From: Halorubrum aquaticum
GTDB taxonomy: Archaea; Halobacteriota; Halobacteria; Halobacteriales; Haloferacaceae
Direction of reading: 5' to 3'
DNA: 64,000 nucleotides
Assembly (NCBI RefSeq): GCF_900113615.1
Contig: NZ_FOPZ01000005.1
Coordinates: 1 to 64,000, forward strand
A model generated the notes under the pieces. That model was not told the origin of the DNA and ran no database searches. It was given only the letters and a program-made list of their open reading frames with translations. Of the stretch, positions 1 through 64,000 are shown in pieces. The position numbers were made by a program, and so were the translations under genes. Numbering within the stretch: the first letter of the stretch is position 1; the number at the start of each line of letters is the position of its first letter.

Positions 1-102
1 TACTCTGGTGCCTGCGCGGGGAACCCCTCCAAAGCCCCAGCCGCTCGGCTATACTCTGGTGCCTGCGCGGGGAACCCCTCCAAAGCCCCAGCCGCGAGGA
101 CT
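1..102 (+). repeat. Tandem 51-bp repeat units inside composite repeat A
   Basis: The sequence starting TACTCTGGTGCCTGCGCGG at position 1 restarts at position 52, a 51-bp period. Each unit carries the block CTCCAAAGCCCCAGCCG. Copy B at 9.8 kb shows two AAAGCCCCA blocks with the same 51-bp spacing, although the sequence between them has diverged, so the unit length is conserved better than its sequence. Confidence 0.8.
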
Positions 103-292
103 CCTGCGCCTCGCTGCGCGCTTCGGTCGCTCACTTCGTTCGCTCCCTCCAGTGCTTACGTCGGCGGAGTTCGTCCTTCCGAGAGACTTCGTCTCTCGAC
201 TTCCCGCTCGCTGTGCTCGCGGGAATCGCGACTGCCCCTTCGAGTCCCACCCCGAACAGCACCGCCCCGCACCTCACGCCTCCCCAGCCTCG
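1..292 (+). repeat. Composite dispersed repeat, copy A
   Basis: This is the left-most and longest of three related extragenic elements. It opens with two tandem 51-bp units, continues through hairpin-rich sequence (CGCTTCG/GTCTCTCGAC-type arms), and ends with a 61-bp module at 232-292. That module is identical, base for base, to the inverted copy at 9667-9727. The left end may lie outside the window. Any reading frame across it is rich in Arg, Pro and Ser and looks non-coding. Function is unknown. Confidence 0.8.
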
Positions 293-578
293 CGGTTCGC
301 GACTCACGGCTTCGCCGCTCGTTATCGAGGTGCTCGCTTCGCTCACACCTCGCCCCGCTCACCGCGTCCCTCGCGTGCTGCTCGCGCCCTCCCGGGCGCT
401 CGCAGGCGCAGGGCGAGAGCGAAGATCTCGCTTGAAGCCGGCATCTCCGCCGCCGGCGACGCCACCGCATGTGAATCGGGCGGACCTGAGTAACTGAAGC
501 AGAACTTCTCCCACGGAGAGTCCCACGAAGCCATCGATACGTGGACGATCGCGGCCCGGCCGGGGGCCCTTCGCCCGA
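293..578. other. Non-coding stretch between repeat A and the first gene
   Basis: The stretch continues from repeat A with several short inverted repeats of the haloarchaeal CGCTTCGCTC type around 300-430. Frames crossing it on both strands are low-complexity Arg/Ala/Pro. I see no convincing gene, promoter or RNA. A minus-strand ATG near 536 opens a frame with a plausible first 20 codons but degenerates into Arg/Ala-rich sequence, so it is not called. Confidence 0.5.
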
Positions 579-1595
579 TCACTCCGGCGACGAGACCCGC
601 ACGACCTGCTTCCCGACGTTGTCCCCGGAGAAGAGCCCGAGGAAGGCGTCCGGGGCGTTCTCCAGTCCCTCGACGACGGTCTCGCGGTGCTCGATATCGT
701 CGTCGGCGACCCAGCCCGCGAGCCGGTCGGCGGCCTCGCCGAACCGGGTGGCGTAGTCGCTCACCAACAGCCCCTGAACCCTCGCGCGCGGGGCGATGAG
801 CAGCGGGAGCTTCCGCGGGCCGGTCGGCGTCTCCTCGTCGTTGTAGTGGGCGATCTGGCCGCAGACGGCGACCCGCGCGTCGAGGTTCAACTCGCCGAAC
901 ACCGCGTCCGTGATCGGGCCGCCGACGTTGTCGAAGTAGACGTCCACGCCGTCGGGCGCAGCCTCGGCGAGCGCCGCGCCGTAGTCGTCCGCGGTCCGGT
1001 AGTTGATCGCGGCGTCGAAGCCGAGGTCCGCAGTGAGCCACTCCGTCTTCTCGTCGGTGCCCGCGAAGCCGACGACGCGGCAGCCGTTGAGCTTCGCGAT
1101 TTGGCCCACGACGGAGCCGACCGCACCCGCCGCGCCGGAGACGACGACCGTGTCGCCCGGCTTCGGCTCGCCGACCTCGAGCAGGCCGAAGTACGCCGTC
1201 CGCCCGGGCATCCCCAGCACGCCGAGATACGCCGGCGGGTCCGCCACCGACGGGTCGACGGGGGCGACCTCGTCGGCGTCCAGGAGCGTGTGGTCGCCCC
1301 ACGTCCCGTTCCCGGTGACGAGGTCGCCGGCGTCGTACCGGCCGTCGGCGCTCGAAACGACCTCGCCGACGACGCCGCCCTTCAGCGCGTCGCCGACCGC
1401 CCACGGCTCCGCGTACGACTCGGCGTCCCGCATCCGACCGCGCATGTACGGGTCGACGGAGAGGTAGCGGACGCGGACGAGGAGCTCGCCGGGGTCCGGT
1501 TTCGGTCGATCGCGCTCCCGGAGGTCGAAACAGTCGAGGTCCGGCTCGCCGCGGGGCCGTTCGGCCAGGGTCCACTCGCGCGTGGTGTCGGTCAC
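579..1595 (-). CDS. NADP-dependent medium-chain oxidoreductase (CurA/prostaglandin reductase-like)
   Basis: This 338-residue protein belongs to the zinc-independent medium-chain reductases that reduce the C=C bond of alpha,beta-unsaturated ketones and aldehydes with NADPH (CurA, leukotriene B4 dehydrogenase type). The family hallmark LSVDPYMRGRM lies at residues 45-55, GMPGRTAY at 128-135, and the nucleotide-binding AAGAVGS loop at 155-161. The cysteine ligands of zinc alcohol dehydrogenases are absent, as expected. The GTG at 1595 is chosen because upstream codons turn into Ser/Thr/Pro-rich noise that overlaps the neighbouring gene antisense. It is cytoplasmic and the substrate cannot be told from sequence. 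Confidence 0.85.
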   Translation of the reverse strand: MTDTTREWTLAERPRGEPDLDCFDLRERDRPKPDPGELLVRVRYLSVDPYMRGRMRDAESYAEPWAVGDALKGGVVGEVVSSADGRYDAGDLVTGNGTWGDHTLLDADEVAPVDPSVADPPAYLGVLGMPGRTAYFGLLEVGEPKPGDTVVVSGAAGAVGSVVGQIAKLNGCRVVGFAGTDEKTEWLTADLGFDAAINYRTADDYGAALAEAAPDGVDVYFDNVGGPITDAVFGELNLDARVAVCGQIAHYNDEETPTGPRKLPLLIAPRARVQGLLVSDYATRFGEAADRLAGWVADDDIEHRETVVEGLENAPDAFLGLFSGDNVGKQVVRVSSPE

Positions 1596-1671
1596 GCCCG
1601 TTCTTTGCGGCCGCGAGCCAATAGCCTTCGGGCGGCGGCGATCGGTCACGACCGCGCTCCGTCCACGCCGC

Positions 1672-2190
1672 TCAGTCGACGTTCTCCCCGACCGGCCGGG
1701 CGACCATCTCTCCCCACGACTCGAAGCCGTGGCGCGCGTAGAATGCCTGTGCGCGCTCGTTTTTCGGGTCGACGTCGAGTACGAGCCGGTCGAGCGGGAG
1801 GTCCTGGTCGGCGGCGAGGTCGAGCGCGGCGTCCATGAGGTCGTCGGCGACGCCGGTTCCCCGGTGGTCGGGCGCGAGGTAGAGCTCGTTGATGACGGCG
1901 GCGTCCCAGACGAACGCCAGCCGCTCGGGGAGACAGAAGACGTAGCCGACGAGGGAGGGGTCACTCGATCCGTCCACCGCGACGGTCACGCAGCGCGGGT
2001 CGTCGGCGACGCAGCGGTCGACCCACGCGAGCCACGCCTCGCGGTAGTCGTCGGTGAGCTTGCCCGCGTAGGCCGCCGCCTTGTCGTCGCCGCCGGTGTT
2101 CTCGCCGAGTCCCCGCTCGAAGGCGAGTTTCAACTCATAGAGCTCGTCGGCGTCGGTCGTCGCGTCGTAGGGGCGGAGCTCGATGCTCAC
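1672..2190 (-). CDS. GNAT family N-acetyltransferase
   Basis: This is a 172-residue protein of the GCN5-related acetyltransferase fold, which transfers an acetyl group from acetyl-CoA to an amine. The acetyl-CoA pyrophosphate loop is visible as the R-G-T-G-V-A stretch at 110-115, followed by a helix. The C-terminal segment ending FYARHGFES is the usual GNAT motif B. The GTG start overlaps the stop of the upstream ornithine cyclodeaminase-like gene by 4 nt (GTGA), so the two are probably co-transcribed and translationally coupled. The acceptor substrate is unknown. Confidence 0.85.
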   Translation of the reverse strand: MSIELRPYDATTDADELYELKLAFERGLGENTGGDDKAAAYAGKLTDDYREAWLAWVDRCVADDPRCVTVAVDGSSDPSLVGYVFCLPERLAFVWDAAVINELYLAPDHRGTGVADDLMDAALDLAADQDLPLDRLVLDVDPKNERAQAFYARHGFESWGEMVARPVGENVD

Positions 2191-3461
2191 GCGTTCTCAC
2201 CCGCCTCCGCGATCGCCGCGTCCTCGTCGCCCTCCAGCACGAACTCCGCGAGCGTGGGCACGAACGTGCCGATGTCGGTGACCATGCCGACCGCCTGCGC
2301 GGAGCCGCGGTCGAGAAGCTGCGTGACGGTGGCGGGATTGATGTCGACACAGACGGTCTTCGTCGTCGAGGGGAGACAGTTCCCGACCGCGACCGAGTGG
2401 AGCAGGGTCGCGAGCATGAGCACGATGTCGGCGTCGTGGGCCTGGTCGCGGATCGCGTCCTGTGCCTCCACCGCGTCCGTGACCGTGTCGGGCAGCGGGC
2501 CGTCGTCGCGGATCGACCCCGCGAGCACGGTGTCGACGTCGTTTCGCACGCACTGGTACATCACGCCCTCGGTGACGATCCCCTCCTCGACCGCGGCCTC
2601 GATCCCGCCGGCGCGGATTATCTCCGAGATGGTCCAGATGTGGTGTTTGTGCCCCTTCCGCGGGTGTTCGAGCGTCTCGACGTCCATCCCGAGCGAGGTG
2701 CCGTACAGGGAGCGTTCCAGGTCGTGGGTCGCGAAGCCGTTGCCCGCCGACAGCGAGTCGACGTAGCCGGCCTCGACGAGGTCCGCGAGCGCGTCGCCCG
2801 CGCCCGAGTGGATCACCGCGGGCCCGGCGACGACCATCACGTTTCCGCCCGCCTCCTTCACCTCGCGAAGCTCCGCGGCCACCTCGCGGATCGTCGACTC
2901 CGAGGGGCGCTCGGAGGAGACGCCCCCTTGCATGAACCCGAACGCGCCGCCGGACCCGCGGGGACGCTCCGGCGGGTTCACCCGGATGCCCGACTCGTCG
3001 GTCGCGACGAGGTCGCCCTCCTCGACGGCGTTGAGCACCTTGGTGTACGCCCGCGGCTCCCCGTCGGGACCGTCGGGGTCGACGATCAGCGCGCAGTCCA
3101 TCTCGATCCGCTCGACGTCGATCCACTCGCCGTCGTACCGCACCTCGGTCGGGTGGTTCGTCGTCGAGTAGAAGTCCGGAGGGACGACCTTGTCGTCGGG
3201 GGCGGCGACGAGCGCCACGTCCGAGGGATCCTCCAACACCGCGCCGTTCTGGTGGAGTTCGTGGAGGATGGCCTGGAGCGTCCCCTCGTCGTCGGCGGAG
3301 ACGCGCATCCGGCAGTACGACTCGGCCTCCTCGTGGGTCCCCACGTCGAACTGCTCGACGTCGAAGGACCCGCCGAGGTCCATCACCGCGCCGAAACACC
3401 GCTGCATCGTCCCGCTGTCGATGATGTGTCCCTCGATCTCGACGGTTCGCGAGTGGCTCAT
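2187..3461 (-). CDS. Archaeal ornithine cyclodeaminase, TIGR00300/LOR-SDH family
   Basis: The 424-residue protein matches the TIGR00300 family of archaeal proteins with an N-terminal LOR/SDH-like domain. A methanogen member has been reported as an ornithine cyclodeaminase making proline from ornithine with NAD. Residues 1-100 form the small N-terminal domain. A GPAVIHSGAG stretch at 213-222 is the likely nucleotide-binding turn, followed by conserved SLSAGNGFATHD and HPRKGHKHHIW segments. It shares no sequence pattern with the mu-crystallin-type enzymes at 33.1 and 47.5 kb. Proline synthesis is therefore an inference from family. ATG start; first gene of a coupled pair with the GNAT gene. Confidence 0.85.
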   Translation of the reverse strand: MSHSRTVEIEGHIIDSGTMQRCFGAVMDLGGSFDVEQFDVGTHEEAESYCRMRVSADDEGTLQAILHELHQNGAVLEDPSDVALVAAPDDKVVPPDFYSTTNHPTEVRYDGEWIDVERIEMDCALIVDPDGPDGEPRAYTKVLNAVEEGDLVATDESGIRVNPPERPRGSGGAFGFMQGGVSSERPSESTIREVAAELREVKEAGGNVMVVAGPAVIHSGAGDALADLVEAGYVDSLSAGNGFATHDLERSLYGTSLGMDVETLEHPRKGHKHHIWTISEIIRAGGIEAAVEEGIVTEGVMYQCVRNDVDTVLAGSIRDDGPLPDTVTDAVEAQDAIRDQAHDADIVLMLATLLHSVAVGNCLPSTTKTVCVDINPATVTQLLDRGSAQAVGMVTDIGTFVPTLAEFVLEGDEDAAIAEAGENA

Positions 3462-3555
3462 ACGCCACCGTGTCCCCCCGCGGAGAAACCGGTTTCCCCT
3501 GCGGCCGACGTTGCTGTCGGCGGGGGCGTGAAGGGAGACCCGACCGGACTGCCGG

Positions 3556-5388
3556 TCAGATCAGCCCGAGCGCCGAGAGGATCTGGTTGCCGAACACCAT
3601 CGACACCAGCCCGAAGAGCATGACCAGCCCGGAGGAGACCGTGATCGTCCGGACTGCCGCGTGCCGGTCGCCGATCGGGAGCCGGCTCACGACCGCCTCC
3701 GCGACCATCCGGAGGATCCGGCCGCCGTCGAGCGGGAACGCCGGGAGGCAGTTGAACAGCGCGAGCTGGATGTTGATCCAGCCGGTCCAGAACAGCAGGT
3801 TCGCGAGCAGGAACGCGCCGCCGCCGAGGAACGCGAGCCCGCCCTCGAGGACGTAGAAGTTGGTGATCCCGCCGGCGAACCCGGCGAAGTTGAACGGCAG
3901 CCCGAACAGGCTGCCGAGCGGGAGGATCAGCGTGACGAAGACGAGCCCGAGCGCGGAGTCCGCGAGTCCGCCGAGCGCGACGCCGTCGAGCGCGCCCTCG
4001 CCGCCGTCGCCCCCGAGCAGTTCGAGGTACGCGCCGGCGGGGTACTCCGAGACGCCGACGTCGTCGAGCGCGAGCCCGCTCGTGCCCGGGAAGACGCTCA
4101 CCCCGATGAACCCGCCCTCGCGGTTCGGGTGGGCGTCGAGTTCCACGTCGTAGGGGACGCGCTCGTCGTCGGCGGTGTACGCGACCACCTCGACGGTCGT
4201 TCCGGGCTCTCGTTCCCGAAGCGTCGACGCGAGCGCGTCGTCGTCGCGGATCCGGTCGCCGTCGATCTCCACGATCGTGAGCGGCTCGCCGACCGCCGCG
4301 CCCGCGTCGTGGATCGGGCCGTCCTCCTGGACGCCGACGATGTACGCGCCGATCGGAGCCTCCACCTCGGTGGCGTTCGAGCCGTCGACCCCCTCGAGTT
4401 CCACGGTCGCACGCTCGTCGTCGCCGACGGCCGCGAGGAACCCGCCCTCGGTCCGCACCGGCTCGCCGTTCACCGCGGTGACGACGGTCGGGTCCTCCCT
4501 CACCGTGACGCCGAAGGGGTTGCCGCCGGCCGACCCGATCGCCTGGAGCTCGCGTTCGACGGTGACCTCGCGCTCCGCATCGCCGTCGTCGACGACCATC
4601 GAGACGTCCGCGTCCGCCTCGGAGAGCGCGGCCTCGAACGCCGCGGCGTTGGCGACCGGCTCGCCGGCGACCTCGACGATCCGGTCGCCCTGTGCCAGGT
4701 CCGCGTCGGCCGCCGGCGACCCCGGCGTCGCCTCGCCGACCGCGTAGCCGGGCGCGACGCCCATCGCGCCGACGACGGGGCCGAAGAGCAGCGCGAAGAC
4801 GATCACGGTGAGGACGACGTTCGCGGTGACGCCGGCCGCGAACATCCGGGCTCGCGCGCCGCGGGAGGCCTCGCGGGTCGCCTCGTCGTCCGGCTCGACG
4901 AACGCGCCCACGGGCAGGATCGCGAGGAAGACCAGCCCCATCGAGTCGATCTCGATGTCCTCGACGCGGCATAACAGTCCGTGTGCTCCCTCGTGGACGA
5001 CCATCGCGATCGCGAGCCCGCCGACGATCTCGGGCGCGACCGAGAGCGGGAGGAACTCGTTCACGCCGGGGATGATGAGGAAGTTCTGCGGCTGCTGGAT
5101 CGCGGAGGGCTGCGTGGCCGACAGCGCCGACACGCCGGAGGAGACGATGAGGACGAACGAGCCGACCATCGCGACCAGCGCGCCGCCGAGCCCGAGGTTC
5201 GCGACCGCGCGCCAGAACCGCCGCGGTCCGGCGAGTCGCTCGAGGAACGCCCGCCCGCGACGGGTGTGGAGGGTCGTGAGCGGCCCCGAGATCCGCACGG
5301 AGTCCGGGAGGATCCCCCGGTTCCGGAGCCACGTCATGGCCGCCGTGTACGCGAGGATCCCCGTCAGGACCCACAGCACCGTGTTCAT
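3556..5388 (-). CDS. Site-2 protease family (M50) membrane metalloprotease with internal PDZ domains
   Basis: This 610-residue integral membrane zinc protease is of the S2P/RseP kind, which cleaves substrates inside the membrane. The zinc motif HEGAH is at 132-136 in a membrane segment. The second catalytic motif, with FPLDGGRIL, lies near residues 545-560. A long hydrophilic insert between about 170 and 430 contains at least two PDZ-like repeats (DRIVEVAGEPV, PLTIVEIDGDRI), expected outside the membrane core. Several further hydrophobic segments flank the catalytic helices. The substrate is unknown; relatives release membrane-bound regulators. It stands alone, facing away from the small membrane gene at 5534. 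Confidence 0.9.
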   Translation of the reverse strand: MNTVLWVLTGILAYTAAMTWLRNRGILPDSVRISGPLTTLHTRRGRAFLERLAGPRRFWRAVANLGLGGALVAMVGSFVLIVSSGVSALSATQPSAIQQPQNFLIIPGVNEFLPLSVAPEIVGGLAIAMVVHEGAHGLLCRVEDIEIDSMGLVFLAILPVGAFVEPDDEATREASRGARARMFAAGVTANVVLTVIVFALLFGPVVGAMGVAPGYAVGEATPGSPAADADLAQGDRIVEVAGEPVANAAAFEAALSEADADVSMVVDDGDAEREVTVERELQAIGSAGGNPFGVTVREDPTVVTAVNGEPVRTEGGFLAAVGDDERATVELEGVDGSNATEVEAPIGAYIVGVQEDGPIHDAGAAVGEPLTIVEIDGDRIRDDDALASTLREREPGTTVEVVAYTADDERVPYDVELDAHPNREGGFIGVSVFPGTSGLALDDVGVSEYPAGAYLELLGGDGGEGALDGVALGGLADSALGLVFVTLILPLGSLFGLPFNFAGFAGGITNFYVLEGGLAFLGGGAFLLANLLFWTGWINIQLALFNCLPAFPLDGGRILRMVAEAVVSRLPIGDRHAAVRTITVSSGLVMLFGLVSMVFGNQILSALGLI

Positions 5389-5533
5389 GTCGAACCCGTC
5401 AGGGTCGGCCGGGTGTAAGGCGTTCGGTTCGGTGAACCCGGCTCGACCGGCGAGCCGAGGGCGGCCCGTACCGGTCCGTTCGGGTTCGACCGTGAACTAA
5501 AACCCCAAGTACCCCCCAGTCCAACGTCCGACC

Positions 5534-5773
5534 ATGATCGCGCTCATCGACTTCGTCTCCCGGCTGGTCGGCGACGTCGGCCGGTTCGTCGACATCTTCG
5601 CGAACGACCTGATCCTCGGCGCTGGCGACCCGCTCTCGGCGCTTCTCGTCGTCGTCGGACAGGTGTTGATCGTCGCCTCCGTGGCCGCGTTCGGCTACGC
5701 GGCGGTCGGCGCGCTCCTCCGCGAGATCGGCGTGAACCTTCCCTCACTCGGCGGCCGCGGTCGAAGCGAGTAG
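5534..5773 (+). CDS. Small membrane protein of unknown function
   Basis: A 79-residue protein with a hydrophobic stretch at about 36-63 (LSALLVVVGQVLIVASVAAF) and an amphipathic N-terminus. Codon usage is strongly GC3-biased like real genes here. It starts with an ATG about 35 nt after an AACTAAAAC tract that could be its promoter. I do not recognise a family. It lies between the divergent site-2 protease and the convergent chemotaxis transducer, and nothing in the sequence suggests a role beyond membrane insertion. Confidence 0.65.
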   Translation: MIALIDFVSRLVGDVGRFVDIFANDLILGAGDPLSALLVVVGQVLIVASVAAFGYAAVGALLREIGVNLPSLGGRGRSE

Positions 5774-5857
5774 GCGTCGAGAAGCGGCGGAGAGACCGGC
5801 GGACTGCGGAGTCGCGGGCACGTCCGTTCCTCCCTCGATTCGAGGGGCACGCTCCGA

Positions 5858-7627
5858 TCAGTCGTCGCTCGGGCTCGACCGTGACCTTGTAGCCCCGATC
5901 GCCGCTTCCGTCGCTCCCTCCTTCGCCGTTCCCGTCTCGGCCGCCGCGGTCGACGGAACCGTGAACTCGTCGAGCGTCGCCGACAGCTCCTCCGACTGGT
6001 CGGCGAGGGTGTGGACGCGTCGGGTCACCTCCGAGACCGTCGCCGTCTGTTCCTCCGCCGCCGCCGCGACGGTCTCAGCCTCCGTCGCGGTCTGTCCGCT
6101 GACCGCGGCGATGTCGTCGACCATGTCCACGACCTCCTGTGTCGTCCGGGCCTGGTCGTCGGTCGCGTCGCTGATCTCCTGGACCGTCTCGTCGACCGTC
6201 GTCACGCCCTCGACGACCTCCTCGAACTCGCGGAGGGTGGACTCGATCGTGTCGACGCTCTCGGCCACCTGCGACTCCATCGCCTCCACGTCGTCGGCGG
6301 TCCCCGACGAGGCCGCCTGGACCTCCTCGATCCGCCCGGAGATCTCGGCCGCCTCCTCGCGGGTCTCCTCCGCGAGCGACTTCACCTCGTCGGCGACCAC
6401 CGCGAACCCGTCTCCGGAGCCGTTCGCCCGGGCGGCCTCGATCGAGGCGTTGAGCGCGAGCAGGTTCGTCTCCTCGGCGATCCCGTCGATCACGGAGGCG
6501 ATCTCGTCGATCTCCCCGATCCGGTCGACCAGGTCCGCCACCGCGGCGGAGACCTCCGAGATCCGCGCCTCGAGCGTCTCCAACTCCGCGATCGCCTCCG
6601 CGGCCTCCTCGCGACCGGCGCGTCCGCGGTCTGCCGCGTCCCGGGCGGTCGCGGCCGCGTCGTCCGCCGACGCCGCGATCTCCTCGACGGTCGCGGACAG
6701 CGTGCTCATCTCGCCGGAGACCGCCTCCAACTGGTCCGTCTGTGCGGCCGCGCCGTCCGAGATCTCCTGAACCGACCGAGCGACCTCCGCGCTCGCGTCG
6801 TCGACCTCGTCCATGCTCGCCCGGACGTCGTCGCTCGTGGCGGCGACCTCGCCGGTGAACGACTGGACGTCGCCGACGGTCCCGCCGAGCGTGGCGACGA
6901 GCCGGTCGTAGTTCCCGACGAGTTCGGCGTACCGGTCCCGGTCGGTCGCCAGCGCGTCGTCGTCGATCGTCGCCGTGAGGTCCCCGTCCTGGGCGCGCTC
7001 GGCGGCGTCGCCGAAGGCGTCGACGAGCGACTCGAGCTCCGTCGTGTACGCCTCGAGGTTCGCGGCCATCTCCGACAGCGACTCGCCGAAGGTGCCCGGC
7101 ACGTCCTCCTCGAGCGCGGGGTCGTCGAACGACTGCGCGGCGAGCGCCTCCGCCTGCGCCGAGACGGTCCCGAGGTAGCGCTCCACCTCGGTGAACGAGT
7201 TCACGAGGTTGCCGATCTCGTCGGGCTGGTCGCTGCCGGCGAGCGCGGTCCCGGCGGCCCTGGCAGCCCCGGCGGTTCCGGCTACCGCCTCCGCTCCGTT
7301 ACCGCCGACGTCCCCGGACGCGATCGCGTCCGCGCCGGCCTCCAACTCCCGGATCGGGGCGACGAAATCGCGTCGCACGATGAGGAGCGTGTTGTAGATC
7401 GCCACGACCGCGCCGAGGAACAGGACGCCGGAGACGACGTACGAGAGCGTGCCGGAGAACAGGAACGGCGTGAGGAAGATCGCGACGGTGACGAGAAACT
7501 GAATTCCGACCGCGGTCACGACCTTTCGTTCCATCGACTCCGAGACCCCCAGCCGGTCCATCGTCCCCCAGAGGAGCGACTCGTACCGGCCTCGGAGTCC
7601 GGCGGGTCGCCGTCGTGTGCTCGACAT
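5858..7627 (-). CDS. Methyl-accepting chemotaxis transducer (Htr family)
   Basis: A 589-residue membrane transducer that signals to CheA/CheW to control archaellar switching. Two hydrophobic helices at about 37-57 and 61-84 are separated by only a few residues, so there is no extracellular sensor domain. A HAMP-like linker follows. The long coiled coil ends in the classic tip [17 protein letters not shown]. Gln/Glu-rich helices around the tip are the methylation regions. The lack of an external domain implies sensing within the membrane, through the HAMP region, or through a partner; no rhodopsin or binding-protein gene is adjacent. The ATG at 7627 is preferred over an in-frame GTG at 7663. 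Confidence 0.9.
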
Positions 7628-7718
7628 ACGCGAGGTTCGACGGAACCGGGTAATGAAACTCACTCCGAGGTTATCACGCTCGATTCTCGATTCCCGTCCC
7701 GTGAGAACCGGGAAGGTG

Positions 7719-8702
7719 TTAGAAGAGCCCGTCGACGGCGTCCGCTGCGAGGTCGACGCCGGCCTCGAGGTCCGGGCCGAGCGGCGAGCCGACGACCAGT
7801 CCGTCGGCGTGTTCGGCCACGTCGCTCGCGCGCTCCCGGACGGTCTCCGGAGTGCCGGCCATACAGAACGCGTCGATCATCCCCGGCGTCACCAGGTCGA
7901 AGGCCGCGGAGAACTCGCCGGCGGAGACGCGCTCGCCGATGGCCGCGGCGGCGTCGGGATCGATCCCGTGGCGATCCAGCACCGGCGGGGCCGCGCCGGC
8001 GGCGATGAACGCGACCGGGGGACGTGCGGCCTCGCGGGCGGCCTCGTCGTCCTCGGCGACCGACACCGCGGCGTAGGCGATCAGGTCGAAGTCGCCGCGG
8101 CGGTCCGGTCGGTCCGAGAGCCCGTCGTCGACCTGCTCGCGGGCCCACGCGAGGTCCTTCGGGTGCGAGCCGTTGTACAGCAGGCCGTCGGCGTGTTTCG
8201 CGGCCATCCGGCACATGTGTGGCCCCTCGCCGCCGACGTGAACCGGGATGTCGGGCCCCTGCGGGGGTTCGTAGTTGAGCCCCGCCTCGCTGGCCTCGAA
8301 GGTCCCCTCGTGGTCGACGCGCTCGCCGGCCCACAGCTTCCGGGCGGTCTTGAACGCCTCCAGCACGGAGCGGAGCCCGCGCTCGTCCTCGAGCCCGAGG
8401 TTCCGCAACGTCGAGGGGTCGCCGGGGCCGATCCCGAAGACGGCGCGGCCCCCCGACAGCTCGTCGAGGGTGGCGACCCGCGAGGCGAGCGTCACGGGGT
8501 GGGTCTCGTAGGGGTTGGCGACGCCGGGACCGAGCCGGACCGACTCCGTGGCGGTCGCGAGCCCCGAGAGGACCGCCCACGGGTCGCGGTTGTTGTAGTG
8601 ACACGTCGAGTAGACGGCGTCGTAGCCGGCGGCCTCGGCGCGGACGCCGAGGTCGACGACGCGATGCGGGTCGTGTTCGGGGGTGAGTTCGATTCCGAGC
8701 AT
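7719..8702 (-). CDS. F420-dependent luciferase-like oxidoreductase (Mer-type)
   Basis: The 327-residue protein is a bacterial-luciferase-like monooxygenase-fold enzyme closest in style to archaeal 5,10-methylenetetrahydromethanopterin reductase. It uses reduced coenzyme F420 as hydride donor. Visible family features are the N-terminal [15 protein letters not shown] strand-helix, [12 protein letters not shown] at about 84-95, and the conserved [12 protein letters not shown] stretch. Haloarchaea lack methanogenesis, so the substrate may be a folate or another metabolite. The gene starts just after the F420-0:glutamate ligase gene (16 nt gap, same strand), a context that supports F420 use. Confidence 0.85.
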
Positions 8703-8718
8703 TGGTGGTGTCGTGTGG

Positions 8719-9474
8719 CTACTCCTCGTAGCGCCAGTCGCGTAACGCCTGCCGGACGAAGTCGCTCTCGACCTCGCGGAAGTGGTTGTCCGAGCCGTCG
8801 TGGTCGCCGAACTCCCAGTCGCGGACGACGACGACCGGCGTGCCGCCGTCGCCCTCGCCGACCACGAGGTTGGCGGCCGACGCGAGTTCGTCGATCACGT
8901 TCTGGACGGTGACGCCCATCTCGCGGCCGTCGCGGTCGTGCTCGCCGCGCCAGTCGCGGCTCGCCGGCATGCCGGCCCAGCCGATCGCGACCCCGCGCTG
9001 GCCGTGTCTGAACGGCCGGCCGCAGGTGTCGCTGACGACGACGCGGTCGGCCGCGATCCCCTCGCGGATCCGCGCCGCGCTCTCGGAGGGACGCTCGGGG
9101 AGCAACAGCAGGTCGCCGCCGGGGACGTTCGAGCGATCGATGCCGGCGTTGACCCCGATGTGGCCGAATCGGGTCGCCGTCAGGAGGAACGGGGCCTCGG
9201 TGATCAGCTCCGTCGACTCCTCGAGGACGGCCTGCGCGAACCGCGGGTCCTTCTCCTCCCCGGATATCTCCGCGAGCCGGTCGGCGATCTCGTTCGCGCG
9301 CGGGCCCGCCGGGAAGTCGGCGAGGTCGAACGTGCGCCCTTCGGCCTTGGAGACGACGGTGCTGGCGACGACGACGACGTCGTCCTCGCGGAGGTCGACG
9401 CGCTCGTCGATCATGGCCGCGAGGTCGTCTCCCTCCCGGATCTCCGGGAGGTCCGGGACCGCGAACAGCTCCAT
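8719..9474 (-). CDS. cofE: Coenzyme F420-0:L-glutamate ligase
   Basis: The 251-residue protein matches CofE, the GTP-dependent ligase that adds glutamates to F420-0 to make the polyglutamylated cofactor. Characteristic segments are VVVASTVVSKAEGR at about 34-48, the DTCGRPFRHGQRGVAIG region, and the C-terminal DELASAANLVVGEGDGGTP. The ATG at 9474 is chosen because upstream sequence is the non-coding repeat region and reads as low-complexity Arg/Ser. Together with the downstream Mer-like gene it forms an F420 pair. ATP is not the nucleotide in known CofE enzymes. Confidence 0.92.
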   Translation of the reverse strand: MELFAVPDLPEIREGDDLAAMIDERVDLREDDVVVVASTVVSKAEGRTFDLADFPAGPRANEIADRLAEISGEEKDPRFAQAVLEESTELITEAPFLLTATRFGHIGVNAGIDRSNVPGGDLLLLPERPSESAARIREGIAADRVVVSDTCGRPFRHGQRGVAIGWAGMPASRDWRGEHDRDGREMGVTVQNVIDELASAANLVVGEGDGGTPVVVVRDWEFGDHDGSDNHFREVESDFVRQALRDWRYEE

Positions 9475-9969
9475 ACACCACCCTGCGTGTCGGCGAGGAA
9501 AAACCCCGCCGGTACCGGGCCGGCTTGACGGTACCCAGTGAACCGGATCCGGCGACAGAAGAACATACAAACAGACGCAGTGGCGTGCGCCGGCGAGCAC
9601 CGCGAAGCGGTGCGAGCCGCCCGCACGAGGGAGTCGACTGGCCGGAGCGAAGCGGAGGACAGTCGACGAGGCTGGGGAGGCGTGAGGTGCGGGGCGGTGC
9701 TGTTCGGGGTGGGACTCGAAGGGGCAGCCGTGAGGTGGGCGCAGGCGACGCAAGCACTGGAGGGAGTGAGCGAAGCGAACGACCGAAGCGCACAGCGAGC
9801 GTGCGCCCACCTCACGGCTGGGGCTTTGGAGATCGTCACCGCGCTAGCACTCGTGTACAGTCGAGCGGTTGGGGCTTTAGACGTGTCTCTCATCCGCGTC
9901 TCCCTCTCGAGATGTGACCGTGCTCTCCCGCTCCGCACACCTTATAACCGATTCCGCCGAATCCCCGCT
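9475..9969. other. Long intergenic region carrying composite repeat B
   Basis: This 495-bp gap separates divergent cofE and tsr3. About 9540-9660 is hairpin-rich (CGAAGCG motifs), 9667-9880 is the inverted composite repeat copy B, and 9941-9960 contains a CTTATAACC box close to the tsr3 start. Frames through it are Arg/Ser-rich on both strands and I call no gene. Confidence 0.6.
9667..9880 (-). repeat. Composite dispersed repeat, copy B (inverted)
   Basis: On the minus strand it reads: AAAGCCCCA block, 51 bp, AAAGCCCCA block, a CGCTTCGGTCG/CACTCCCTCCAGTGCTT section, then the 61-bp terminal module (9667-9727 on the plus strand) identical to 232-292. Order and spacing match copy A, except that copy A has an extra hairpin-rich insert of roughly 30 bp before the terminal module. 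Confidence 0.85.
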
Positions 9970-10473
9970 GTGGACCTCCACGTCCGGTACGAGGGCGACG
10001 ACGACCCCGATAAGTGTACGGCCCGGAAGCTCGCGCGCTTCGACCTCGCCGAACTCCACCGATCGGACCGCGCCACCCCGTACGGCGTCGTCCTCAACCC
10101 ACACGCCGAGCGGGCGCTCTCGCCGGCCGACGCCGATCTCGCCCGCGAGAACGCGCTCGTCGCGCTCGACTGCTCGTGGGAGTCGGCCGGCGAGAAACAG
10201 TTCACCCTGCCCGGCGAGCACCGCGCGCTCCCGTACCTCGTCGCCGCCAACCCCGTGAACTTCGGCCGTCCGATGCGGCTCACGACCGTCGAGGCGTTCG
10301 CGGCCGCGCTCTCGATCCTCGGCGAGCCGGACCACGCGGAGCGGGTCATGGCGAAGTTCACCTGGGGCGAGACGTTCCTCGAACTCAACGAGGAACCCCT
10401 GCGGCGGTACGCCGACTGTGCGGACTCGAGCGAGGTCGTCGCGGTCCAACAGGAGTACCTCGACCGGGAGTGA
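9970..10473 (+). CDS. tsr3: Tsr3-type rRNA aminocarboxypropyltransferase
   Basis: The 167-residue protein (DUF367 family) resembles Tsr3, which moves the 3-amino-3-carboxypropyl group of S-adenosylmethionine to an N1-methylpseudouridine of small-subunit rRNA. Family segments include [13 protein letters not shown] near the N-terminus, [10 protein letters not shown] at about 62-71, and [15 protein letters not shown] followed by a TWG motif near the C-terminus. It is close to full length for archaeal members. The GTG at 9970 begins exactly at the conserved N-terminal strand. A TATA-like box at 9951-9957 is unusually near this start, so the transcription start is uncertain. Confidence 0.88.
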
Positions 10474-10552
10474 GACGTCGATACGTCCGGCGTCGATCGA
10501 CGGTTAGAAACGGGAGACGTGACGGCGGAGGACGCCTCCACCGTCTCCGGTC

Positions 10553-10638
10553 GCTCGGTACTCCCTCGTTGCTGGCGCGGTGAACGCGTCCGAAGCCCCA
10601 CCCCGCACAGCCCCGCACCTCACGCCTCCCCAGCCTCG
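10553..10638 (+). repeat. Composite dispersed repeat, copy C (internally deleted)
   Basis: It begins with one 48-bp version of the unit (GCTCGG to AAGCCCCA, same length as in copy A). It then jumps directly to the terminal module, sharing GCCCCGCACCTCACGCC and the following CTCCCCAGCCTCG with copies A and B. The middle of the element and most of the 61-bp module are missing, which defines two modules that can exist without the central part. It lies between tsr3 and a DUF5518 gene. Confidence 0.75.
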
Positions 10639-10756
10639 TCGCTCGCCTCCGGCGAGCGACTCCCTCGCGGGCCGGTCGCGGGCCACTGGCCCGCTCCCGG
10701 GCGCGCCACCGGATCGGGGGCGACCTTCGAGGGCTCCGACGAACTCGCTACCCGAC

Positions 10757-11119
10757 TCACTCGCCGAGGACGCCGCCGATCGCGCCCGCGAGCGCGGAAT
10801 CGATCGCGAACAGGAACGTGAGGAAGAGCCCGACGACGAGGACGCCCGCGCCGCCGAGCAGGCTGCCGATCGGCCCGGCGGCGAGGCCGACGAGGCCGCC
10901 GAACGCCGCGAGCAGCAGCGTGACGACGATCCCGCTCACGGAACCGGCGAGCAGCCCGTGCCACGTACCGGAGAGCAGGCCGCCGCCGGCGACGTATCCC
11001 GCGACGAACCCGCCGATCAACCCCGCACCCACGTGGCCGATCACGGGAACGAACGTCGCCAGCAACCCGGCGATCACCGTGACGACGAACCCGTAGCCGA
11101 CCGCGCGCCAATCGGTCAT
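10757..11119 (-). CDS. DUF5518 family membrane protein
   Basis: A 120-residue hydrophobic protein with about four glycine-rich transmembrane segments (residues 8-24, 29-47, 58-80 and 87-112). It has the MTDWRAVGYGF N-terminus and GAGLIGGFVAGYVAGGG helix typical of the haloarchaeal DUF5518 family. Function is unknown. The glycine-zipper character suggests helix packing or oligomerisation, which is an inference. It is divergent from the metal ATPase, with the AT-rich region between them. Confidence 0.8.
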   Translation of the reverse strand: MTDWRAVGYGFVVTVIAGLLATFVPVIGHVGAGLIGGFVAGYVAGGGLLSGTWHGLLAGSVSGIVVTLLLAAFGGLVGLAAGPIGSLLGGAGVLVVGLFLTFLFAIDSALAGAIGGVLGE

Positions 11120-11159
11120 ACCCGTCCGTAGCCGACCGGCCGATAAATACTCGCCGTCG

Positions 11160-11269
11160 CTCCCTCGCGTATGGTTATTAATATACTCTATTCAGATATT
11201 AACTACTTATAAATAAACGGGAGAGAATGGCAGATGGATTAATAACCGTCGGCCGGCTAGGCGACACCA
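11160..11269 (+). promoter_or_regulatory. AT-rich promoter/operator region of the P1B ATPase
   Basis: This is one of the few AT-rich tracts in the window. TTAATAT (11178-11184) and ATATTAA (11196-11202) form a 7-bp inverted repeat with an 11-bp spacer. A TATA-like TTATAAATAA follows at 11208-11217. A second AT box, ATTAATAA (11238-11246), sits 28 nt before the ATG and would give a leaderless transcript. The inverted repeat just upstream of the TATA box could bind a metal-responsive regulator. Confidence 0.6.
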
Positions 11270-13729
11270 ATGAGCGAACGGAACGGAACGAACGACTCCG
11301 AACCCGACGGAACCGAGACCGGCGCGCCCGGACCCGACGGAGCCGAACTACGGCTGACCGTCCCCGACATGGACTGTGCGTCCTGTGCGGGGAAGGTCGA
11401 GGGGGCCCTCGACCGCGAGGGCGTCCTCGCCGTCGACACGCGGCCGACCTCCGGGGTCGTCGTCGTCACCCACGATCCGGCGGTCATCGACGCCGACGCG
11501 CTCGTCGCGGCGGTCGAAGGGGCGGGCTACGACGTCGCCGACGCGGACGCGGACACGGTCGCCGACGACCTGTGGCGGAGCCCGCGGGCGATCGCAACCG
11601 CGGTCGGCGGGGTCTTCCTCGCCGTCGGGCTCGCACTCGAGTGGTTCCTGCCGGGGGCCAACCCCCTCCTCGCGACGGTCGGCGAAGGTGTCGGCGTCCT
11701 CGGTCCGTGGGAGGTCTCGGGGGCGTCGCTCGCGTACGTGGTCGCGATCGCGGTCGCGGCCCCGCCGATCCTCCGGAACGGCTACTACTCGCTGCGGGGG
11801 CTGAGCCTCGACATCGACCTCCTGATGTCGATCGGGGTGGTCGCCGCCCTCCTCATCGACCTCCCGTTCGAGGCGGCGACGCTCGCGGTGCTCTTCTCGA
11901 CCGCGGAGCTGTTGGAACGGTTCTCGATCGACCGCGCGCGCACCTCGCTGCGCGAACTGATGGAGCTCTCCCCCGACGAGGCGGTCGTGATCCGCGACGG
12001 CGAGGAGGAGACCGTGCCGGCCGCGGCGGTCGGGGTCGGCGAGCGGCTCGCCGTCCGGCCGGGCGAGCGCGTCCCCCTCGACGGGGTCGTCCGGGAGGGC
12101 TCGGGAGCCGTCGACGAGTCGGCGATCACGGGCGAGTCGGTCCCCGCGGAGAAGGAGCCGGGTGACGAGGTGTACGCCGGCTCGATCAACGAGGCGGGCT
12201 ACCTCGAGGTCGAGGCGACCGCGCCCGCCGAGGAGTCCACCATCGCGCAGGTGGTCGAGCTCGTCGAGGCGGCCAACGGCGAGGAGACCCGCGCCGAGCG
12301 GTTCGTCGACCGCTTCGCGGGCGTCTACACGCCGATCGTCGTGGCCGCGGCGGTCGCGACGGTCGTCCTCGGCACCGTCGTCGTCGGCGGCCCGGCCGAG
12401 ACGTGGTTCGTCCGGGGGCTCACCCTGCTCGTGATCGCGTGTCCGTGCGCGTTCGTCATCTCGACGCCCGTGAGCGTCGTCTCCGGCGTGACCGCCGCCG
12501 CGCGAAACGGCGTCCTGATCAAGGGCGGCGAACACCTGGAGGCGGCCGGCGACGTCGACGCCGTCGCCGTCGACAAGACCGGGACGCTCACGACCGGCGA
12601 GCTCGCGGTCACCGACGCCGTCCCGCTCGGCGGAACCGACGCCGACGACCTGCTCGCGCGGGCGACCGCGCTGGAGCGCCGGAGCGAACACCCCGTCGCG
12701 GAGGCGATCGTCGCGTACGGCGAGGGTGCTGGCGAAGGCGACGGTGGCGGGAGGGACGTCGACGCCGACCGCGACGTGGCCGGGTTCGAGGCGCTCGCCG
12801 GGAAGGGCGTTCGAGCCGAGATCGACGGCGAGACCCACTACGCCGGCAAGCCGTCGCTGTTCGAGGACCTCGGCTTCGATCTGGGACACGCCCACGTCCG
12901 AACCGACGGCGGAACCCTCGAGGGGTTGGACGGGACCGGCGAGGTCGACGAGAGCGGAGGGACCGCCCGGCTCGACGAGCCGGAGCCCTGCGAACACGGG
13001 GAGTACCTCGATCTGGCAGGCGAGACGATCCCGCGGCTCCAGGCCGCGGGGAAGACGGTCGTGCTCGTCGGCACCGAAGCGCGGCTCGAGGGCGTCATCG
13101 CGGTCGCGGACGCGGTCCGGCCGGAGGCGGCGTGGGCGGTCGACCGGCTCCACGACCTCGGCATCGAGCGGGTCGTGATGCTCACCGGCGACAACGAGCG
13201 GACCGCCCGCGCCATCGGCGAGACGGTCGGCGTCGACGAGGTGCGCGCCGAACTGCTCCCGGAGGAGAAGGTCGACGCGGTCCGTGAGATCGGCGCGGAA
13301 AGCGACGGCGGGGTCGCGATGGTCGGCGACGGGATCAACGACGCCCCCGCGCTGGCGGCCGCGGACGTCGGGATCGCGATGGGCGCGGCCGGCACCGACA
13401 CCGCCCTCGAGACTGCGGACGTGGCGCTCATGGCCGACGACCTGACTCGACTCCCGTACGTGATCGACCTCTCGGCGCGCGCCGGCCGGACGATCCGGAC
13501 GAACATCGGCGCGTCCCTCGGCGTGAAGGCGCTGCTGGCTGCGGGCGCGCCGTTCGGATACGTCACGGTCGCGATGGCGGTTATCGTCGGCGACATGGGA
13601 ATGAGCCTCGGCGTCACCGGTAACGCGCTCCGGCTCGGGAACGTCGAGCCGGCCGAGCCGCCGCGGGCGAGCGAGTCGCCCGAGGCGTCCGAACCGCTCG
13701 AGGCGACCCCGCACGGGACGGCGGACTGA
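11270..13729 (+). CDS. Heavy-metal translocating P-type ATPase (P1B, Zn/Cd-type)
   Basis: An 819-residue P1B ATPase that pumps soft or divalent metal ions out of the cell. An N-terminal heavy-metal domain carries DMDCASCAGK with C36 and C39. The membrane ion site is C391-P-C393. The phosphorylated aspartate is D435 in DKTGT, with SEHPVAEAI and GDGINDAPAL later. The ACPCAFVISTPVSVVSG context and the late-helix motif GDMGMSLGVTGNALRLGN are those of Zn/Cd/Pb (ZntA/CadA) pumps rather than copper pumps. The nucleotide domain has an insertion of about 45 residues holding HAH and CEHGE. C-terminus is a low-complexity Pro/Glu/Ser tail. Confidence 0.9.
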   Translation: MSERNGTNDSEPDGTETGAPGPDGAELRLTVPDMDCASCAGKVEGALDREGVLAVDTRPTSGVVVVTHDPAVIDADALVAAVEGAGYDVADADADTVADDLWRSPRAIATAVGGVFLAVGLALEWFLPGANPLLATVGEGVGVLGPWEVSGASLAYVVAIAVAAPPILRNGYYSLRGLSLDIDLLMSIGVVAALLIDLPFEAATLAVLFSTAELLERFSIDRARTSLRELMELSPDEAVVIRDGEEETVPAAAVGVGERLAVRPGERVPLDGVVREGSGAVDESAITGESVPAEKEPGDEVYAGSINEAGYLEVEATAPAEESTIAQVVELVEAANGEETRAERFVDRFAGVYTPIVVAAAVATVVLGTVVVGGPAETWFVRGLTLLVIACPCAFVISTPVSVVSGVTAAARNGVLIKGGEHLEAAGDVDAVAVDKTGTLTTGELAVTDAVPLGGTDADDLLARATALERRSEHPVAEAIVAYGEGAGEGDGGGRDVDADRDVAGFEALAGKGVRAEIDGETHYAGKPSLFEDLGFDLGHAHVRTDGGTLEGLDGTGEVDESGGTARLDEPEPCEHGEYLDLAGETIPRLQAAGKTVVLVGTEARLEGVIAVADAVRPEAAWAVDRLHDLGIERVVMLTGDNERTARAIGETVGVDEVRAELLPEEKVDAVREIGAESDGGVAMVGDGINDAPALAAADVGIAMGAAGTDTALETADVALMADDLTRLPYVIDLSARAGRTIRTNIGASLGVKALLAAGAPFGYVTVAMAVIVGDMGMSLGVTGNALRLGNVEPAEPPRASESPEASEPLEATPHGTAD

Positions 13730-13789
13730 CCGAGCGCGACCCCGGCGGCGGTCAGGTTTAACAGCGCGTCGTGCCTATCGGAACCCGAC

Positions 13790-14719
13790 ATGCCCTCCGA
13801 GAGCGGTTCCGCCGCCGAGACGGCCGAGACGGTCGAGTCCCACCCCGACCCGATCGAGTGGGGGCCGGTGCGCCACGACCGGCTCCGGTCGATCGCGCTC
13901 GGGGTGGGGCTCGTCGCCGCGCTCGGCCTCCTCGCCGTCGTCGCGGTCGTGGCCGTCGGCGTGGCGAACGCGACGTGGGCCGCGGCGACCGGGGGCGGAA
14001 CGCTCGGCGGAGGGAGCGACCTGTGGGTGCTCGCCGTGCTCCTTCTCGTCGGCGGGCCGTTCTCGCTCCTGTACCTCCTGATCGCCTACGATCGGTCGAC
14101 GGAAGGGGCACGAGAGCGGCTCCGCTCGGCGTTCGGCGACTACTCGCTCTCGCGGGAGTCGATACGCCCCCGGTGGGTGCTCGCCGGTGCGCTCCCCTTC
14201 GGCGCGCTCTGGGTGTGGGGGCCCTCGCCGGCCGAGATCGGACTGTTCTACCTGTTCCCGCTGATCTGGTTCCTGCCGGTGCTCGCCGGCTCGAAGGGAA
14301 CGTCGGTCCGGCTCGACCCCGCCGAACGCGTCGTCGAGCGGACGGACCACACCCACGACCGGAGCCGGAGCGACGACCTCGAGTCCGTGATCCGGACCCG
14401 CCGGATCGACCTGCCGTGGACGACGCTGTTCCTGTTGGCATACCGCGGGAACGCCTGGTACCGGTCGACGCCCTGGCTGTTCGTCCCGAGCGAGCGGGCC
14501 GACGCGGTCGAGGACGCCCTCGAAGCCGTCCTCGCACGGTCGCCGGGTCCCGACCGGGCGAGCGTGCCCGAGCGGGTCGTCCTCGCGATCCTCGGGAGCA
14601 GCTCGCTCGTCGTCGGCCTCGCGATGTCCGCGGCGGGGGCGGGCGGAGGCGGGATCGCGTTGGGGCTGCTCTCCGCGCCGTTCACCCTGCTGTTTCTGGC
14701 GCTCGCCGCCCGGCTGTGA
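13790..14719 (+). CDS. Multi-pass membrane protein of unknown function
   Basis: A 309-residue protein with five or six likely transmembrane segments: about 35-58, 76-98, 128-142, 146-163, 263-283 and 287-306. The hydrophilic central part (about 170-260) contains conserved-looking WTTLFLLAYRGNAWYRS and could lie in the cytoplasm. I do not recognise a family. A GTTTAAC box about 33 nt upstream of the ATG may be its promoter. It follows the metal ATPase on the same strand with a 60-bp gap; a functional link is not shown. Confidence 0.75.
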   Translation: MPSESGSAAETAETVESHPDPIEWGPVRHDRLRSIALGVGLVAALGLLAVVAVVAVGVANATWAAATGGGTLGGGSDLWVLAVLLLVGGPFSLLYLLIAYDRSTEGARERLRSAFGDYSLSRESIRPRWVLAGALPFGALWVWGPSPAEIGLFYLFPLIWFLPVLAGSKGTSVRLDPAERVVERTDHTHDRSRSDDLESVIRTRRIDLPWTTLFLLAYRGNAWYRSTPWLFVPSERADAVEDALEAVLARSPGPDRASVPERVVLAILGSSSLVVGLAMSAAGAGGGGIALGLLSAPFTLLFLALAARL

Positions 14720-14786
14720 CGCCGGACGACGCCGTGAGATCACCCTCACCGGACGACTCAAATAGCCGCACGCCCTACCCGAAAAC

Positions 14787-15086
14787 ATGGACCGCAAGCG
14801 GCTGGAGCGGACGTTGGCCGAGGAGTTCGGGGGGACCGCCGCGGAGCGGCGCGTGGTCGCCAGGGCCGCCAGCGACCTCGCGGATTCCGGCAAGCCCTCC
14901 ACCGACCGCGGACACGCGCTGAGCGTCCCCGGCGTGGTCCGGCACCTCTCGGACGCGCCCGACGGCTCCTCGCTCGTCGAGCGCTGGAACTGGTGGATGG
15001 GCGCGTTGGAGACGGCCTACGGCGGCTACGACTACTTCACGGTTCGGTTCGTCGAGGACGACGAGGAAGCCGGCCTCCGTCGGTAG
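14787..15086 (+). CDS. Conserved-looking soluble protein of unknown function
   Basis: A 99-residue acidic protein. The N-terminal half is helical and basic-acidic (MDRKRLERTLAEEFGG), the C-terminal half has WNWWMGALETAYGGYDYFTV, an unusual run of aromatics. A CTCAAATAG box 26 nt before the ATG fits a leaderless transcript and fixes the start. I do not recognise a family. It ends just before the converging ABC transporter operon. Confidence 0.7.
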   Translation: MDRKRLERTLAEEFGGTAAERRVVARAASDLADSGKPSTDRGHALSVPGVVRHLSDAPDGSSLVERWNWWMGALETAYGGYDYFTVRFVEDDEEAGLRR

Positions 15087-15170
15087 CGGAACCCGAAACT
15101 GGGGTCCCCGAAACTGGAGTCCCCGGAACCGGGGCCGTTCGGCTTCAGCACCGGTCGCGGCGCCGAAACC

Positions 15171-16304
15171 TCACGTCATCGGGTCCTGCTCCTCGCGTCG
15201 CTCGCTGGATTTCCCCAGCCAGTGACAGGCGATGGCGTGCTCGTCGGAGGACTCCCCGTCGGTGGAGATCATCTCGACGCGTTCCGGCGGCGCGACGGTA
15301 CCCGATTCGCCCGCGACCGCCCGGAGTTCGGGCTCCGTGTCGGCACACTCGTCTCCGAGATACTCCGGACAACGGGTGCGGAACCGACATCCGGACGGCG
15401 GGTCGATCGGACTCGGCGGGTTCCCTTCCAACAGCGACTCGTGGCGTTTCCGTTTTCCGTCCACTCGAGGGATCGAGTGGAGGAGCGCCCGAGTGTACGG
15501 GTGTTGGGGGTTCCCGAAGATGTCCTCCTTCCGTCCCTGCTCGACGATCTTTCCCAGGTACATCACCGCGACGCGGTCGCTGATGTGTTTGACGACGCTC
15601 AGGTCGTGGGCGATGAACACGTACGAGAGGCCGTACTTGTCCTGGAGCCGCTTCATCAGGTTGATGATCTGCGCTTGAACGCTCACGTCCAACGCGGAGA
15701 CGGGCTCGTCGGCGATGATCAGGTCCGGCTCGACGGCGAGCGCGCGCGCGATCCCGATCCGCTGACGCTGTCCGCCGGAGAACTCGTGGGGATACCGGTC
15801 GAGGTGTGACTCCTGAAGCCCGACCTCGTCGAACAGCTCCGCGAGTCGTTCCTGCTTCTCCTCTCCGGTCGCGATGTCGTGGACCTCCAGGGGTTTGGCG
15901 ACGATCTCGCCCGCGGTCTTGCGCGGGTTGAGCGACGACATCGGGTCCTGGAAGATCACCTGTACCCGCTTCCTGAGTCGCTTGAGTTCGGCGCCTTCGA
16001 GGTCGGTGATGTCCTCTCCGTCGAACTCGAGCGTTCCCGCCGACGGGTCGTACAGACGGGATAGCACGCGACCGAGGGTCGTCTTTCCACAGCCGGATTC
16101 GCCGACGAGCCCCAGCGTCTCCCGTTCGCCCACCGCGACGTCCACCCCGTCGACCGCCTTGACGTGGGTGGGCTCTCCGAGGAACCGATCGAAGAGTCCC
16201 GTCTCGGTCTGGAAGTACTTCTGTAGGCCCGTGGCACGGAGCAACGGTTCGTCGATCGATTCGACAGCCGGCGTCGTTGACGTCTCGAGTGAATCAGTAC
16301 TCAT
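15171..16304 (-). CDS. Dipeptide/oligopeptide-type ABC transporter, ATP-binding protein F
   Basis: The 377-residue second ATPase (OppF/DppF type) of the importer. It shows Walker A GESGCGKTT near residue 63, the FSGGQRQRIG signature, Walker B LIIADEP, and the C-terminal oligopeptide-ABC extension with CRFRTRCPEY, whose cysteines bind an Fe-S cluster or metal in some relatives. The extension ends near CHWLG. The ATG at 16304 overlaps the end of the upstream ATPase gene by 11 nt, which indicates coupling. It is the last gene of the operon. Confidence 0.92.
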   Translation of the reverse strand: MSTDSLETSTTPAVESIDEPLLRATGLQKYFQTETGLFDRFLGEPTHVKAVDGVDVAVGERETLGLVGESGCGKTTLGRVLSRLYDPSAGTLEFDGEDITDLEGAELKRLRKRVQVIFQDPMSSLNPRKTAGEIVAKPLEVHDIATGEEKQERLAELFDEVGLQESHLDRYPHEFSGGQRQRIGIARALAVEPDLIIADEPVSALDVSVQAQIINLMKRLQDKYGLSYVFIAHDLSVVKHISDRVAVMYLGKIVEQGRKEDIFGNPQHPYTRALLHSIPRVDGKRKRHESLLEGNPPSPIDPPSGCRFRTRCPEYLGDECADTEPELRAVAGESGTVAPPERVEMISTDGESSDEHAIACHWLGKSSERREEQDPMT

Positions 16305-17523
16305 CGCGATCACCTCGGCGTTCCGGTTCGTCGGAACCGCCCGTCGGACTCCCACCGTCCGTTCGGATGCCGGAGTCCGCTACGGCGGGATCGTTCGAAG
16401 CGTCGTTCTCGGCTTCGATCCGCCTCTCGAGGGCCGCGACGGCCTCATCGGGCACGTCGGTGACGTGGCCCGACTCGTCGACGCGGACCCGCTCGTTCTC
16501 CCGGTGACAGCGGACCGCGTGTCTCACTCGCTTGGTCGAGTCCAACTCGTACTCGACGAGCGGCCGGTCACAGAGCTCGAACGCGTAGTCACAGCGGTCC
16601 TGGAACGGACAGCCCGACGGTTTATCGATCAGGTCCGGAACGGTTCCCTCGATGACGCTGAGCCACTCGCGGTCGTCGTCGATCCGCGGGATGCTCGCGA
16701 GGAGTCCCTCGGTGTAGGGATGATGCGGGTCCTCGAAGAGGTCGTCCACGTGACCCGTTTCCATGAACTCGGAGGCGTACATCACGGCGACGCGGTCACA
16801 CGTCTCCCTGACGACCCCGAGGTCGTGGGTGATGAGCATCACCGAGATCCCGAACTCCTCGCTCAACTCGAGGATCTCGTTGAGGATCTGTGCCTCGATG
16901 CTCACGTCCAGCGCCGTCGTCGGCTCGTCGGCGATGATCAGCGACGGATCCCCGGCGAGCGCCTGCGCGATGACGACGCGCTGTCGCATTCCGCCGGAGA
17001 GCTGGTGTGGGTACTCCGTCGCCCGCTGTTCGGGCTCGGGGATCCCGACGGTCTCCAGCAGTTCGATCGCCCGCCGCCAGGAGCGGCTCTCCGTCGAGGT
17101 GCCGGTGACGTACTTCCGGCGCATCTCGCTCCAGAACCCGGTCCGCTCGCCGGTGTCGCCGTGGTGACGAACGACCTCGGCGATCTGCTCGCCGATCGTC
17201 ATCACCGGGTTCAGGCTCGTCATCGGGTCTTGGAAGATCATGCTGATCTCCCCGCCACGGATCGAGCGCATCTCCGCTTCGCTCAACGAGAGCAGGTCGG
17301 TGCCGTCGAACCACACCTCGTCCGCCTCGACCGTCCCGGCGTCGTCGAGGAGTCGCATCACCGACAGCGCCGTGACGCTCTTTCCGGAACCGGACTCGCC
17401 CACGACGCCGAACACCTCCCCCTCCTCGATGCTGAAGGAGACGTCGTCGACGGCGGTGAGCCGTCCCTGTCCGGTCTCGAAGGACGTCGTGAGGCCGCGT
17501 ACGTCCAACAGCGGCTCGTTCAT
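16294..17523 (-). CDS. Dipeptide/oligopeptide-type ABC transporter, ATP-binding protein D
   Basis: The 409-residue first ATPase (OppD/DppD type). Walker A GESGSGKS is near residue 40, the Q-loop region contains MIFQDPMTSLNP, the signature is LSGGMRQRV and Walker B is LIIADEPTTALDV. The C-terminal oligopeptide-ABC domain carries CPFQDRCDYAFELC. A C-terminal extension of about 60 residues (EAENDASNDPAVADSG onward) is low complexity and unlike the paralogue. It overlaps the permease gene upstream by 4 nt. Confidence 0.92.
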   Translation of the reverse strand: MNEPLLDVRGLTTSFETGQGRLTAVDDVSFSIEEGEVFGVVGESGSGKSVTALSVMRLLDDAGTVEADEVWFDGTDLLSLSEAEMRSIRGGEISMIFQDPMTSLNPVMTIGEQIAEVVRHHGDTGERTGFWSEMRRKYVTGTSTESRSWRRAIELLETVGIPEPEQRATEYPHQLSGGMRQRVVIAQALAGDPSLIIADEPTTALDVSIEAQILNEILELSEEFGISVMLITHDLGVVRETCDRVAVMYASEFMETGHVDDLFEDPHHPYTEGLLASIPRIDDDREWLSVIEGTVPDLIDKPSGCPFQDRCDYAFELCDRPLVEYELDSTKRVRHAVRCHRENERVRVDESGHVTDVPDEAVAALERRIEAENDASNDPAVADSGIRTDGGSPTGGSDEPERRGDRDEY

Positions 17524-18416
17524 TCGCTATCCACCTCTCTGACGTCGAAGGCGTCACGCAAGGCGTCTCCGAACAGATTTATTCCGAGGACTGTTATCAT
17601 AATTAGAAGTCCGGGGATTATCGAGATCCACCACGCCGTCGTGATGAAGTCGCGGCCCTGACCCAACAGCGCACCCCACGTCGGCGTCGACGGCTTCACG
17701 CCGAGTCCGAGGAACGAGAGCGTCGCCTCCGCGAGCATGGCGCGAGCCACGAGCACGGTGAACTGGACGATGATCGGGGCGACGGTGTTCGGGAACACCT
17801 CCTCGAAGATGATCTCGAGGTCCCCGAGTCCGACGCTCTCGGCGGCGAGCACGTACTCCTCCTCGCGGATGGAGAGGACCTCGCCGCGGGTGATCCTGGC
17901 GAAGTCGTCGATGTACGCGAACCCGACGGCGACGACGACGTTCCAGACGCCCTGCCCGAAGATCGCGACGAGCATGATGGCGATGAGCAGCCACGGGAAC
18001 GCCCACATCACGTCGACGCTGCGCATCAGAAGGTCGTCGACCCAGCCGCCGTAGAACCCGGCGACTAACCCGAGGAGGACGCCCGTGATCGCGCCGAACA
18101 GGACCGCACCCAATCCGACGCCGAGGCTGATCCGTGCGCCGTACATCAGCCGGGAGAGCAGGTCTCGCCCGAACGAATCGGTTCCGAGCGGCGTTTCACT
18201 CGAGAGTGCGGGTGCCTGAAGCGGAGCGAAGTCCTGTGCCATCGGGTCGTACGGTGCCAGTTCCGGTGCGAGGATCGCCGCGATGACGAACAGCGTGACG
18301 ATCACCACGCCGATCTTGGCCTTCAGGTCACGGTTGACCGTGTCGACGAACTGTTCGATGAGATCGGTCCGGATACCGAAGACGCGACCGCCATCGGTGT
18401 CGAAACGGCTCGACAT
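17520..18416 (-). CDS. Dipeptide-type ABC transporter permease C
   Basis: A 298-residue inner-membrane subunit of the OppC/DppC type. An N-terminal helix (about 34-54) is followed by a periplasmic-side segment with PLGTDSFGRDLLSRL. Several helices and the cytoplasmic EAA-like loop AAESVGLGDLEIIFEEVFPN, which contacts the ATPase, come next. The ATG at 18416 is used; a GTG six nt upstream overlaps the stop of the permease B gene (GTGA) and is an alternative. Confidence 0.9.
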   Translation of the reverse strand: MSSRFDTDGGRVFGIRTDLIEQFVDTVNRDLKAKIGVVIVTLFVIAAILAPELAPYDPMAQDFAPLQAPALSSETPLGTDSFGRDLLSRLMYGARISLGVGLGAVLFGAITGVLLGLVAGFYGGWVDDLLMRSVDVMWAFPWLLIAIMLVAIFGQGVWNVVVAVGFAYIDDFARITRGEVLSIREEEYVLAAESVGLGDLEIIFEEVFPNTVAPIIVQFTVLVARAMLAEATLSFLGLGVKPSTPTWGALLGQGRDFITTAWWISIIPGLLIMITVLGINLFGDALRDAFDVREVDSE

Positions 18417-18418
18417 CG

Positions 18419-19378
18419 TCACTCACCACCGCCGTACTTGATTCGTGGGTTTATCATCGTATACAGGAGGTCGACGACGATGTTCGCGAGAACGAACACG
18501 AAGGAGATGATCAGCACCGTTCCCTGGATCAGCGGGAAGTCCCGCCGATTGATCGATCCGATGAGGAGCCGACCGAGCCCGCGGATCCCGAAGACGATCT
18601 CGACGGCGACGACGCCGCCGAGAACGACCGCGAGGAAGATCCCCGCGAGCGTGACGACCGGGATCAACGCGTTCTGTAGCCCGTGTTTGAAGAGCACGAG
18701 GTTCGAGTTGAGCCCCTTCGCGCGTGCGGTCCGCATGTAGTCCTCGTTGAGCACCTCGAGCATCGAGGATCGCATCATCCGCATCAGGATCCCGCCGTAC
18801 GGGAAGCCGACGGCGAACGCCGGCAGGATGATCGATCTGAACCACGGGCTGACGCCCTCGTCGATCGGCGTATACCCGAAGGTAGGAACGGCGTCGACGT
18901 TCACGCCGATCACGAGGATCAGGACGATGCCGATCCAGAACGCGGGCATGCTGATCCCGAAGAACGCGACCGTCGTCGAGAGGTAGTCCTCTATCTCGTA
19001 CCGCTTGACCGAGCTGAGGATCCCCGTCGGGATCGCGATCACGAGCGCGATCACCATCCCGAGCCCCGCGATGCTCAACGTGGGTCCCGCGACCTGGGCA
19101 AGGGATCCGAGCACGGGTTCGCCCGTCCGGATCGACTCGCCGAAGTTCCCCGTCAGGAGCCGGCGAAGCCACTGGAAGTATTGAACGTACAGCGGCTGGT
19201 TCAGTCCCAGCTCCTGTCGGAGTGCTTCGAGCGCTGCCGGATCCGCGTCGCCGCCGAGCATCAACCGGGCCGGATCTCCGGGAACCGCTCGGACCGCGAA
19301 GAACACCACGGTGACGACGAAGAACATGACGAACACGGAGTGTACCAGTCGCTTGAGTAGGTACTGTTTCAACCCCAT
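18419..19378 (-). CDS. Dipeptide-type ABC transporter permease B
   Basis: A 319-residue permease of the OppB/DppB type. The N-terminal helix (LVHSVFVMFFVVTVVFFAVR, about 11-30) precedes the family motif VPGDPARLMLGG and the LGLNQPLYVQYFQWL segment. The EAA-type loop RTARAKGLNSNLVLFKHGLQ is near residues 217-236. It pairs with permease C to form the channel. It begins 82 nt after the binding-protein gene. Confidence 0.92.
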   Translation of the reverse strand: MGLKQYLLKRLVHSVFVMFFVVTVVFFAVRAVPGDPARLMLGGDADPAALEALRQELGLNQPLYVQYFQWLRRLLTGNFGESIRTGEPVLGSLAQVAGPTLSIAGLGMVIALVIAIPTGILSSVKRYEIEDYLSTTVAFFGISMPAFWIGIVLILVIGVNVDAVPTFGYTPIDEGVSPWFRSIILPAFAVGFPYGGILMRMMRSSMLEVLNEDYMRTARAKGLNSNLVLFKHGLQNALIPVVTLAGIFLAVVLGGVVAVEIVFGIRGLGRLLIGSINRRDFPLIQGTVLIISFVFVLANIVVDLLYTMINPRIKYGGGE

Positions 19379-19460
19379 GGGAGATCACCGCCTTCGAAAT
19401 CCGCCGATGTGCTTCGGGTCACGGTCGGGACGTCCGCGGGCGTCACGGGAGACACGCCAC

Positions 19461-21245
19461 TCATCCATCCAGCGAGGTACGATGGAAGTTGCTCAGCCCT
19501 CCCTGGGTTCCCACTCCCGAGACACCCTCACCGAGCGCCTTCGGGTTCAGCGGGAAGACCGTCGTGATGAACGCCGCGTCCTCGATGAACTTCTCGTTGA
19601 TGTCCTGATACACCTCCGCGCGGTCCTCGAGGTCCGGCGTCGCGTTCGCCTCGTTGAGCAGTGCGCTGTAGTCCTCGTCGAAGTAGAGGCCACGCTGCCA
19701 CGCGCCCTCCGTCGTCTCCTCGTTGGGATAGCCGAACTGTTTGAAATCGGACATCCACGGGTCGACGTCCGCCGCGCCACCGTACGCCGTCAGGAGCTGC
19801 TCGTACCGGTAGGTGTTGTCCCAGTAGGACGACTGCTGTTGGATGTCGAGTTCGATCTCGATGCCGATCTCGCTGAGTTGTTCCTGAACGACCGTGAGTT
19901 CCCGTTGGTCCTCCGGGAGCGCCAGGATCGTCGCTTCGAACCGCGGATCGCCGGTGTATCCGGCTTCGTCGAGGAGTTCCTCGGCGCGCTCGGGGTCGTA
20001 GTAGAACCCCGGGTCCGGTTCGCCGCTACCCAACGCCTCGTACAGCCAGCCGATGGACGGATTATAGAGCGTGTGAGCCGGTTCGGCGTACCCGAACCAC
20101 GCCCGCTCGACGATCTCCTCGCGGTCGATCCCGATGGCGATCGCCTCGCGGACGCGCCGGTCCGACGTCGGGATGTCCTCGCCGTTCCACATCTCGGTGG
20201 GGTCCTCGCCGAGACCGCTGATCCACCGCACCGTTTCCACGTGGTCGGCGGGGTTCGTATGGAGCGGCGCGATACCCGTCCATTCACCCGCACTCGCCGT
20301 CTGGATCGTGATGGAGTTCCCCGCCTCCGCCTGTTGTGCGAACTCGCCCGTGAGCAGGTTCGCGTAACCGATCTCGCCGCCTTGAATGGCGGACCACATG
20401 GTGCTCGGTTCGGGGATCAGTTCGATGTCGACCCCGTCGAGATACGGGAGCTGGTTGCCGTCCTCGTCGGTCTCCCAGTAGTCGTCGTAGGCGTCGAGCG
20501 TGAGCGACTGGCCGGCGGTCCGTTCGGTGAGTTCGAACGGGCCGCTCCCGATCGGCATCCGCGCGTACTCGTCGGGGTCGTCCGCGGCGCTCTCGTGGAC
20601 GATCGTTCCGGCACGGCCGGGTCCACGGAGCATGAACGAGACGAACGGGGCGTACGGCTCCGTGAGGTTGATCGTGAGTTCGAGTCCGTCCGCCTCGATC
20701 GAGTCGACGTTCGAGACCTTCCCGGTGTGAGGGGAGGTGTCCATCCCCATCAGCCGTTCCAAGGACCACTTGACGGCCTCGGCGTCGAGCGTATCGCCGT
20801 TGTGGAACGTTATGCCTTCGTGGAGTTCGAACACGTAGGTCGACTCGTCCGGGAGCGACCAATCCGCCGCCGCGTCTCCGACGATCTGGGTGTCCTCGTC
20901 GAGTTTCAACAGGCCGTTGAAGAGGTTCGAGTGGACCTCGATCTGGATCCCCAGATCGACCATGTGTGGGTCGAGGAACTCGATCTCGTCGGTCATCCAC
21001 CCGGCGCTGAGCCGTCCGCCCGAGCTTCCGGAGGACCCGTCGTCGCCGCTCGATCCGCTTCCGTCGTCGCCGCTACCGCCGTCACCGCTACCGTCGTCAC
21101 CGCTGCCACCGTCGTCTCCTCCGCCGCCGTCCCCCCCGAGACAGCCGGCGGTCGCCGCGAGGCCCGACGCACCGAGCAGTTTGACCGTCGTTCTCCGATC
21201 GATCTTCGGCCCTTCCAGGTCCGCCTTCTCTATGTCTTCGATCAT
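19461..21245 (-). CDS. ABC transporter substrate-binding lipoprotein (family 5, peptide/amide type)
   Basis: The 594-residue extracellular binding protein feeds the permease pair downstream. Starting from the ATG at 21245, a twin-arginine motif DRRTTVKLLG is at residues 16-25 and a lipobox TAGC with C35, so it is exported by Tat and lipid-anchored. A Gly/Asp/Ser-rich linker (about 38-76) tethers the family 5 binding domain. GGGDDG-type linkers are typical of haloarchaeal lipoproteins. The domain shows YVFELHEGITFHNGDTLDAE and VREAIAIGIDREEI, the usual dipeptide/nickel binding-protein signatures. Ligand is unknown; the adjacent amidase hints at amides or peptides. An upstream in-frame TTG at 21254 is less likely. 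Confidence 0.92.
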   Translation of the reverse strand: MIEDIEKADLEGPKIDRRTTVKLLGASGLAATAGCLGGDGGGGDDGGSGDDGSGDGGSGDDGSGSSGDDGSSGSSGGRLSAGWMTDEIEFLDPHMVDLGIQIEVHSNLFNGLLKLDEDTQIVGDAAADWSLPDESTYVFELHEGITFHNGDTLDAEAVKWSLERLMGMDTSPHTGKVSNVDSIEADGLELTINLTEPYAPFVSFMLRGPGRAGTIVHESAADDPDEYARMPIGSGPFELTERTAGQSLTLDAYDDYWETDEDGNQLPYLDGVDIELIPEPSTMWSAIQGGEIGYANLLTGEFAQQAEAGNSITIQTASAGEWTGIAPLHTNPADHVETVRWISGLGEDPTEMWNGEDIPTSDRRVREAIAIGIDREEIVERAWFGYAEPAHTLYNPSIGWLYEALGSGEPDPGFYYDPERAEELLDEAGYTGDPRFEATILALPEDQRELTVVQEQLSEIGIEIELDIQQQSSYWDNTYRYEQLLTAYGGAADVDPWMSDFKQFGYPNEETTEGAWQRGLYFDEDYSALLNEANATPDLEDRAEVYQDINEKFIEDAAFITTVFPLNPKALGEGVSGVGTQGGLSNFHRTSLDG

Positions 21246-21498
21246 TGTCGACAACTCGCATGATCAGACTACCCGTTCAAAAAGCTATGGACATGTGAAC
21301 ATCGAGTCATGAGGAGACTTGGTATGGCATAATACATCAATACTAAATTGAGATATATTATAAATAATATAGGACCACCTGGCCGGTGTGTCTCTCGGTC
21401 TCCGGTGCGTTCCACAGAGCCAGTCGTGGGGTGTTACGCGGGACGATCGAACGAACCGGCGAAAACACTATTTGTACTCGATCAGTCGGCTTCAGGGG
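21246..21498. promoter_or_regulatory. AT-rich divergent promoter region between the transporter operon and the amidase gene
   Basis: The region holds control signals for both directions. For the amidase, an ACTATTT box at 21467-21473 lies 28 nt before the ATG (leaderless). For the transporter, a TTTTTGA tract at about 21278-21284 on the minus strand is 36 nt from its ATG. Between them, ATATTAT-AA-ATAATAT at 21355-21370 is a perfect 7-bp inverted repeat, a candidate operator. Confidence 0.55.
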
Positions 21499-23010
21499 AT
21501 GGACGACCCAACGACCGATGACGACTTCGACTTCCTCGAGGCGACGGTCGGCGAGATACACGCCGCCTTCGAGGCGGAGACGCTGACCGCCGAAGGACTC
21601 ACGGAGGCGTACCTCGACCGGATCGCCGAACACGCGGACGACCTCAACGCGGTCCTGACGGTGAACGAGGACGCGCTCTCGCGAGCCAGGGAGTTGGACG
21701 ACCGGTTCGAGGCGGACGGGCCCGTCGGGCCGCTTCACGGGATCCCGACGGCGATCAAGGACAACCACGACACGGCCGACATGCCGACGACGGCGGGGTC
21801 GAAGCTCTTCGCGGAGTTCGTCCCCGACGAGGACGCGTTCGTGGTCGAGCGGCTCCGGGAGGCGGGCGCGGTGATCCTCGCGAAGACGAACCTCCAGGAG
21901 CTCTCCTTCGGGGTCGACTCGGTGAGCTCGCTCGGCGGCGAGACGCGGAACCCCTACGCGCTCGACCGGCGGCCGTCGGGCTCGAGCGGCGGGACCGCCG
22001 CGGCGATCGCGAGCAACCTCGCGGCGGTCGGCACCGGGACGGACACCTGCTCGTCGGTGCGCTCGCCGCCGGCGTTCACGAACCTCGTCGGGCTCCGACC
22101 CACGCGGGGATTGGTGAGCCGCACCGGGATCGTTCCGCTCTCGGCGACGCAGGACACTGCGGGACCGATCACTCGAACCGTCGCCGACGCGGCGCGGACG
22201 CTCGAGGCGATGGTCGGGTACGACCCGGCCGATCCGGTCACCGCGCTCGGCGTCGGCGAGGTACCGGAGGAGGGGTACGCGGCACACCTCGACCCGGAGG
22301 GACTCGAGGGCGCGCGGATCGGCGTCGTGCGCGACCTCTTCGAGGTGACGGACCCGGAGAACCCGGCCGCGGACACGGCCGGGGCGGTCGAGTCCGCGAT
22401 CGAGTCCGCGATGGACGAGCTGGCGGCCGCCGGCGCGACCCTCGTCGACCCCGTCGAGGTCGTCGACGGGGAGTTCCTGGATTCGGCGCGGGTCGTCGGC
22501 GCGGAGTTCGAGCGCGACTTCGACGCGTACCTCGCCGCGCGGGAGGGGACGCCCGTCGACTCGCTGCGGGAGCTGGCCGAGAGCGGGACGATGGCCCCGA
22601 GCGTCGAGGAGCGCGTTCTGGACGGCGGGATCCTCGGCGTGGCCGAGGGAGTGGAGGACGACCCCGAGTACCTCCGGGCGCTCGCGAGACGCGAGACGAT
22701 CCGGACCGAGACGGTCGACCGGCTGGTCGCCGAGGACCTCGACGCGCTGTTGTACCCGCCCTCGATGGCGCTGCCGGTCGAGATGCCCGAACACCAGCCC
22801 TTCTCGGAGATGCGTTGCGAGCTTTCGGCACACACCGGGCTCCCCTCCATCGTGTTGCCCGCCGGGTTCGCCGCCGGCGAGAACGACGAGGAGCTCCCGG
22901 TCGGGTTCGAGCTCCTCGGTCGGCCGTTCGACGAGCCGCGGCTCCTCGAGCTCGGATACGCCTACGAGCGGGCCGTGGAGCCCCGCAGTCCGCCGGAGCG
23001 GTTCGCGTAG
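21499..23010 (+). CDS. Amidase signature family hydrolase
   Basis: A 503-residue amidase-signature enzyme that hydrolyses a carboxamide with a Ser-cisSer-Lys triad. The catalytic lysine is in GIPTAIKDNHD (about residue 92). The cis-serine is in the RRPSGSSGGTAA loop, and the nucleophile serine is in GTDTCSSVRSP, where most amidases have GTDTGGSIR. It is full length, with the usual C-terminal GLPSIVLPAGF region. The ATG at 21499 is set by the leaderless promoter spacing. It may act on compounds brought in by the divergent ABC transporter; that is inference. It is not a GatA candidate by context, since no gatB/C is nearby. Confidence 0.88.
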   Translation: MDDPTTDDDFDFLEATVGEIHAAFEAETLTAEGLTEAYLDRIAEHADDLNAVLTVNEDALSRARELDDRFEADGPVGPLHGIPTAIKDNHDTADMPTTAGSKLFAEFVPDEDAFVVERLREAGAVILAKTNLQELSFGVDSVSSLGGETRNPYALDRRPSGSSGGTAAAIASNLAAVGTGTDTCSSVRSPPAFTNLVGLRPTRGLVSRTGIVPLSATQDTAGPITRTVADAARTLEAMVGYDPADPVTALGVGEVPEEGYAAHLDPEGLEGARIGVVRDLFEVTDPENPAADTAGAVESAIESAMDELAAAGATLVDPVEVVDGEFLDSARVVGAEFERDFDAYLAAREGTPVDSLRELAESGTMAPSVEERVLDGGILGVAEGVEDDPEYLRALARRETIRTETVDRLVAEDLDALLYPPSMALPVEMPEHQPFSEMRCELSAHTGLPSIVLPAGFAAGENDEELPVGFELLGRPFDEPRLLELGYAYERAVEPRSPPERFA

Positions 23011-23089
23011 GCGGGCAGACGCGGCGGGCCGGTCGGCGGCGGACGGAGGGAGACCGCTTCACTTTCAGTTTCACTCCGCGGTTGGCTCG

Positions 23090-23095
23090 GTTATA
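23090..23095 (+). promoter_or_regulatory. TATA-like box of the 65-codon gene at 23122
   Basis: GTTATA lies 27-32 nt before the ATG at 23122, the spacing expected for leaderless transcription, and is preceded by a T-rich CACTTTCAGTTTCACT stretch. Confidence 0.5.
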
Positions 23096-23121
23096 GGGGC
23101 GATCCGTCCGTATCCGCAGGT

Positions 23122-23319
23122 ATGAGCGTGTCACAGGAGGACGGACCACGGTACGCGGCACCGACGCGCGTGGACGTCACCGAGTGTCGAACCGACCGCA
23201 TCGCCGACCGGATCCGGTCGAACCGGGTCGCCGGTGGCGAGGTCCATCTGGAGCGACGGGGCGGCCGGACGTACCTCGTGGCGACGCCGGCGGACGGGGA
23301 GTCACAGCGGTCGCGGTAG
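23122..23319 (+). CDS. Small basic-acidic protein of unknown function
   Basis: A 65-residue protein with an N-terminal VTECRTDRIADRIRSN helix and a strand-rich C-terminal half (GGEVHLERRGGRTYLVATP). The correctly spaced TATA box and coding-like third-position bias support it. No family is recognised. It converges on the GAPDH gene. Confidence 0.6.
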   Translation: MSVSQEDGPRYAAPTRVDVTECRTDRIADRIRSNRVAGGEVHLERRGGRTYLVATPADGESQRSR

Positions 23320-23364
23320 GGTATCGAAACGAGAGGTCGGAACCGAAACGGGAGACTGCGGGCG

Positions 23365-24435
23365 TCAGTCGTCGGCGGTGATCGGGTCGCGGGCGTCGCC
23401 CTCGTCGGACGCGAGCAGACTCTCCAACCCCACGCCGAGGGCCTCGTTCGTTCGCTCCACCGATTCCGTCGCGGAGAGGTCAGTGGTCAGCGCGCGGATC
23501 GCGTCGACGTTCTCGGGGACCACGTCCGCCTCCTGGTGGACGTTCTCGAAGAGGTACAGGTCGCGACCGGAGACGTTTATGGACTCCTCCCAGACGCAGT
23601 TCTCCCAGAGGTCGCCGCGGGGGCGACCGCAGTCCATCGCGTACTCCTTCAGCTTCCCCGCCCCGTCGATGCCGGCCGCCTCGGGAATGGTGAAGATCCG
23701 GGGCTCCGCGTCGAGGAGTTCGCGGACCGTCTCGGTGGTCGGCGTCTCACGGAGCGTGACGTTGACGCTGTGGGTGTGCATCGCGGTTACCGGGGCCTTC
23801 AGCGCGGCGGTGTCGACGTCGACGCCCGGGAGGACGGTGTTCACGTCCGGGCCGTGGTGGGAGGGGACCGTGGTCGGGTCCGGCACCACGTCGTTTATGG
23901 GTCCACGGCCGGTCTCGCTCGGGTCCCCGCCGCGGCGGACCAACGTGACCCGGGCCTTCTCGACCCCGTAAGCCGCCTCCAGCGGCGCGAGCAGGCGAGC
24001 GAGCCCCGTGGTGTTACACGAGACCACGCGGAGCGTGTCGGCTCCCCGAGCGGCCTCGAAGCTCGTTCGGGCGTTGAACGAGGCGTCGGCCACGTCCGCG
24101 TCCTCGCCGCCCTGGAAGATCGCGGGCGTGTCGTGGGCCGCGTAGACCGAGCGGTTCCGCGCGCCGATCCCGGAGGGCGTACAGTCGACGGCGACGTCGA
24201 CGGACTCGAGCAGGTCCGAGAGGGTGCCGGCGATGGGGACGCCCGCGTCGTCGAACTCCTCGGCTCGGTCCGCGATCGCGGCGTAGAGGTCGTATCCGCG
24301 CCGGATCGCCGATTCGGCCTCGTAGTTCGGCTTCGTCTTCGTGACGCCGACGAGTTCCATGTCGGGCTGGGCCGCCACCGCGTCCGCGACGCGTTTCCCG
24401 ATCGTCCCGTAGCCGTTGACGCCCACGCGTATCAT
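23365..24435 (-). CDS. gap: Type II (archaeal) glyceraldehyde-3-phosphate dehydrogenase
   Basis: The 356-residue enzyme of the archaeal class interconverts glyceraldehyde-3-phosphate and 1,3-bisphosphoglycerate with NAD(P). The Rossmann motif [17 protein letters not shown] starts at residue 4 and the catalytic cysteine is C140 in VVSCNTTGL. The archaeal pattern TKTKPNYEA follows the second strand. Haloarchaea that carry this class usually use it in gluconeogenesis. The ATG at 24435 starts the Rossmann strand directly, and a CAATTATGG box 28 nt upstream supports it. Confidence 0.93.
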
Positions 24436-24458
24436 ATCTTTACGTCCACCTCGGCCCC

Positions 24459-24467
24459 CCATAATTG
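24459..24467 (-). promoter_or_regulatory. TATA-like box of the GAPDH gene
   Basis: On the minus strand CAATTATGG is centred 28 nt before the ATG at 24435. An AT-rich segment, TTTCTATAGAAA, lies about 20 nt further upstream and is itself palindromic (near 24478-24489). Confidence 0.5.
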
Positions 24468-24638
24468 TTTCGAGGCTTTTCTATAGAAATTAACTACGCC
24501 GTGAGTAACGACTCGGTTAATTCGGACCGCCGCGACGTTACAACCTTGTTACGTAATTGAGTAATAATATACAACCCGGTACGCGCGGCCGATCTCGGGA
24601 TGACAAGGACTAACGCCCGCGGCGGCACACGACGAGAC

Positions 24639-25589
24639 ATGAGCGAACACCTCGCGGAGGCGGCCCGGACCGCCATCGGACAGTGTCTGAACGTCGGCGC
24701 GGACGAGTCGGTCGTCGTCGTCACCGACGACGAGCGCGAGCCGATCGGCGAGGCGCTGTACGCGGCCGCGACCGCGGCGACCGACGACGCGACGCTGCTT
24801 CGATATCCCCCGAGCGAGCAACACGGGACCGAACCGCCCGCGCCGGTCGCGGCCGCGATGGCGGAAAGCGACGTCTTCTGTGCGCCGACGACCAAGAGCC
24901 TGAGCCACACCCGCGCCCGCGGGTCCGCCTGCGAGGCCGGCTCCCGCGGCGCGACGCTCCCGGGGATCACGGAGGACGTGTTCGTGACCGGGCTCGACGC
25001 CGACTACGCCGCCATCGACGAGGCCTGCGACCGGGTGCTCGACGCGGTCGGCGACGCCGAGGAGGTCCGCGTCACGTCGCCGGCGGGAACCGACGTCACG
25101 TTCGGGCTCGGCGACCGCGAGTGGCACGCGGACACGGGGATGGTCCACGAGCCCGGCGACTTCTCGAACCTGCCGGCCGGCGAGGTGTTCATCGCGCCCG
25201 AGACCGCGACCGGCACCTACGTCGTCGACGGGACGATGATGCCGCACGGGCTGCTCGACGAGGGCGAGGAACTCGCCTTCGAGGTCGAGGACGGACTGGT
25301 CACCTCGATCGAGGACGACGCGATCCGCGCGGACGTCGAGGCCGCCGCCGAGGCGGTCGGCGACGCCGCCTACAACCTCGCGGAGCTCGGGATCGGCACG
25401 AACGTCGGCGTCGAGGCGCTCGTCGGCTCCGTCCTCCTCGACGAGAAGGCCGCGGGAACGGTCCACGTCGCCATCGGCGATAACGCCGGGATCGGCGGGG
25501 AGACCGACGCGCCGCTCCATCTCGACGGGATCATCAGGAACCCGACCGTCTACGCCGACGGCGAGGCGATCGAACTGCCGAGTCCCTGA
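24639..25589 (+). CDS. Aminopeptidase-like (M29/AmpS-type) metalloprotein
   Basis: A 316-residue protein of the leucyl-aminopeptidase (aminopeptidase T)-like type. Segments resembling this group are TSPAGTDVTFGLGDREWHADTG, the NLPAGEVFIAPE motif (about 178-189) and the HLDGIIRNPTVYADGE C-terminus. Typical M29 enzymes are about 400 residues, so this is a shorter relative in which some metal ligands may be missing; peptidase activity is not certain. The ATG at 24639 is chosen since a GACTAACG box lies 26 nt before it. Confidence 0.75.
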   Translation: MSEHLAEAARTAIGQCLNVGADESVVVVTDDEREPIGEALYAAATAATDDATLLRYPPSEQHGTEPPAPVAAAMAESDVFCAPTTKSLSHTRARGSACEAGSRGATLPGITEDVFVTGLDADYAAIDEACDRVLDAVGDAEEVRVTSPAGTDVTFGLGDREWHADTGMVHEPGDFSNLPAGEVFIAPETATGTYVVDGTMMPHGLLDEGEELAFEVEDGLVTSIEDDAIRADVEAAAEAVGDAAYNLAELGIGTNVGVEALVGSVLLDEKAAGTVHVAIGDNAGIGGETDAPLHLDGIIRNPTVYADGEAIELPSP

Positions 25590-25605
25590 ACGATCGTCGC
25601 AGGGT

Positions 25606-26595
25606 TCACTCCACGACCGCGAGCGCGACGCCCCCGATCCCGCGGACGCCGATGGCCTGGTGTCGCCACCCGTCGCCCGCGTCGACACACAGCGTCCCGG
25701 CGTCGGTGACGGCGACCGCCGTCCCCGGTCCGTATCCGAGTGCGGCCGGCCGGTCGTCGACCGGGAGGTCCGTGACGCGCCACGCGTCGGCGTCCCAGCC
25801 GGCGTTCCCCACGTCCGCTCCGGTCGTGTCCGCTCCGTCGCCCACGTCCGCTCCGCCGCCGCCGCGGACGAGGAGGTCGCCGTCGACGGTCGCCATCGCG
25901 TGGCCGTCGCCGTCGGCGGCGACGGCGGTCGCGTCCCCGTCGTCCGTCGACATCCAGCCGTTGCCGAGCCAGTAGAGCCCGGAGGCCGTCGCCGCGAGCG
26001 GGACCCCCGCGCCCGCGACGTCGCGGGCGTCCGAGAGCCCGACGGACTCGAGCGAGCGGGCGCCGTCCTCGCGCGCTCCCGACGCGGTCCCGACCACTCG
26101 GTGAACGCCGTCGCCCGCGGCGACGAGCGGCCCGTCGATCGATCGCGGGTCGTTCACGTCCCCGACCCGGGTCGCGTCGGTTCCCGCGGTCGCGTCGAAA
26201 TCGCCGTCGAGGCCGACCCGGTGGATCCCGCCCGCCGCGTCGGCCGCGAGGAACGCCCCGTCGTGGACGCCGACCGCGACCGCGGGTCCGATCCCGACCG
26301 GCGAGAACGCCGCGTCGTCGGTCGTGGGCTCGACGTCGCGACCGCCGCCGATCGCGGCGACGAGGAGGTCGTCGTCGGTCGCGACCGCGAGAACGTCGGC
26401 GGCGTCGGCCCGCGCGAGGACGGCGACGTCGCGGGCGGGGTCGCGGGCGGTCAGCTCGAACTCGCCCACCTTGTCGCCGGAGATCGCGACCCGGACGACG
26501 CCGGTCTCGGTCGCGACGTAGGCGTCCGTCCGGCCCGCGGAGCCCGCGTACACGCGTTTCTCCTCGATCGAGATGTCGTCCTCGGCGGGTGCCAT
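25606..26595 (-). CDS. HVO_0234-type beta-propeller protein
   Basis: A 329-residue protein built of repeated short strands ending in Gly/Asp turns (LAVATDDDLLVAAIGGG, PLVAAGDGVHRVVG, LAATASGLYWLGNGW), which fits a beta-propeller. The N-terminal DDISIEEKRVYAG and C-terminal WRHQAIGVRGIGGVALA are those of a haloarchaeal family known as HVO_0234. No enzyme motif is visible, and a role in protein interaction is only an inference. It is divergent from the nucleoside-recognition membrane protein gene, with 117 bp between starts. Confidence 0.75.
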   Translation of the reverse strand: MAPAEDDISIEEKRVYAGSAGRTDAYVATETGVVRVAISGDKVGEFELTARDPARDVAVLARADAADVLAVATDDDLLVAAIGGGRDVEPTTDDAAFSPVGIGPAVAVGVHDGAFLAADAAGGIHRVGLDGDFDATAGTDATRVGDVNDPRSIDGPLVAAGDGVHRVVGTASGAREDGARSLESVGLSDARDVAGAGVPLAATASGLYWLGNGWMSTDDGDATAVAADGDGHAMATVDGDLLVRGGGGADVGDGADTTGADVGNAGWDADAWRVTDLPVDDRPAALGYGPGTAVAVTDAGTLCVDAGDGWRHQAIGVRGIGGVALAVVE

Positions 26596-26712
26596 CGCGG
26601 GGGGCTTCTCGGCGGGGGACCATAAGCCGCGCGGAGGGACGGCTCCGCGAGACGCTCCTCGGGGTCCGGCCGTTCCGACGGCCATTTGCCCGACCGGAAC
26701 GTACCGCCTCGA

Positions 26713-27696
26713 GTGAACTCGGTCGTCGCCGAACTCCTCGGGCTGTTCGCCGAGGTCCTCCCGCGGCTCGTGCGGATCTCCGCGTTCATCGCCGTCGGGG
26801 TGTTCGCGGCCAACGTCGCCGTCGCGTTCGGACTGATCCGGTACCTGGCCGGACTCTCCGGGTACCTCACGCGGCCCGCCAACCTCCCGGACGAGGTGGG
26901 TACCGCGATCCTCACGACCGCGGCATCGACGACCGCGGGCTACGCCACGCTCGCGGAGTACCGCGAGTCCGGGCTGCTCGACGACCGCGCGACGCTCGTC
27001 GCCGTGGTGATAAACACGTTCTTCGGGTTCCTCCAGCACGTGTTCACCTACTACGTTCCGGTCCTGATCCCGATCCTCGGGGCGACGACGGGCGTCCTGT
27101 ACGTCTCCGCGCGCGCCGGGATCGCGCTCGCGATCACGGTCACGGGCGTGCTGCTCGGCGGTCTCCTGGTGTCCGAGCGCAACGTCGACCGGTCGGCGCT
27201 CGACGACATCGACGGAGCCGGCCCGGAGACGGACGACCGGGACGGTCGCGAGCGCGTCCGCGACGCCGCCGGGAAGTCGTGGTCGACGCTCCGGCGGATC
27301 GTCCCCCGGCTGGCGGTCGTGTACACGCTCGTGATCGCGTTCGTGACCAACTACGACGTCGAGTCGCTGACCGCGGTCGCGGAGCCGCTCACGGGGGTGC
27401 TCGGACTGCCGAGCGCCGCCGTGCCCGTGATCGCGGTGTACACCCTCGATACGACCGCCGGCGCGGTCGCCATCGAGCCGCTCCTGGGCGAGACGTTCAC
27501 GCCGCGGACCGCGGTCGCGACCCTCCTCATCGGCGGTATCCTCTCCTTTGCCGTCTCGACGTTCCGGCGATCGATCCCGTTCCAGTACGGGATCTGGGGG
27601 GCGTCGTTCGGCACCAAGGTGATCGTGGTCAACACGGCGTTGAAGCTCGTCTTCATCTCGCTGACCGTCGCGCTGCTTCTCGTCCCGGCGTGGTGA
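26713..27696 (+). CDS. Nucleoside-recognition (Gate) domain membrane protein
   Basis: A 327-residue multi-pass membrane protein. Two homologous halves each carry the Gate/nucleoside-recognition features: ILTTAASTTAGYATLAEY and the later VYTLDTTAGAVAIEPLLG. Around eight hydrophobic segments surround a charged cytoplasmic loop at about 150-185. Relatives are grouped with nucleoside transporters and spore-maturation proteins; the transported compound is not known here. The GTG at 26713 is preferred to an in-frame TTG 27 nt upstream. Confidence 0.75.
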   Translation: MNSVVAELLGLFAEVLPRLVRISAFIAVGVFAANVAVAFGLIRYLAGLSGYLTRPANLPDEVGTAILTTAASTTAGYATLAEYRESGLLDDRATLVAVVINTFFGFLQHVFTYYVPVLIPILGATTGVLYVSARAGIALAITVTGVLLGGLLVSERNVDRSALDDIDGAGPETDDRDGRERVRDAAGKSWSTLRRIVPRLAVVYTLVIAFVTNYDVESLTAVAEPLTGVLGLPSAAVPVIAVYTLDTTAGAVAIEPLLGETFTPRTAVATLLIGGILSFAVSTFRRSIPFQYGIWGASFGTKVIVVNTALKLVFISLTVALLLVPAW

Positions 27697-27860
27697 TGGG
27701 TACGGTGGGCCCCGTTGAGACCTTACTCTTCAGACGTGACCCCGCTGAAACGGTCGGTTACTGAGCGAGTGCGTATCGACCGTCGGGACCTCTACCGGTT
27801 CTCCGAGAGGCTCCGACGACCGTGTGAAACGCGACGCGCGTCTCGATCGCCGCGGGGAAC

Positions 27861-27867
27861 ATAAATA
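27861..27867 (+). promoter_or_regulatory. TATA box of the DCC-family gene
   Basis: ATAAATA centred 26 nt before the ATG at 27890 fits a leaderless haloarchaeal promoter and fixes that start. Confidence 0.65.
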
Positions 27868-27889
27868 GCGAGCGCCCCAACCGACCCGT

Positions 27890-28276
27890 ATGGCCGTTCC
27901 ACGCCTCGTTTACGACGATGACTGTGGCTTCTGTATGTATATGATCCGGTGGCTATTGCGGTTCGGCGAGTTCGATCCCGTCGGGTTCAGCGAACTCACG
28001 CCGGATCAGAAGGCCCGGCTTCCGGACGAATACGACGCCTGTATGCACCTGTTGACCGACGAAGCGGTCCATTCCTGTGGCCGAGCGCTCGAACAGTGCG
28101 TTAGCCGCTGTGGAACCGTCGGTCGATGTCTCGTTCGCGCGGCGCGTCTGCTTCCGTGTTCGGAACGGATTCGGGAACGCGGCTACCGGTTCGTCGCCGA
28201 CCGCCGATCGATCTGGGGACGCGTTCGGTCCTGCGAGCACGTCGAGGGGCGTCCGTCCGGTTCCCGATCCAACTGA
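27890..28276 (+). CDS. DCC-family (DUF393) thiol-disulfide oxidoreductase-like protein
   Basis: A 128-residue protein that begins with LVYDDDCGFCMYMIRWL, the DxDCxxC signature of the DUF393/DCC1-like family with a thioredoxin-like fold. C12 and C15 are the expected redox pair. It carries seven more cysteines (51, 63, 70, 74, 80, 90, 115), many for a halophile cytoplasmic protein. The second half (HSCGRALEQCVSRCGTVGRCL) keeps the helix that follows the active site in the family. Substrate unknown. A TATA box sits at the right spacing. Confidence 0.8.
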   Translation: MAVPRLVYDDDCGFCMYMIRWLLRFGEFDPVGFSELTPDQKARLPDEYDACMHLLTDEAVHSCGRALEQCVSRCGTVGRCLVRAARLLPCSERIRERGYRFVADRRSIWGRVRSCEHVEGRPSGSRSN

Positions 28277-28422
28277 AAAGGCCGCTCCGCTGTATACTCC
28301 CGCCGTGTCCCGTACGGTGATCCCGACACGACGTCGGTCGGTCCCGTGCGTCGGTACGCGGGATCGGATGTACTGACCGCGACCGGGACGGAACGTCTCA
28401 GTAGGGGCTGAGAGGTGTCCAC

Positions 28423-28752
28423 TCAGCGGTGTGATTCGATCTTGATGATCGGATCTCCGCTCGGATCGGCGATGATGGTGGCCGTCGTGGTATCCGCCTC
28501 GAACTGGAGCGTCATCTTGAGGTTGTGTTCCTGAAAGAGTCCGTCGAGTGCGTCCGTATTGATGTCGTTACTGATGAGCCACTTCTGATCGATCACGTCC
28601 TCGTCGTGAGCCTTTGCGATCGCCGTTACGACCGCCGTGCTCAACTGTTCGACCTCGTCCGGCTCGTAGTAGAACTCCCGCGTGTTACCCATCCGTACGG
28701 GTTGGATTCGAACCGAAAGTAGTTTTTCACGAGATTCGATGATAGTCGTCAT
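28423..28752 (-). CDS. Stand-alone HalOD1 output-domain protein
   Basis: The 109-residue protein has the pattern of the haloarchaeal HalOD1 domain: YEPDEVEQLSTAVVTAIAKA, then the DINTDALDGLFQEHN segment and a C-terminal strand pair (TTATIIADPSGDPIIKIE). The domain is often fused to receiver or sensor domains and is thought to be a signalling output module; here it stands alone. The start at 28752 is set by the domain's N-terminus. It lies between two unrelated transcription units, and no promoter is evident at the leaderless spacing. Confidence 0.8.
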   Translation of the reverse strand: MTTIIESREKLLSVRIQPVRMGNTREFYYEPDEVEQLSTAVVTAIAKAHDEDVIDQKWLISNDINTDALDGLFQEHNLKMTLQFEADTTTATIIADPSGDPIIKIESHR

Positions 28753-28828
28753 ATTCGACACGACTCGGGGACGACGGTCCACGGGGTGAGAGATCCGCCG
28801 CAACCGTGCGATGGTCTTTCCGGGCCGG

Positions 28829-30124
28829 CTATTCCCCGGCCGCTGCCGCCTCCGATCCGGCCCGGATCCCGTCGCGGTAGCGGGCGACGATCGCGACCGT
28901 CGCGATCGCGGCGAGCACGGCGAAGGCACCGACGAGCGTGAACGTCCCGCGGTAGCCGCTCGACTCGATGAGCGCGCCGAAGAGCGGCGGCGCGACCGTG
29001 TTCCCGATCATGATCCCGATCGTCACGACCGCGAAGTTGCGCCCGATGTCGCTTCGCGCCGACAGCAGGTCGGCGAGTTTGTCCCGGGCGGGCAGGCCGA
29101 GGCTGCCGAGGCTCCCGGCCAGCACGCCGATCCCGACCGCGACGAGCGGCGGAGCGGCCATCGACGCCAGCGCGAAGACGGCGACGCCGACGAGCAGGTA
29201 GGCGCCCGCGAGGATCCCGCCGGGCCGGAACCGGTCGGCCAACACCCCGCCGGCGATGATCAGTGCCGCACCCGAGACGAACATCGCCGTCAGCGAGAGG
29301 CTCGCGACCCCCGAGGCGACGCCGTACCCGTCCTCTAAGAACACCACGAGATACGAGGAGACGCCCCAGAACGCGGTCGAGGCGAGAAGCGCGATCACTC
29401 CCAGCCCGAGGATCGGCCGCGACGCCCCGAGCGCGCGGATCTCCTCGCGCACGCGGGCCAGACGGGAGGTCGCCTCCGTGCGCGCGTCGTCGGCGTCGAC
29501 GTCCCCGGTGTTCGGCCGCGTCACCTCGTCGCTCACGTGTCTGGCGAGCACGTAGCAGGCGATCGCGCCGTAGACGGCACCGACGACGGCGATGAGGCCG
29601 AACGCGTGCCGCCACGTCGCGCCGGGCAGCGACGTGACGCCGAGGATGACCACGGGCGGCGCCGCGAACCCGAGGTTCCCGGCGAAGCCGTGGGCGCTGT
29701 AGGCCTTCCCGCGGAACTCGGCGCTGCTCGCGTCCGAGAGCAGCGGGAAGTGCGCCGGGTGGTGGCCGGCGATGCCCGCGCCCAGCACCGCCTGCCCGAC
29801 GAGGAGGACCTCGAAGGTCGGCGCGATCGCCAGGATCCCCGCGCCGAACGCGCCGACCCCGAGACAGAGCGCCAGCGTAACCACGCGGTCGTAGTTGTCG
29901 GAGAGGTAGCCGTACGGCAGCTGTAAGGCGGTGTTGACGAACGCCTGGACGCCCATCGCGACCCCCAACGCGCCGAGTCCCACGTCGAAGTCGGCGGCCA
30001 GCGTCGCCAGGATCGGCGGGAACAACACGAGATACAGGTGGTTCACGACGTGCGACCCGCTCACGAGTCCGACCACGAGGGCGGTCTCACGCGGCACGGA
30101 ATCGAACCCGAGGCGTTCGAACAT
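28829..30124 (-). CDS. Major facilitator superfamily permease
   Basis: A 431-residue transporter with about 12 transmembrane segments and a central hydrophilic loop at about 190-220 (RHVSDEVTRPNTGDVDADD). The MFS motif between helices 2 and 3 is present as GYLSDNYDRV (about 73-82), and GVLADRFRPG appears at the equivalent place in the second half. The substrate cannot be inferred; helix 1 has HVVNHLYLVLFPP, as in fosmidomycin-resistance-like MFS proteins, a weak guess. It lies 85 bp downstream of katG on the same strand. Confidence 0.85.
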   Translation of the reverse strand: MFERLGFDSVPRETALVVGLVSGSHVVNHLYLVLFPPILATLAADFDVGLGALGVAMGVQAFVNTALQLPYGYLSDNYDRVVTLALCLGVGAFGAGILAIAPTFEVLLVGQAVLGAGIAGHHPAHFPLLSDASSAEFRGKAYSAHGFAGNLGFAAPPVVILGVTSLPGATWRHAFGLIAVVGAVYGAIACYVLARHVSDEVTRPNTGDVDADDARTEATSRLARVREEIRALGASRPILGLGVIALLASTAFWGVSSYLVVFLEDGYGVASGVASLSLTAMFVSGAALIIAGGVLADRFRPGGILAGAYLLVGVAVFALASMAAPPLVAVGIGVLAGSLGSLGLPARDKLADLLSARSDIGRNFAVVTIGIMIGNTVAPPLFGALIESSGYRGTFTLVGAFAVLAAIATVAIVARYRDGIRAGSEAAAAGE

Positions 30125-30209
30125 CTATCGGTCCATCGCGAGATCCGGGGAAAACGGTGTGTCAATCGGCCGGCGTTGCCGAGGAGTGGCCCCGTCGGCT
30201 ACGGACCTC

Positions 30210-32476
<2,267 letters not shown>

Positions 32477-32799
32477 TCGGCTTCACGTTAACGTTCTCGA
32501 GCACAAATAAAAAAGTGGCTACTGTCCGGGCAGACGTTCGGCAATGACAATCTCCTTTCCGTATTTATGAACTTTCGTTCGAATATCCTAAAACACGGAC
32601 CGGGTCAGCGTCTCGTGGGTACGTACCGACACGAATCGGCCGGGGCGGTGAGAGGTTCCGTGTGGTCGTGAGGGGGTCACGGAGCCACGGCCGTTCCCGC
32701 GCCATAAGTTATGGAGTGGTTCTCTCGTTTCACGACAGGTGTCATGTCTTGGGCACACCAAAGAATTATGTCGATCTGGTTCGTATGCCCACGTGGATC
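32477..32799. other. Intergenic region between katG operon and small membrane gene
   Basis: This 323-bp gap holds the katG promoter at its left edge and a GAATTATG box at about 32763-32770 that may serve the membrane gene to the right. The middle contains an AT-richer TTTATGAACTTTCG stretch near 32563-32577 and no convincing ORF. Confidence 0.5.
32486..32514 (-). promoter_or_regulatory. katG operon promoter with CGTTAACG palindrome
   Basis: On the minus strand a TTTTTTATTT box (32505-32514) is centred 34 nt before the ATG of the 40-codon ORF. The 8-bp palindrome CGTTAACG (32486-32493) lies at the expected transcription start, where a repressor could block initiation. Confidence 0.55.
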
Positions 32800-33054
32800 A
32801 TGAGTAGGTACTACGACTACGTCCTCGGACTGATCCCGGCCGCCCTGATCGGCGTGACTGCCTTCTTGAATCTGGTCGGACTGTCGTTGACGGCGGCCGT
32901 TCCCGTGGGCGCGGGCATCGCGCTGGCGCTTATGGGCCACGCGATGTTCGTGCGGGCACCCCTCGGCGACGCGACCCGGGCCGCGACCCGCTCCCCCTCC
33001 GGTACGGCCTCCCCGTCCGATACCGGACCCCTCGCCGGGTCGGGTTCCGACTGA
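32800..33054 (+). CDS. Small membrane protein of unknown function
   Basis: An 84-residue protein with two transmembrane helices (about 6-27 and 31-51) joined by a tight turn and a Ser/Gly/Pro-rich tail (SPSGTASPSDTG). The N-terminal MSRYYDYVLG looks like a conserved start. The start at 32800 is preferred because the GAATTATG box is 33 nt upstream; an in-frame ATG at 32785 would be only 18 nt from it. No family recognised. Confidence 0.65.
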   Translation: MSRYYDYVLGLIPAALIGVTAFLNLVGLSLTAAVPVGAGIALALMGHAMFVRAPLGDATRAATRSPSGTASPSDTGPLAGSGSD

Positions 33055-33102
33055 TCGCCGCCGTCCTGTATCGTTTAGTTGCTCCCGCCCCACGGGTGGG
33101 AC

Positions 33103-34101
33103 ATGACCGACACGCTGTTTCTCACGAGCGCAGACGTCGACGACCTCGCCGAGCCGGCCGACTACGTCGCGGCCGTCCGGGAGGGGTACCGGGAGATCGG
33201 CGACGGCGCGCCGGCCGAGCCGCGGACGAGACTCGGCAGCGAGGACCCGCCGGGCATGCTCACGACCTACGTCGCGCTCCTTCCCGAGACGGGCGCGATG
33301 GGCGGGTACACCTACTCCGCCGGCTTCGGCGCGGGCGACGCGTGGTTCATGACGCCGCTCTTCGACGCGGACTCCGGCGAGCCGCTCGCGCTGATCGACG
33401 GCGCGTCGATGAACCCGTTCAAGACGGGCGCGGCGGGCGCGGTCGCCGTCGACGCGCTCGCCCGCGAGGACGCGACCGAGGTCGCCGTGATCGGAAGCGG
33501 GTCGCAGGCGCGCGGACAGCTCCGCGCGGCCGCGACGGTCCGCCCGTTCGAGGCGGTCCGGGTCTTCTCGCCGACGGCCGAGAACCGCGAGTCGTTCGCG
33601 GCGGAGTTCGACGACCGGCTCGACGCCGACGTGCGCGCGGTCGCGAGCGCGAGCGAGGCGCTCGCGGACGCGGACGTGGTGATCACGGCGACGACCGCGA
33701 GCGACCCGGTGATCGCCGACGCCGACGTGGAGCCCGGCACGCACGTCACCGCGATGGGCCAGTACGCCCCGGGGAAGAACGAGCTCCCGCCCGAACTGGT
33801 CGCGCGGGCGACGTACGTCCCCGACCTCCGGGACCGAGCGACGCGCGACGCCGGCTCGTTCCTCGCGGCGGTCGAGGCGGGACTCGTCGACGAGGACGGC
33901 GTCGCGGCCGAACTCGGCGACGTCGTCGCCGGAACTCATCCGGGGCGGACGGGAGACGAGGAGGTGACCGTCTTCGACTCCGGCGGGACGGGGATCGAGA
34001 CGGCCGCGGCCGCCCACATGCTCTACGAGCGCGCACGCGAGGCGGGGCGCGGGGAGACGATCGAGTTCGCGCCCGCGAGTGAGGCGCTCACCGGGAAGTA
34101 G
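33103..34101 (+). CDS. Ornithine cyclodeaminase/mu-crystallin family dehydrogenase
   Basis: A 332-residue NAD-dependent enzyme of the family that includes ornithine cyclodeaminase, archaeal alanine dehydrogenase and mu-crystallin. The Rossmann glycine motif VAVIGSGSQARGQL is at about 128-141. The substrate-side segment GASMNPFKTGAAGAVAVD carries the conserved lysine-containing turn. The C-terminal FDSGGTGIETAAAAHMLY is the family's closing segment. Whether it acts on alanine, ornithine or another imino/amino acid cannot be read. The ATG at 33103 is supported by a GTTTAGT box 28 nt upstream. Confidence 0.85.
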   Translation: MTDTLFLTSADVDDLAEPADYVAAVREGYREIGDGAPAEPRTRLGSEDPPGMLTTYVALLPETGAMGGYTYSAGFGAGDAWFMTPLFDADSGEPLALIDGASMNPFKTGAAGAVAVDALAREDATEVAVIGSGSQARGQLRAAATVRPFEAVRVFSPTAENRESFAAEFDDRLDADVRAVASASEALADADVVITATTASDPVIADADVEPGTHVTAMGQYAPGKNELPPELVARATYVPDLRDRATRDAGSFLAAVEAGLVDEDGVAAELGDVVAGTHPGRTGDEEVTVFDSGGTGIETAAAAHMLYERAREAGRGETIEFAPASEALTGK

Positions 34102-34111
34102 CGGCGTCCCC

Positions 34112-34609
34112 TCATCGCCGCCGGCTTCGACGCCGGACCGGCTCGCCGTGGACGGCGCGGTAGGCGGTCGGGAACGCGGCGAGCCCGAGGACCTGGACGA
34201 CTCCGCCGCCGAGGAACGCGAGCGGGAGCGGGCCGGAAACCGCCGTCGTGGTCGCGGCGACGCCGAGGGTGGCGAGCAGGTAGAGCGCCGAGAAGTACGC
34301 GACCCGGAGCGGCACGCTCTTCACCTCGCCGAGCCGCGGCCACTCGCCGGCGTCGACGGCGCGGGTGCGGAACAGCGCCAGCGCGGGCGACCCGAGGACG
34401 ACGGCACCGATGCCCGCGGTCGGCAGCGCGTCGGGGTACGCGGACTGGAAGACGAGCCCGAGGACCAGCGCGGGCGACGCGAGGACCGTCAGCTCGATCC
34501 CGGCGAAGAAGAGCCGCTCGGTCCAGTAGCTCGCGCCCTCCTTCGTGTCCGTGTAGTGCCTCTCGTCGTAGCCGCGCGGTTCGTCGCTCTCACGCGATTC
34601 GTCGCTCAT
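34112..34609 (-). CDS. Four-helix membrane protein of unknown function
   Basis: A 165-residue protein with a hydrophilic N-terminus (ESDEPRGYDERHYTDTKEG), four likely transmembrane helices at about 36-55, 64-82, 101-121 and 126-147, and an Arg-rich C-terminus (RRRSRRR). Charge distribution suggests the C-terminus is inside. No family recognised. It is 34 bp downstream of pelota on the same strand, so it may share its transcript. Confidence 0.7.
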   Translation of the reverse strand: MSDESRESDEPRGYDERHYTDTKEGASYWTERLFFAGIELTVLASPALVLGLVFQSAYPDALPTAGIGAVVLGSPALALFRTRAVDAGEWPRLGEVKSVPLRVAYFSALYLLATLGVAATTTAVSGPLPLAFLGGGVVQVLGLAAFPTAYRAVHGEPVRRRSRRR

Positions 34610-34643
34610 CGGGACCCTCCGAGAGGGCGCTCATCGATGGAAG

Positions 34644-35711
34644 TCACTGGAGCCGATACCGGAGGATGGCGGCGATGCCGCCGAGGTTCGAGAGCTGTTC
34701 GCCGGGAGCGAACTCCGCCGAGAAGACGACGACGTCGCCGCCCTGTCGCTCGACCGATTCGATCACGTCGTTGACGTCTATTTCCCAGTCGCCCTCGCCC
34801 TGCCGTTCGGTCCGGAGCCGCTCGTCGACGACGAGCAGGGTCTCGACCGCGCCGAACTCGGCGGCCTCCGCCACGTCCTCGGGACCGTAGGTGGCCTTCG
34901 CGCCCGTCGCGATGTTCTCCGTGAGGTCGTCGATGAGGTTCGCCTCCCGGGAGATCCGCGTCTCCTTTTGTACCTCGTCGACCGCGCCGCGTTTGAGCAC
35001 CTCGTGGACGCCCCGGTCGCCCGCCGCCGAGGTGTCGACGACGCTGATGCTGTCGGAGAGATCGCGGTACTCCTCCGTGATGTAGTCGTGGGCGTCGTTC
35101 TTCGTGAACCCCGGTCCCGCGAGGATCACTGCGTCGGCGTCGAGGTGTGAGAGCGCCTCCGCGAGTTCGGCGAACAGCTCCTCGCGCGGCCGGGAGAACT
35201 CCCCTTTGCCGGTCGGTTTCGTGAAGGAGGCGTACTCCTCGGTGCCGTACTGCTGGACCGTGTGGACGTACGCCGCGCCCTCCTCGACGGTCGCGATGGC
35301 GACGTCGGGGTTCTCCGCGGCCTCCGTCGCCTCCTCCAGCCGCTCGGTCTGGTCGGGCATGAAGTGCTTCTCGACCGTGATCTCGTCGTGCTCCTCGACG
35401 TTTATCGTGTGATGGGCGTTGAGCTGGTCCTCTCTGGAGCAGGCGACGATGACGCCCGAGACCCGGAGCCGGTTGGCGAAGCGCGCGAACTCGACGTCGT
35501 CGACCTCCAGCGTCACGAAGACGTGCTCGCGCTGGCCGCCCGTGTCCCGCATCTGGTCGTCGTTCCGCTGGATCCGTCGGGTGGTGTCGCCCTCGACGAG
35601 GTCGCCCGGTTCGAGGACGTGCGCCAGGTGCCAGAGGTCGTCGACGTTCTCGGGGACGAGCGTGAGCCGTTCCCGGCCCTCCTCGCCGTAGCCCCGCTCG
35701 GAGATTCGCAT
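34644..35711 (-). CDS. pelA: mRNA surveillance protein pelota (Dom34)
   Basis: The 355-residue protein is the archaeal eRF1-like rescue factor that enters stalled ribosomes with aEF1A and promotes their splitting. The N-terminal Sm-like domain begins [22 protein letters not shown]. It contains [15 protein letters not shown] and GDTTRRIQ. The central eRF1-like domain has [10 protein letters not shown] and the [11 protein letters not shown] region, and the C-terminal domain has LLVVDERLR and ends in [11 protein letters not shown]. There is no GGQ motif, as expected for pelota as opposed to eRF1. It is of usual length. Confidence 0.95.
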
Positions 35712-35794
35712 ACCCCGGATTCGATCGGGACGGTATCAACTCTTGGCTTCCGTCCTCGGCGGAGCGCCCGCGGGACCGCGCCGACGGCGCCCGG

Positions 35795-36985
35795 TCACGT
35801 CCCCCAGTCGAACTCGTCGACCGCGTCGGCGTCCGTGAGGTCGTCGCCGTCGCGGTCGGCTGCGTCGTTGCGGTCGCCACCTTCGCCGTCGGCGGCACCC
35901 TCGACGAGTGCGTCGAGGTCGACCGTACCGACCTCCTCTGGGACCGCAGTCGGGAGTTCGCCGGGAACGGTCCGGCCGGTCTGAACCGCCGGGTCGGCCT
36001 CCGAGCGGACGGAACTGTCCCGCGACGACGAGCCGACGGACGCGGCGTTCGATCCGTTCGAGGTGCCGGAGCCGATGGGAGCGGCGTCCTCGGCGGCGAC
36101 CCCGTCGTCGGCTTCGGTGGCGACGCCCTCGTCATCGGCGACGCCCTCGTCGTCGAGGGGGAGGGACGATCGGACGCGCTCGATCGCGTCTCCCGCTCCG
36201 AGGCCGTACAGCGTGTGGACGACGACGCGGGCCGCGAAGACGCCGCCGATCCCGACGAGAAGGGGCACGAACGGCCCCGCGAGGACGTACCCCGTGAGCA
36301 GCGTGACCATCGCCAGCGACCACGCGACCGCGTACTCCCCGGAGAGCGCGACGCGACCGACCGCGGCCGGTCGCAGCCCGTCACGGAGTCGACCTCCCGC
36401 GGCGAGCGCGGCGAGCGCGGCCGGCCTGACGTACGCGAAGGCGACGAGGTACGCGAGCGAGACGACGGCAACGAACGCGCCGACGATCCCGTAGACCGGT
36501 GTGGCGGGCGGGACCGACGCGTCGACGTCCGGAGTGCCCCCCGGGTCGGTTCCGGCGACCGACTCCGCGAGCGGTGCCGGGTTCACCCGGCCGAACTCGA
36601 CGAACGCGCCGGCGACCGCGACGGCGGCCAGCCCGACGACGAGCGGGAGGAGATACGCGGCGGTGAGCAGCGCGGACGCGACGCCGTCCCGGTAGAGCCG
36701 CCCCCAGCGAACGAACGGCGGCGCCCTCGGAGCGGCGTCCGTCGTGGACTCGGCGTCGTCCGTCGCCTCGATCCCCACGGCGAGCACCCGGAGGAAGTAC
36801 CCGCGGGTGACGAGCGCCGGCGCGAGCGCGAGGGGCGCGGCCACGACGAGGGGGGGTGCGGCGAGCGTCCCGATCAGCCAAAGCGGCGTGATCACCCACG
36901 CGAGAAGCGTCAACACCGTCCCGATGATCAGCGTCCCGGCCGCGTCCTCGGAACGAAGCGGCGTCGAGAGCGCGGCCCGGAGCAT
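35795..36985 (-). CDS. DUF4013 family membrane protein with acidic tail
   Basis: A 396-residue protein with five or six transmembrane segments in residues 16-275. The early helix pair LLAWVITPLWLIGTLAAPPLV and the GYFLRVL segment with later RLYRDGVASALLTAAYLLP match the DUF4013 family of haloarchaeal membrane proteins. The last 120 residues are a low-complexity Ser/Asp/Glu/Ala tail that should be disordered and cytoplasmic. Function unknown. The start is fixed by a TATA box 27 nt upstream. Confidence 0.75.
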   Translation of the reverse strand: MLRAALSTPLRSEDAAGTLIIGTVLTLLAWVITPLWLIGTLAAPPLVVAAPLALAPALVTRGYFLRVLAVGIEATDDAESTTDAAPRAPPFVRWGRLYRDGVASALLTAAYLLPLVVGLAAVAVAGAFVEFGRVNPAPLAESVAGTDPGGTPDVDASVPPATPVYGIVGAFVAVVSLAYLVAFAYVRPAALAALAAGGRLRDGLRPAAVGRVALSGEYAVAWSLAMVTLLTGYVLAGPFVPLLVGIGGVFAARVVVHTLYGLGAGDAIERVRSSLPLDDEGVADDEGVATEADDGVAAEDAAPIGSGTSNGSNAASVGSSSRDSSVRSEADPAVQTGRTVPGELPTAVPEEVGTVDLDALVEGAADGEGGDRNDAADRDGDDLTDADAVDEFDWGT

Positions 36986-37313
36986 ACGCGGTTCTCCGTC
37001 GGAAGGAGTATAAATTGTGCCGGAGACCGCCGGATCGATCGCCGAGACGCGGGAGCGAGCACCTCGACGGACGCGTCGACCGGGGGAGTCCCGTCTGTAA
37101 GACGGATGACTGAAACATCGTTCACCGAGCGTTTATGCCCCGCGATGGAGTACGAGACGTTGGCCGCACGGGACAATCGTGTGCCTCTGACAGAGCCGAT
37201 ACGGCCGTCGTAACGACGGCCCCCGCCAGCGGCTTTCCGATGGACGTCCCGTCCGACTCGATCCCGGAGCGGCGCGCCGGTACCGATTTATCCCGTCCCG
37301 CTCACCGTCCGGT
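36986..37313. other. Intergenic region with divergent promoters
   Basis: This 328-bp gap holds the DUF4013 promoter on the left and an ATTTATC box (37287-37293) 25 nt before the ATG at 37314 on the right. A 35-codon plus-strand ORF (37106-37213, starting MTETSFTERLCPAMEYE) is possible but unsupported. One isolated GTAAGAC heptamer lies at 37096-37102. Confidence 0.5.
37009..37016 (-). promoter_or_regulatory. TATA box of the DUF4013 gene
   Basis: AATTTATA on the minus strand is centred 27 nt before the ATG at 36985, so the mRNA is probably leaderless. Confidence 0.65.
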
Positions 37314-37739
37314 ATGAGTGACGACGAGCCGACGAGCGGGGTCGAACCGACGCTCCGGAGCTACGGCATAAGCGTCGAGTCGATCGACGTCGGCGACCCC
37401 CTGGAGGTGACGTACATGACCGCGTTTCCCGGGCGCGAGGTCCACCGCCGCGAGATCGGCAGAGCGCTCAACGCGCTCATCGACCGCGCGGAGGCGGACG
37501 CGTGGGATCCGGTTCGCGTCGAGGCGACCGTGGTCCGGTCGCCGGGCGACCCCCTCGGGACGTGGGCTGCCGAGCCCGTCTGGTTCGAGAGGCTCCTCGC
37601 GGACGACCTGACCGAGACCGAGTTCTCGACGCGCGTCCTCCAGACCCTCTCCCACGTCGACGCCGACGACGGTGACCGTGACGAACCGGGGGGCGCCGAC
37701 CCCGAGGACGAGGGAACCGCGGGGGACCGGACGCCGTGA
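37314..37739 (+). CDS. Conserved-looking acidic protein of unknown function
   Basis: A 141-residue protein. Residues 10-115 look folded (LEVTYMTAFPGREVHRREIG and WDPVRVEATVVRSPGDPLGTW), followed by an acidic low-complexity tail. No family recognised with certainty. Its stop overlaps the start of the hydrolase gene by 4 nt (GTGA), which implies a two-gene operon with translational coupling. A TATA box 25 nt upstream supports the start. Confidence 0.75.
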   Translation: MSDDEPTSGVEPTLRSYGISVESIDVGDPLEVTYMTAFPGREVHRREIGRALNALIDRAEADAWDPVRVEATVVRSPGDPLGTWAAEPVWFERLLADDLTETEFSTRVLQTLSHVDADDGDRDEPGGADPEDEGTAGDRTP

Positions 37740-38671
37740 CCCGACGCGACCCCGTGAACCGCGCCCAGCGGCGGCTCGCTCGGCCGCCGCGCGAGCGCTT
37801 CTCGACGCGCGATCTCGCGTTCGACGTCGACGGGGAGACCTGTCGAGGGACGCTGTACCTCCCGAGCGGCGACGACGACGCGCCGGCGATCGTCATGGCT
37901 CCGGGCCTCGGTGCCGAGCGGAGCTTCGGCTACCCGGCGATCGCCGAGCGGTTCGCCGACGCCGGCTACGCCGCGTTCACCTTCGATTACCGCGGGTTCG
38001 GCGACTCCGAGGGCGACTCCCAGCTGGTCCATCCCGGTCGCCAGCGAGCCGATTACGCGGACGCGCTCGATCGGCTCAAACGCGTCGACGCGGTCGGGCG
38101 GGACCGGGTCCTCTGGGGCGCGTCGCTGTCGGCGGGACACGTCCTGACGCTGGCCGCCGAGCGTCGGGACGTCGACGCCGTCGTCGCGGTGACGCCCGTG
38201 CTCGACGTCCGGTCGATCGTCACCGCCCGCGGCGGCAAGTACCTCGCCCGCGCGGGCCTCGCGGGCCTCCGCGACCTGCTCGGCCACCGGATCGGTCGCG
38301 GCCGGACCGTCCCGATCGTCGGCGGGACGGAGGAGCTCGCGGCGGTCACGGAGCCGGGAACGAAACGCGGCTACCTCGACCTCGTCGACCGGGAGTCGTC
38401 CTGGCGGAACGAGACGCCCGCTCGGTCGCACCTCCGGCTCGTCAACTACCGGCCGGGCGAGCGGCTCGCGGAGATCGGCGTCCCGACGCTGCTTCTGGCA
38501 GGCACCGACGACCCGATCGTCCCGGTCGATTCGGTTCGCGAGGCCGCCGAGGACCTCCGGCGCGGCACCCTCGTCTCGATGCCCGCCGACCACTTCTCCC
38601 CGTTCGGGGCGGACTTCGAGCCGGCGGTCGGCCACCAGCTCTCGTTCCTCCGGGACGCGTTCGACGGGTAG
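37736..38671 (+). CDS. Alpha/beta hydrolase
   Basis: A 311-residue alpha/beta-hydrolase of the dienelactone hydrolase/X-Pro peptidase-like kind. The strand MAPGLGAERSFGYPAIAERF precedes DYRGFGDSEG. The nucleophile elbow is G128-A-S130-L-S132, a GxSxS variant of GxSxG. Acid D259 lies in LLAGTDDPIVP and the catalytic histidine H286 in PADHFSPF. No signal peptide is visible, so it is probably cytoplasmic. Substrate unknown. Coupled by overlap to the 141-residue protein gene. Confidence 0.85.
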   Translation: MTRRDPVNRAQRRLARPPRERFSTRDLAFDVDGETCRGTLYLPSGDDDAPAIVMAPGLGAERSFGYPAIAERFADAGYAAFTFDYRGFGDSEGDSQLVHPGRQRADYADALDRLKRVDAVGRDRVLWGASLSAGHVLTLAAERRDVDAVVAVTPVLDVRSIVTARGGKYLARAGLAGLRDLLGHRIGRGRTVPIVGGTEELAAVTEPGTKRGYLDLVDRESSWRNETPARSHLRLVNYRPGERLAEIGVPTLLLAGTDDPIVPVDSVREAAEDLRRGTLVSMPADHFSPFGADFEPAVGHQLSFLRDAFDG

Positions 38672-38729
38672 ACGGAAGAGGCAGCGGGCGGGTACGCCAT
38701 TTATGCCGCCGAGCCGCGTACCACCGGGC

Positions 38730-39041
38730 ATGACCGTCGTCGCCCTGTTGAGCGTCGCACCGGTGATCGAGGGGAGCATGGCCGAGGAGGTCGCGGAGGC
38801 GGTGGCCGCCCTCGACGACTTCGACGTGAGCTACGAGACGAACCCGATGGGGACCACCATCGAGGCCGACGACGTCGACACGCTGCTCGACGCCGTCGGG
38901 GCCGCCCACCGGGCGGTCGACGGCGACCGCGTCTCCACGTTCCTGAAGATCGACGACAAACGGACCGTCGAGACCACGGCCGACCGGAAGGTCGAGGCCG
39001 TCGAGGAGCACCTCGGACGCGAGGCGAGACGGAAGCGGTGA
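38730..39041 (+). CDS. MTH1187/YkoF-family thiamine-binding protein
   Basis: The 103-residue protein has the pattern of the small MTH1187 (DUF77) family: VVALLSVAPVIEGSMAEEVA, SYETNPMGTTIEAD (about 40-53) and a helix-strand-helix end. Members bind thiamine or related compounds and form tetramers. Role is probably cofactor scavenging or homeostasis, by family only. A CATTTATG box 28 nt upstream fixes the start. Confidence 0.85.
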   Translation: MTVVALLSVAPVIEGSMAEEVAEAVAALDDFDVSYETNPMGTTIEADDVDTLLDAVGAAHRAVDGDRVSTFLKIDDKRTVETTADRKVEAVEEHLGREARRKR

Positions 39042-39057
39042 GGTCGATCCGGCCGGA

Positions 39058-39507
39058 TCACAGCGGTCGACGCGCGGCTCTGCCCGCGTCGCCGCGTCCC
39101 TGCCCGTCGTCGACGAGGGCGGACCGAACACACCAGCGGCAGTAGCGGTACCCCGTCCGATTTCTCGCGCCGCAGTTCCCGCAGACGACCGTCTCGTCGT
39201 CGACCTCGAGCGGCGGCGGGTCGTCGATCTCCCCCTCCGTATCGGTCGATCGAGGGGCGCCAGCGGACGAGCGGCCGTCGCTCGACGCGTCGTCGCCATC
39301 GGTGCGGGGGTCTCGAGCCGTCCGCCTGGCGAGTACCGCGTCGAACCCGGTGTGATCGTCGACCGCTGTCGGTCCCTCCGCATCGGGTGTGTCGGGCGCG
39401 TCGGGCGCGTTACCGGGTCCGCGGTTCCGGCGGGCGAGCGTCCACGCGACCGCCACGTTGATCAGGAGCATCCCCGCCAGCAGCGCGGCGAGCAGTGCCA
39501 CCGACAT
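39058..39507 (-). CDS. Membrane-anchored zinc-ribbon protein
   Basis: A 149-residue protein with one N-terminal helix (about 3-24), a disordered Asp/Ser/Pro-rich linker and a C-terminal zinc ribbon with C109, C112, C123 and C126 (VVCGNCGARNRTGYRYCRWC). The layout places the zinc ribbon in the cytoplasm at the end of a flexible tether. Function is unknown. The start at 39507 is supported by an ATATTAG box 27 nt upstream. Confidence 0.75.
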   Translation of the reverse strand: MSVALLAALLAGMLLINVAVAWTLARRNRGPGNAPDAPDTPDAEGPTAVDDHTGFDAVLARRTARDPRTDGDDASSDGRSSAGAPRSTDTEGEIDDPPPLEVDDETVVCGNCGARNRTGYRYCRWCVRSALVDDGQGRGDAGRAARRPL

Positions 39508-39601
39508 GTGCGTAACGTTAGCACTCGACGCTAATATGTTCGACGGTCGGATCGGCCGCGTCCCCGACACACTTAGTGGTCCGCGTCGAAGGGTCGACCG
39601 C

Positions 39602-39982
39602 ATGCCGGACATCATCCACACGAACGCGGCCCCGGAAGCGGTCGGCGCGTACAGCCAGGCGACGACGAACGGCGACCTCGTGTTCACGGCCGGACAGATC
39701 CCGTTGACGCCGGAGGGCGACCTCCTCGACGACGAGCCGATCGCCGAGCAGACCGAACAGGCGCTCGACAACCTGCTTGCGGTCTTGGCGGAGGCCGGCG
39801 CGGAGCCGGAGGACGTGCTCAAGACGACCGTCTTCCTCGGCGACATCGACGACTTCGAGGAGATGAACGAGGTGTACGCCGACTACTTCGACCGCGCGCC
39901 GCCGGCGCGGTCGGCGGTCCAGGCCGGCGCGCTCCCGAAGGGCGTCGGCGTCGAGATCGAGGCGGTCGCGAGCGTGGAGTGA
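39602..39982 (+). CDS. ridA: RidA family 2-iminobutanoate/2-iminopropanoate deaminase
   Basis: The 126-residue protein is a typical RidA (YjgF/YER057c/UK114), which hydrolyses reactive enamine/imine intermediates of pyridoxal-phosphate enzymes. Key segments are the N-terminal GAYSQATTNGDLVFTAGQIP and the C-terminal PPARSAVQAGALPKGVGVEIEA with the conserved arginine and glutamate. Length is exact for the family. A short gap separates it from a small membrane gene downstream. Confidence 0.93.
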   Translation: MPDIIHTNAAPEAVGAYSQATTNGDLVFTAGQIPLTPEGDLLDDEPIAEQTEQALDNLLAVLAEAGAEPEDVLKTTVFLGDIDDFEEMNEVYADYFDRAPPARSAVQAGALPKGVGVEIEAVASVE

Positions 39983-39983
39983 G

Positions 39984-40286
39984 ATGAGCGGGGGCGACGG
40001 GGAGCGCGGCCGCGACGCGACCGCCGCCTCCGCTCCCGACGACGCGGCCGCTACAGGCGCTCCCGCCACGAGGCGGAACCGGCTGCGCTCGGCTGCGCTG
40101 TGGGGGGCCGTCGGCGGGTTCGCGTTCCTCGTCGCCGCACAGGGGTACCTGCTCGTCGGCGGATCGTTCCCCTTCGGCTACGCGTGGCTGTTCGGACTGG
40201 CCGCGGTCGTCGCGGGCGGCGTCCTCGCGGTGGCGTACCTCGCGGAACACCGGATCGCTCGACGGGGGGCGAAAAGAAGGACTTAA
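39984..40286 (+). CDS. Small two-helix membrane protein of unknown function
   Basis: A 100-residue protein starting one nt after the ridA stop. The N-terminal 32 residues are polar and Ala/Asp-rich, followed by two transmembrane helices (about 36-60 and 64-86) and a basic end. No family recognised. It is presumably co-transcribed with ridA, with no visible functional link. Confidence 0.7.
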   Translation: MSGGDGERGRDATAASAPDDAAATGAPATRRNRLRSAALWGAVGGFAFLVAAQGYLLVGGSFPFGYAWLFGLAAVVAGGVLAVAYLAEHRIARRGAKRRT

Positions 40287-40288
40287 CA
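40281..40288 (+). promoter_or_regulatory. TATA box of tRNA-Ser
   Basis: ACTTAACA is centred 29-30 nt before the first base of the tRNA, the usual archaeal tRNA promoter spacing. It begins inside the end of the preceding small membrane gene. Confidence 0.55.
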
Positions 40289-40313
40289 GTCCCACCGAAT
40301 TACCTTCGAACGA

Positions 40314-40395
40314 GCCAGGATGGCCGAGTGGTAAGGCGCACGCCTGGAAAGCGTGTTCCCTTCCGGGATCGGGGGTTCAAATCCCTCTCCTGGCG
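40314..40395 (+). tRNA. tRNA-Ser (GGA)
   Basis: A complete class II tRNA. The 7-bp acceptor stem GCCAGGA/TCCTGGC (40314-40320 with 40388-40394) is followed by discriminator G40395. The anticodon stem CACGC/GCGTG encloses the loop CTGGAAA with anticodon GGA at 40346-40348. A long variable arm (TCCCTTCCGGGA hairpin) and the T-arm with GGTTCAAATCC follow. Serine identity rests on the GGA anticodon, the long variable arm and the G discriminator. CCA is not encoded. A short T-run follows at 40397-40400 and may end transcription. Confidence 0.97.
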
Positions 40396-40604
40396 CTTTT
40401 GCTGTCGCAATAACGAACGAGGAGCAGAGCGACGAGTGAGTTCCGCGACGACGAAAAGCACCACCGGATTCGAACCAGGGAGTGGATCGAGTGAAACGAC
40501 CGTGGTTCGCGTCTCTCGACGTTTCCTTCGCCGAGCGACGCCGATGGGGTTTCAATGGACCTACATAACCTTCATATGTATGGGTAGTGTTGACACGGGT
40601 GACG

Positions 40605-40775
40605 ATGCCAGACACGAAATCGGGACGCGAACGGAAGGGGAGAGGGAAGCGCCAGCAGCTCGAGAACCACCTCGCCCGACGGGAGCTCGAGGCCGACGAG
40701 GAACCGCCGGAGCCGACGCTGGAGCCGGTCGACTCGGAGTATCTCGACGAACCCGGCGAGCCGGCCGCCGAGTAG
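40605..40775 (+). CDS. Small highly charged protein of unknown function
   Basis: A 56-residue hydrophilic protein with a basic N-terminal half (KSGRERKGRGKRQQLENH) and an acidic C-terminal half. It is likely to bind nucleic acid or be disordered; this is inference. A CATATGTA box centred 28 nt upstream fits leaderless transcription. It converges on the large fusion gene. Confidence 0.65.
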   Translation: MPDTKSGRERKGRGKRQQLENHLARRELEADEEPPEPTLEPVDSEYLDEPGEPAAE

Positions 40776-40811
40776 CCGTCCCGACGGTCCGGCCGAACGA
40801 TCCGCTCTTTT

Positions 40812-43706
40812 CTACTCGTCGAGGATCGCCGCGACCTCGCTCAGCCCCGCTTCCGGGTCGTCCGTGACCGCGTGCCGGAGCGCCTCGCCGATCGCCGACC
40901 GATCGCGATACCACACCTCCGTCGGCGGATCCAGGACCCCGTTCTCGGCCATGAACCGGATCGCCGGTGCGTACGGTTCGTACGGCGACGCGGCGGCGTC
41001 CAGCGAGAACGGGTCGCCGTTCATCGTGGGGAGCTGGCCGTTCTCGACGAGCAACGAGCCGACGGCCGACGACCTGAACCCCCTGGCGACCGCGAGCGCC
41101 TCGCCGAGCAGTTCCGTGTTGGGGTTGACGACGACGTACTGGCCGTACAGGGCCGTCCGCGATCCCACCGCCCCCGTGGGCATCGGCATCACGCCGAGGG
41201 CCTCGGAGTCGATCCGGTCCTGACGGCCGACCGCCACGGAGAGCGGGAGCAGGGCGGCGACAGCGCCCCCGTCGAGGAACCGTGTCATGGTCTCGCCGAA
41301 CCCGAACTCGAGCACCGCCTCGGAGGACGTCCGTTCGACCGGCGGGTCCGCTCGATCCCCACCGAGGGCGAGGTCGTGGAGGACGTTCGCCGCCCGGACA
41401 CCCGGGGTGTCCGCGATCGTCACCTCGGCGTCGTTCGCCGGTGCCGTCTCCGTGGTCTCGTAGTAGGACCCGCCGAACCCGGCCAACACGCCCGTGAACG
41501 TCGACGGGAACCGCGACGGCCGGCCGCTCCAGACGAACCCGGCGTCCCGCCGGACGGTGGCGACCATCCGCGACCAGTCGGCCCAGGTCGGCGGCTCGGT
41601 CATCCATCCCTCGTCGTCGAACCCGGCCTCCCGGAACCGCGGCCGCCGGTAGACGACCGCCTGTGGCATGAACGAGTACGGCAGCGCGTGGACCGCGCCG
41701 TCTCCGGGGTGACGTGCCGCGGTGTCGAGCGCGGGGAAGGTCCCGTCCAGCACCTCCCCGATCCGGTGGCGGTTCGCGTGTCGGGAGAGCGGCTCGGTCG
41801 CCCCCGCGGAAAAGAGCCTCCCGAGCTCCCAGCCGTTGACGACGAACACGTCCGGTTTCGGGTCCCCAGCGTCGACGCGATCGACGAACTCCTCGAGCCG
41901 TCCGTCGCCGGCGGAGTTCGACCGGACCTCCACGTCGACCGCGTCGGGAACGTCCGAGTCGGCGATCGCCTCCGGAAGCCCCTCCAGCCACTGGTAGTAC
42001 CGGACGTCCACGGTGACGGTCCCTCCCGTGACCTCGGCGTCGGCGTCCCCCTCATCGGGGCCCACGAGGTCGTCGTCGACGTCGCCGACCGCGACCGCTC
42101 CCTTCATCCCGACCGCCTCGTGGGGGACACAGAGGTAGTTGAAGACGTCCTCGCCCGCGTCCTCGAAGGTGTGCTCGAAGGTGTACCCCGCCTCGTTCAC
42201 CGTCTCGCCGTTGTCGAACGTCTCGTCGGTGGCGACCACGTTGTGCGCGCCGCCCCGGCCGGTCCACTCCCACACCACGGTCGTCCCGGGGTCGATCAGG
42301 ACCGCGGCCGGGGCGAACCGGAGCCCGTTCTCGCCCGCGCCGACCTCGACGACGACCACGTCCCGCCCGCGGTAATCGTACGTCCCGTCGTAGTTCTCGA
42401 CGCCGTCCAGCCACCCGTCGTACGGGTCGGCCGGGGAACCGGTTCCGCCGTCGGATCCGGAACCCCCGGTCGAGGCCGTCCCACCGCTCGGGGTCGCGTC
42501 GATCTGACCGTTCCGCTCCATCGCGACGAGACCGCCCAAGCCGACGCCGGCGAGCGCGAACGCGCCGACGCCGTATTTGAGGAACGACCGTCTGGAGCCG
42601 CCGGCGTCATCCGCGTCGCCGGCTTCGCTGCCTCCGGGCGTCCCGTCGCCGGACGGATCGCCACCCTTCCCGGACGTGTCGGCGGCAGCCGCCTCGTCGG
42701 CCGTGGCGGCCGCCGTTCCCGCCGCGGCCGCCCCGCCGGTCGTCCTCCCGTCGTCCTCCGTCCCGTCGTCTCCCGCCCCGGCGTCGTCGTCCTCAGTCGC
42801 GGCCCCGTCGTCTCCGGGTTCCTCGGGCGTCGGCGCGACGGTCGCGGCGAGCGCGTCCGCCTCGCGGTCCCCCGTGTCGACCGTCGGAACGGCGTCGAGG
42901 AGGTCCCGACCCAGCGGGTACGTCGTCGCGTACCGGTCCGCCGGGTCGCTCTCGGTCGCGCGGCGGATCGGCCGCACGGCACCCTCCGGGAGGTCCGCCG
43001 AGAGTCCGTCGACGTCGATCCCGCCGCGGATCGCGGCGGCCAGCGCCGCCGGGTCGTCGGCGTCGACGTTCGGGAACGGCGACCCGTCTCCGAGCGCCGC
43101 GGCGGCGAGCGCGCCGATCCGATAGACGTCGGTCCGCTTCGAGGCGTGGTCGCCCTCGAGCTGTTCGGGCGCGGTGTAGGGCGTCGTCGGGGGGTCCTCG
43201 ACGAGCCGGCTGAGCCCCCAGTCGTCGACGACCGCGACGGGTCCGTCGGCGTCGACGCGGAAGGAGAGACAGTCGGGGTGGAGCGCGAGGTGACACGGCG
43301 TGGAGCCGTACCGGGAGTAGGTACGGAGGACCTCACACACGTCGAAGAGCAGCTCGGCCCGCGTCCGCGGGTCACACGCCCGCGCGGTCTCGAGGGTGGT
43401 TCCGGTCGCCCACGCCTCGAGCTCGTCGGGGACGTACTCGACGGCGACCCAGGGCCGCGGGTCGGTCCCCCAGTCGCGCAGTCCGCGGACGGTCCGGCGC
43501 TCGTCGACGGTGGCCCACTGGCGGGCGAGCGCGTCGAACCGGTCGAACCGGTCGCTCGGAACCTTCCCGGTCGGCGTCCTGATCGCGACGGGATTCCCCT
43601 CCTCGTCCGTCCCATGGTACGTCGTCCACCGCGGCGTCCTCCCGACGCGATCGCCGACCGACCACGTTCCGTTTCGGCCCTCGACGGGCCCCTCGAACCC
43701 ATCCAT
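40812..43706 (-). CDS. Pseudokinase - Tat/TM - cupredoxin - solute-binding fusion protein
   Basis: A 964-residue chimeric protein. (1) Residues 15-275: Ser/Thr kinase-like fold, with the beta-3 lysine replaced (VAIR, R43), the HRD loop reading HLALHPDCL (139-147), DWG at 162-164 and TAPEQ at 178-182, so catalytically doubtful. (2) 280-370: acidic low-complexity linker. (3) 371-396: SRRSFLKYGVGAFALAGVGL, a twin-arginine motif plus hydrophobic helix. (4) 425-545: halocyanin-like cupredoxin with copper ligands H488, C526, H529 and M534. (5) 563-960: family 1 ABC-type solute-binding domain. The predicted topology is kinase inside, copper and binding domains outside. No permease or ATPase genes adjoin it. 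Function not known; a copper/redox- or ligand-sensing membrane receptor is the best inference. A TATA box 28 nt upstream fixes the start. Confidence 0.88.
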   Translation of the reverse strand: MDGFEGPVEGRNGTWSVGDRVGRTPRWTTYHGTDEEGNPVAIRTPTGKVPSDRFDRFDALARQWATVDERRTVRGLRDWGTDPRPWVAVEYVPDELEAWATGTTLETARACDPRTRAELLFDVCEVLRTYSRYGSTPCHLALHPDCLSFRVDADGPVAVVDDWGLSRLVEDPPTTPYTAPEQLEGDHASKRTDVYRIGALAAAALGDGSPFPNVDADDPAALAAAIRGGIDVDGLSADLPEGAVRPIRRATESDPADRYATTYPLGRDLLDAVPTVDTGDREADALAATVAPTPEEPGDDGAATEDDDAGAGDDGTEDDGRTTGGAAAAGTAAATADEAAAADTSGKGGDPSGDGTPGGSEAGDADDAGGSRRSFLKYGVGAFALAGVGLGGLVAMERNGQIDATPSGGTASTGGSGSDGGTGSPADPYDGWLDGVENYDGTYDYRGRDVVVVEVGAGENGLRFAPAAVLIDPGTTVVWEWTGRGGAHNVVATDETFDNGETVNEAGYTFEHTFEDAGEDVFNYLCVPHEAVGMKGAVAVGDVDDDLVGPDEGDADAEVTGGTVTVDVRYYQWLEGLPEAIADSDVPDAVDVEVRSNSAGDGRLEEFVDRVDAGDPKPDVFVVNGWELGRLFSAGATEPLSRHANRHRIGEVLDGTFPALDTAARHPGDGAVHALPYSFMPQAVVYRRPRFREAGFDDEGWMTEPPTWADWSRMVATVRRDAGFVWSGRPSRFPSTFTGVLAGFGGSYYETTETAPANDAEVTIADTPGVRAANVLHDLALGGDRADPPVERTSSEAVLEFGFGETMTRFLDGGAVAALLPLSVAVGRQDRIDSEALGVMPMPTGAVGSRTALYGQYVVVNPNTELLGEALAVARGFRSSAVGSLLVENGQLPTMNGDPFSLDAAASPYEPYAPAIRFMAENGVLDPPTEVWYRDRSAIGEALRHAVTDDPEAGLSEVAAILDE

Positions 43707-43730
43707 ACGCCGTCGTTTTCGGTGCCCCCT

Positions 43731-43737
43731 AATAACG
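43731..43737 (-). promoter_or_regulatory. TATA box of the fusion gene
   Basis: GTTATTA on the minus strand is centred 28 nt before the ATG at 43706, indicating a leaderless transcript. Confidence 0.6.
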
Positions 43738-43923
43738 GGTGCCCATCGATCTCACGACTGATACGCGAGTCTGATATAAAGCGGCCTCCTCGGGACCCCG
43801 ACCGACCGCGAAAAACCATGCGATTAGTCAACACTATTCTCGGTCCGAAGTCGCTTCGTCGGGGAGTTTTGAGAGTCGGCGTCTCGCTTCCCTCGCCCGC
43901 TCCGAGAGACACGGTTGCGATGG

Positions 43924-43933
43924 GTTTATATAG
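43924..43933 (+). promoter_or_regulatory. TATA box of the thermosome gene
   Basis: GTTTATATAG is centred 28 nt before the ATG at 43957. It is a strong archaeal TATA element, preceded by a CGATGG segment in the BRE position. Confidence 0.75.
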
Positions 43934-43956
43934 AATCACAATCAATCAAACGCTGT

Positions 43957-45618
43957 ATGAGCCAGCGAATGCAGCAGGGTCAGCCGATGATCATCATGGG
44001 CGACGACGCCCAGCGCGTCAAGGACAAGGACGCACAGGAGTACAACATCTCCGCGGCGCGCGGCGTCGCCGAGTCCGTACGCTCGACGCTCGGACCGAAG
44101 GGAATGGACAAGATGCTCGTCGACTCGATGGGAGACGTCACCATCACGAACGACGGCGTCACCATCCTGCAGACGATGGACATCGACAACCCGACCGCCG
44201 AGATGATCGTCGAGGTCGCCGAGACCCAGGAGGACGAGGCCGGCGACGGAACGACGAGCGCGGTCGCCATCGCGGGCGAACTGTTGAAGAACGCCGAGGA
44301 CCTCCTCGAGCAGGACATCCACCCCACCGCGGTGATCAAGGGGTTCAACCTCGCGAGCGAGCACGCCCGCGAGCAGGTCGACGAGATCGCCACGGCCGTC
44401 GACGCCGACGACACGGAGACGCTGAAGAACGTCGCCGAGACGTCGATGACGGGCAAGGGCGCGGAGCTCGAGAAGGACGTCCTCGCGGACCTCGTCGTCC
44501 GCGCGATCCAGGAGGTCACCGTCGAGGCCGAGGACGGCTCGCACGTCGTCGACCTCCAGAACCTGAACATCGAGACGCGGACCGGGCGCTCGGCCGGCGA
44601 GTCCCGGCTGCTCTCCGGCGCGGTCGTCGACAAGGACCCGGTCCACGACGACATGCCCACCGACTTCGAGGAGGCGAACGTCCTGCTCCTCAACGAGGCC
44701 ATCGAGGTCGAGGAGGCGGACGTCGACACCTCGGTCAACGTCGACTCGCCCGACCAGCTCCAGAAGTTCCTCGACCAGGAGGAGGAACAGCTCCGCGAGA
44801 AGGTCGACCGGATCGTCGAGAGCGGCGCGGACGTCGTCTTCTGTCAGAAGGGGATCGACGACCTCGCCCAGCACTACCTCGCGAAGGAGGGAATCCTCGC
44901 GGTCCGTCGGACGAAGAAGTCCGACATGAAGTTCCTGAAGAACGTCCTCGACACGACGATCGTCACCGACATCGACTCGCTGTCGGCAGACGACGTCGCG
45001 GTCGGCTCGGTCACTCGTGACGCCGAGGAGGAACTGTTCTACGTCGAGGGCGAGAACCCCCACGGCGCGACGCTCCTGCTTTACGGCTCGACCGAGCACG
45101 TCGTCGACGAGCTCGAGCGCGGGATCAACGACGCGATCGACGTGGTCGCGACGACCGTCTCCGACGGTCGGACGCTCCCCGGCGGCGGCGCGATCGAGGT
45201 CGAACTCGCGAGTCGGCTCCGTGACTTCGCCGACTCCGTCTCCGGACGCGAGCAGCTCGCCGTCGAGGCGTTCGCCGACTCCCTCGAGTTGATCCCCCGC
45301 GTCCTCGCCGAGAACGCCGGGCTCGACTCCATCGACCTCCTGGTCGACCTCCGTGCGGCCCACGAGTCGGGCGACGAGAACGCCGGCCTCAACGTCTTCA
45401 CCGGCGAGGTCGAGGACACCTTCGAGGCGGGCGTCGTCGAGACGGCCCACGCCAAGGAGCAGGCGATCTCCTCGGCCGCCGAGGCCGCGAACCTCGTGCT
45501 CAAGATCGACGACATCATCGCGGCCGGCGACCTCTCCACCTCCGGCGGCGACGACGAGGGCGGCGCCGGCGGCATGGGAGGCATGGGCGGCATGGGTGGC
45601 ATGGGCGGCGCGATGTGA
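43957..45618 (+). CDS. Thermosome subunit (group II chaperonin)
   Basis: The 553-residue protein is a CCT/thermosome subunit that folds proteins in an ATP-driven double ring. The equatorial domain shows VRSTLGPKGMDKMLVDSMGD (42-60), NDGVTIL and the catalytic GDGTT (96-100). The apical domain follows, and the last equatorial part has VSDGRTLPGGGAIEVELA. The C-terminus is a series of GGM repeats (GGMGGMGGMGG) that line the cavity floor in this family. Haloarchaea carry two or three paralogues; which one this is cannot be told. The ATG at 43957 is set by the TATA box. Confidence 0.96.
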   Translation: MSQRMQQGQPMIIMGDDAQRVKDKDAQEYNISAARGVAESVRSTLGPKGMDKMLVDSMGDVTITNDGVTILQTMDIDNPTAEMIVEVAETQEDEAGDGTTSAVAIAGELLKNAEDLLEQDIHPTAVIKGFNLASEHAREQVDEIATAVDADDTETLKNVAETSMTGKGAELEKDVLADLVVRAIQEVTVEAEDGSHVVDLQNLNIETRTGRSAGESRLLSGAVVDKDPVHDDMPTDFEEANVLLLNEAIEVEEADVDTSVNVDSPDQLQKFLDQEEEQLREKVDRIVESGADVVFCQKGIDDLAQHYLAKEGILAVRRTKKSDMKFLKNVLDTTIVTDIDSLSADDVAVGSVTRDAEEELFYVEGENPHGATLLLYGSTEHVVDELERGINDAIDVVATTVSDGRTLPGGGAIEVELASRLRDFADSVSGREQLAVEAFADSLELIPRVLAENAGLDSIDLLVDLRAAHESGDENAGLNVFTGEVEDTFEAGVVETAHAKEQAISSAAEAANLVLKIDDIIAAGDLSTSGGDDEGGAGGMGGMGGMGGMGGAM

Positions 45619-45955
45619 GCTCCGGCAGGTAAGACTCACACGGATCCCGTCCACCACCGACCGCCGAACCGCGCCAGTCGAACGACGCTCCGACCCACTT
45701 CTCGCCGTTTCGATTTTCGATGTTTCACCGACCGATACCGCCAGCGTCGCCTCCGCGTCACCACGCGTCCGATCCCCCTTCCGATTCGAATCGAGCAGTC
45801 GAACCGTTTCACGCCGTCGTGCCGTTTCGTACGGCCGTTTCGTGTGAGCGCTTCGCGTGACCGTTTCGATCCGCCGTCCGCCGCGGAGGGAGACCGTTAC
45901 AGCTCGTGATAATCGGTTCCGAAACGTCTTGTGTCGGCGGTGTGACCTCCGGACA
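45619..45955. other. Intergenic region with CGTTTC-rich tract
   Basis: This 337-bp gap between the thermosome and histidine kinase genes holds no convincing ORF. From about 45700 it is enriched in CCGTTTC/CGTTTCG repeats (at least four close copies around 45799-45870). A TGATAATCGG box lies near 45907, 46 nt before the kinase start. The first part is probably the thermosome 3' region. Confidence 0.5.
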
Positions 45956-47416
45956 ATGGCTGGATCGACGGACGTCTCCGTACTCTACGTCAACGACGAT
46001 CCCGAACTCCTCCGATTGGTCGCTCGACGGCTCGAACGCGAGGACGATCGGATCGTCGTTCGGACCGCCGAGTCGGTCGACGCGGCGGAGGAGGTCCGCT
46101 CGCGTCACGGCGTCGACTGTATCGTGAGCGACCACCACATGCCGGGCCGGACCGGGCTCGAATACCTCCGATCGGTCCGCGAGAACGACGACGGGATCCC
46201 GTTCCTCCTCTTCACCGAGACGGGCGACGAGGAGGTCGCCAGCGAGGCCATCTCCGTCGGCGTCACCGACTACGTCATCCACCGGGCGATCGGCGACCCC
46301 TCCCCGCTTCTGGCGCAGAAGATCCGCTCGGCCGTCGAACACGAACGGACGCAACGACGGATGGACCGAACGGCCCGACAGCTCCGGTCGGTCGCCGAGG
46401 CGACCAACGACGCGCTGTGGATCTTCTCGGCGGACTGGGGGGAGCTCCACTTCATCAACTCCGCGTACGAGAGCGTCTTCGGGCAGCCGGCCGCGGAGCT
46501 CCGAGCGGAGCCGCAGTCGTTCCTCGATCGGGTACACGACGAGGACGTCGACCGCGTCGAGCGAGCGATGGCTCGTGCCTCGAACGGGGAGCACGTCCGG
46601 ATCGAGTACCGCGTGAACAAGTCCGCGGAGCTCCAGTCGTGGGTCGAGTCGCGGTGTACTCCGGTCGTCGACGACGGAGGCGAAACCGAGTTCATCAGCG
46701 GATTCAGTCGGGAGATAACCGACCGGAAGTACTACGAGGCGAGTCTCGTCGAGAAGAACGAGCAGCTGGAGCGGTTCGCGTCGACGGTCGCACACGACCT
46801 GCGGAACCCCCTGAACGTCGCCGACGGGAACGTCGATCTCGCGAGGGAGGACGACGACAGCCCCTACCTCGAGACCAGCGCCCGGGCGCTCGCGCAGATG
46901 GACGACCTCATCGACGACCTCCTCACGCTCGCGAAGCAGGGGACGGCGATCGACGACCGGTCGCCGGTCGGGTTCGAGTCGCTGGTCCGTTCCTCGATCG
47001 AGGACCTGCTGTTACCGGAAGCGACCCTCGAGATCGTCGGGTCCGGGACGCTCCGCTGTGACCCGGACCGGACGGCCGAGGCGTTTGGGAACCTCTTCCG
47101 TAACGCCCTCGACCACGGCGGCGAGTCGGTGACCGTCACCGTGGGCGTGCTCGAGGCCGGGAACGGCTTCTACGTCGAGGACGACGGGCCGGGGATCGCC
47201 CCGTCCGAACGCGAGACCGTCTTCGAGCGGGGCCACACCACCTCCGAGCACGGCAGCGGCCTCGGCCTCGCGATCGTCGACCGGATCGTCACGGCACACG
47301 GCTGGGAGATAGAGATCGCGGAGGGGACCGACGGCGGCGCGCGTTTCGAGGTCATCGGTCCCGACCTCGATCCGACCGAAGCCGCCGACCCGAAGCCGGC
47401 CGGACCCGGGGCGTAG
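45956..47416 (+). CDS. REC-PAS-histidine kinase (hybrid sensor)
   Basis: A 486-residue cytoplasmic sensor kinase. An N-terminal receiver domain has acidic pair DD near 14-15 and phospho-acceptor D59 (IVSDHHMPG). The conserved receiver lysine is replaced (H109 in DYVIHRAI). A PAS domain spans about 140-257. The HisKA helix holds H280 in FASTVAHDLRNPL, and the ATPase domain has NLFRNALDHGG, DDGPGIA and GSGLGLAIV boxes. No membrane segment. It is an archaeal soluble kinase type; the signal is unknown. No partner response regulator is adjacent. Confidence 0.9.
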   Translation: MAGSTDVSVLYVNDDPELLRLVARRLEREDDRIVVRTAESVDAAEEVRSRHGVDCIVSDHHMPGRTGLEYLRSVRENDDGIPFLLFTETGDEEVASEAISVGVTDYVIHRAIGDPSPLLAQKIRSAVEHERTQRRMDRTARQLRSVAEATNDALWIFSADWGELHFINSAYESVFGQPAAELRAEPQSFLDRVHDEDVDRVERAMARASNGEHVRIEYRVNKSAELQSWVESRCTPVVDDGGETEFISGFSREITDRKYYEASLVEKNEQLERFASTVAHDLRNPLNVADGNVDLAREDDDSPYLETSARALAQMDDLIDDLLTLAKQGTAIDDRSPVGFESLVRSSIEDLLLPEATLEIVGSGTLRCDPDRTAEAFGNLFRNALDHGGESVTVTVGVLEAGNGFYVEDDGPGIAPSERETVFERGHTTSEHGSGLGLAIVDRIVTAHGWEIEIAEGTDGGARFEVIGPDLDPTEAADPKPAGPGA

Positions 47417-47491
47417 CCGGTCGTCCCCCTCTCCGTCCCTCGGTAGCGACGCTTCAGCAAGGATAAGTACCCCTCCGGCAAGAGTTGCGAT

Positions 47492-48508
47492 ATGCAGACG
47501 CTGCTCCTCAACGGCGAGGACGTCGACGAGAACGCGCGGATGGACCGCGTCATCGAGGCGGTCGAGGGCGCGTTCGCCGCCTACGAGCGCGGCGACGCCC
47601 AGATGCCGCCGAAATCGTACATCGACCTCCCCGAGTACAACGGCGACTTCCGGTCGATGCCCGCGTACATGGACGCGGGCGACTGGGACGCGGCCGGGAT
47701 CAAGTGGGTGAACGTCCACACGGACAACCCCGCCGACCACGACCTCCCGACCGTGATGGGGACGATGATCTACTCGGACCCGGAGACCGCGTTCCCGCTC
47801 GCGATCATGGACGGGACCGAACTCACGATGAAGCGGACGGGCGCGGCCGCCGCGGTCGCCACCGACCACCTCGCGGTCCCGGACGCGTCCTCGATGGGGA
47901 TCGTCGGGGCGGGCGTCCAGGCGTACACCCAACTCGAGGCGATCGCCGCGGTCCGAGACATCGAGGAGGTCGTCGTGAGCGACCTCGACGAGGAGCGCGT
48001 GGCCGACTTCATCGACGCCTTCGAGGACCGATTCGACGTGCGCGCGGGCTCGATCGGCGAGGCCGGCCACTGCGACGTGCTCTCGACGGTGACTCCCGTC
48101 GAGACCCCGATCGTCGGCGCCGACGACGTGGGCGAACACACCCACGTCAACGCGATGGGCGCCGACGCCGAGGGGAAACACGAGCTGGCCGACGAACTGC
48201 TTTCCGACGCGACGATCGTCATCGACGACCACGCGCAGTGTACCCACTCCGGGGAGATCAACGTCCCGTACGCCGCCGGCGTCCTCGGCGACGACGACAT
48301 CTACGGCGAGATCGGCGAGATCGTCGTCGGGAACCGGCCCGGGCGCGCGGGTGTCAGGGGAACGGGCGACGAGGGCGTGACCGGCGTCACCGTCTTCGAC
48401 TCGACCGGCCTCGCGATCCAGGACGTCGCGGCCGCCCGCGTCGTCTACGAGGAGGCCGACGACAACGACAACGGCTACCCGTTCGACCTGCTCGGGCTGG
48501 CGGAGTAG
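47492..48508 (+). CDS. Alanine dehydrogenase/ornithine cyclodeaminase family protein
   Basis: The 338-residue enzyme resembles archaeal alanine dehydrogenase of the mu-crystallin family. The N-terminal half has [18 protein letters not shown] and [23 protein letters not shown]. The Rossmann loop is [17 protein letters not shown]. The C-terminal region [20 protein letters not shown] closes the fold. It is closer in style to alanine dehydrogenases than the 33.1-kb paralogue. The ATG is 26 nt after an ATAAGTA box. Confidence 0.87.
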
Positions 48509-48571
48509 GGCGGAGTAGGACGGGCACACGGCGCCTCGACCGGCACCGACGCCGCGTCCTCGGCCGCGTTA

Positions 48572-48578
48572 CTTTATA
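48572..48578 (+). promoter_or_regulatory. TATA box of the DHFR gene
   Basis: CTTTATA is centred 26 nt before the ATG at 48601 and supports that short start against long upstream frame extensions. Confidence 0.65.
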
Positions 48579-48600
48579 CCGTCGCGCCCCAGCCACGGGT

Positions 48601-49107
48601 ATGCGACTCGTCAGCGTCGCGGCGGTGGCGGAAAACGGCGTGATCGGGAACGACGGCGAGGTCCCGTGGCCGCACATCGAGGCGGACGTCCGCCAGTACC
48701 GCGAGCGCGTCGCGGACTCCCCCGTCATTCTCGGGCGGCGCACCTTCGACTCGATGCGCGACGACCTCCCCGGCAGCCGCCAGATCGTCGTGAGCCGAAG
48801 CGTGGAGTCGGTGGACGTGGCGACCGCCGTCGTCGCCGACGGGGTCGAGGCGGCGATCGAGACGGCCCGCGGGATCGTCGAGAGCGGGGAATTCGCGGAC
48901 GACGCCGTCTACGTCCTCGGCGGCGGCACGATATATGAACTGTTCCAGCCGCACGTCGACGGGATGGTGCTCAGCCACGTCGACGGGAGTTACGAGGGCG
49001 ACACGCGGTTCCCCGAGTGGGAGGAGTCGGAGTGGGACGTGCTCGTGGAGACCGACTACGACCGGTTCACGCTCCGGGAGTGGCGCAGGCGACCCGCGAG
49101 GGACTGA
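48601..49107 (+). CDS. folA: Dihydrofolate reductase
   Basis: The 168-residue enzyme reduces dihydrofolate with NADPH. Signature segments: [24 protein letters not shown] (residues 6-29, with the active-site acidic residue in the following helix), the [15 protein letters not shown] strand (43-52), and [12 protein letters not shown] (about 108-119). Length is standard for single-domain DHFR. It is convergent with the rlmE gene. Confidence 0.93.
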
Positions 49108-49112
49108 CCCGC

Positions 49113-49886
49113 CTACCCGTCGACCCGCTCGGCGAAGCCGAATCGGGGTTTGACGTCCTCGACGACGACTTCGACGGTCTCGCCGGGCTCGGCTCCGGGG
49201 ACGAACAGCGTGTAGCCGTCGACGTACGCGATGCCGTCGCCCTCGTCGCCGCGCTCCTCGACGGTCACCTCCAGCCGGTCGCCGACCGCGACCGTGGCGG
49301 TCATCCGGCCCTTTCCGACCAGATACACCTCCGAGGAGGCGTCCCGTGAGGCCGGCGGCGAGGTCGTCTTCACGTACTCGAACGCCTCGTCGACCTCCTC
49401 GCGGAAGCCGTCGAGGTCATCGCCCTGGAACACCTTCACGACGAAGTCGCCGCCGGGCGCGAGCAACTCCTCGGCCACGTCGAACGCCTGCCGGGCGAGG
49501 TGGACCGACCGGGCGTGGTCCAGCGAGTACTCGCCGGTCATGTTCGGGGCCATGTCGCTCACGACGACGTCGGCTCCCGCCTCGCCCACGGCCTCCCGGA
49601 GGTAGTGGCGGGTGCGCTCCTCGGTCATGTCGCCGCGGATCGTCTCGACGTCGTGGTCCTCCAACTCGTCGATCCGCTGGAGGTCGACGCCGACGACGGT
49701 ACCCTCCTCGCCGACCGCCTCGGCGGCCACTTGGAGCCAACCGCCGGGCGCGGCCCCGAGGTCGACGACGGTGTCGCCCCGCGAGAGGAGGTCCGCGTCC
49801 TCGTCGAGCTGTTTCAGCTTGTAGGAGGCGCGGCTCCGGTACCCCTGCTGTTTCGACCGGTTGTAGTAGTCGTCCTTTCCGCTCAT
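49113..49886 (-). CDS. rlmE: 23S rRNA 2'-O-ribose methyltransferase RlmE with C-terminal TRAM domain
   Basis: The 257-residue SAM-dependent enzyme of the FtsJ/RlmE family methylates a uridine ribose in 23S rRNA. The K-D-K-E tetrad is K23, D111 (SDMAPNMTG), K151 (VVKVFQG) and E186. The SAM loop is VDLGAAPGGWLQV at 41-53. Residues about 195-257 form a TRAM-type RNA-binding domain (GDRLEVTVEERGDEGDGIAYVDGY style), a haloarchaeal extension absent from bacterial FtsJ. The ATG at 49886 is set by a TTTATC box 28 nt upstream. Confidence 0.93.
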   Translation of the reverse strand: MSGKDDYYNRSKQQGYRSRASYKLKQLDEDADLLSRGDTVVDLGAAPGGWLQVAAEAVGEEGTVVGVDLQRIDELEDHDVETIRGDMTEERTRHYLREAVGEAGADVVVSDMAPNMTGEYSLDHARSVHLARQAFDVAEELLAPGGDFVVKVFQGDDLDGFREEVDEAFEYVKTTSPPASRDASSEVYLVGKGRMTATVAVGDRLEVTVEERGDEGDGIAYVDGYTLFVPGAEPGETVEVVVEDVKPRFGFAERVDG

Positions 49887-50027
49887 TTGGTCCCCGTAGG
49901 CCCGCGGACGGTTTATCGGCGTCGTTCGGGAGTCCTCGGCGGGATCCGGCGAACCGGCCTGGTTCACGGACGCGGCCGACCCCGGACGGCCGTTAGAGTC
50001 AAACGGTCACGCGTGTCAGGTTCGGGC

Positions 50028-50447
50028 ATGAGCGCCGAAGGGAGAGAGCGGACCGTGCGGTGTCTGGTCGCGAAGGTCGGGCTCGACGGCCACGACCGGG
50101 GCGCACACGTGATCGCGCGGGCGTTTCGCGACGCCGGCTTCGAGGTGGTCTACTCCGGACTCCACCGCGCGCCGGAGGAGATCGTCCAGGCCGCGGTCCA
50201 GGAGGACGTCGACGTGCTCGGCATCTCGATCCTCTCGGGGGCGCACAACACCCTCGTCCCCAAGGTGATCGAGGGGCTCAAGGAGTACGACGCGTTCGAG
50301 GACACCCTGATCCTCGTCGGCGGGATAATCCCCGAGGACGACGTGGCGGAGCTGAAGGAGCTCGGCGTCGCGGAGGTGTTCGGCCCGGGGACGCCGATGG
50401 CGGAGACGATCGAGTTCGTCCGGAACAACGTCCCGGAGCGGGAATAG
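50028..50447 (+). CDS. Cobalamin-binding subunit of methylmalonyl-CoA mutase
   Basis: The 139-residue protein is the B12-binding domain of methylmalonyl-CoA mutase as a separate subunit. The lower-ligand histidine H22 sits in GLDGHDRGAH. SGLHRAPEEIVQAA and ILSGAHNTLVPKVI follow, with GGIIPEDDVAELKELGVAEVFGPGTP at the end. It would associate with a large catalytic subunit that is not in this window. The next gene, MeaB, begins at the base after its stop codon, a strong operon signal. Confidence 0.92.
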   Translation: MSAEGRERTVRCLVAKVGLDGHDRGAHVIARAFRDAGFEVVYSGLHRAPEEIVQAAVQEDVDVLGISILSGAHNTLVPKVIEGLKEYDAFEDTLILVGGIIPEDDVAELKELGVAEVFGPGTPMAETIEFVRNNVPERE

Positions 50448-51641
50448 ATGGAGGGGCCCGACGCGAACGAGGAAGCGGGATCGACTCGGGCGGGAGCCGA
50501 CGCTTCCGATCGGACCGTCGAGCTCCGCGACGGCGACGCCGAACTCCTCGAGGACCTCCTCTCGGGGGACCACCGCGCGCTCGCCCGCGTCATCACCCGG
50601 ATCGAGGAGCGGGAGCCGGGGTACCGCGGGCTCGTCTCGGCGCTGTACGACCACACCGGCGACGCGGACGTGATCGGCGTGACCGGCGCGCCCGGCGCGG
50701 GCAAGTCCACGCTCGTCGACAAGCTGGCGGCGGCCTACCGCGACCGCGGCGACACCGTCGGCGTCGTCGCCGTCGACCCCTCCTCGCCGTACACCGGCGG
50801 CGCGGTGCTCGGCGACCGGATCCGGATGGCCTCGAACGTCGGCGACATGGACGTGTTCTTCCGGTCGATGAGCGCGCGCGGCCAGCTCGGCGGGCTCTCG
50901 ATGGCGACCGCGGACGCGGTGAAGGCGCTCGACGCCTTCGGGAAGGACGTGGTCCTGATAGAGACGGTGGGAGCCGGACAGAGCGAGGTGGACGTGGTCC
51001 GCACCGCGGACACCGTCGCGGTGCTGGTCCAGCCCGGCTCCGGCGACGACGTCCAGACGCTGAAGGCGGGGATCCTGGAGATCGGCGACGTCTTCGTCGT
51101 CAACAAGGCCGACATGGACGGCGCCGAACGCGCCCTCGCCGAGTTGGAGGAGATGGTCCACAGACGCGAGGGATCGGACGCCGGGGGCGGCGGCCACCAC
51201 GGAGCGGGCCATCACGGGGCGGCCGCCCTGGACGCGCCCGGGGCGGCCCACGTCCCGGAGCCGAGTGACGGCGTCGACGGGACCGACACGGCCGACGATA
51301 CCGGGCAGAGCGAGTGGACGCCCGAGGTGTTGGGGACCGTCGCGAAGACGGGTCAGGGCGTCGACGAGCTGATCGCCGCGTTCGACGCGCACGCGACTCA
51401 CCTGCGTGAGTCCGGCGAACTGACCCGGACCCGGCGGCGACGGTACGCCGAGGAGATCCGGACGCTGGTTCGCGCGGACGTCGGCGCGCTCGCGAGCGAG
51501 GCGATCGAGCGCCGCGGCGGGATCGACGCGCTCGCGGACCGCGTCAGTAGGAGGGAGGCGAACCCGTACGGCCTCGCGGCGGAGTTGGTCGACCCGATCG
51601 CGACGTGTCTCGAGGACCTCGACGGTCGGGACGACGGGTAG
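50448..51641 (+). CDS. meaB: Methylmalonyl-CoA mutase-associated GTPase MeaB
   Basis: The 397-residue G3E GTPase protects and reloads methylmalonyl-CoA mutase. Walker A is GAPGAGKST at 80-88, followed by VAVDPSSPYTGGAVLGDRIRM and the switch-like FIETVGAGQSEVDV-type region (LIETVGAGQSEVDVVR), with NKAD later. Relative to the family it has an insert of about 50 residues (about 244-290) containing HHGAGHH, rich in His, Gly and Asp. C-terminal helices form the dimerisation arm. It directly follows the B12-binding subunit gene. Confidence 0.93.
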   Translation: MEGPDANEEAGSTRAGADASDRTVELRDGDAELLEDLLSGDHRALARVITRIEEREPGYRGLVSALYDHTGDADVIGVTGAPGAGKSTLVDKLAAAYRDRGDTVGVVAVDPSSPYTGGAVLGDRIRMASNVGDMDVFFRSMSARGQLGGLSMATADAVKALDAFGKDVVLIETVGAGQSEVDVVRTADTVAVLVQPGSGDDVQTLKAGILEIGDVFVVNKADMDGAERALAELEEMVHRREGSDAGGGGHHGAGHHGAAALDAPGAAHVPEPSDGVDGTDTADDTGQSEWTPEVLGTVAKTGQGVDELIAAFDAHATHLRESGELTRTRRRRYAEEIRTLVRADVGALASEAIERRGGIDALADRVSRREANPYGLAAELVDPIATCLEDLDGRDDG

Positions 51642-51709
51642 GCGAGGGCCACGCGTTCACGGGCGGCGACTCCACGTGATATAAGTCGCCAGCGAACCAA
51701 CGAGATCCC

Positions 51710-52663
51710 ATGAGACTCAGGAACCTCGCCGGGACGGCCCTCCTCGGCGTCGGCGCGATGGCGGCGGCGAACGTCGGGCTCCGCTACGAGGGCGACCTCG
51801 AATCGCCGCTGGTCGGCGACGACGGGACCTTCCGCTGGCGCGGGATGGACGTCGCCTACACCGAGGGCGGCGATCCGGAGGACCCCGACCTCGTGCTCCT
51901 CCACGGGATCAACGCCGCCGGCTCTTCCGGCGAGTGGCGCGAGACCTTCGGCGACCTCACCGCCGACTACCACGTCGTCGCGCCCGACCTCCCGGGATAC
52001 GGCCGGTCCGACCGCCCGCCGCTGCGGTACTCCGCGGCGCTGTACGAAGACTTCGTCGGCGACTTCCTGGCCGAGTTCGACGAGCCCGCGGTGGTGGCCT
52101 CGTCGCTGTCGGCGGCGTACGCCGCCGGGGCGATCGCGGGAGACTCGGCGGCGAGGGACCTCGAGATCAGCGGGTTCGTCGGCGTCTGCCCCACGACCGT
52201 CGCCGGACCGAGTCCGCCGAAGTCCTGGCTCCGGGAGCTGTTGCGGTCGCCGCTCGTCGGCTCGGCGCTCTTCAACCTGATCGCCTCGAAGCCCTCGATC
52301 CGATACTTCAACGCCGACCACGGCTACTACGACCCCGAGAACGCCACCGAGGAGTGGATCGACTACGAGTGGCGGACCAGCCACGTCGAGAACGCGCGTT
52401 TCGCCCCGGCGTCGTTCGTCTCCGGGTACCTCAACAGCGACCTCGATCTGGCGGCCGCCCTCGCCGATCTCGAGGTTCCCCCCACGATCGTGTGGGGACG
52501 CGAGGCGGACGTGAGCCCGCTCTCGGACGGGCGCGAGCTCGCGGACGAGTCGGGAGCCCGGCTCGTCGTCTTCGATCGGGCCGCCCTGTTGCCGCACGTC
52601 GAGCATCCGAACCGCTTCCTCGAGACCGTTCGCGAGAGCCTCGTCGCGGGCGCGACGGCCTGA
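51710..52663 (+). CDS. Alpha/beta hydrolase, possibly membrane-associated
   Basis: A 317-residue alpha/beta-hydrolase. The N-terminal hydrophobic stretch (about 6-22) could anchor it. The oxyanion strand is LVLLHGINAAGSSGEW. The nucleophile elbow is A130-S-S132-L-S134, with neither of the usual glycines, and the catalytic histidine is near 296-299 (LPHVEHPNRF). Overall pattern is that of haloalkane dehalogenase/esterase-like enzymes. Substrate unknown. A GATATAAG box 28 nt upstream fixes the start. Confidence 0.8.
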   Translation: MRLRNLAGTALLGVGAMAAANVGLRYEGDLESPLVGDDGTFRWRGMDVAYTEGGDPEDPDLVLLHGINAAGSSGEWRETFGDLTADYHVVAPDLPGYGRSDRPPLRYSAALYEDFVGDFLAEFDEPAVVASSLSAAYAAGAIAGDSAARDLEISGFVGVCPTTVAGPSPPKSWLRELLRSPLVGSALFNLIASKPSIRYFNADHGYYDPENATEEWIDYEWRTSHVENARFAPASFVSGYLNSDLDLAAALADLEVPPTIVWGREADVSPLSDGRELADESGARLVVFDRAALLPHVEHPNRFLETVRESLVAGATA

Positions 52664-52765
52664 CGGGTCAGCGTCACGTTTCCCGTCCGCGGCCGCAGTC
52701 ACCCCCGATATCAGAACTGAATAGCGGGAGGCAAACGATTTAGGTCGTCTCGGCGGAGCGGACGC

Positions 52766-53560
52766 ATGACCGACGACCCGCTACGCGTGCTCTGTGTCGA
52801 CGACGAACCCGGGCTCGCGGACCTCGTCGCGACGTACCTCGAGCGCGACGACGGGTTCGACTGCGAGACGACCGTCGAGACCGACCCGAACGCGGCGCTC
52901 GACCGGATCCGTTCCGGGTCGTTCGACTGCGTGGTCACCGACTACGACATGCCCGCTCGAACCGGCGTCGAACTCCTCTCGTCGGCGCGCGAGACGCATC
53001 CGGAGCTTCCGTTCCTGCTGTTCTCGGCGACCGAGCCCGACGAGATCGCCGCCGAGATGGTCCGCGTCGGCGTCACCGATTACGTGGGAAAAGACGGCGG
53101 GATCGAGGCGTACACGACGCTCGTCCGCCGAGTCGAGCACGCGGTCGATCCGGAGCCGAGCGCGGACGGAAAGACCGGCTTCGACGGGGAGGTCGATCTC
53201 CTCGACGAGGACGTCGACCTCGATCGGGAGGCGGTCTCGCTCGACGGCGTCTGTACGGTCGGGCCGGACGGCACCTTCGAGTACGTCTGTGAGGAGTACG
53301 GCGAGCTGTACGGCTACGACCCGGACGACCTGGTCGGCGAGCGCTGGCAGCGGCTCCACCCCGACGAGGAGGTCGAACACATCCGGACCGACGTCCTCCC
53401 GGTCGTCATGGAGGGCGACCGATGGACCGGGCGGAGCACCGGTCTCCGCGCCGACGGGAGCACGTTCCCGGAGTCGAAGATGGTGAGCACGACGAGCGAC
53501 GGTCGCCTCCTGATCTCGGTGTCGGAGTACGGCGGATCGGGCGCCCGCGCCGACGACTGA
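52766..53560 (+). CDS. Response regulator with REC and PAS domains
   Basis: The 264-residue protein has a receiver domain (DD at 12-13, phospho-acceptor D59 in VVTDYDMPAR, lysine K109 in DYVGKDGG) and a PAS-like C-terminal domain (about 158-255: DGVCTVGPDGTFEYVCEEYGELYGYDP). There is no DNA-binding domain and no kinase domain, so output must be through protein contact. Its receiver resembles that of the 46-kb kinase but keeps the lysine. A GATTTAG box 26 nt upstream supports the start. Confidence 0.87.
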   Translation: MTDDPLRVLCVDDEPGLADLVATYLERDDGFDCETTVETDPNAALDRIRSGSFDCVVTDYDMPARTGVELLSSARETHPELPFLLFSATEPDEIAAEMVRVGVTDYVGKDGGIEAYTTLVRRVEHAVDPEPSADGKTGFDGEVDLLDEDVDLDREAVSLDGVCTVGPDGTFEYVCEEYGELYGYDPDDLVGERWQRLHPDEEVEHIRTDVLPVVMEGDRWTGRSTGLRADGSTFPESKMVSTTSDGRLLISVSEYGGSGARADD

Positions 53561-53634
53561 TCCGGACCGTCTTTCGCGACCGCTCCACTCCGTTTTGCTT
53601 CGTTCCACTCCGCTCCGTTCCGTTCCGTTTCGAC

Positions 53635-54153
53635 TCACCCGTCGCGCCGCACGTACAGCGTCTTCCGACAGGTCGCGTGGACGGTGCCTGCCTCGTCGAC
53701 GAGCGAGACGTCGTACTCGCGGTCGGTCGACTCCCCGGGCGCGAGTGACTCCCGGATCGCCTCGGTCTCCGCGGCGGCGAGTTCGAACTCCGCGTACAGC
53801 GTCCCGCGGCCGGGCTCGATGAACTCGATCGCGGCCGACTTGTCCCAGACCGTGAAGCCGTCGCCGAGGACCCGCCGGAGCATCGTCATGTACACCGGGT
53901 CGAGCGCGCCGTAGAGGCTCCCGCCGAAGGTCACGCCGAGTCCGTTCCGCGTCCGCCAGTTGAACGGGACCCGCACGCGGACGTACCGCCACTCCGCGCC
54001 GATGTGGTCGACCCGCCCGCCCGTCCCGCGGTAGGCGGGAAGCAGGTTGAACGCGTGTCGCCACACCCACGTTCGGCGGCTCTCGGCCGGCGGGTCGGGA
54101 TCGATCGGCCGCGGGTCCGGGTCGCGGTCGATCCCGGTCGAGGAGTCGGTCAC
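53635..54153 (-). CDS. DUF4442/hotdog thioesterase-like protein
   Basis: A 172-residue protein of the DUF4442 hotdog family (YiiD C-terminal/thioesterase-like). Features are HAFNLLPAYRGTGGRVDHIG, VRVPFNWRTRNGLGVTFGGSLYGALDPVYM and the closing strand GTVHATCRKTLYVR. The family has a hotdog fold and is presumed to act on acyl-CoA or acyl esters; no function is proven. The GTG at 54153 gives the family-like length, with upstream sequence overlapping the ncsA promoter region. Divergent from ncsA. Confidence 0.78.
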   Translation of the reverse strand: MTDSSTGIDRDPDPRPIDPDPPAESRRTWVWRHAFNLLPAYRGTGGRVDHIGAEWRYVRVRVPFNWRTRNGLGVTFGGSLYGALDPVYMTMLRRVLGDGFTVWDKSAAIEFIEPGRGTLYAEFELAAAETEAIRESLAPGESTDREYDVSLVDEAGTVHATCRKTLYVRRDG

Positions 54154-54306
54154 GTCCCCTCGAGTCGCCTCCGCGGGCAAACCGGTATCGGAACGCGAGA
54201 CAACGCACGCCGGGTTGCCGGCCACCCGTCGGGTCTCGCCCCGTCCGGCGGATCGACCCGTCGGACCCCGAAACCCGTATCCCCGCGCGACCGCAACCGG
54301 ACACCG

Positions 54307-55365
54307 ATGGAGTGTGACAAGTGCGGGGCCGACGCGATCCACCACGCCGCCTACTCGGGAGCCCACCTCTGTGGCGAGCACCTCTGTCGCTCGGTCGAGA
54401 AGCGCGTGAAACGCCGGGTACGGGAGGACGGGCTGCTCGACCCCGACGCGACTCCCGACGAGCCGGACCGCTGGGTGATCGGGCTCTCGGGTGGGAAGGA
54501 CAGCGTGGTCCTCACGCACGTCCTCGACGACGTCTTCGGAAAGGACCCGCGCGTCGAGATGCTCGCGCTCACGATCCACGAGGGGATCGAGGAATACCGC
54601 GACGAGAGCCTCGACGCCTGCGTCGAGTTGGCCGAGAACCGCTCGATCCGCCACGAGGTCGTCTCCTACGACGACGAGTTCGGCGTCCGCATGGACGACG
54701 TGGTCGAGACGGACCCGGAGGACATGGCCCCGTGTGCCTACTGCGGGGTGTTCCGCCGGGACGTTCTCGAACGATACGCCGCGGAGTTCGACGCCGACAA
54801 GCTGCTCACCGGACACAACCTCGACGACGAGGCCCAGACCGCCTTGATGAACTTCCTCGAGGGCGACGTCAAACAGGTCGCGAAACACTTCGACGCCTCG
54901 CTCGGCCCCTTCGACGAGCGCGGCGAGACCGACGAGTTCGTCCCCCGCGCCAAGCCGCTTCGGGACGTGCCCGAAAAGGAGATCGCCCTCTACTGTCACG
55001 TCCGCGACCTGCCGGTCCACATGGCCGAGTGCCCCCACGCCGCCGAGGCGTACCGCGGCGAGATCCAGTCGCTGATCCACGACCTCGAGGAGAACCACCC
55101 CGGCACGCGCCACTCGATCATGGCCGGCTACGAGGAGCTGTCGGCGCTCACCGCCGATCGCTATCGGGACGGGAACGGGGACGGCGGCGGCGACGGGGAC
55201 GGCGGCGGCGACGGGGCCGACGGAAACGAGGGGGCCGAACTCAACGAAACCGACCGCGACGGAGACTCCCGCTCGCTTCGCGAGTGTTCACGCTGCGGCT
55301 CGAAGACCAGTCGCGAGGTCTGTCGGAAGTGCCGGCTGCTCGACGCGATCGAGGCGGCGTCGTAG
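54307..55365 (+). CDS. ncsA: tRNA 2-thiolation protein NcsA (Ncs6/TtuA type)
   Basis: The 352-residue enzyme adenylates tRNA uridine 34 and introduces sulfur, in haloarchaea with SAMP2 as sulfur carrier. An N-terminal zinc finger (CDKCGADA with HLCGEHLC) is followed by PP-loop SGGKDS at 61-66. The Fe-S binding cysteines are probably C143, C146 and C242. A second, C-terminal zinc ribbon has C327, C330, C339 and C342. Between about 291 and 320 lies a Gly/Asp-rich low-complexity linker. The ATG at 54307 starts the zinc finger. Confidence 0.93.
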   Translation: MECDKCGADAIHHAAYSGAHLCGEHLCRSVEKRVKRRVREDGLLDPDATPDEPDRWVIGLSGGKDSVVLTHVLDDVFGKDPRVEMLALTIHEGIEEYRDESLDACVELAENRSIRHEVVSYDDEFGVRMDDVVETDPEDMAPCAYCGVFRRDVLERYAAEFDADKLLTGHNLDDEAQTALMNFLEGDVKQVAKHFDASLGPFDERGETDEFVPRAKPLRDVPEKEIALYCHVRDLPVHMAECPHAAEAYRGEIQSLIHDLEENHPGTRHSIMAGYEELSALTADRYRDGNGDGGGDGDGGGDGADGNEGAELNETDRDGDSRSLRECSRCGSKTSREVCRKCRLLDAIEAAS

Positions 55366-55388
55366 CTCCGAGTCCGGCCGACGGACGC

Positions 55389-55394
55389 AAAAAA
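55389..55394 (-). terminator. T-tract downstream of ftsZ2
   Basis: On the minus strand six Ts lie about 36 nt after the ftsZ2 stop, between the convergent ncsA and ftsZ2 genes. This fits the U-run terminators of archaea. Confidence 0.45.
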
Positions 55395-55429
55395 CGCGGT
55401 GGTAGAGAGCGGTTCCGGGACGTCTCGCT

Positions 55430-56638
55430 TCAGCGGATGACGTCGAGCCCGTTGTTCTTCTCGACGGGCTCGGTGCCGCCGTCGGACTCCCAGGCGGCGC
55501 GCTCGGAGCCGCCGGATCCCTGAACGCCGTTCGTCGCCTCGGTCGCCCGCGAACGGGAGTCGCCGAGGTCGTCGGCGTCGACCGCGGCGCGGGACTTGTC
55601 CGCCTGCTTCTGGGTGGACGGGCCGAGCACCTGCGCGCTCTGGACGCCCGTCATGATCGCCATGACGCGGACCTTCCCCTTGTATTCGTCCTGGATGCGC
55701 GCGCCCCAGATCACGTTGGCGCTCGCCTCCAGCCGCTCGGTGATGTTGTTCGCGATGCCCTCGGCCTCCTTCAGCGTGAGGTCCGGGCCGCCCGTGATGT
55801 GGACGAGCCCGCCGGAGGCACCGCGGTAGTCGACGTCCAGAAGCGGGTGGTTCATCGCGTCGTTGACAACCTCCTGCGTCTTGTTCTTGTCCTGGGTCTC
55901 GCCGACGAGCATGACGGCCACGCCGCCCTGGTTCATGATGGTGGACATGTCGGCGTAGTCCAGGTTGATCAGGCTCGGCTGGGTGATCGTCTCGGAGATC
56001 CCCTTGACCGTCTCCGCGATGATCTGGTCCATCACGGAGAACGCCTTCCCGATCGGCAGGTTCGGGACGTAATCGAGCAGGCGGTTGTTGTCGAGGACGA
56101 TGATCGAGTCCGCCTCGTTGCGGAGCGACTCGAGGCCCTCCTCGGCTTTCACCGTGCGGGCACGCTCGACGTTGAACGGGGTCGAGACCATCCCGACGAC
56201 GATGGCACCCTGCTCTTTGGCGATCTTCGAGACCACCGGGGCCGCGCCGGTGCCGGTGCCGCCGCCCATCCCCGCGGTGACGAAGACGAGGTCCGCGTCG
56301 CCGAGCACCTCCTTTATGGTCCCCTGGGCCATCTCGGTCGCTCGCTCGCCCATCTTGGGGTCGCCGCCGGCACCGAGCCCCTGCGTGAGCGACTTGCCCA
56401 CGAGGATCTTGGTGTCGGCTTCGATCATCTTGAGGTGCTGTTTGTCCGTGTTGATCGCGACGGTGTCGGCGCCGTCGACGCCGATGTTGTACAGGCGGTT
56501 GACGGTGTTGTTGCCGGCACCGCCGGCACCGACGATGACGATACGGGGGTCCCCGAACTCGTCGTCGTCCATGCTGGCGTCCATCTCACGCTTCTCCGCT
56601 TCCGCGTTGTCGAGGGCGTCCTGAACGAGATCCTGCAT
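55430..56638 (-). CDS. ftsZ2: Cell division protein FtsZ (FtsZ2 type)
   Basis: The 402-residue tubulin-like GTPase forms the division ring. The G-box [13 protein letters not shown] is at about 37-49, tubulin signature GGGTGTG at 125-131, and the synergy loop NLDYADM at about 224-230. Residues 350-402 form a disordered tail ending NNGLDVIR. Assignment to FtsZ2, rather than FtsZ1, rests on the tail and on the upstream ribbon-helix-helix gene cdrS, a pairing reported in Halobacterium and Haloferax. In those species FtsZ2 works in ring constriction. cdrS ends 4 nt upstream. Confidence 0.93.
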
Positions 56639-56642
56639 CGAT

Positions 56643-56822
56643 CTACACCTTGGCCCAGCTGCGGTTGCGGCCGCGCTCCTCGCGCTCGCCGTCCTGTTCG
56701 CTCAACATGTCTCGGACGGCCGACCGGATCGCCTCGCTCCGGTTCGGGAACTCACCCGTCTCGACCATCTGTTCGACCTCGTCTATCTGCTGTTTCGGGA
56801 TCCGTAGTGTCACACGCTCCAT
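56643..56822 (-). CDS. cdrS: Ribbon-helix-helix regulator CdrS
   Basis: The 59-residue protein is a minimal ribbon-helix-helix DNA-binding protein. The strand [12 protein letters not shown] is followed by helix A ([14 protein letters not shown]), [14 protein letters not shown] helix B and a basic tail. By family and position it is CdrS, the short cell-division regulator co-transcribed with ftsZ2 and shown in haloarchaea to control division genes. RHH proteins bind as dimers through the strand. The next gene begins 4 nt after its stop. Confidence 0.92.
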
Positions 56823-57042
56823 TTGTTGTATTCCCCCGGTAAGACGACGTCCACGACACACGCCGTGCGTCTTACGGCCTCGGATCGCCCGACTGCGGGG
56901 ACGTCCCTTCGTCGGACGACGGCTGTAAGACGGTCGTCTTACGCGATTGTAGTCACCGAGCCTACCCTTATAAAATTAACGACGGTCGTAAGACATACTC
57001 GAGAAGCGACGTATACGGCGCCGGATCGCACGTTTTCGGCGT
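56823..57042 (-). promoter_or_regulatory. cdrS-ftsZ2 promoter with GTAAGAC inverted repeats
   Basis: On the minus strand the box TTTTATAAG lies at 56966-56974 and predicts transcription start near 56942. The 18-bp inverted repeat GTAAGAC-GGTC-GTCTTAC is at 56925-56942, on top of that start. More copies of the heptamer occur at 56839-56845, 56869-56875 and 56988-56994, and one inside cdrL at 57254-57260. The 5' untranslated region would be about 120 nt, unlike the leaderless genes around it. Confidence 0.65.
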
Positions 57043-57636
57043 TTATCGGTCCTTCAACACGTCCGCAGCGGGGGTCCGCCGCCCGCAACCGGGGCAGAAC
57101 GCCCAGTCCGTTCGGACCTCGTCGCCACACTCACAGAACGCGCGATGGGACTGTTTCTCACCACAGTTCGGGCAGTATACGTGGTCTTCCGGGACGTTTT
57201 CGCCACATCCGCCGCAGGCGTTTTCGCCCGTTTGCACCCCGCGATCGGGGCGTGTCTTACGCGTATCCGCCCCCGTCCCCGCTTCCGTCTCCCGTGTCAC
57301 ACGCACGTCGTCGTCCGCGGCCCCAGGGGCGTCGAGCGTGACGTTTACGTTGATCTCGCCCGGCGTAGACGGCGTATACGCGTCGTCGGGACGACGTCGA
57401 CCCGCGCCTCCGAGGCGATCGTCCAACGCCGCGTCGAGCCGGTCGTCGATCAGGTCGTCGATCCGTTCCGAGAGGGCGGCGTCCACGCTCCCGTCCGAGC
57501 CAAGGGACTCGGTCGCCTCCGTGACCCCGTCGAGGTGTGCGCGGAGCGCCTCGCGCATCACCTCGCTTTTGGAGGCCTCACACGCTTCCAGCCGTTCGAC
57601 GAGGTCGTCGTCGGCCCGGAACGTGATCTTGCTCAT
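57043..57636 (-). CDS. cdrL: Ribbon-helix-helix and double zinc-ribbon regulator CdrL
   Basis: A 197-residue protein with an N-terminal ribbon-helix-helix domain (MSKITFRADDDLVERLEACE, KSEVMREALRAHL), an acidic/coiled linker (50-80) and two C-terminal zinc ribbons: C141, C144, C155, C158 and C168, C170, C181, C184. This layout and the position upstream of cdrS-ftsZ2 match CdrL, the long cell-division regulator reported to bind the cdrS-ftsZ2 promoter. Its own promoter is an AAATACTT box about 30 nt upstream. Confidence 0.9.
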   Translation of the reverse strand: MSKITFRADDDLVERLEACEASKSEVMREALRAHLDGVTEATESLGSDGSVDAALSERIDDLIDDRLDAALDDRLGGAGRRRPDDAYTPSTPGEINVNVTLDAPGAADDDVRVTRETEAGTGADTRKTRPDRGVQTGENACGGCGENVPEDHVYCPNCGEKQSHRAFCECGDEVRTDWAFCPGCGRRTPAADVLKDR

Positions 57637-57820
57637 CGGCTACCGATTACGATGGCGGGTACAAGTATTTTCCTCCCCGTCCGACGGACGACGGACGTGC
57701 GTCGTCCCGCCGTCCTCCGTGGATCTCGTTCTCGCCTTCCCTCGAAGTTCGTCGGTCCCTCGGACGACCCGACGGCTCCAGCGTCCGACCGTACTTCGGT
57801 TCCCGTCGAGCCCCATGCGG

Positions 57821-57853
57821 TGTGGTCACACGTGTGTCTGACACAGGTTTATA
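57821..57853 (+). promoter_or_regulatory. smc operon promoter with tandem palindromes
   Basis: A GGTTTATAC box (57846-57854) lies about 29 nt before the ATG at 57880. Two short palindromes, TGTGGTCACA (57821-57830) and GTGTCTGACAC (57834-57844), abut it on the upstream side, covering the BRE. Confidence 0.6.
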
Positions 57854-57879
57854 CGCCCCGCGCGGGCATACGTGAGTAC

Positions 57880-58338
57880 ATGAGCAACCGCGTCGAGGAC
57901 CTCGAACGGCAGGTCGCGGAGCTGCAGGCGGCGGTCAACGGGCTCACCGAGGAGCTCGTGGAGATGAAAGAGCGCGTCCGACAGCTCGAGGACGCCCAGG
58001 AGGTGGCGGTCGACGCGGAGGCGGAGGCCGCCGCGGCCGCCTCCCCCGAGGAATCGACGTCCGACGCGTCGGACGCGTCCGACGCATCCACGCCGACCGG
58101 CGGCGAACGCCGGACGCACTCCGACGACCACGTCGAGGTCGTCGAGCGGACCGGCGGACCGTCGACCGAGGGAACGTCGGCCATCGACGAAACCGTCGAC
58201 GCGAACGGCGACTCGCCCGACGACGAGGAACCCGCACCCGAGACGGCGACGTCCGACGCCGAGGCGACCGCGGCCGACGCGGACGGGGACGACGCCGAGG
58301 ACGGGGAGTCCGACGACAGCGACATCATCGTCGCGTAA
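57880..58338 (+). CDS. Coiled-coil protein encoded upstream of smc
   Basis: A 152-residue protein. The first 40 residues form a heptad coiled coil (EDLERQVAELQAAVNGLTEE, then EMKERVRQLED). The rest is an acidic disordered tail ending DSDIIVA. Position 20 bp upstream of smc and shared promoter suggest a role with the SMC complex, by context only. The haloarchaeal relatives are uncharacterised as far as I know. The start is fixed by the TATA box. Confidence 0.75.
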   Translation: MSNRVEDLERQVAELQAAVNGLTEELVEMKERVRQLEDAQEVAVDAEAEAAAAASPEESTSDASDASDASTPTGGERRTHSDDHVEVVERTGGPSTEGTSAIDETVDANGDSPDDEEPAPETATSDAEATAADADGDDAEDGESDDSDIIVA

Positions 58339-58358
58339 GCCGGCGTCCGTATCCCGCC

Positions 58359-61300
58359 ATGCACATCACTGAAGTAGTCCTGGACGGTTTCAAGAGCTTC
58401 GGGCGGACCACGAGGATCCCCTTCTACGAGGACTTCACGGTCGTCACGGGGCCGAACGGCTCCGGGAAGTCGAACATCATCGACGGGGTCCTGTTCGCGC
58501 TCGGGCTCGCTCGTACCCGCGGGATCAGAGCCAAGAAGCTCACCGACCTCATCTACAACCCCGGCCACGACGACGGCGAGGCGAGCGGCGGTCCGAAGGA
58601 GGCGTCCGTCACGGTCGTGTTGTCCAACGAGGACGGGACGCTCGACCGTTCGCAGGTCGTCTCGGCGGCCGGCTCCGAGAACGTCGGCGACGTCTCGGAG
58701 ATCACGATCAAGCGGCGGGTCAAGGAGACCGAGGACAACTACTACTCGTACTACTACCTCAACGGGCGGTCGGTGAACCTCTCCGACGTCCGCGATCTGC
58801 TCGCGGCCGCCGGCGTCACGCCCGAGGGCTACAACGTCGTCATGCAGGGCGACGTGACCGAGATCATCAACATGACCCCCTACCAGCGGCGGGGGATCGT
58901 CGACGAGATCGCGGGCGTCGCGGAGTTCGACGAGAAGAAGGAGGCCGCCTTCGAGGAGCTGGACACGGTGAAAGACCGGATCGGCGAGGCCGACCTCCGG
59001 ATCGAGGAGAAGGAGGAGCGGCTCGATCAGCTCTCCGAGGAGCGCGAGACCGCGCTCGAGTACCAGTCGCTCCGCGAGGAGGTCGAGCAGTATCGAGGCT
59101 ACCGGAAGGCCTCGGAACTGGAGGACAAACGCGACTCGTTCGCCGAGGTCGAACGCGAGATCGACGATGCCGAGGCGGAACTCGAGGAACTCCGCGTCGA
59201 ACTCGACACCAGACAGGGGACGCTCACCCGCCTCGAGGAGGACTTAGCCGACCTCAATCACGAGATCGAGACCAAAGGCGAGGACGAACAGATCGCGATC
59301 CGCTCGGAGATCGAGGAGATCAAAGGCGAGATATCCCGGCTCGAGGGGAAGATCGAGGCGGCCGAGGAACGCGCCGCGGACGCCGAGACCGAACGACGGA
59401 ACGCGTTCGTCCAGATCGACCGCAAACAGGAGACGATAGACGACCTCGAGTCGGAGATCCGCGAGACGAAAGTCGAGAAGGCGTCGCTCAAATCCGAGCT
59501 CGCGACGAAGCGCTCGGAACTGGCGGACGTGGAGGCCGAGATCGAGGGCGCCGACACGGAGTTCGACGAGCTGAAGGCCGAACTCGGCGAGAAGAAGGAA
59601 CGGCTCGAGTCGCTCCGCGAGGAGAAACACCGAAACCAGCGCGAGAAGGACCGGCTGCTCGACGAGGCACGCCGGCGATCGAACGCGGTCGAGGAGGCCC
59701 GTGCGGACCTCGAGGCGGCCCGCGAGGAGGTCCCCGATCTGAACGCGCGGATCTCGGAGCTCCACAGCGAGCTCGACAAGGCCGAGCGGAACGAATCGAA
59801 GATCGAGGACGTCGTCGCCGACCTGTTCGCCGAGAAGGCGGAGCGGAAAGAGGAGTTGGAGGCGATCGAGGACGACCTCCGCGAGAAGCAGAACGAGTAC
59901 GCGAAGCTGGAGGCGGCCGCGAGCGAGCGCGGCGACACCTCCTGGCCGCGGGCGGTCACCGAGGTGAAGAACGGCGGCATCGACGGCGTTCACGGCGCGG
60001 TCGGCGAGCTCGGCTCCGTCGAGGCCGAGTACGCCGAGGCGTGTGAGACGGCCGCCGGCGGACGTCTGGCGAACGTCGTCGTCGACGACGACGGCGTCGG
60101 ATCGACGTGTATCGACTACCTCAAGCAGCGGAACGCGGGTCGGGCGACGTTCCTCCCGATCACGAAGATGGACGACCGGAGCCTCCCGCGGAAGCCCTCG
60201 CTTCCCGGCGTCGTCGACTTCGCGCGGAACCTCGTCGAGTACGACTCGCGATACGAGTCGATATTCTCGTACGTGCTCGGGTCGACGCTCGTCGTCGAGG
60301 ACATGGCGACCGCCCGCGAGCTGATGGGCGACTACCGGATGGTCACCCTCGAGGGCGACCTCGTGGAGAAGTCCGGCGCGATGACCGGCGGCTCCGGCGG
60401 CGGCTCCCGGTACGCGTTCACGAAGTCCGGCGGCGGCAAGCTCGAGCGGCTCGCCGCGGAGATCGGCGATCTGGAGGACGACCGGCGGGAGCTCGAGTCC
60501 GAGATCGACGACCTCGACGGCGACATCGAGGACGCCCGCGAGCGGAAGGCGGACGCCGCCGACCGCGTCCGGTCGCTGGAGGGCGACATCGAGCGCGCCG
60601 AGGAGGAGTTGGCGGGAACCGAAGACCGGATCGAGGAGTTGGAGGGGAGACTCGAGGAGCTCCGTGCGGAGCGCGAGACGGTCGACGAGGAGATGAGCGG
60701 GATCGACGGGACGCTCGACGCGCTCGACTCGGACATTGACCGGATCGAGGCCGACGTCGAGGAGATCGAGACGGAGCTCGCCGACTCGCGGATCCCGGAG
60801 CTCTCGGAGAGGGCCGACGGGATCCGCGAGGAGATCGACGCGCTGGAGGGGAAGATGGACGACCTCGACGCCCGGAAAAACGAGCTGGAGCTCGAGAAGG
60901 AGTACGCCGAGGACGCGGTCGACGACCTCCACGACACCGTCGAGGAGGCACAGAACCGAAAGAGCGAGGCGGAGGAGGCGATCGCCGAACACGAGGAGGC
61001 CATCGACGGGAAGGAGGAGACGCTGGAGGCCAAACGCGAGTCGATCGCGGAGCTCGAAGCGGAGATCGCGGATCTGAAGGAGGACCGCGAGGCGCTTCGC
61101 GAGGAGATCCGGGAGGCGACCTGGAAACGCGACGAACAGCGCTCGCTCGTCGCCGACGCGGAGTCCGAGCTCTCGGACCTCACGGACCGCCGGGACCGCT
61201 TGGAGTGGGAGATCGACGAGCTGGAGTCGCAGGTCGGCGAGTACGACCCGGAGGAGGTCCCCGACATCGACGAGGTCGAGTCGCGGATCGAGGAGTTGGA

Positions 61301-61949
61301 GTCCGAGATGGAGGCGTTGGAGCCGGTCAACATGCTCGCGATCGACGAGTACGACGAGGTCGAGGCCGAACTCGAGACGCTCCAGGAGCGCCGGGACGTG
61401 CTCGCGGAGGAGCGCGACGCGATCACGGAGCGGATCGAGGGATACGAGGCCGAGAAGAAGGCGACGTTCATGGAGACGTTCGAGTCGATAAACGACCACT
61501 TCCGGGACATCTTCTCGCGGCTGTCGGCCGGCAGCGGCGAGCTCCTCCTGGAGAATCCCGAGGACCCCTTCGAGGAGGGGCTGACGATGAAGGCACAGCC
61601 GGCGGACAAGCCGGTCCAGCGGCTCGAGGCGATGAGCGGCGGCGAGAAGTCGCTGACCGCCCTCTCGTTCATCTTCGCGGTCCAGCGGCACAACCCCGCC
61701 CCGTTCTACGCGCTCGACGAGATCGACGCCTTCCTCGACGCGGTCAACGCCGAGCGGGTCGGCGAGATGATAGAGGAGTTGGCCGCGGAGGCGCAGTTCG
61801 TCGTGGTCGGCCACCGCTCGGCGCTTCTGGAGCGTTCGGACCGTGCCATCGGCGTCACGATGCAGGGCGACAACCTCTCGGCCGTGACCGGGATGCGGTT
61901 CGGCGACGACGACGGCGACGAGGAGCCGGAGGTGACCGCGGATGACTGA
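58359..61949 (+). CDS. smc: Chromosome segregation protein SMC
   Basis: The 1196-residue ATPase shapes and segregates chromosomes. The N-terminal head has Walker A GPNGSGKSN (31-39) and the QGDVTEIINM helix. Long coiled coils flank the hinge at about 530-670 (DGVHGAVGELGSVE through MTGGSGGGSRYA). The C-terminal head has signature SGGEKSLTAL from 1093 and Walker B FYALDEIDAFLD at 1116-1127. Full length for archaeal SMC. Its last 8 nt overlap scpA. Confidence 0.97.
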   Translation: MHITEVVLDGFKSFGRTTRIPFYEDFTVVTGPNGSGKSNIIDGVLFALGLARTRGIRAKKLTDLIYNPGHDDGEASGGPKEASVTVVLSNEDGTLDRSQVVSAAGSENVGDVSEITIKRRVKETEDNYYSYYYLNGRSVNLSDVRDLLAAAGVTPEGYNVVMQGDVTEIINMTPYQRRGIVDEIAGVAEFDEKKEAAFEELDTVKDRIGEADLRIEEKEERLDQLSEERETALEYQSLREEVEQYRGYRKASELEDKRDSFAEVEREIDDAEAELEELRVELDTRQGTLTRLEEDLADLNHEIETKGEDEQIAIRSEIEEIKGEISRLEGKIEAAEERAADAETERRNAFVQIDRKQETIDDLESEIRETKVEKASLKSELATKRSELADVEAEIEGADTEFDELKAELGEKKERLESLREEKHRNQREKDRLLDEARRRSNAVEEARADLEAAREEVPDLNARISELHSELDKAERNESKIEDVVADLFAEKAERKEELEAIEDDLREKQNEYAKLEAAASERGDTSWPRAVTEVKNGGIDGVHGAVGELGSVEAEYAEACETAAGGRLANVVVDDDGVGSTCIDYLKQRNAGRATFLPITKMDDRSLPRKPSLPGVVDFARNLVEYDSRYESIFSYVLGSTLVVEDMATARELMGDYRMVTLEGDLVEKSGAMTGGSGGGSRYAFTKSGGGKLERLAAEIGDLEDDRRELESEIDDLDGDIEDARERKADAADRVRSLEGDIERAEEELAGTEDRIEELEGRLEELRAERETVDEEMSGIDGTLDALDSDIDRIEADVEEIETELADSRIPELSERADGIREEIDALEGKMDDLDARKNELELEKEYAEDAVDDLHDTVEEAQNRKSEAEEAIAEHEEAIDGKEETLEAKRESIAELEAEIADLKEDREALREEIREATWKRDEQRSLVADAESELSDLTDRRDRLEWEIDELESQVGEYDPEEVPDIDEVESRIEELESEMEALEPVNMLAIDEYDEVEAELETLQERRDVLAEERDAITERIEGYEAEKKATFMETFESINDHFRDIFSRLSAGSGELLLENPEDPFEEGLTMKAQPADKPVQRLEAMSGGEKSLTALSFIFAVQRHNPAPFYALDEIDAFLDAVNAERVGEMIEELAAEAQFVVVGHRSALLERSDRAIGVTMQGDNLSAVTGMRFGDDDGDEEPEVTADD

Positions 61950-62937
61950 CGACGGCTCGGCCGACGCCGGGGCGGGCGGCGGCGTGCCCGACCTGGACCT
62001 GACGAGCGAGCGCGACGGCGCGACCCCGGCGTTCGGAGGCGAGGACGGCGATGACGGCGATGACGACGCCGCCTCCGACGCCGCCGACTCCGCTTCCGCC
62101 TCCGCGGCCGCCGTCGACGCCGATCCCGCGTCCGACCCCGACGAGGACGAGGTCGAGCCGGTCGAGCTCCTCGTCCAGCTCGCCGAGGAGGGGGAGATCG
62201 AGCCGTGGGACATCGACATCGTCCGGGTGACCGACGCCTTCCTCGAGAAGCTCGACGAGACCGACCTCCGGACGACGGGGCGTGCGCTGTTCTACGCGAG
62301 CGTCCTGCTCCGGATGAAGAGCGACGGGATGTTGGACGACGACGACGAGGACGACGAGCCCGAGGCGGAGCCGTGGGAGCTGGCGATGGAGGGCGGCGCG
62401 GCCGACCCCGCCGACCCGGAGTTCGACCCGATCGAGAAGCTGGAGGCCGAGATGGACCGCCGGCTCGACCGCAAGAACACCCGGGGGTCACCGGAGACGC
62501 TGGACGAGCTGGTCCGCGAGCTACGCGAGGCCGAGCGCGACTCGTGGTGGAAGGACTCCCGCGAGTACGACACGAGCGAGTCGCCGACCGGCTACGGTCG
62601 GGGGACCCAGACGCTGGATTACCACGCCGGCGACGAGTTCCGCCGCGACGGCGAGCCGACCGCCGGGGAGGCGACCGACCGCACCCACGACGAGGACATC
62701 GAGGAGGTGATAACGGAGGTGGAAGCCGCCCTCCGCCCGCACTTCGAGGGTGGGCGCGCGGAGGTGCTGTTCGCCGAGGTGGAGTCGTCGGGCGGCCGCC
62801 CGTTCATGACGTTCCTCGCGCTGTTGTTCATGGCCCACCGCGGGAGCGTCAGGCTCCGACAGGACGACCTGTTCGGGGACCTGTGGATCCGGGACCCCGC
62901 GGCGGCGACGGGGGAGACCGAGGCGATCGCGGACTGA
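61942..62937 (+). CDS. scpA: Segregation and condensation protein ScpA
   Basis: The 331-residue kleisin links SMC heads. After an acidic N-terminus (about 1-65) the core starts with VEPVELLVQLAEEGEIEPWDIDIVRVTDAFLEKL, the domain that binds the SMC neck. The middle is linker, and the C-terminal winged-helix (about 250-325) contains FMTFLALLFMAHRGSVRLRQ, the part that binds the SMC head. The overlap with smc implies translational coupling. No scpB is found in the window. Confidence 0.93.
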   Translation: MTDDGSADAGAGGGVPDLDLTSERDGATPAFGGEDGDDGDDDAASDAADSASASAAAVDADPASDPDEDEVEPVELLVQLAEEGEIEPWDIDIVRVTDAFLEKLDETDLRTTGRALFYASVLLRMKSDGMLDDDDEDDEPEAEPWELAMEGGAADPADPEFDPIEKLEAEMDRRLDRKNTRGSPETLDELVRELREAERDSWWKDSREYDTSESPTGYGRGTQTLDYHAGDEFRRDGEPTAGEATDRTHDEDIEEVITEVEAALRPHFEGGRAEVLFAEVESSGGRPFMTFLALLFMAHRGSVRLRQDDLFGDLWIRDPAAATGETEAIAD

Positions 62938-62985
62938 GTCGTCGAGGGGCGCGGTGTCGGGCGCGACGGACGCCCGCTCGCGTCG

Positions 62986-63882
62986 TTACAGGTACTCGCC
63001 GAGCAGCGGCTCGACGCGTTCTCTGGTCTCCTCGGGGATCGCCTCGGTCGGCGTGTTGACCGTTCCTTCGAGCGCGGTGTGCGCGTCGCAAGCGTGGTCC
63101 TCGGGGAGCGTCCGGACCGCCTCCTCGACGGCGGCCTTGATCGCTTCCTGATTCTTTTCGGCGTTCTCGAGGACCTCCTCGAGCGTCACCTCGCTGTCCG
63201 CCTTCCAGACGTCGTAGTCGGTGACGCCCGCGATCGTCGCGTAGGCGATCTCGGCCTCGCGTGCCAGTTTCGCCTCGGGGATCGCGGTCATGCCGACGAC
63301 GTCCCACCCCTGCGACTTGTAGAACTCCGACTCCGCGCGCGTGGAGTACTGCGGCCCCTCGATACAGACGTAGGTGCCGCCCTTGACGACCTGCGTGTCG
63401 CCGTCGTCGTCCTCGCCGCCGTCGCCCTCGCTGCCGACCGCGGACTCCGCGGCCTCGGTCAGGTGATCGACGAGTTCCGGGCTGTACGGGTCCGCGAAGG
63501 GCTGGTGGACGACGACGCCGTCGCCGTAAAACGACAGGTCGCGATGTTTGGTCCGGTCGTAGATCTGGTCGGGGACGACGAGGGTTCCCGGCTCCAGATC
63601 CTCCTTGAGGCTCCCGACCGCGTTCGACGCGAAGACGTGGGTCACGCCCGCTCGCTTCAAGGCGTACATGTTCGCGCGGTACGGGAGGTCGGTTGGGGAC
63701 GCGCCGTGGTTCGAGCCGTGTCGCGGGAGGAACGCGATCTCCCGGCCCGTGTCGGCGAACTCGCCGATCGTGACCGCGTCGCTGGGCTCGCCGTAGGGCG
63801 TGTCGAACTCGACCTCGCGCACGTCGTTCAGGGGGAGCGCCTCGTAGATCCCGCTGCCGCCGATGAAGCCGATGGTGCTCAT
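62986..63882 (-). CDS. mtnP: S-methyl-5'-thioadenosine phosphorylase
   Basis: The 298-residue enzyme cleaves methylthioadenosine with phosphate to give adenine and methylthioribose-1-phosphate, in the methionine/polyamine salvage route. Family segments: IGFIGGSGIYEAL (4-16), FLPRHGSNHGASPTDLPYRANMYAL (phosphate/base site), FASNAVGSL and MTAIPEAKLAREAEI. An acidic insert at about 150-163 (SEGDGGEDDDGD) is unusual in length. A CTATAA box is centred 27 nt before the ATG. Convergent with scpA. Confidence 0.93.
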   Translation of the reverse strand: MSTIGFIGGSGIYEALPLNDVREVEFDTPYGEPSDAVTIGEFADTGREIAFLPRHGSNHGASPTDLPYRANMYALKRAGVTHVFASNAVGSLKEDLEPGTLVVPDQIYDRTKHRDLSFYGDGVVVHQPFADPYSPELVDHLTEAAESAVGSEGDGGEDDDGDTQVVKGGTYVCIEGPQYSTRAESEFYKSQGWDVVGMTAIPEAKLAREAEIAYATIAGVTDYDVWKADSEVTLEEVLENAEKNQEAIKAAVEEAVRTLPEDHACDAHTALEGTVNTPTEAIPEETRERVEPLLGEYL

Positions 63883-63906
63883 ACCCGAGGTCCGGCCGCT
63901 CGCTAC

Positions 63907-63912
63907 TTATAG
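63907..63912 (-). promoter_or_regulatory. TATA box of the MTA phosphorylase gene
   Basis: CTATAA on the minus strand is centred 27 nt before the ATG at 63882, consistent with a leaderless mRNA. The last 90 bases of the window contain no recognised feature. Confidence 0.55.
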
Positions 63913-64000
63913 AACCTGAAGCGGTCCGACGCCGCGGTCCGTCGCCGGCGGGCCGTGACTCGGGATTGAGGCCCGGAACCCGCGATCACGACCGCTCAAA

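Follow-up and report, generated by a model that had tools for sequence, protein, structure and literature searches.

A predicted pseudokinase joined by an internal Tat-type anchor to a solute-binding domain in Halorubrum, with halocyanin as an optional module

Introduction

Single polypeptides that carry both kinase and solute-binding protein (SBP) domains have been described in Mycobacterium (MSMEG_1200) and Streptomyces, and a pathway has been reported in which the SBP GlnH influences the kinase PknG by way of GlnX (PMC6069109). In archaea, FtsZl1 gene cassettes that include protein kinases, such as Huta_2050-2056 of Halorhabdus utahensis, were described by Makarova and Koonin in 2010 with a proposed role in membrane remodelling (PMC2875224). 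An internal Tat signal has been reported in the Streptomyces Rieske protein (PMC13186574, PMC7317946).

Little is known of what archaeal Ser/Thr-kinase-like proteins respond to and of the partners they work with. We examined a 64,000-nucleotide stretch of DNA from Halorubrum aquaticum, referred to here as the window, in which one gene appears to combine a kinase-like domain, a twin-arginine segment, a blue-copper domain and an ABC-type binding domain. Each of these domains is already known, as are kinase-SBP single polypeptides in actinobacteria; a search of openly licensed papers returned none on the 964-aa protein or on a halocyanin-kinase fusion. New to our knowledge are the occurrence in archaea, a kinase domain that has consistently lost its catalytic residues, an anchor of the Tat type, an inserted halocyanin domain that is repeatedly present or absent, and the kinship with pseudokinases linked to FtsZl1. 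The fusion family offers a compact, syntenic and genetically approachable case, in which natural variants with and without the blue-copper domain provide a ready comparison.

Results

Gene structure and conservation of the locus

The original prediction described one unbroken 964-codon frame, which we confirm and assign to the minus strand, where it runs without interruption from ATG to stop. The features of the gene and its surroundings are as follows.

40812-43706, minus: whole gene for the 964-aa protein (pseudokinase-Tat-halocyanin-SBP), from the ATG at 43706 to the stop at 40812-40814; H. rubrum and Halorubrum sp. 48-1-W have syntenic orthologues of full length
42882-43706, minus: kinase-fold domain, residues 1-275, predicted inactive; VAIR, HLALHPDCL, DWG and APE, with predicted fold
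42519-42596, minus: internal Tat motif SRRSFLK and weakly hydrophobic helix, residues 371-396; SRR at the domain junction in every readable member
42072-42422, minus: halocyanin/plastocyanin-type cupredoxin, residues 429-545, an optional module missing from five Halorubrum and both Natrialbaceae orthologues
42243-42245, minus: codon of copper ligand H488, by alignment to plastocyanin
42129-42131, minus: codon of copper ligand C526, by alignment to plastocyanin
42120-42122, minus: codon of copper ligand H529, by alignment to plastocyanin
42105-42107, minus: codon of copper ligand M534, by alignment to plastocyanin
40815-42029, minus: family 1 SBP domain, residues 560-964, trehalose/maltose-binding-protein fold by profile match and predicted fold; conserved transporter-SBP motifs lost
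43730-43735, minus: TTATTA, TATA-like, centred about 26 nt upstream of the ATG and conserved in eight orthologues
43957-45618, plus: thermosome subunit, a divergent neighbour separate from the 964-aa protein (context)

The window DNA is 69% G+C and a plus-strand frame overlapping the gene runs for 1382 codons, so the length of the 964-codon frame is weak proof of a gene. Its status as a gene is instead established by nine syntenic Halorubrum orthologues, dN/dS values well below 1 and the conserved TTATTA. This last element bears out the TATA box of the original prediction, being found in all eight upstream regions compared, at a spacing that would be compatible with a leaderless transcript.

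The nine orthologues, which include those of H. cibi, H. halodurans, H. rubrum, Halorubrum sp. 48-1-W and 'Halobellus captivus', occupy one syntenic site with a RidA-type gene on one side and, on the other, the thermosome gene, always divergent. Their carriers form one clade in the thermosome tree (90/83). Inspection of the conserved neighbours recognised no ABC permease or ATPase adjoining any of the nine copies, as had been noted for the window. No orthologue is split by a stop, an outcome that would have told against the original prediction; the kinase of the G133 copy is broken by a run of 20 N, which is an assembly gap, and a reading of this copy as a pseudogene was rejected.

The copper domain is present in three of the nine Halorubrum orthologues (the window genome, H. 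rubrum and sp. 48-1-W). Five of the eight readable copies consist of kinase, Tat segment and SBP with a short linker replacing the copper domain; the G133 copy, the ninth, stands outside this count owing to its assembly gap, and its SBP is seen without a copper domain. Among 125 Natrialbaceae genomes searched, only two carry a kinase-SBP gene, in both cases full length (808 and 820 aa, 42-45% identity), with the Tat segment and without the copper domain. The core unit is thus kinase-Tat-SBP and the copper domain is optional, and not the fixed part that it was first taken to be.

The kinase-fold domain

Residues 1-275 matched the NCBIfam PknB-type profile (2.8e-5) and, under its cut-off, Pfam Pkinase (PF00069; 0.005), and a profile of the kinase domain compared with PknB gave 5e-45. 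The kinase and C-terminal parts were modelled separately; a joint alignment placed SBP rows onto the kinase. The AF2 model of the kinase part reached a pLDDT of 88.5, and its best PDB matches by Foldseek were Stk1/PknB (probability 1.00, TM-score (target) about 0.7), giving the kinase fold that had been anticipated.

The degeneracy of this domain is also evident. The Lys of VAIK is replaced by Arg (VAIR/IAIR in the Halorubrum members checked), and the Asp of HRD is replaced by Ala with the following Asn gone (HLA(L/I)HPDCL, with HLGIHPDCL in G107). The Asp of DFG is retained as DDWG/GDWG, as is APE, and several other haloarchaeal relatives retain VALK/VAVK and HLDLKPxN. With the catalytic Lys and Asp lost, the domain is classed as a pseudokinase and predicted to be inactive. 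It is nonetheless the best-conserved part of the fusion protein: pairwise dN/dS (NG86) was 0.11-0.25, and a codon model of our own implementation, run on seven sequences with recombination ignored, gave an omega of 0.058 with 6% of codons near neutral. The kinase domain is therefore held under strong purifying selection despite its lost catalytic residues.

Kinship with pseudokinases of FtsZl1 clusters

The original prediction missed a relationship between this domain and a group of pseudokinases linked to FtsZl1 (Tubulin_2). A second pseudokinase of the window genome (45-53% identity) combines a helix of strong hydrophobicity with Carboxypeptidase-regulatory-like (CPD) repeats. Its gene neighbours those of a membrane protein, another CPD protein and a Tubulin_2 protein that contains GGGSGSG; the opposite strand of this cluster encodes a DUF6517 protein and a PQQ-propeller protein whose tail is kinase-like. 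The cluster corresponds to the kinase-containing FtsZl1 cassette known from Halorhabdus utahensis (PMC2875224). Four genomes show this arrangement of CPD pseudokinase, Tubulin_2, membrane protein and CPD protein, G105 having a copy that is truncated, and in the kinase tree the pseudokinases with CPD and with SBP ectodomains group together as a single clade (100/98). The CPD pseudokinase is found only as short pieces in G105, G116 and G126, where the SBP pseudokinase is intact.

Physical linkage differs among carriers. The fusion gene and the FtsZl1 cluster of the window genome lie on different contigs, and the Halorubrum copies are at the thermosome locus, while in Natrialbaceae genome G369 the kinase-SBP gene is itself within an FtsZl1 cluster; genome G346 has the kinase-SBP gene outside such a cluster and lacks an FtsZl1 orthologue. 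All nine Halorubrum carriers have an FtsZl1 orthologue, compared with 4 of 43 non-carriers (Fisher 2e-7), a figure we do not use as independent proof because the carriers are one clade and provide two independent pairs only. Seven other FtsZl1 loci that were inspected hold the core genes without a pseudokinase, which makes the pseudokinase an accessory part of the FtsZl1 system.

The Tat motif and membrane anchor

The twin-arginine/hydrophobic segment of the original prediction corresponds to SRRSFLK followed by a weakly hydrophobic stretch at residues 371-396, with no lipobox Cys. The motif is internal, from residue 371, and not N-terminal, and SRR occurs at the domain junction of all fusion members readable there (SRRSFLKYG in G107). 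Helix hydropathy is 1.3-1.7 in the SBP fusions, which have SRR, versus 2.4-3.0 in the CPD pseudokinases, which do not, in a comparison whose automatic read-out misplaced the motif in G107 and the hydropathy peak in G133. Anchor type thus appears to track the exported cargo, with Tat for SBP or copper domains and a plain helix for CPD repeats; as Tat carries folded proteins, a switch to Tat would suit an SBP or copper domain that is exported in folded form.

The helix is proposed to be an N-in/C-out signal anchor. With one helix, preceded on the N-terminal side by positive charges, the kinase would come to lie inside and the ectodomain outside, a topology compatible with the order kinase inside, copper and SBP outside that had been put forward. 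Were the protein cut after the helix (..GLVA-ME..), its two sides would no longer be coupled, which would count against reading it as a receptor.

The copper domain

The halocyanin profile TIGR03102 was matched at 1.1e-37 (128.6 bits against a curated cut-off of 93.8). The type 1 copper ligand set H488, C526, H529 and M534, located exactly by the original prediction, is complete on alignment to plastocyanin, and the four ligands are intact in all three copper-domain copies. Of the C-terminal model, the SBP fold was well predicted and the copper part was weaker (pLDDT 50-85). Fused copper domains have dN/dS below 1 (0.24-0.48).

These domains share 80-85% identity with the standalone halocyanins found in their species group, and the nearest DNA to the fused domain of H. 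rubrum is its own halocyanin (90%). The window and 48-1-W copies pair together in the copper-domain tree (98/91). A clade of the three copper carriers was rejected by AU tests on the kinase (p 7e-6), SBP (0.008) and thermosome (0.008), on which ground a single capture followed by vertical inheritance was rejected; the copper-domain tree did not separate one capture from two (p = 0.19). From this high identity and the scatter of the copper carriers, it appears that a halocyanin gene was the source of the module, copied in at least once, with later regain, exchange or loss. Since the copper domain is not a fixed part, and copper-free orthologues keep kinase, Tat segment and SBP, the extracellular redox sensing first suggested for the protein is unsupported as a core function.

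The solute-binding domain

The predicted family 1 solute-binding domain was found above the cut-off when the C-terminal part was scanned alone (SBP_bac_1, PF01547; 1.7e-9, 38.5 bits against a gathering cut-off of 26), and was not listed in the scan of the whole protein. Profile, motif and/or fold evidence thereby places all four proposed domains on the single polypeptide. The nearest PDB sequence to the SBP is the Thermococcus litoralis trehalose/maltose-binding protein (1eu8; 2.5e-53), and the best matches to the predicted fold are MalE3 and 1eu8 (C-terminal model pLDDT 84.9).

The original prediction did not recognise that the motifs of transporter SBPs have been lost. In 13 haloarchaeal transporter SBPs, 32 positions are at least 90% identical, none of which is kept in any of the 11 fusion members; the motifs compared (GWTIPFI, FPD, YxGLxCC, RNWPY and GGW) are not conserved in the fusion SBP. 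The losses include the Asp of the D-G-W motif, YxGLxCC and the tryptophans of RNWPY and GGW. Two of the lost positions align with probable sugar contacts of 1eu8. With these parental motifs gone, the SBP appears to have been repurposed.

Constraint on the SBP is also weaker. Its dN/dS (NG86) is 0.37-0.73, against 0.08-0.27 for an SBP that belongs to a transporter, measured in four of these species, and the codon model described above gave an omega of 0.183 with 25% of codons near neutral and about 75% under purifying selection, so that the SBP evolves about 3 times faster than the kinase. Pairwise values of up to 0.73 raised the prospect of positive selection or an arms race on the ectodomain, which was rejected, as the codon model lent no support to sites with omega above 1 (M1a vs M2a, p = 1), and relaxed constraint is the preferred explanation. 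The near-neutral quarter of codons could mean the absence of a specific ligand, which would speak against a receptor.

Discussion

Our leading interpretation, to which we give a rough probability of 45%, is that the fusion is a transmembrane receptor-like protein with a cytoplasmic pseudokinase that docks, a Tat-inserted signal anchor, an SBP outside and, in some lineages, a copied halocyanin. The inactive kinase-fold domain would lie in the cytoplasm behind a single, uncleaved N-in/C-out helix, and the SBP ectodomain, through a ligand or a partner at the surface, may shift the state of the pseudokinase, which would act via docking and not phosphorylation. Components of the FtsZl1 membrane system, encoded by all nine Halorubrum carriers, would be the most plausible docking target, and the protein perhaps feeds this tubulin-like system, which has been little studied. 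The copper domain may modulate or add a binding or redox surface, with core function independent of it. This receptor version has a precedent in the GlnH-GlnX-PknG pathway and the actinobacterial kinase-SBP polypeptides. A broader proposal, which we regard as doubtful, is that these proteins are the first archaeal receptor class to link an extracellular solute, and copper or redox state in some species, to a tubulin-like GTPase machine, through an FtsZl1-system pseudokinase with swapped ectodomains (CPD, SBP, or SBP with copper) exported by helix or Tat according to cargo.

The most serious competitor is a structural role, in which the pseudokinase is an adaptor tying a tubulin-like or membrane machine to the envelope, and the ectodomains, whether SBP, CPD or copper, serve as exchangeable modules for a stalk or for adhesion and pass on no ligand signal. 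The same pseudokinase does bear different kinds of ectodomain, the SBP has lost transporter motifs under relaxed constraint, and the copper domain is dispensable; yet a full two-lobe SBP fold with some three-quarters of its codons under purifying selection exceeds the apparent needs of a passive spacer, and we judge a purely structural role unlikely. Whether the protein is a receptor or an anchor, we favour docking as the mode of action of its cytoplasmic half. Separation of kinase and ectodomain by signal peptidase after the helix would be favoured by a weak LVA-M type site. Leu at -3 makes a poor signal peptidase site, however, there is no lipobox Cys, and the paralogues linked to FtsZl1 cross the membrane with an ordinary helix, so that such maturation seems improbable.

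We attach the same low credence to the original proposal of a protein for redox sensing or electron transfer with the blue-copper domain at its centre. Intact ligands in three copies and purifying selection on the fused domain would suit that function, but seven orthologues, five readable in Halorubrum and both in Natrialbaceae, dispense with the domain while keeping the rest, its carriers are not a clade, and it looks like a recent copy of standalone halocyanins. Least credible is a membrane-tethered binding protein for an unlinked ABC transporter with the kinase domain as a mere tether. Membership of the SBP in a sugar-transporter family is what recommends it, against which stand the nine syntenic loci with no recognised permease, the alteration of all conserved transporter-SBP positions, the far stronger constraint on a transporter SBP in the same species, and the fact that the kinase and not the SBP is best conserved.

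On the receptor-like reading, the family would pair a strongly constrained dead kinase inside with a repurposed, faster-evolving binding protein outside. If the link to FtsZl1 clusters is true, it would provide a handle on the signals to a system for which a role in membrane remodelling was predicted in 2010 (PMC2875224).

Comparison with known systems

Actinobacterial kinase-SBP proteins resemble the fusion in joining a Ser/Thr-kinase-type domain and an SBP in one polypeptide; compared by description only, the fusion differs in being archaeal and in its degenerate kinase, internal Tat-type anchor, trehalose/maltose-type SBP and optional copper domain. The GlnH-GlnX-PknG system of mycobacteria and corynebacteria likewise has an outside SBP proposed to control an inside Ser/Thr kinase, but comprises three separate proteins with an active kinase and an amino-acid SBP. 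In the FtsZl1 cassettes, the pseudokinases encoded beside Tubulin_2 in the window genome are the closest relatives of the fusion kinase, whereas the Halorubrum kinase-SBP gene sits by the thermosome gene and has an SBP in place of CPD repeats. The copper domain shares its domain type and ligand set with halocyanin and plastocyanin (TIGR03102, PF00127) and is nearest to the standalone Halorubrum halocyanins, from which it differs in being embedded between the kinase-Tat module and the SBP. The fusion SBP has its fold and family in common with 1eu8 of T. litoralis and MalE3 of T. maritima, and differs from both in lacking RNWPY and the Asp of MDVAW. Finally, the Streptomyces Rieske protein also exports a C-terminal domain by an internal Tat-type signal, which there follows Sec-inserted helices and in the fusion protein follows a folded cytoplasmic domain.

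The fusion locus and its empty sites

In Halorubrum relatives without the pseudokinase-Tat-SBP fusion (kinase-SBP) gene, the distance from the RidA-type gene to the thermosome gene is approximately 1.1-1.2 kb (loci L141, L145 and L146), and no kinase or SBP match was found between these two genes in the three loci, which are natural empty sites for the fusion. In the window, the fusion gene is followed ~400 bases past its 3' end by a tRNA gene, and the RidA-type gene lies on the far side of that tRNA gene.

40314-40396, +, tRNA-Ser(GGA) gene

Halorubrum sp. 48-1-W carries a tandem duplication of promoter-proximal sequence at its kinase-SBP gene (L103, upstream of 5502), where two copies of ATTAGGGTCCGCCGAAAACGTCGACAC precede the ATG. 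A gene for a TnpB-type-looking transposon protein separates the thermosome and kinase-SBP genes in Halobellus captivus, and similar genes also occur near the fusion in Natrialbaceae G346 and G369.

L107 3690-5003, TnpB-type-looking gene, Halobellus captivus
L176 426-1706 and 4199-5572, similar genes, G346
L175 9112-10329, similar gene, G369

The related pseudokinase and Tubulin_2 genes

The window genome contains an FtsZl1/Tubulin_2 cluster (contig C9 22000-38000; L110 2847-15684) encoding a Tubulin_2 protein (1056 aa, GGGSGSG), a membrane protein with a weak AAA_16 match, a CPD (Carboxypeptidase-regulatory-like) protein, the CPD pseudokinase, a DUF6517 protein and a PQQ-propeller protein with a kinase-like tail. 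The CPD pseudokinase was found only as short fragments in three genomes, in all of which the kinase-SBP gene is intact.

G105 C1 1489763-1490053, CPD pseudokinase fragment
G116 C12 53887-54138, CPD pseudokinase fragment
G126 (H. rubrum) C20 125648-125722, CPD pseudokinase fragment

The window genome and H. rubrum each also carry a second, interrupted Tubulin_2-like gene, which shares ~48% identity with the C9 Tubulin_2 gene in the N-terminal part.

Window genome C31 3928-5610, interrupted Tubulin_2-like gene
H. rubrum C11 300169-301839, interrupted Tubulin_2-like gene
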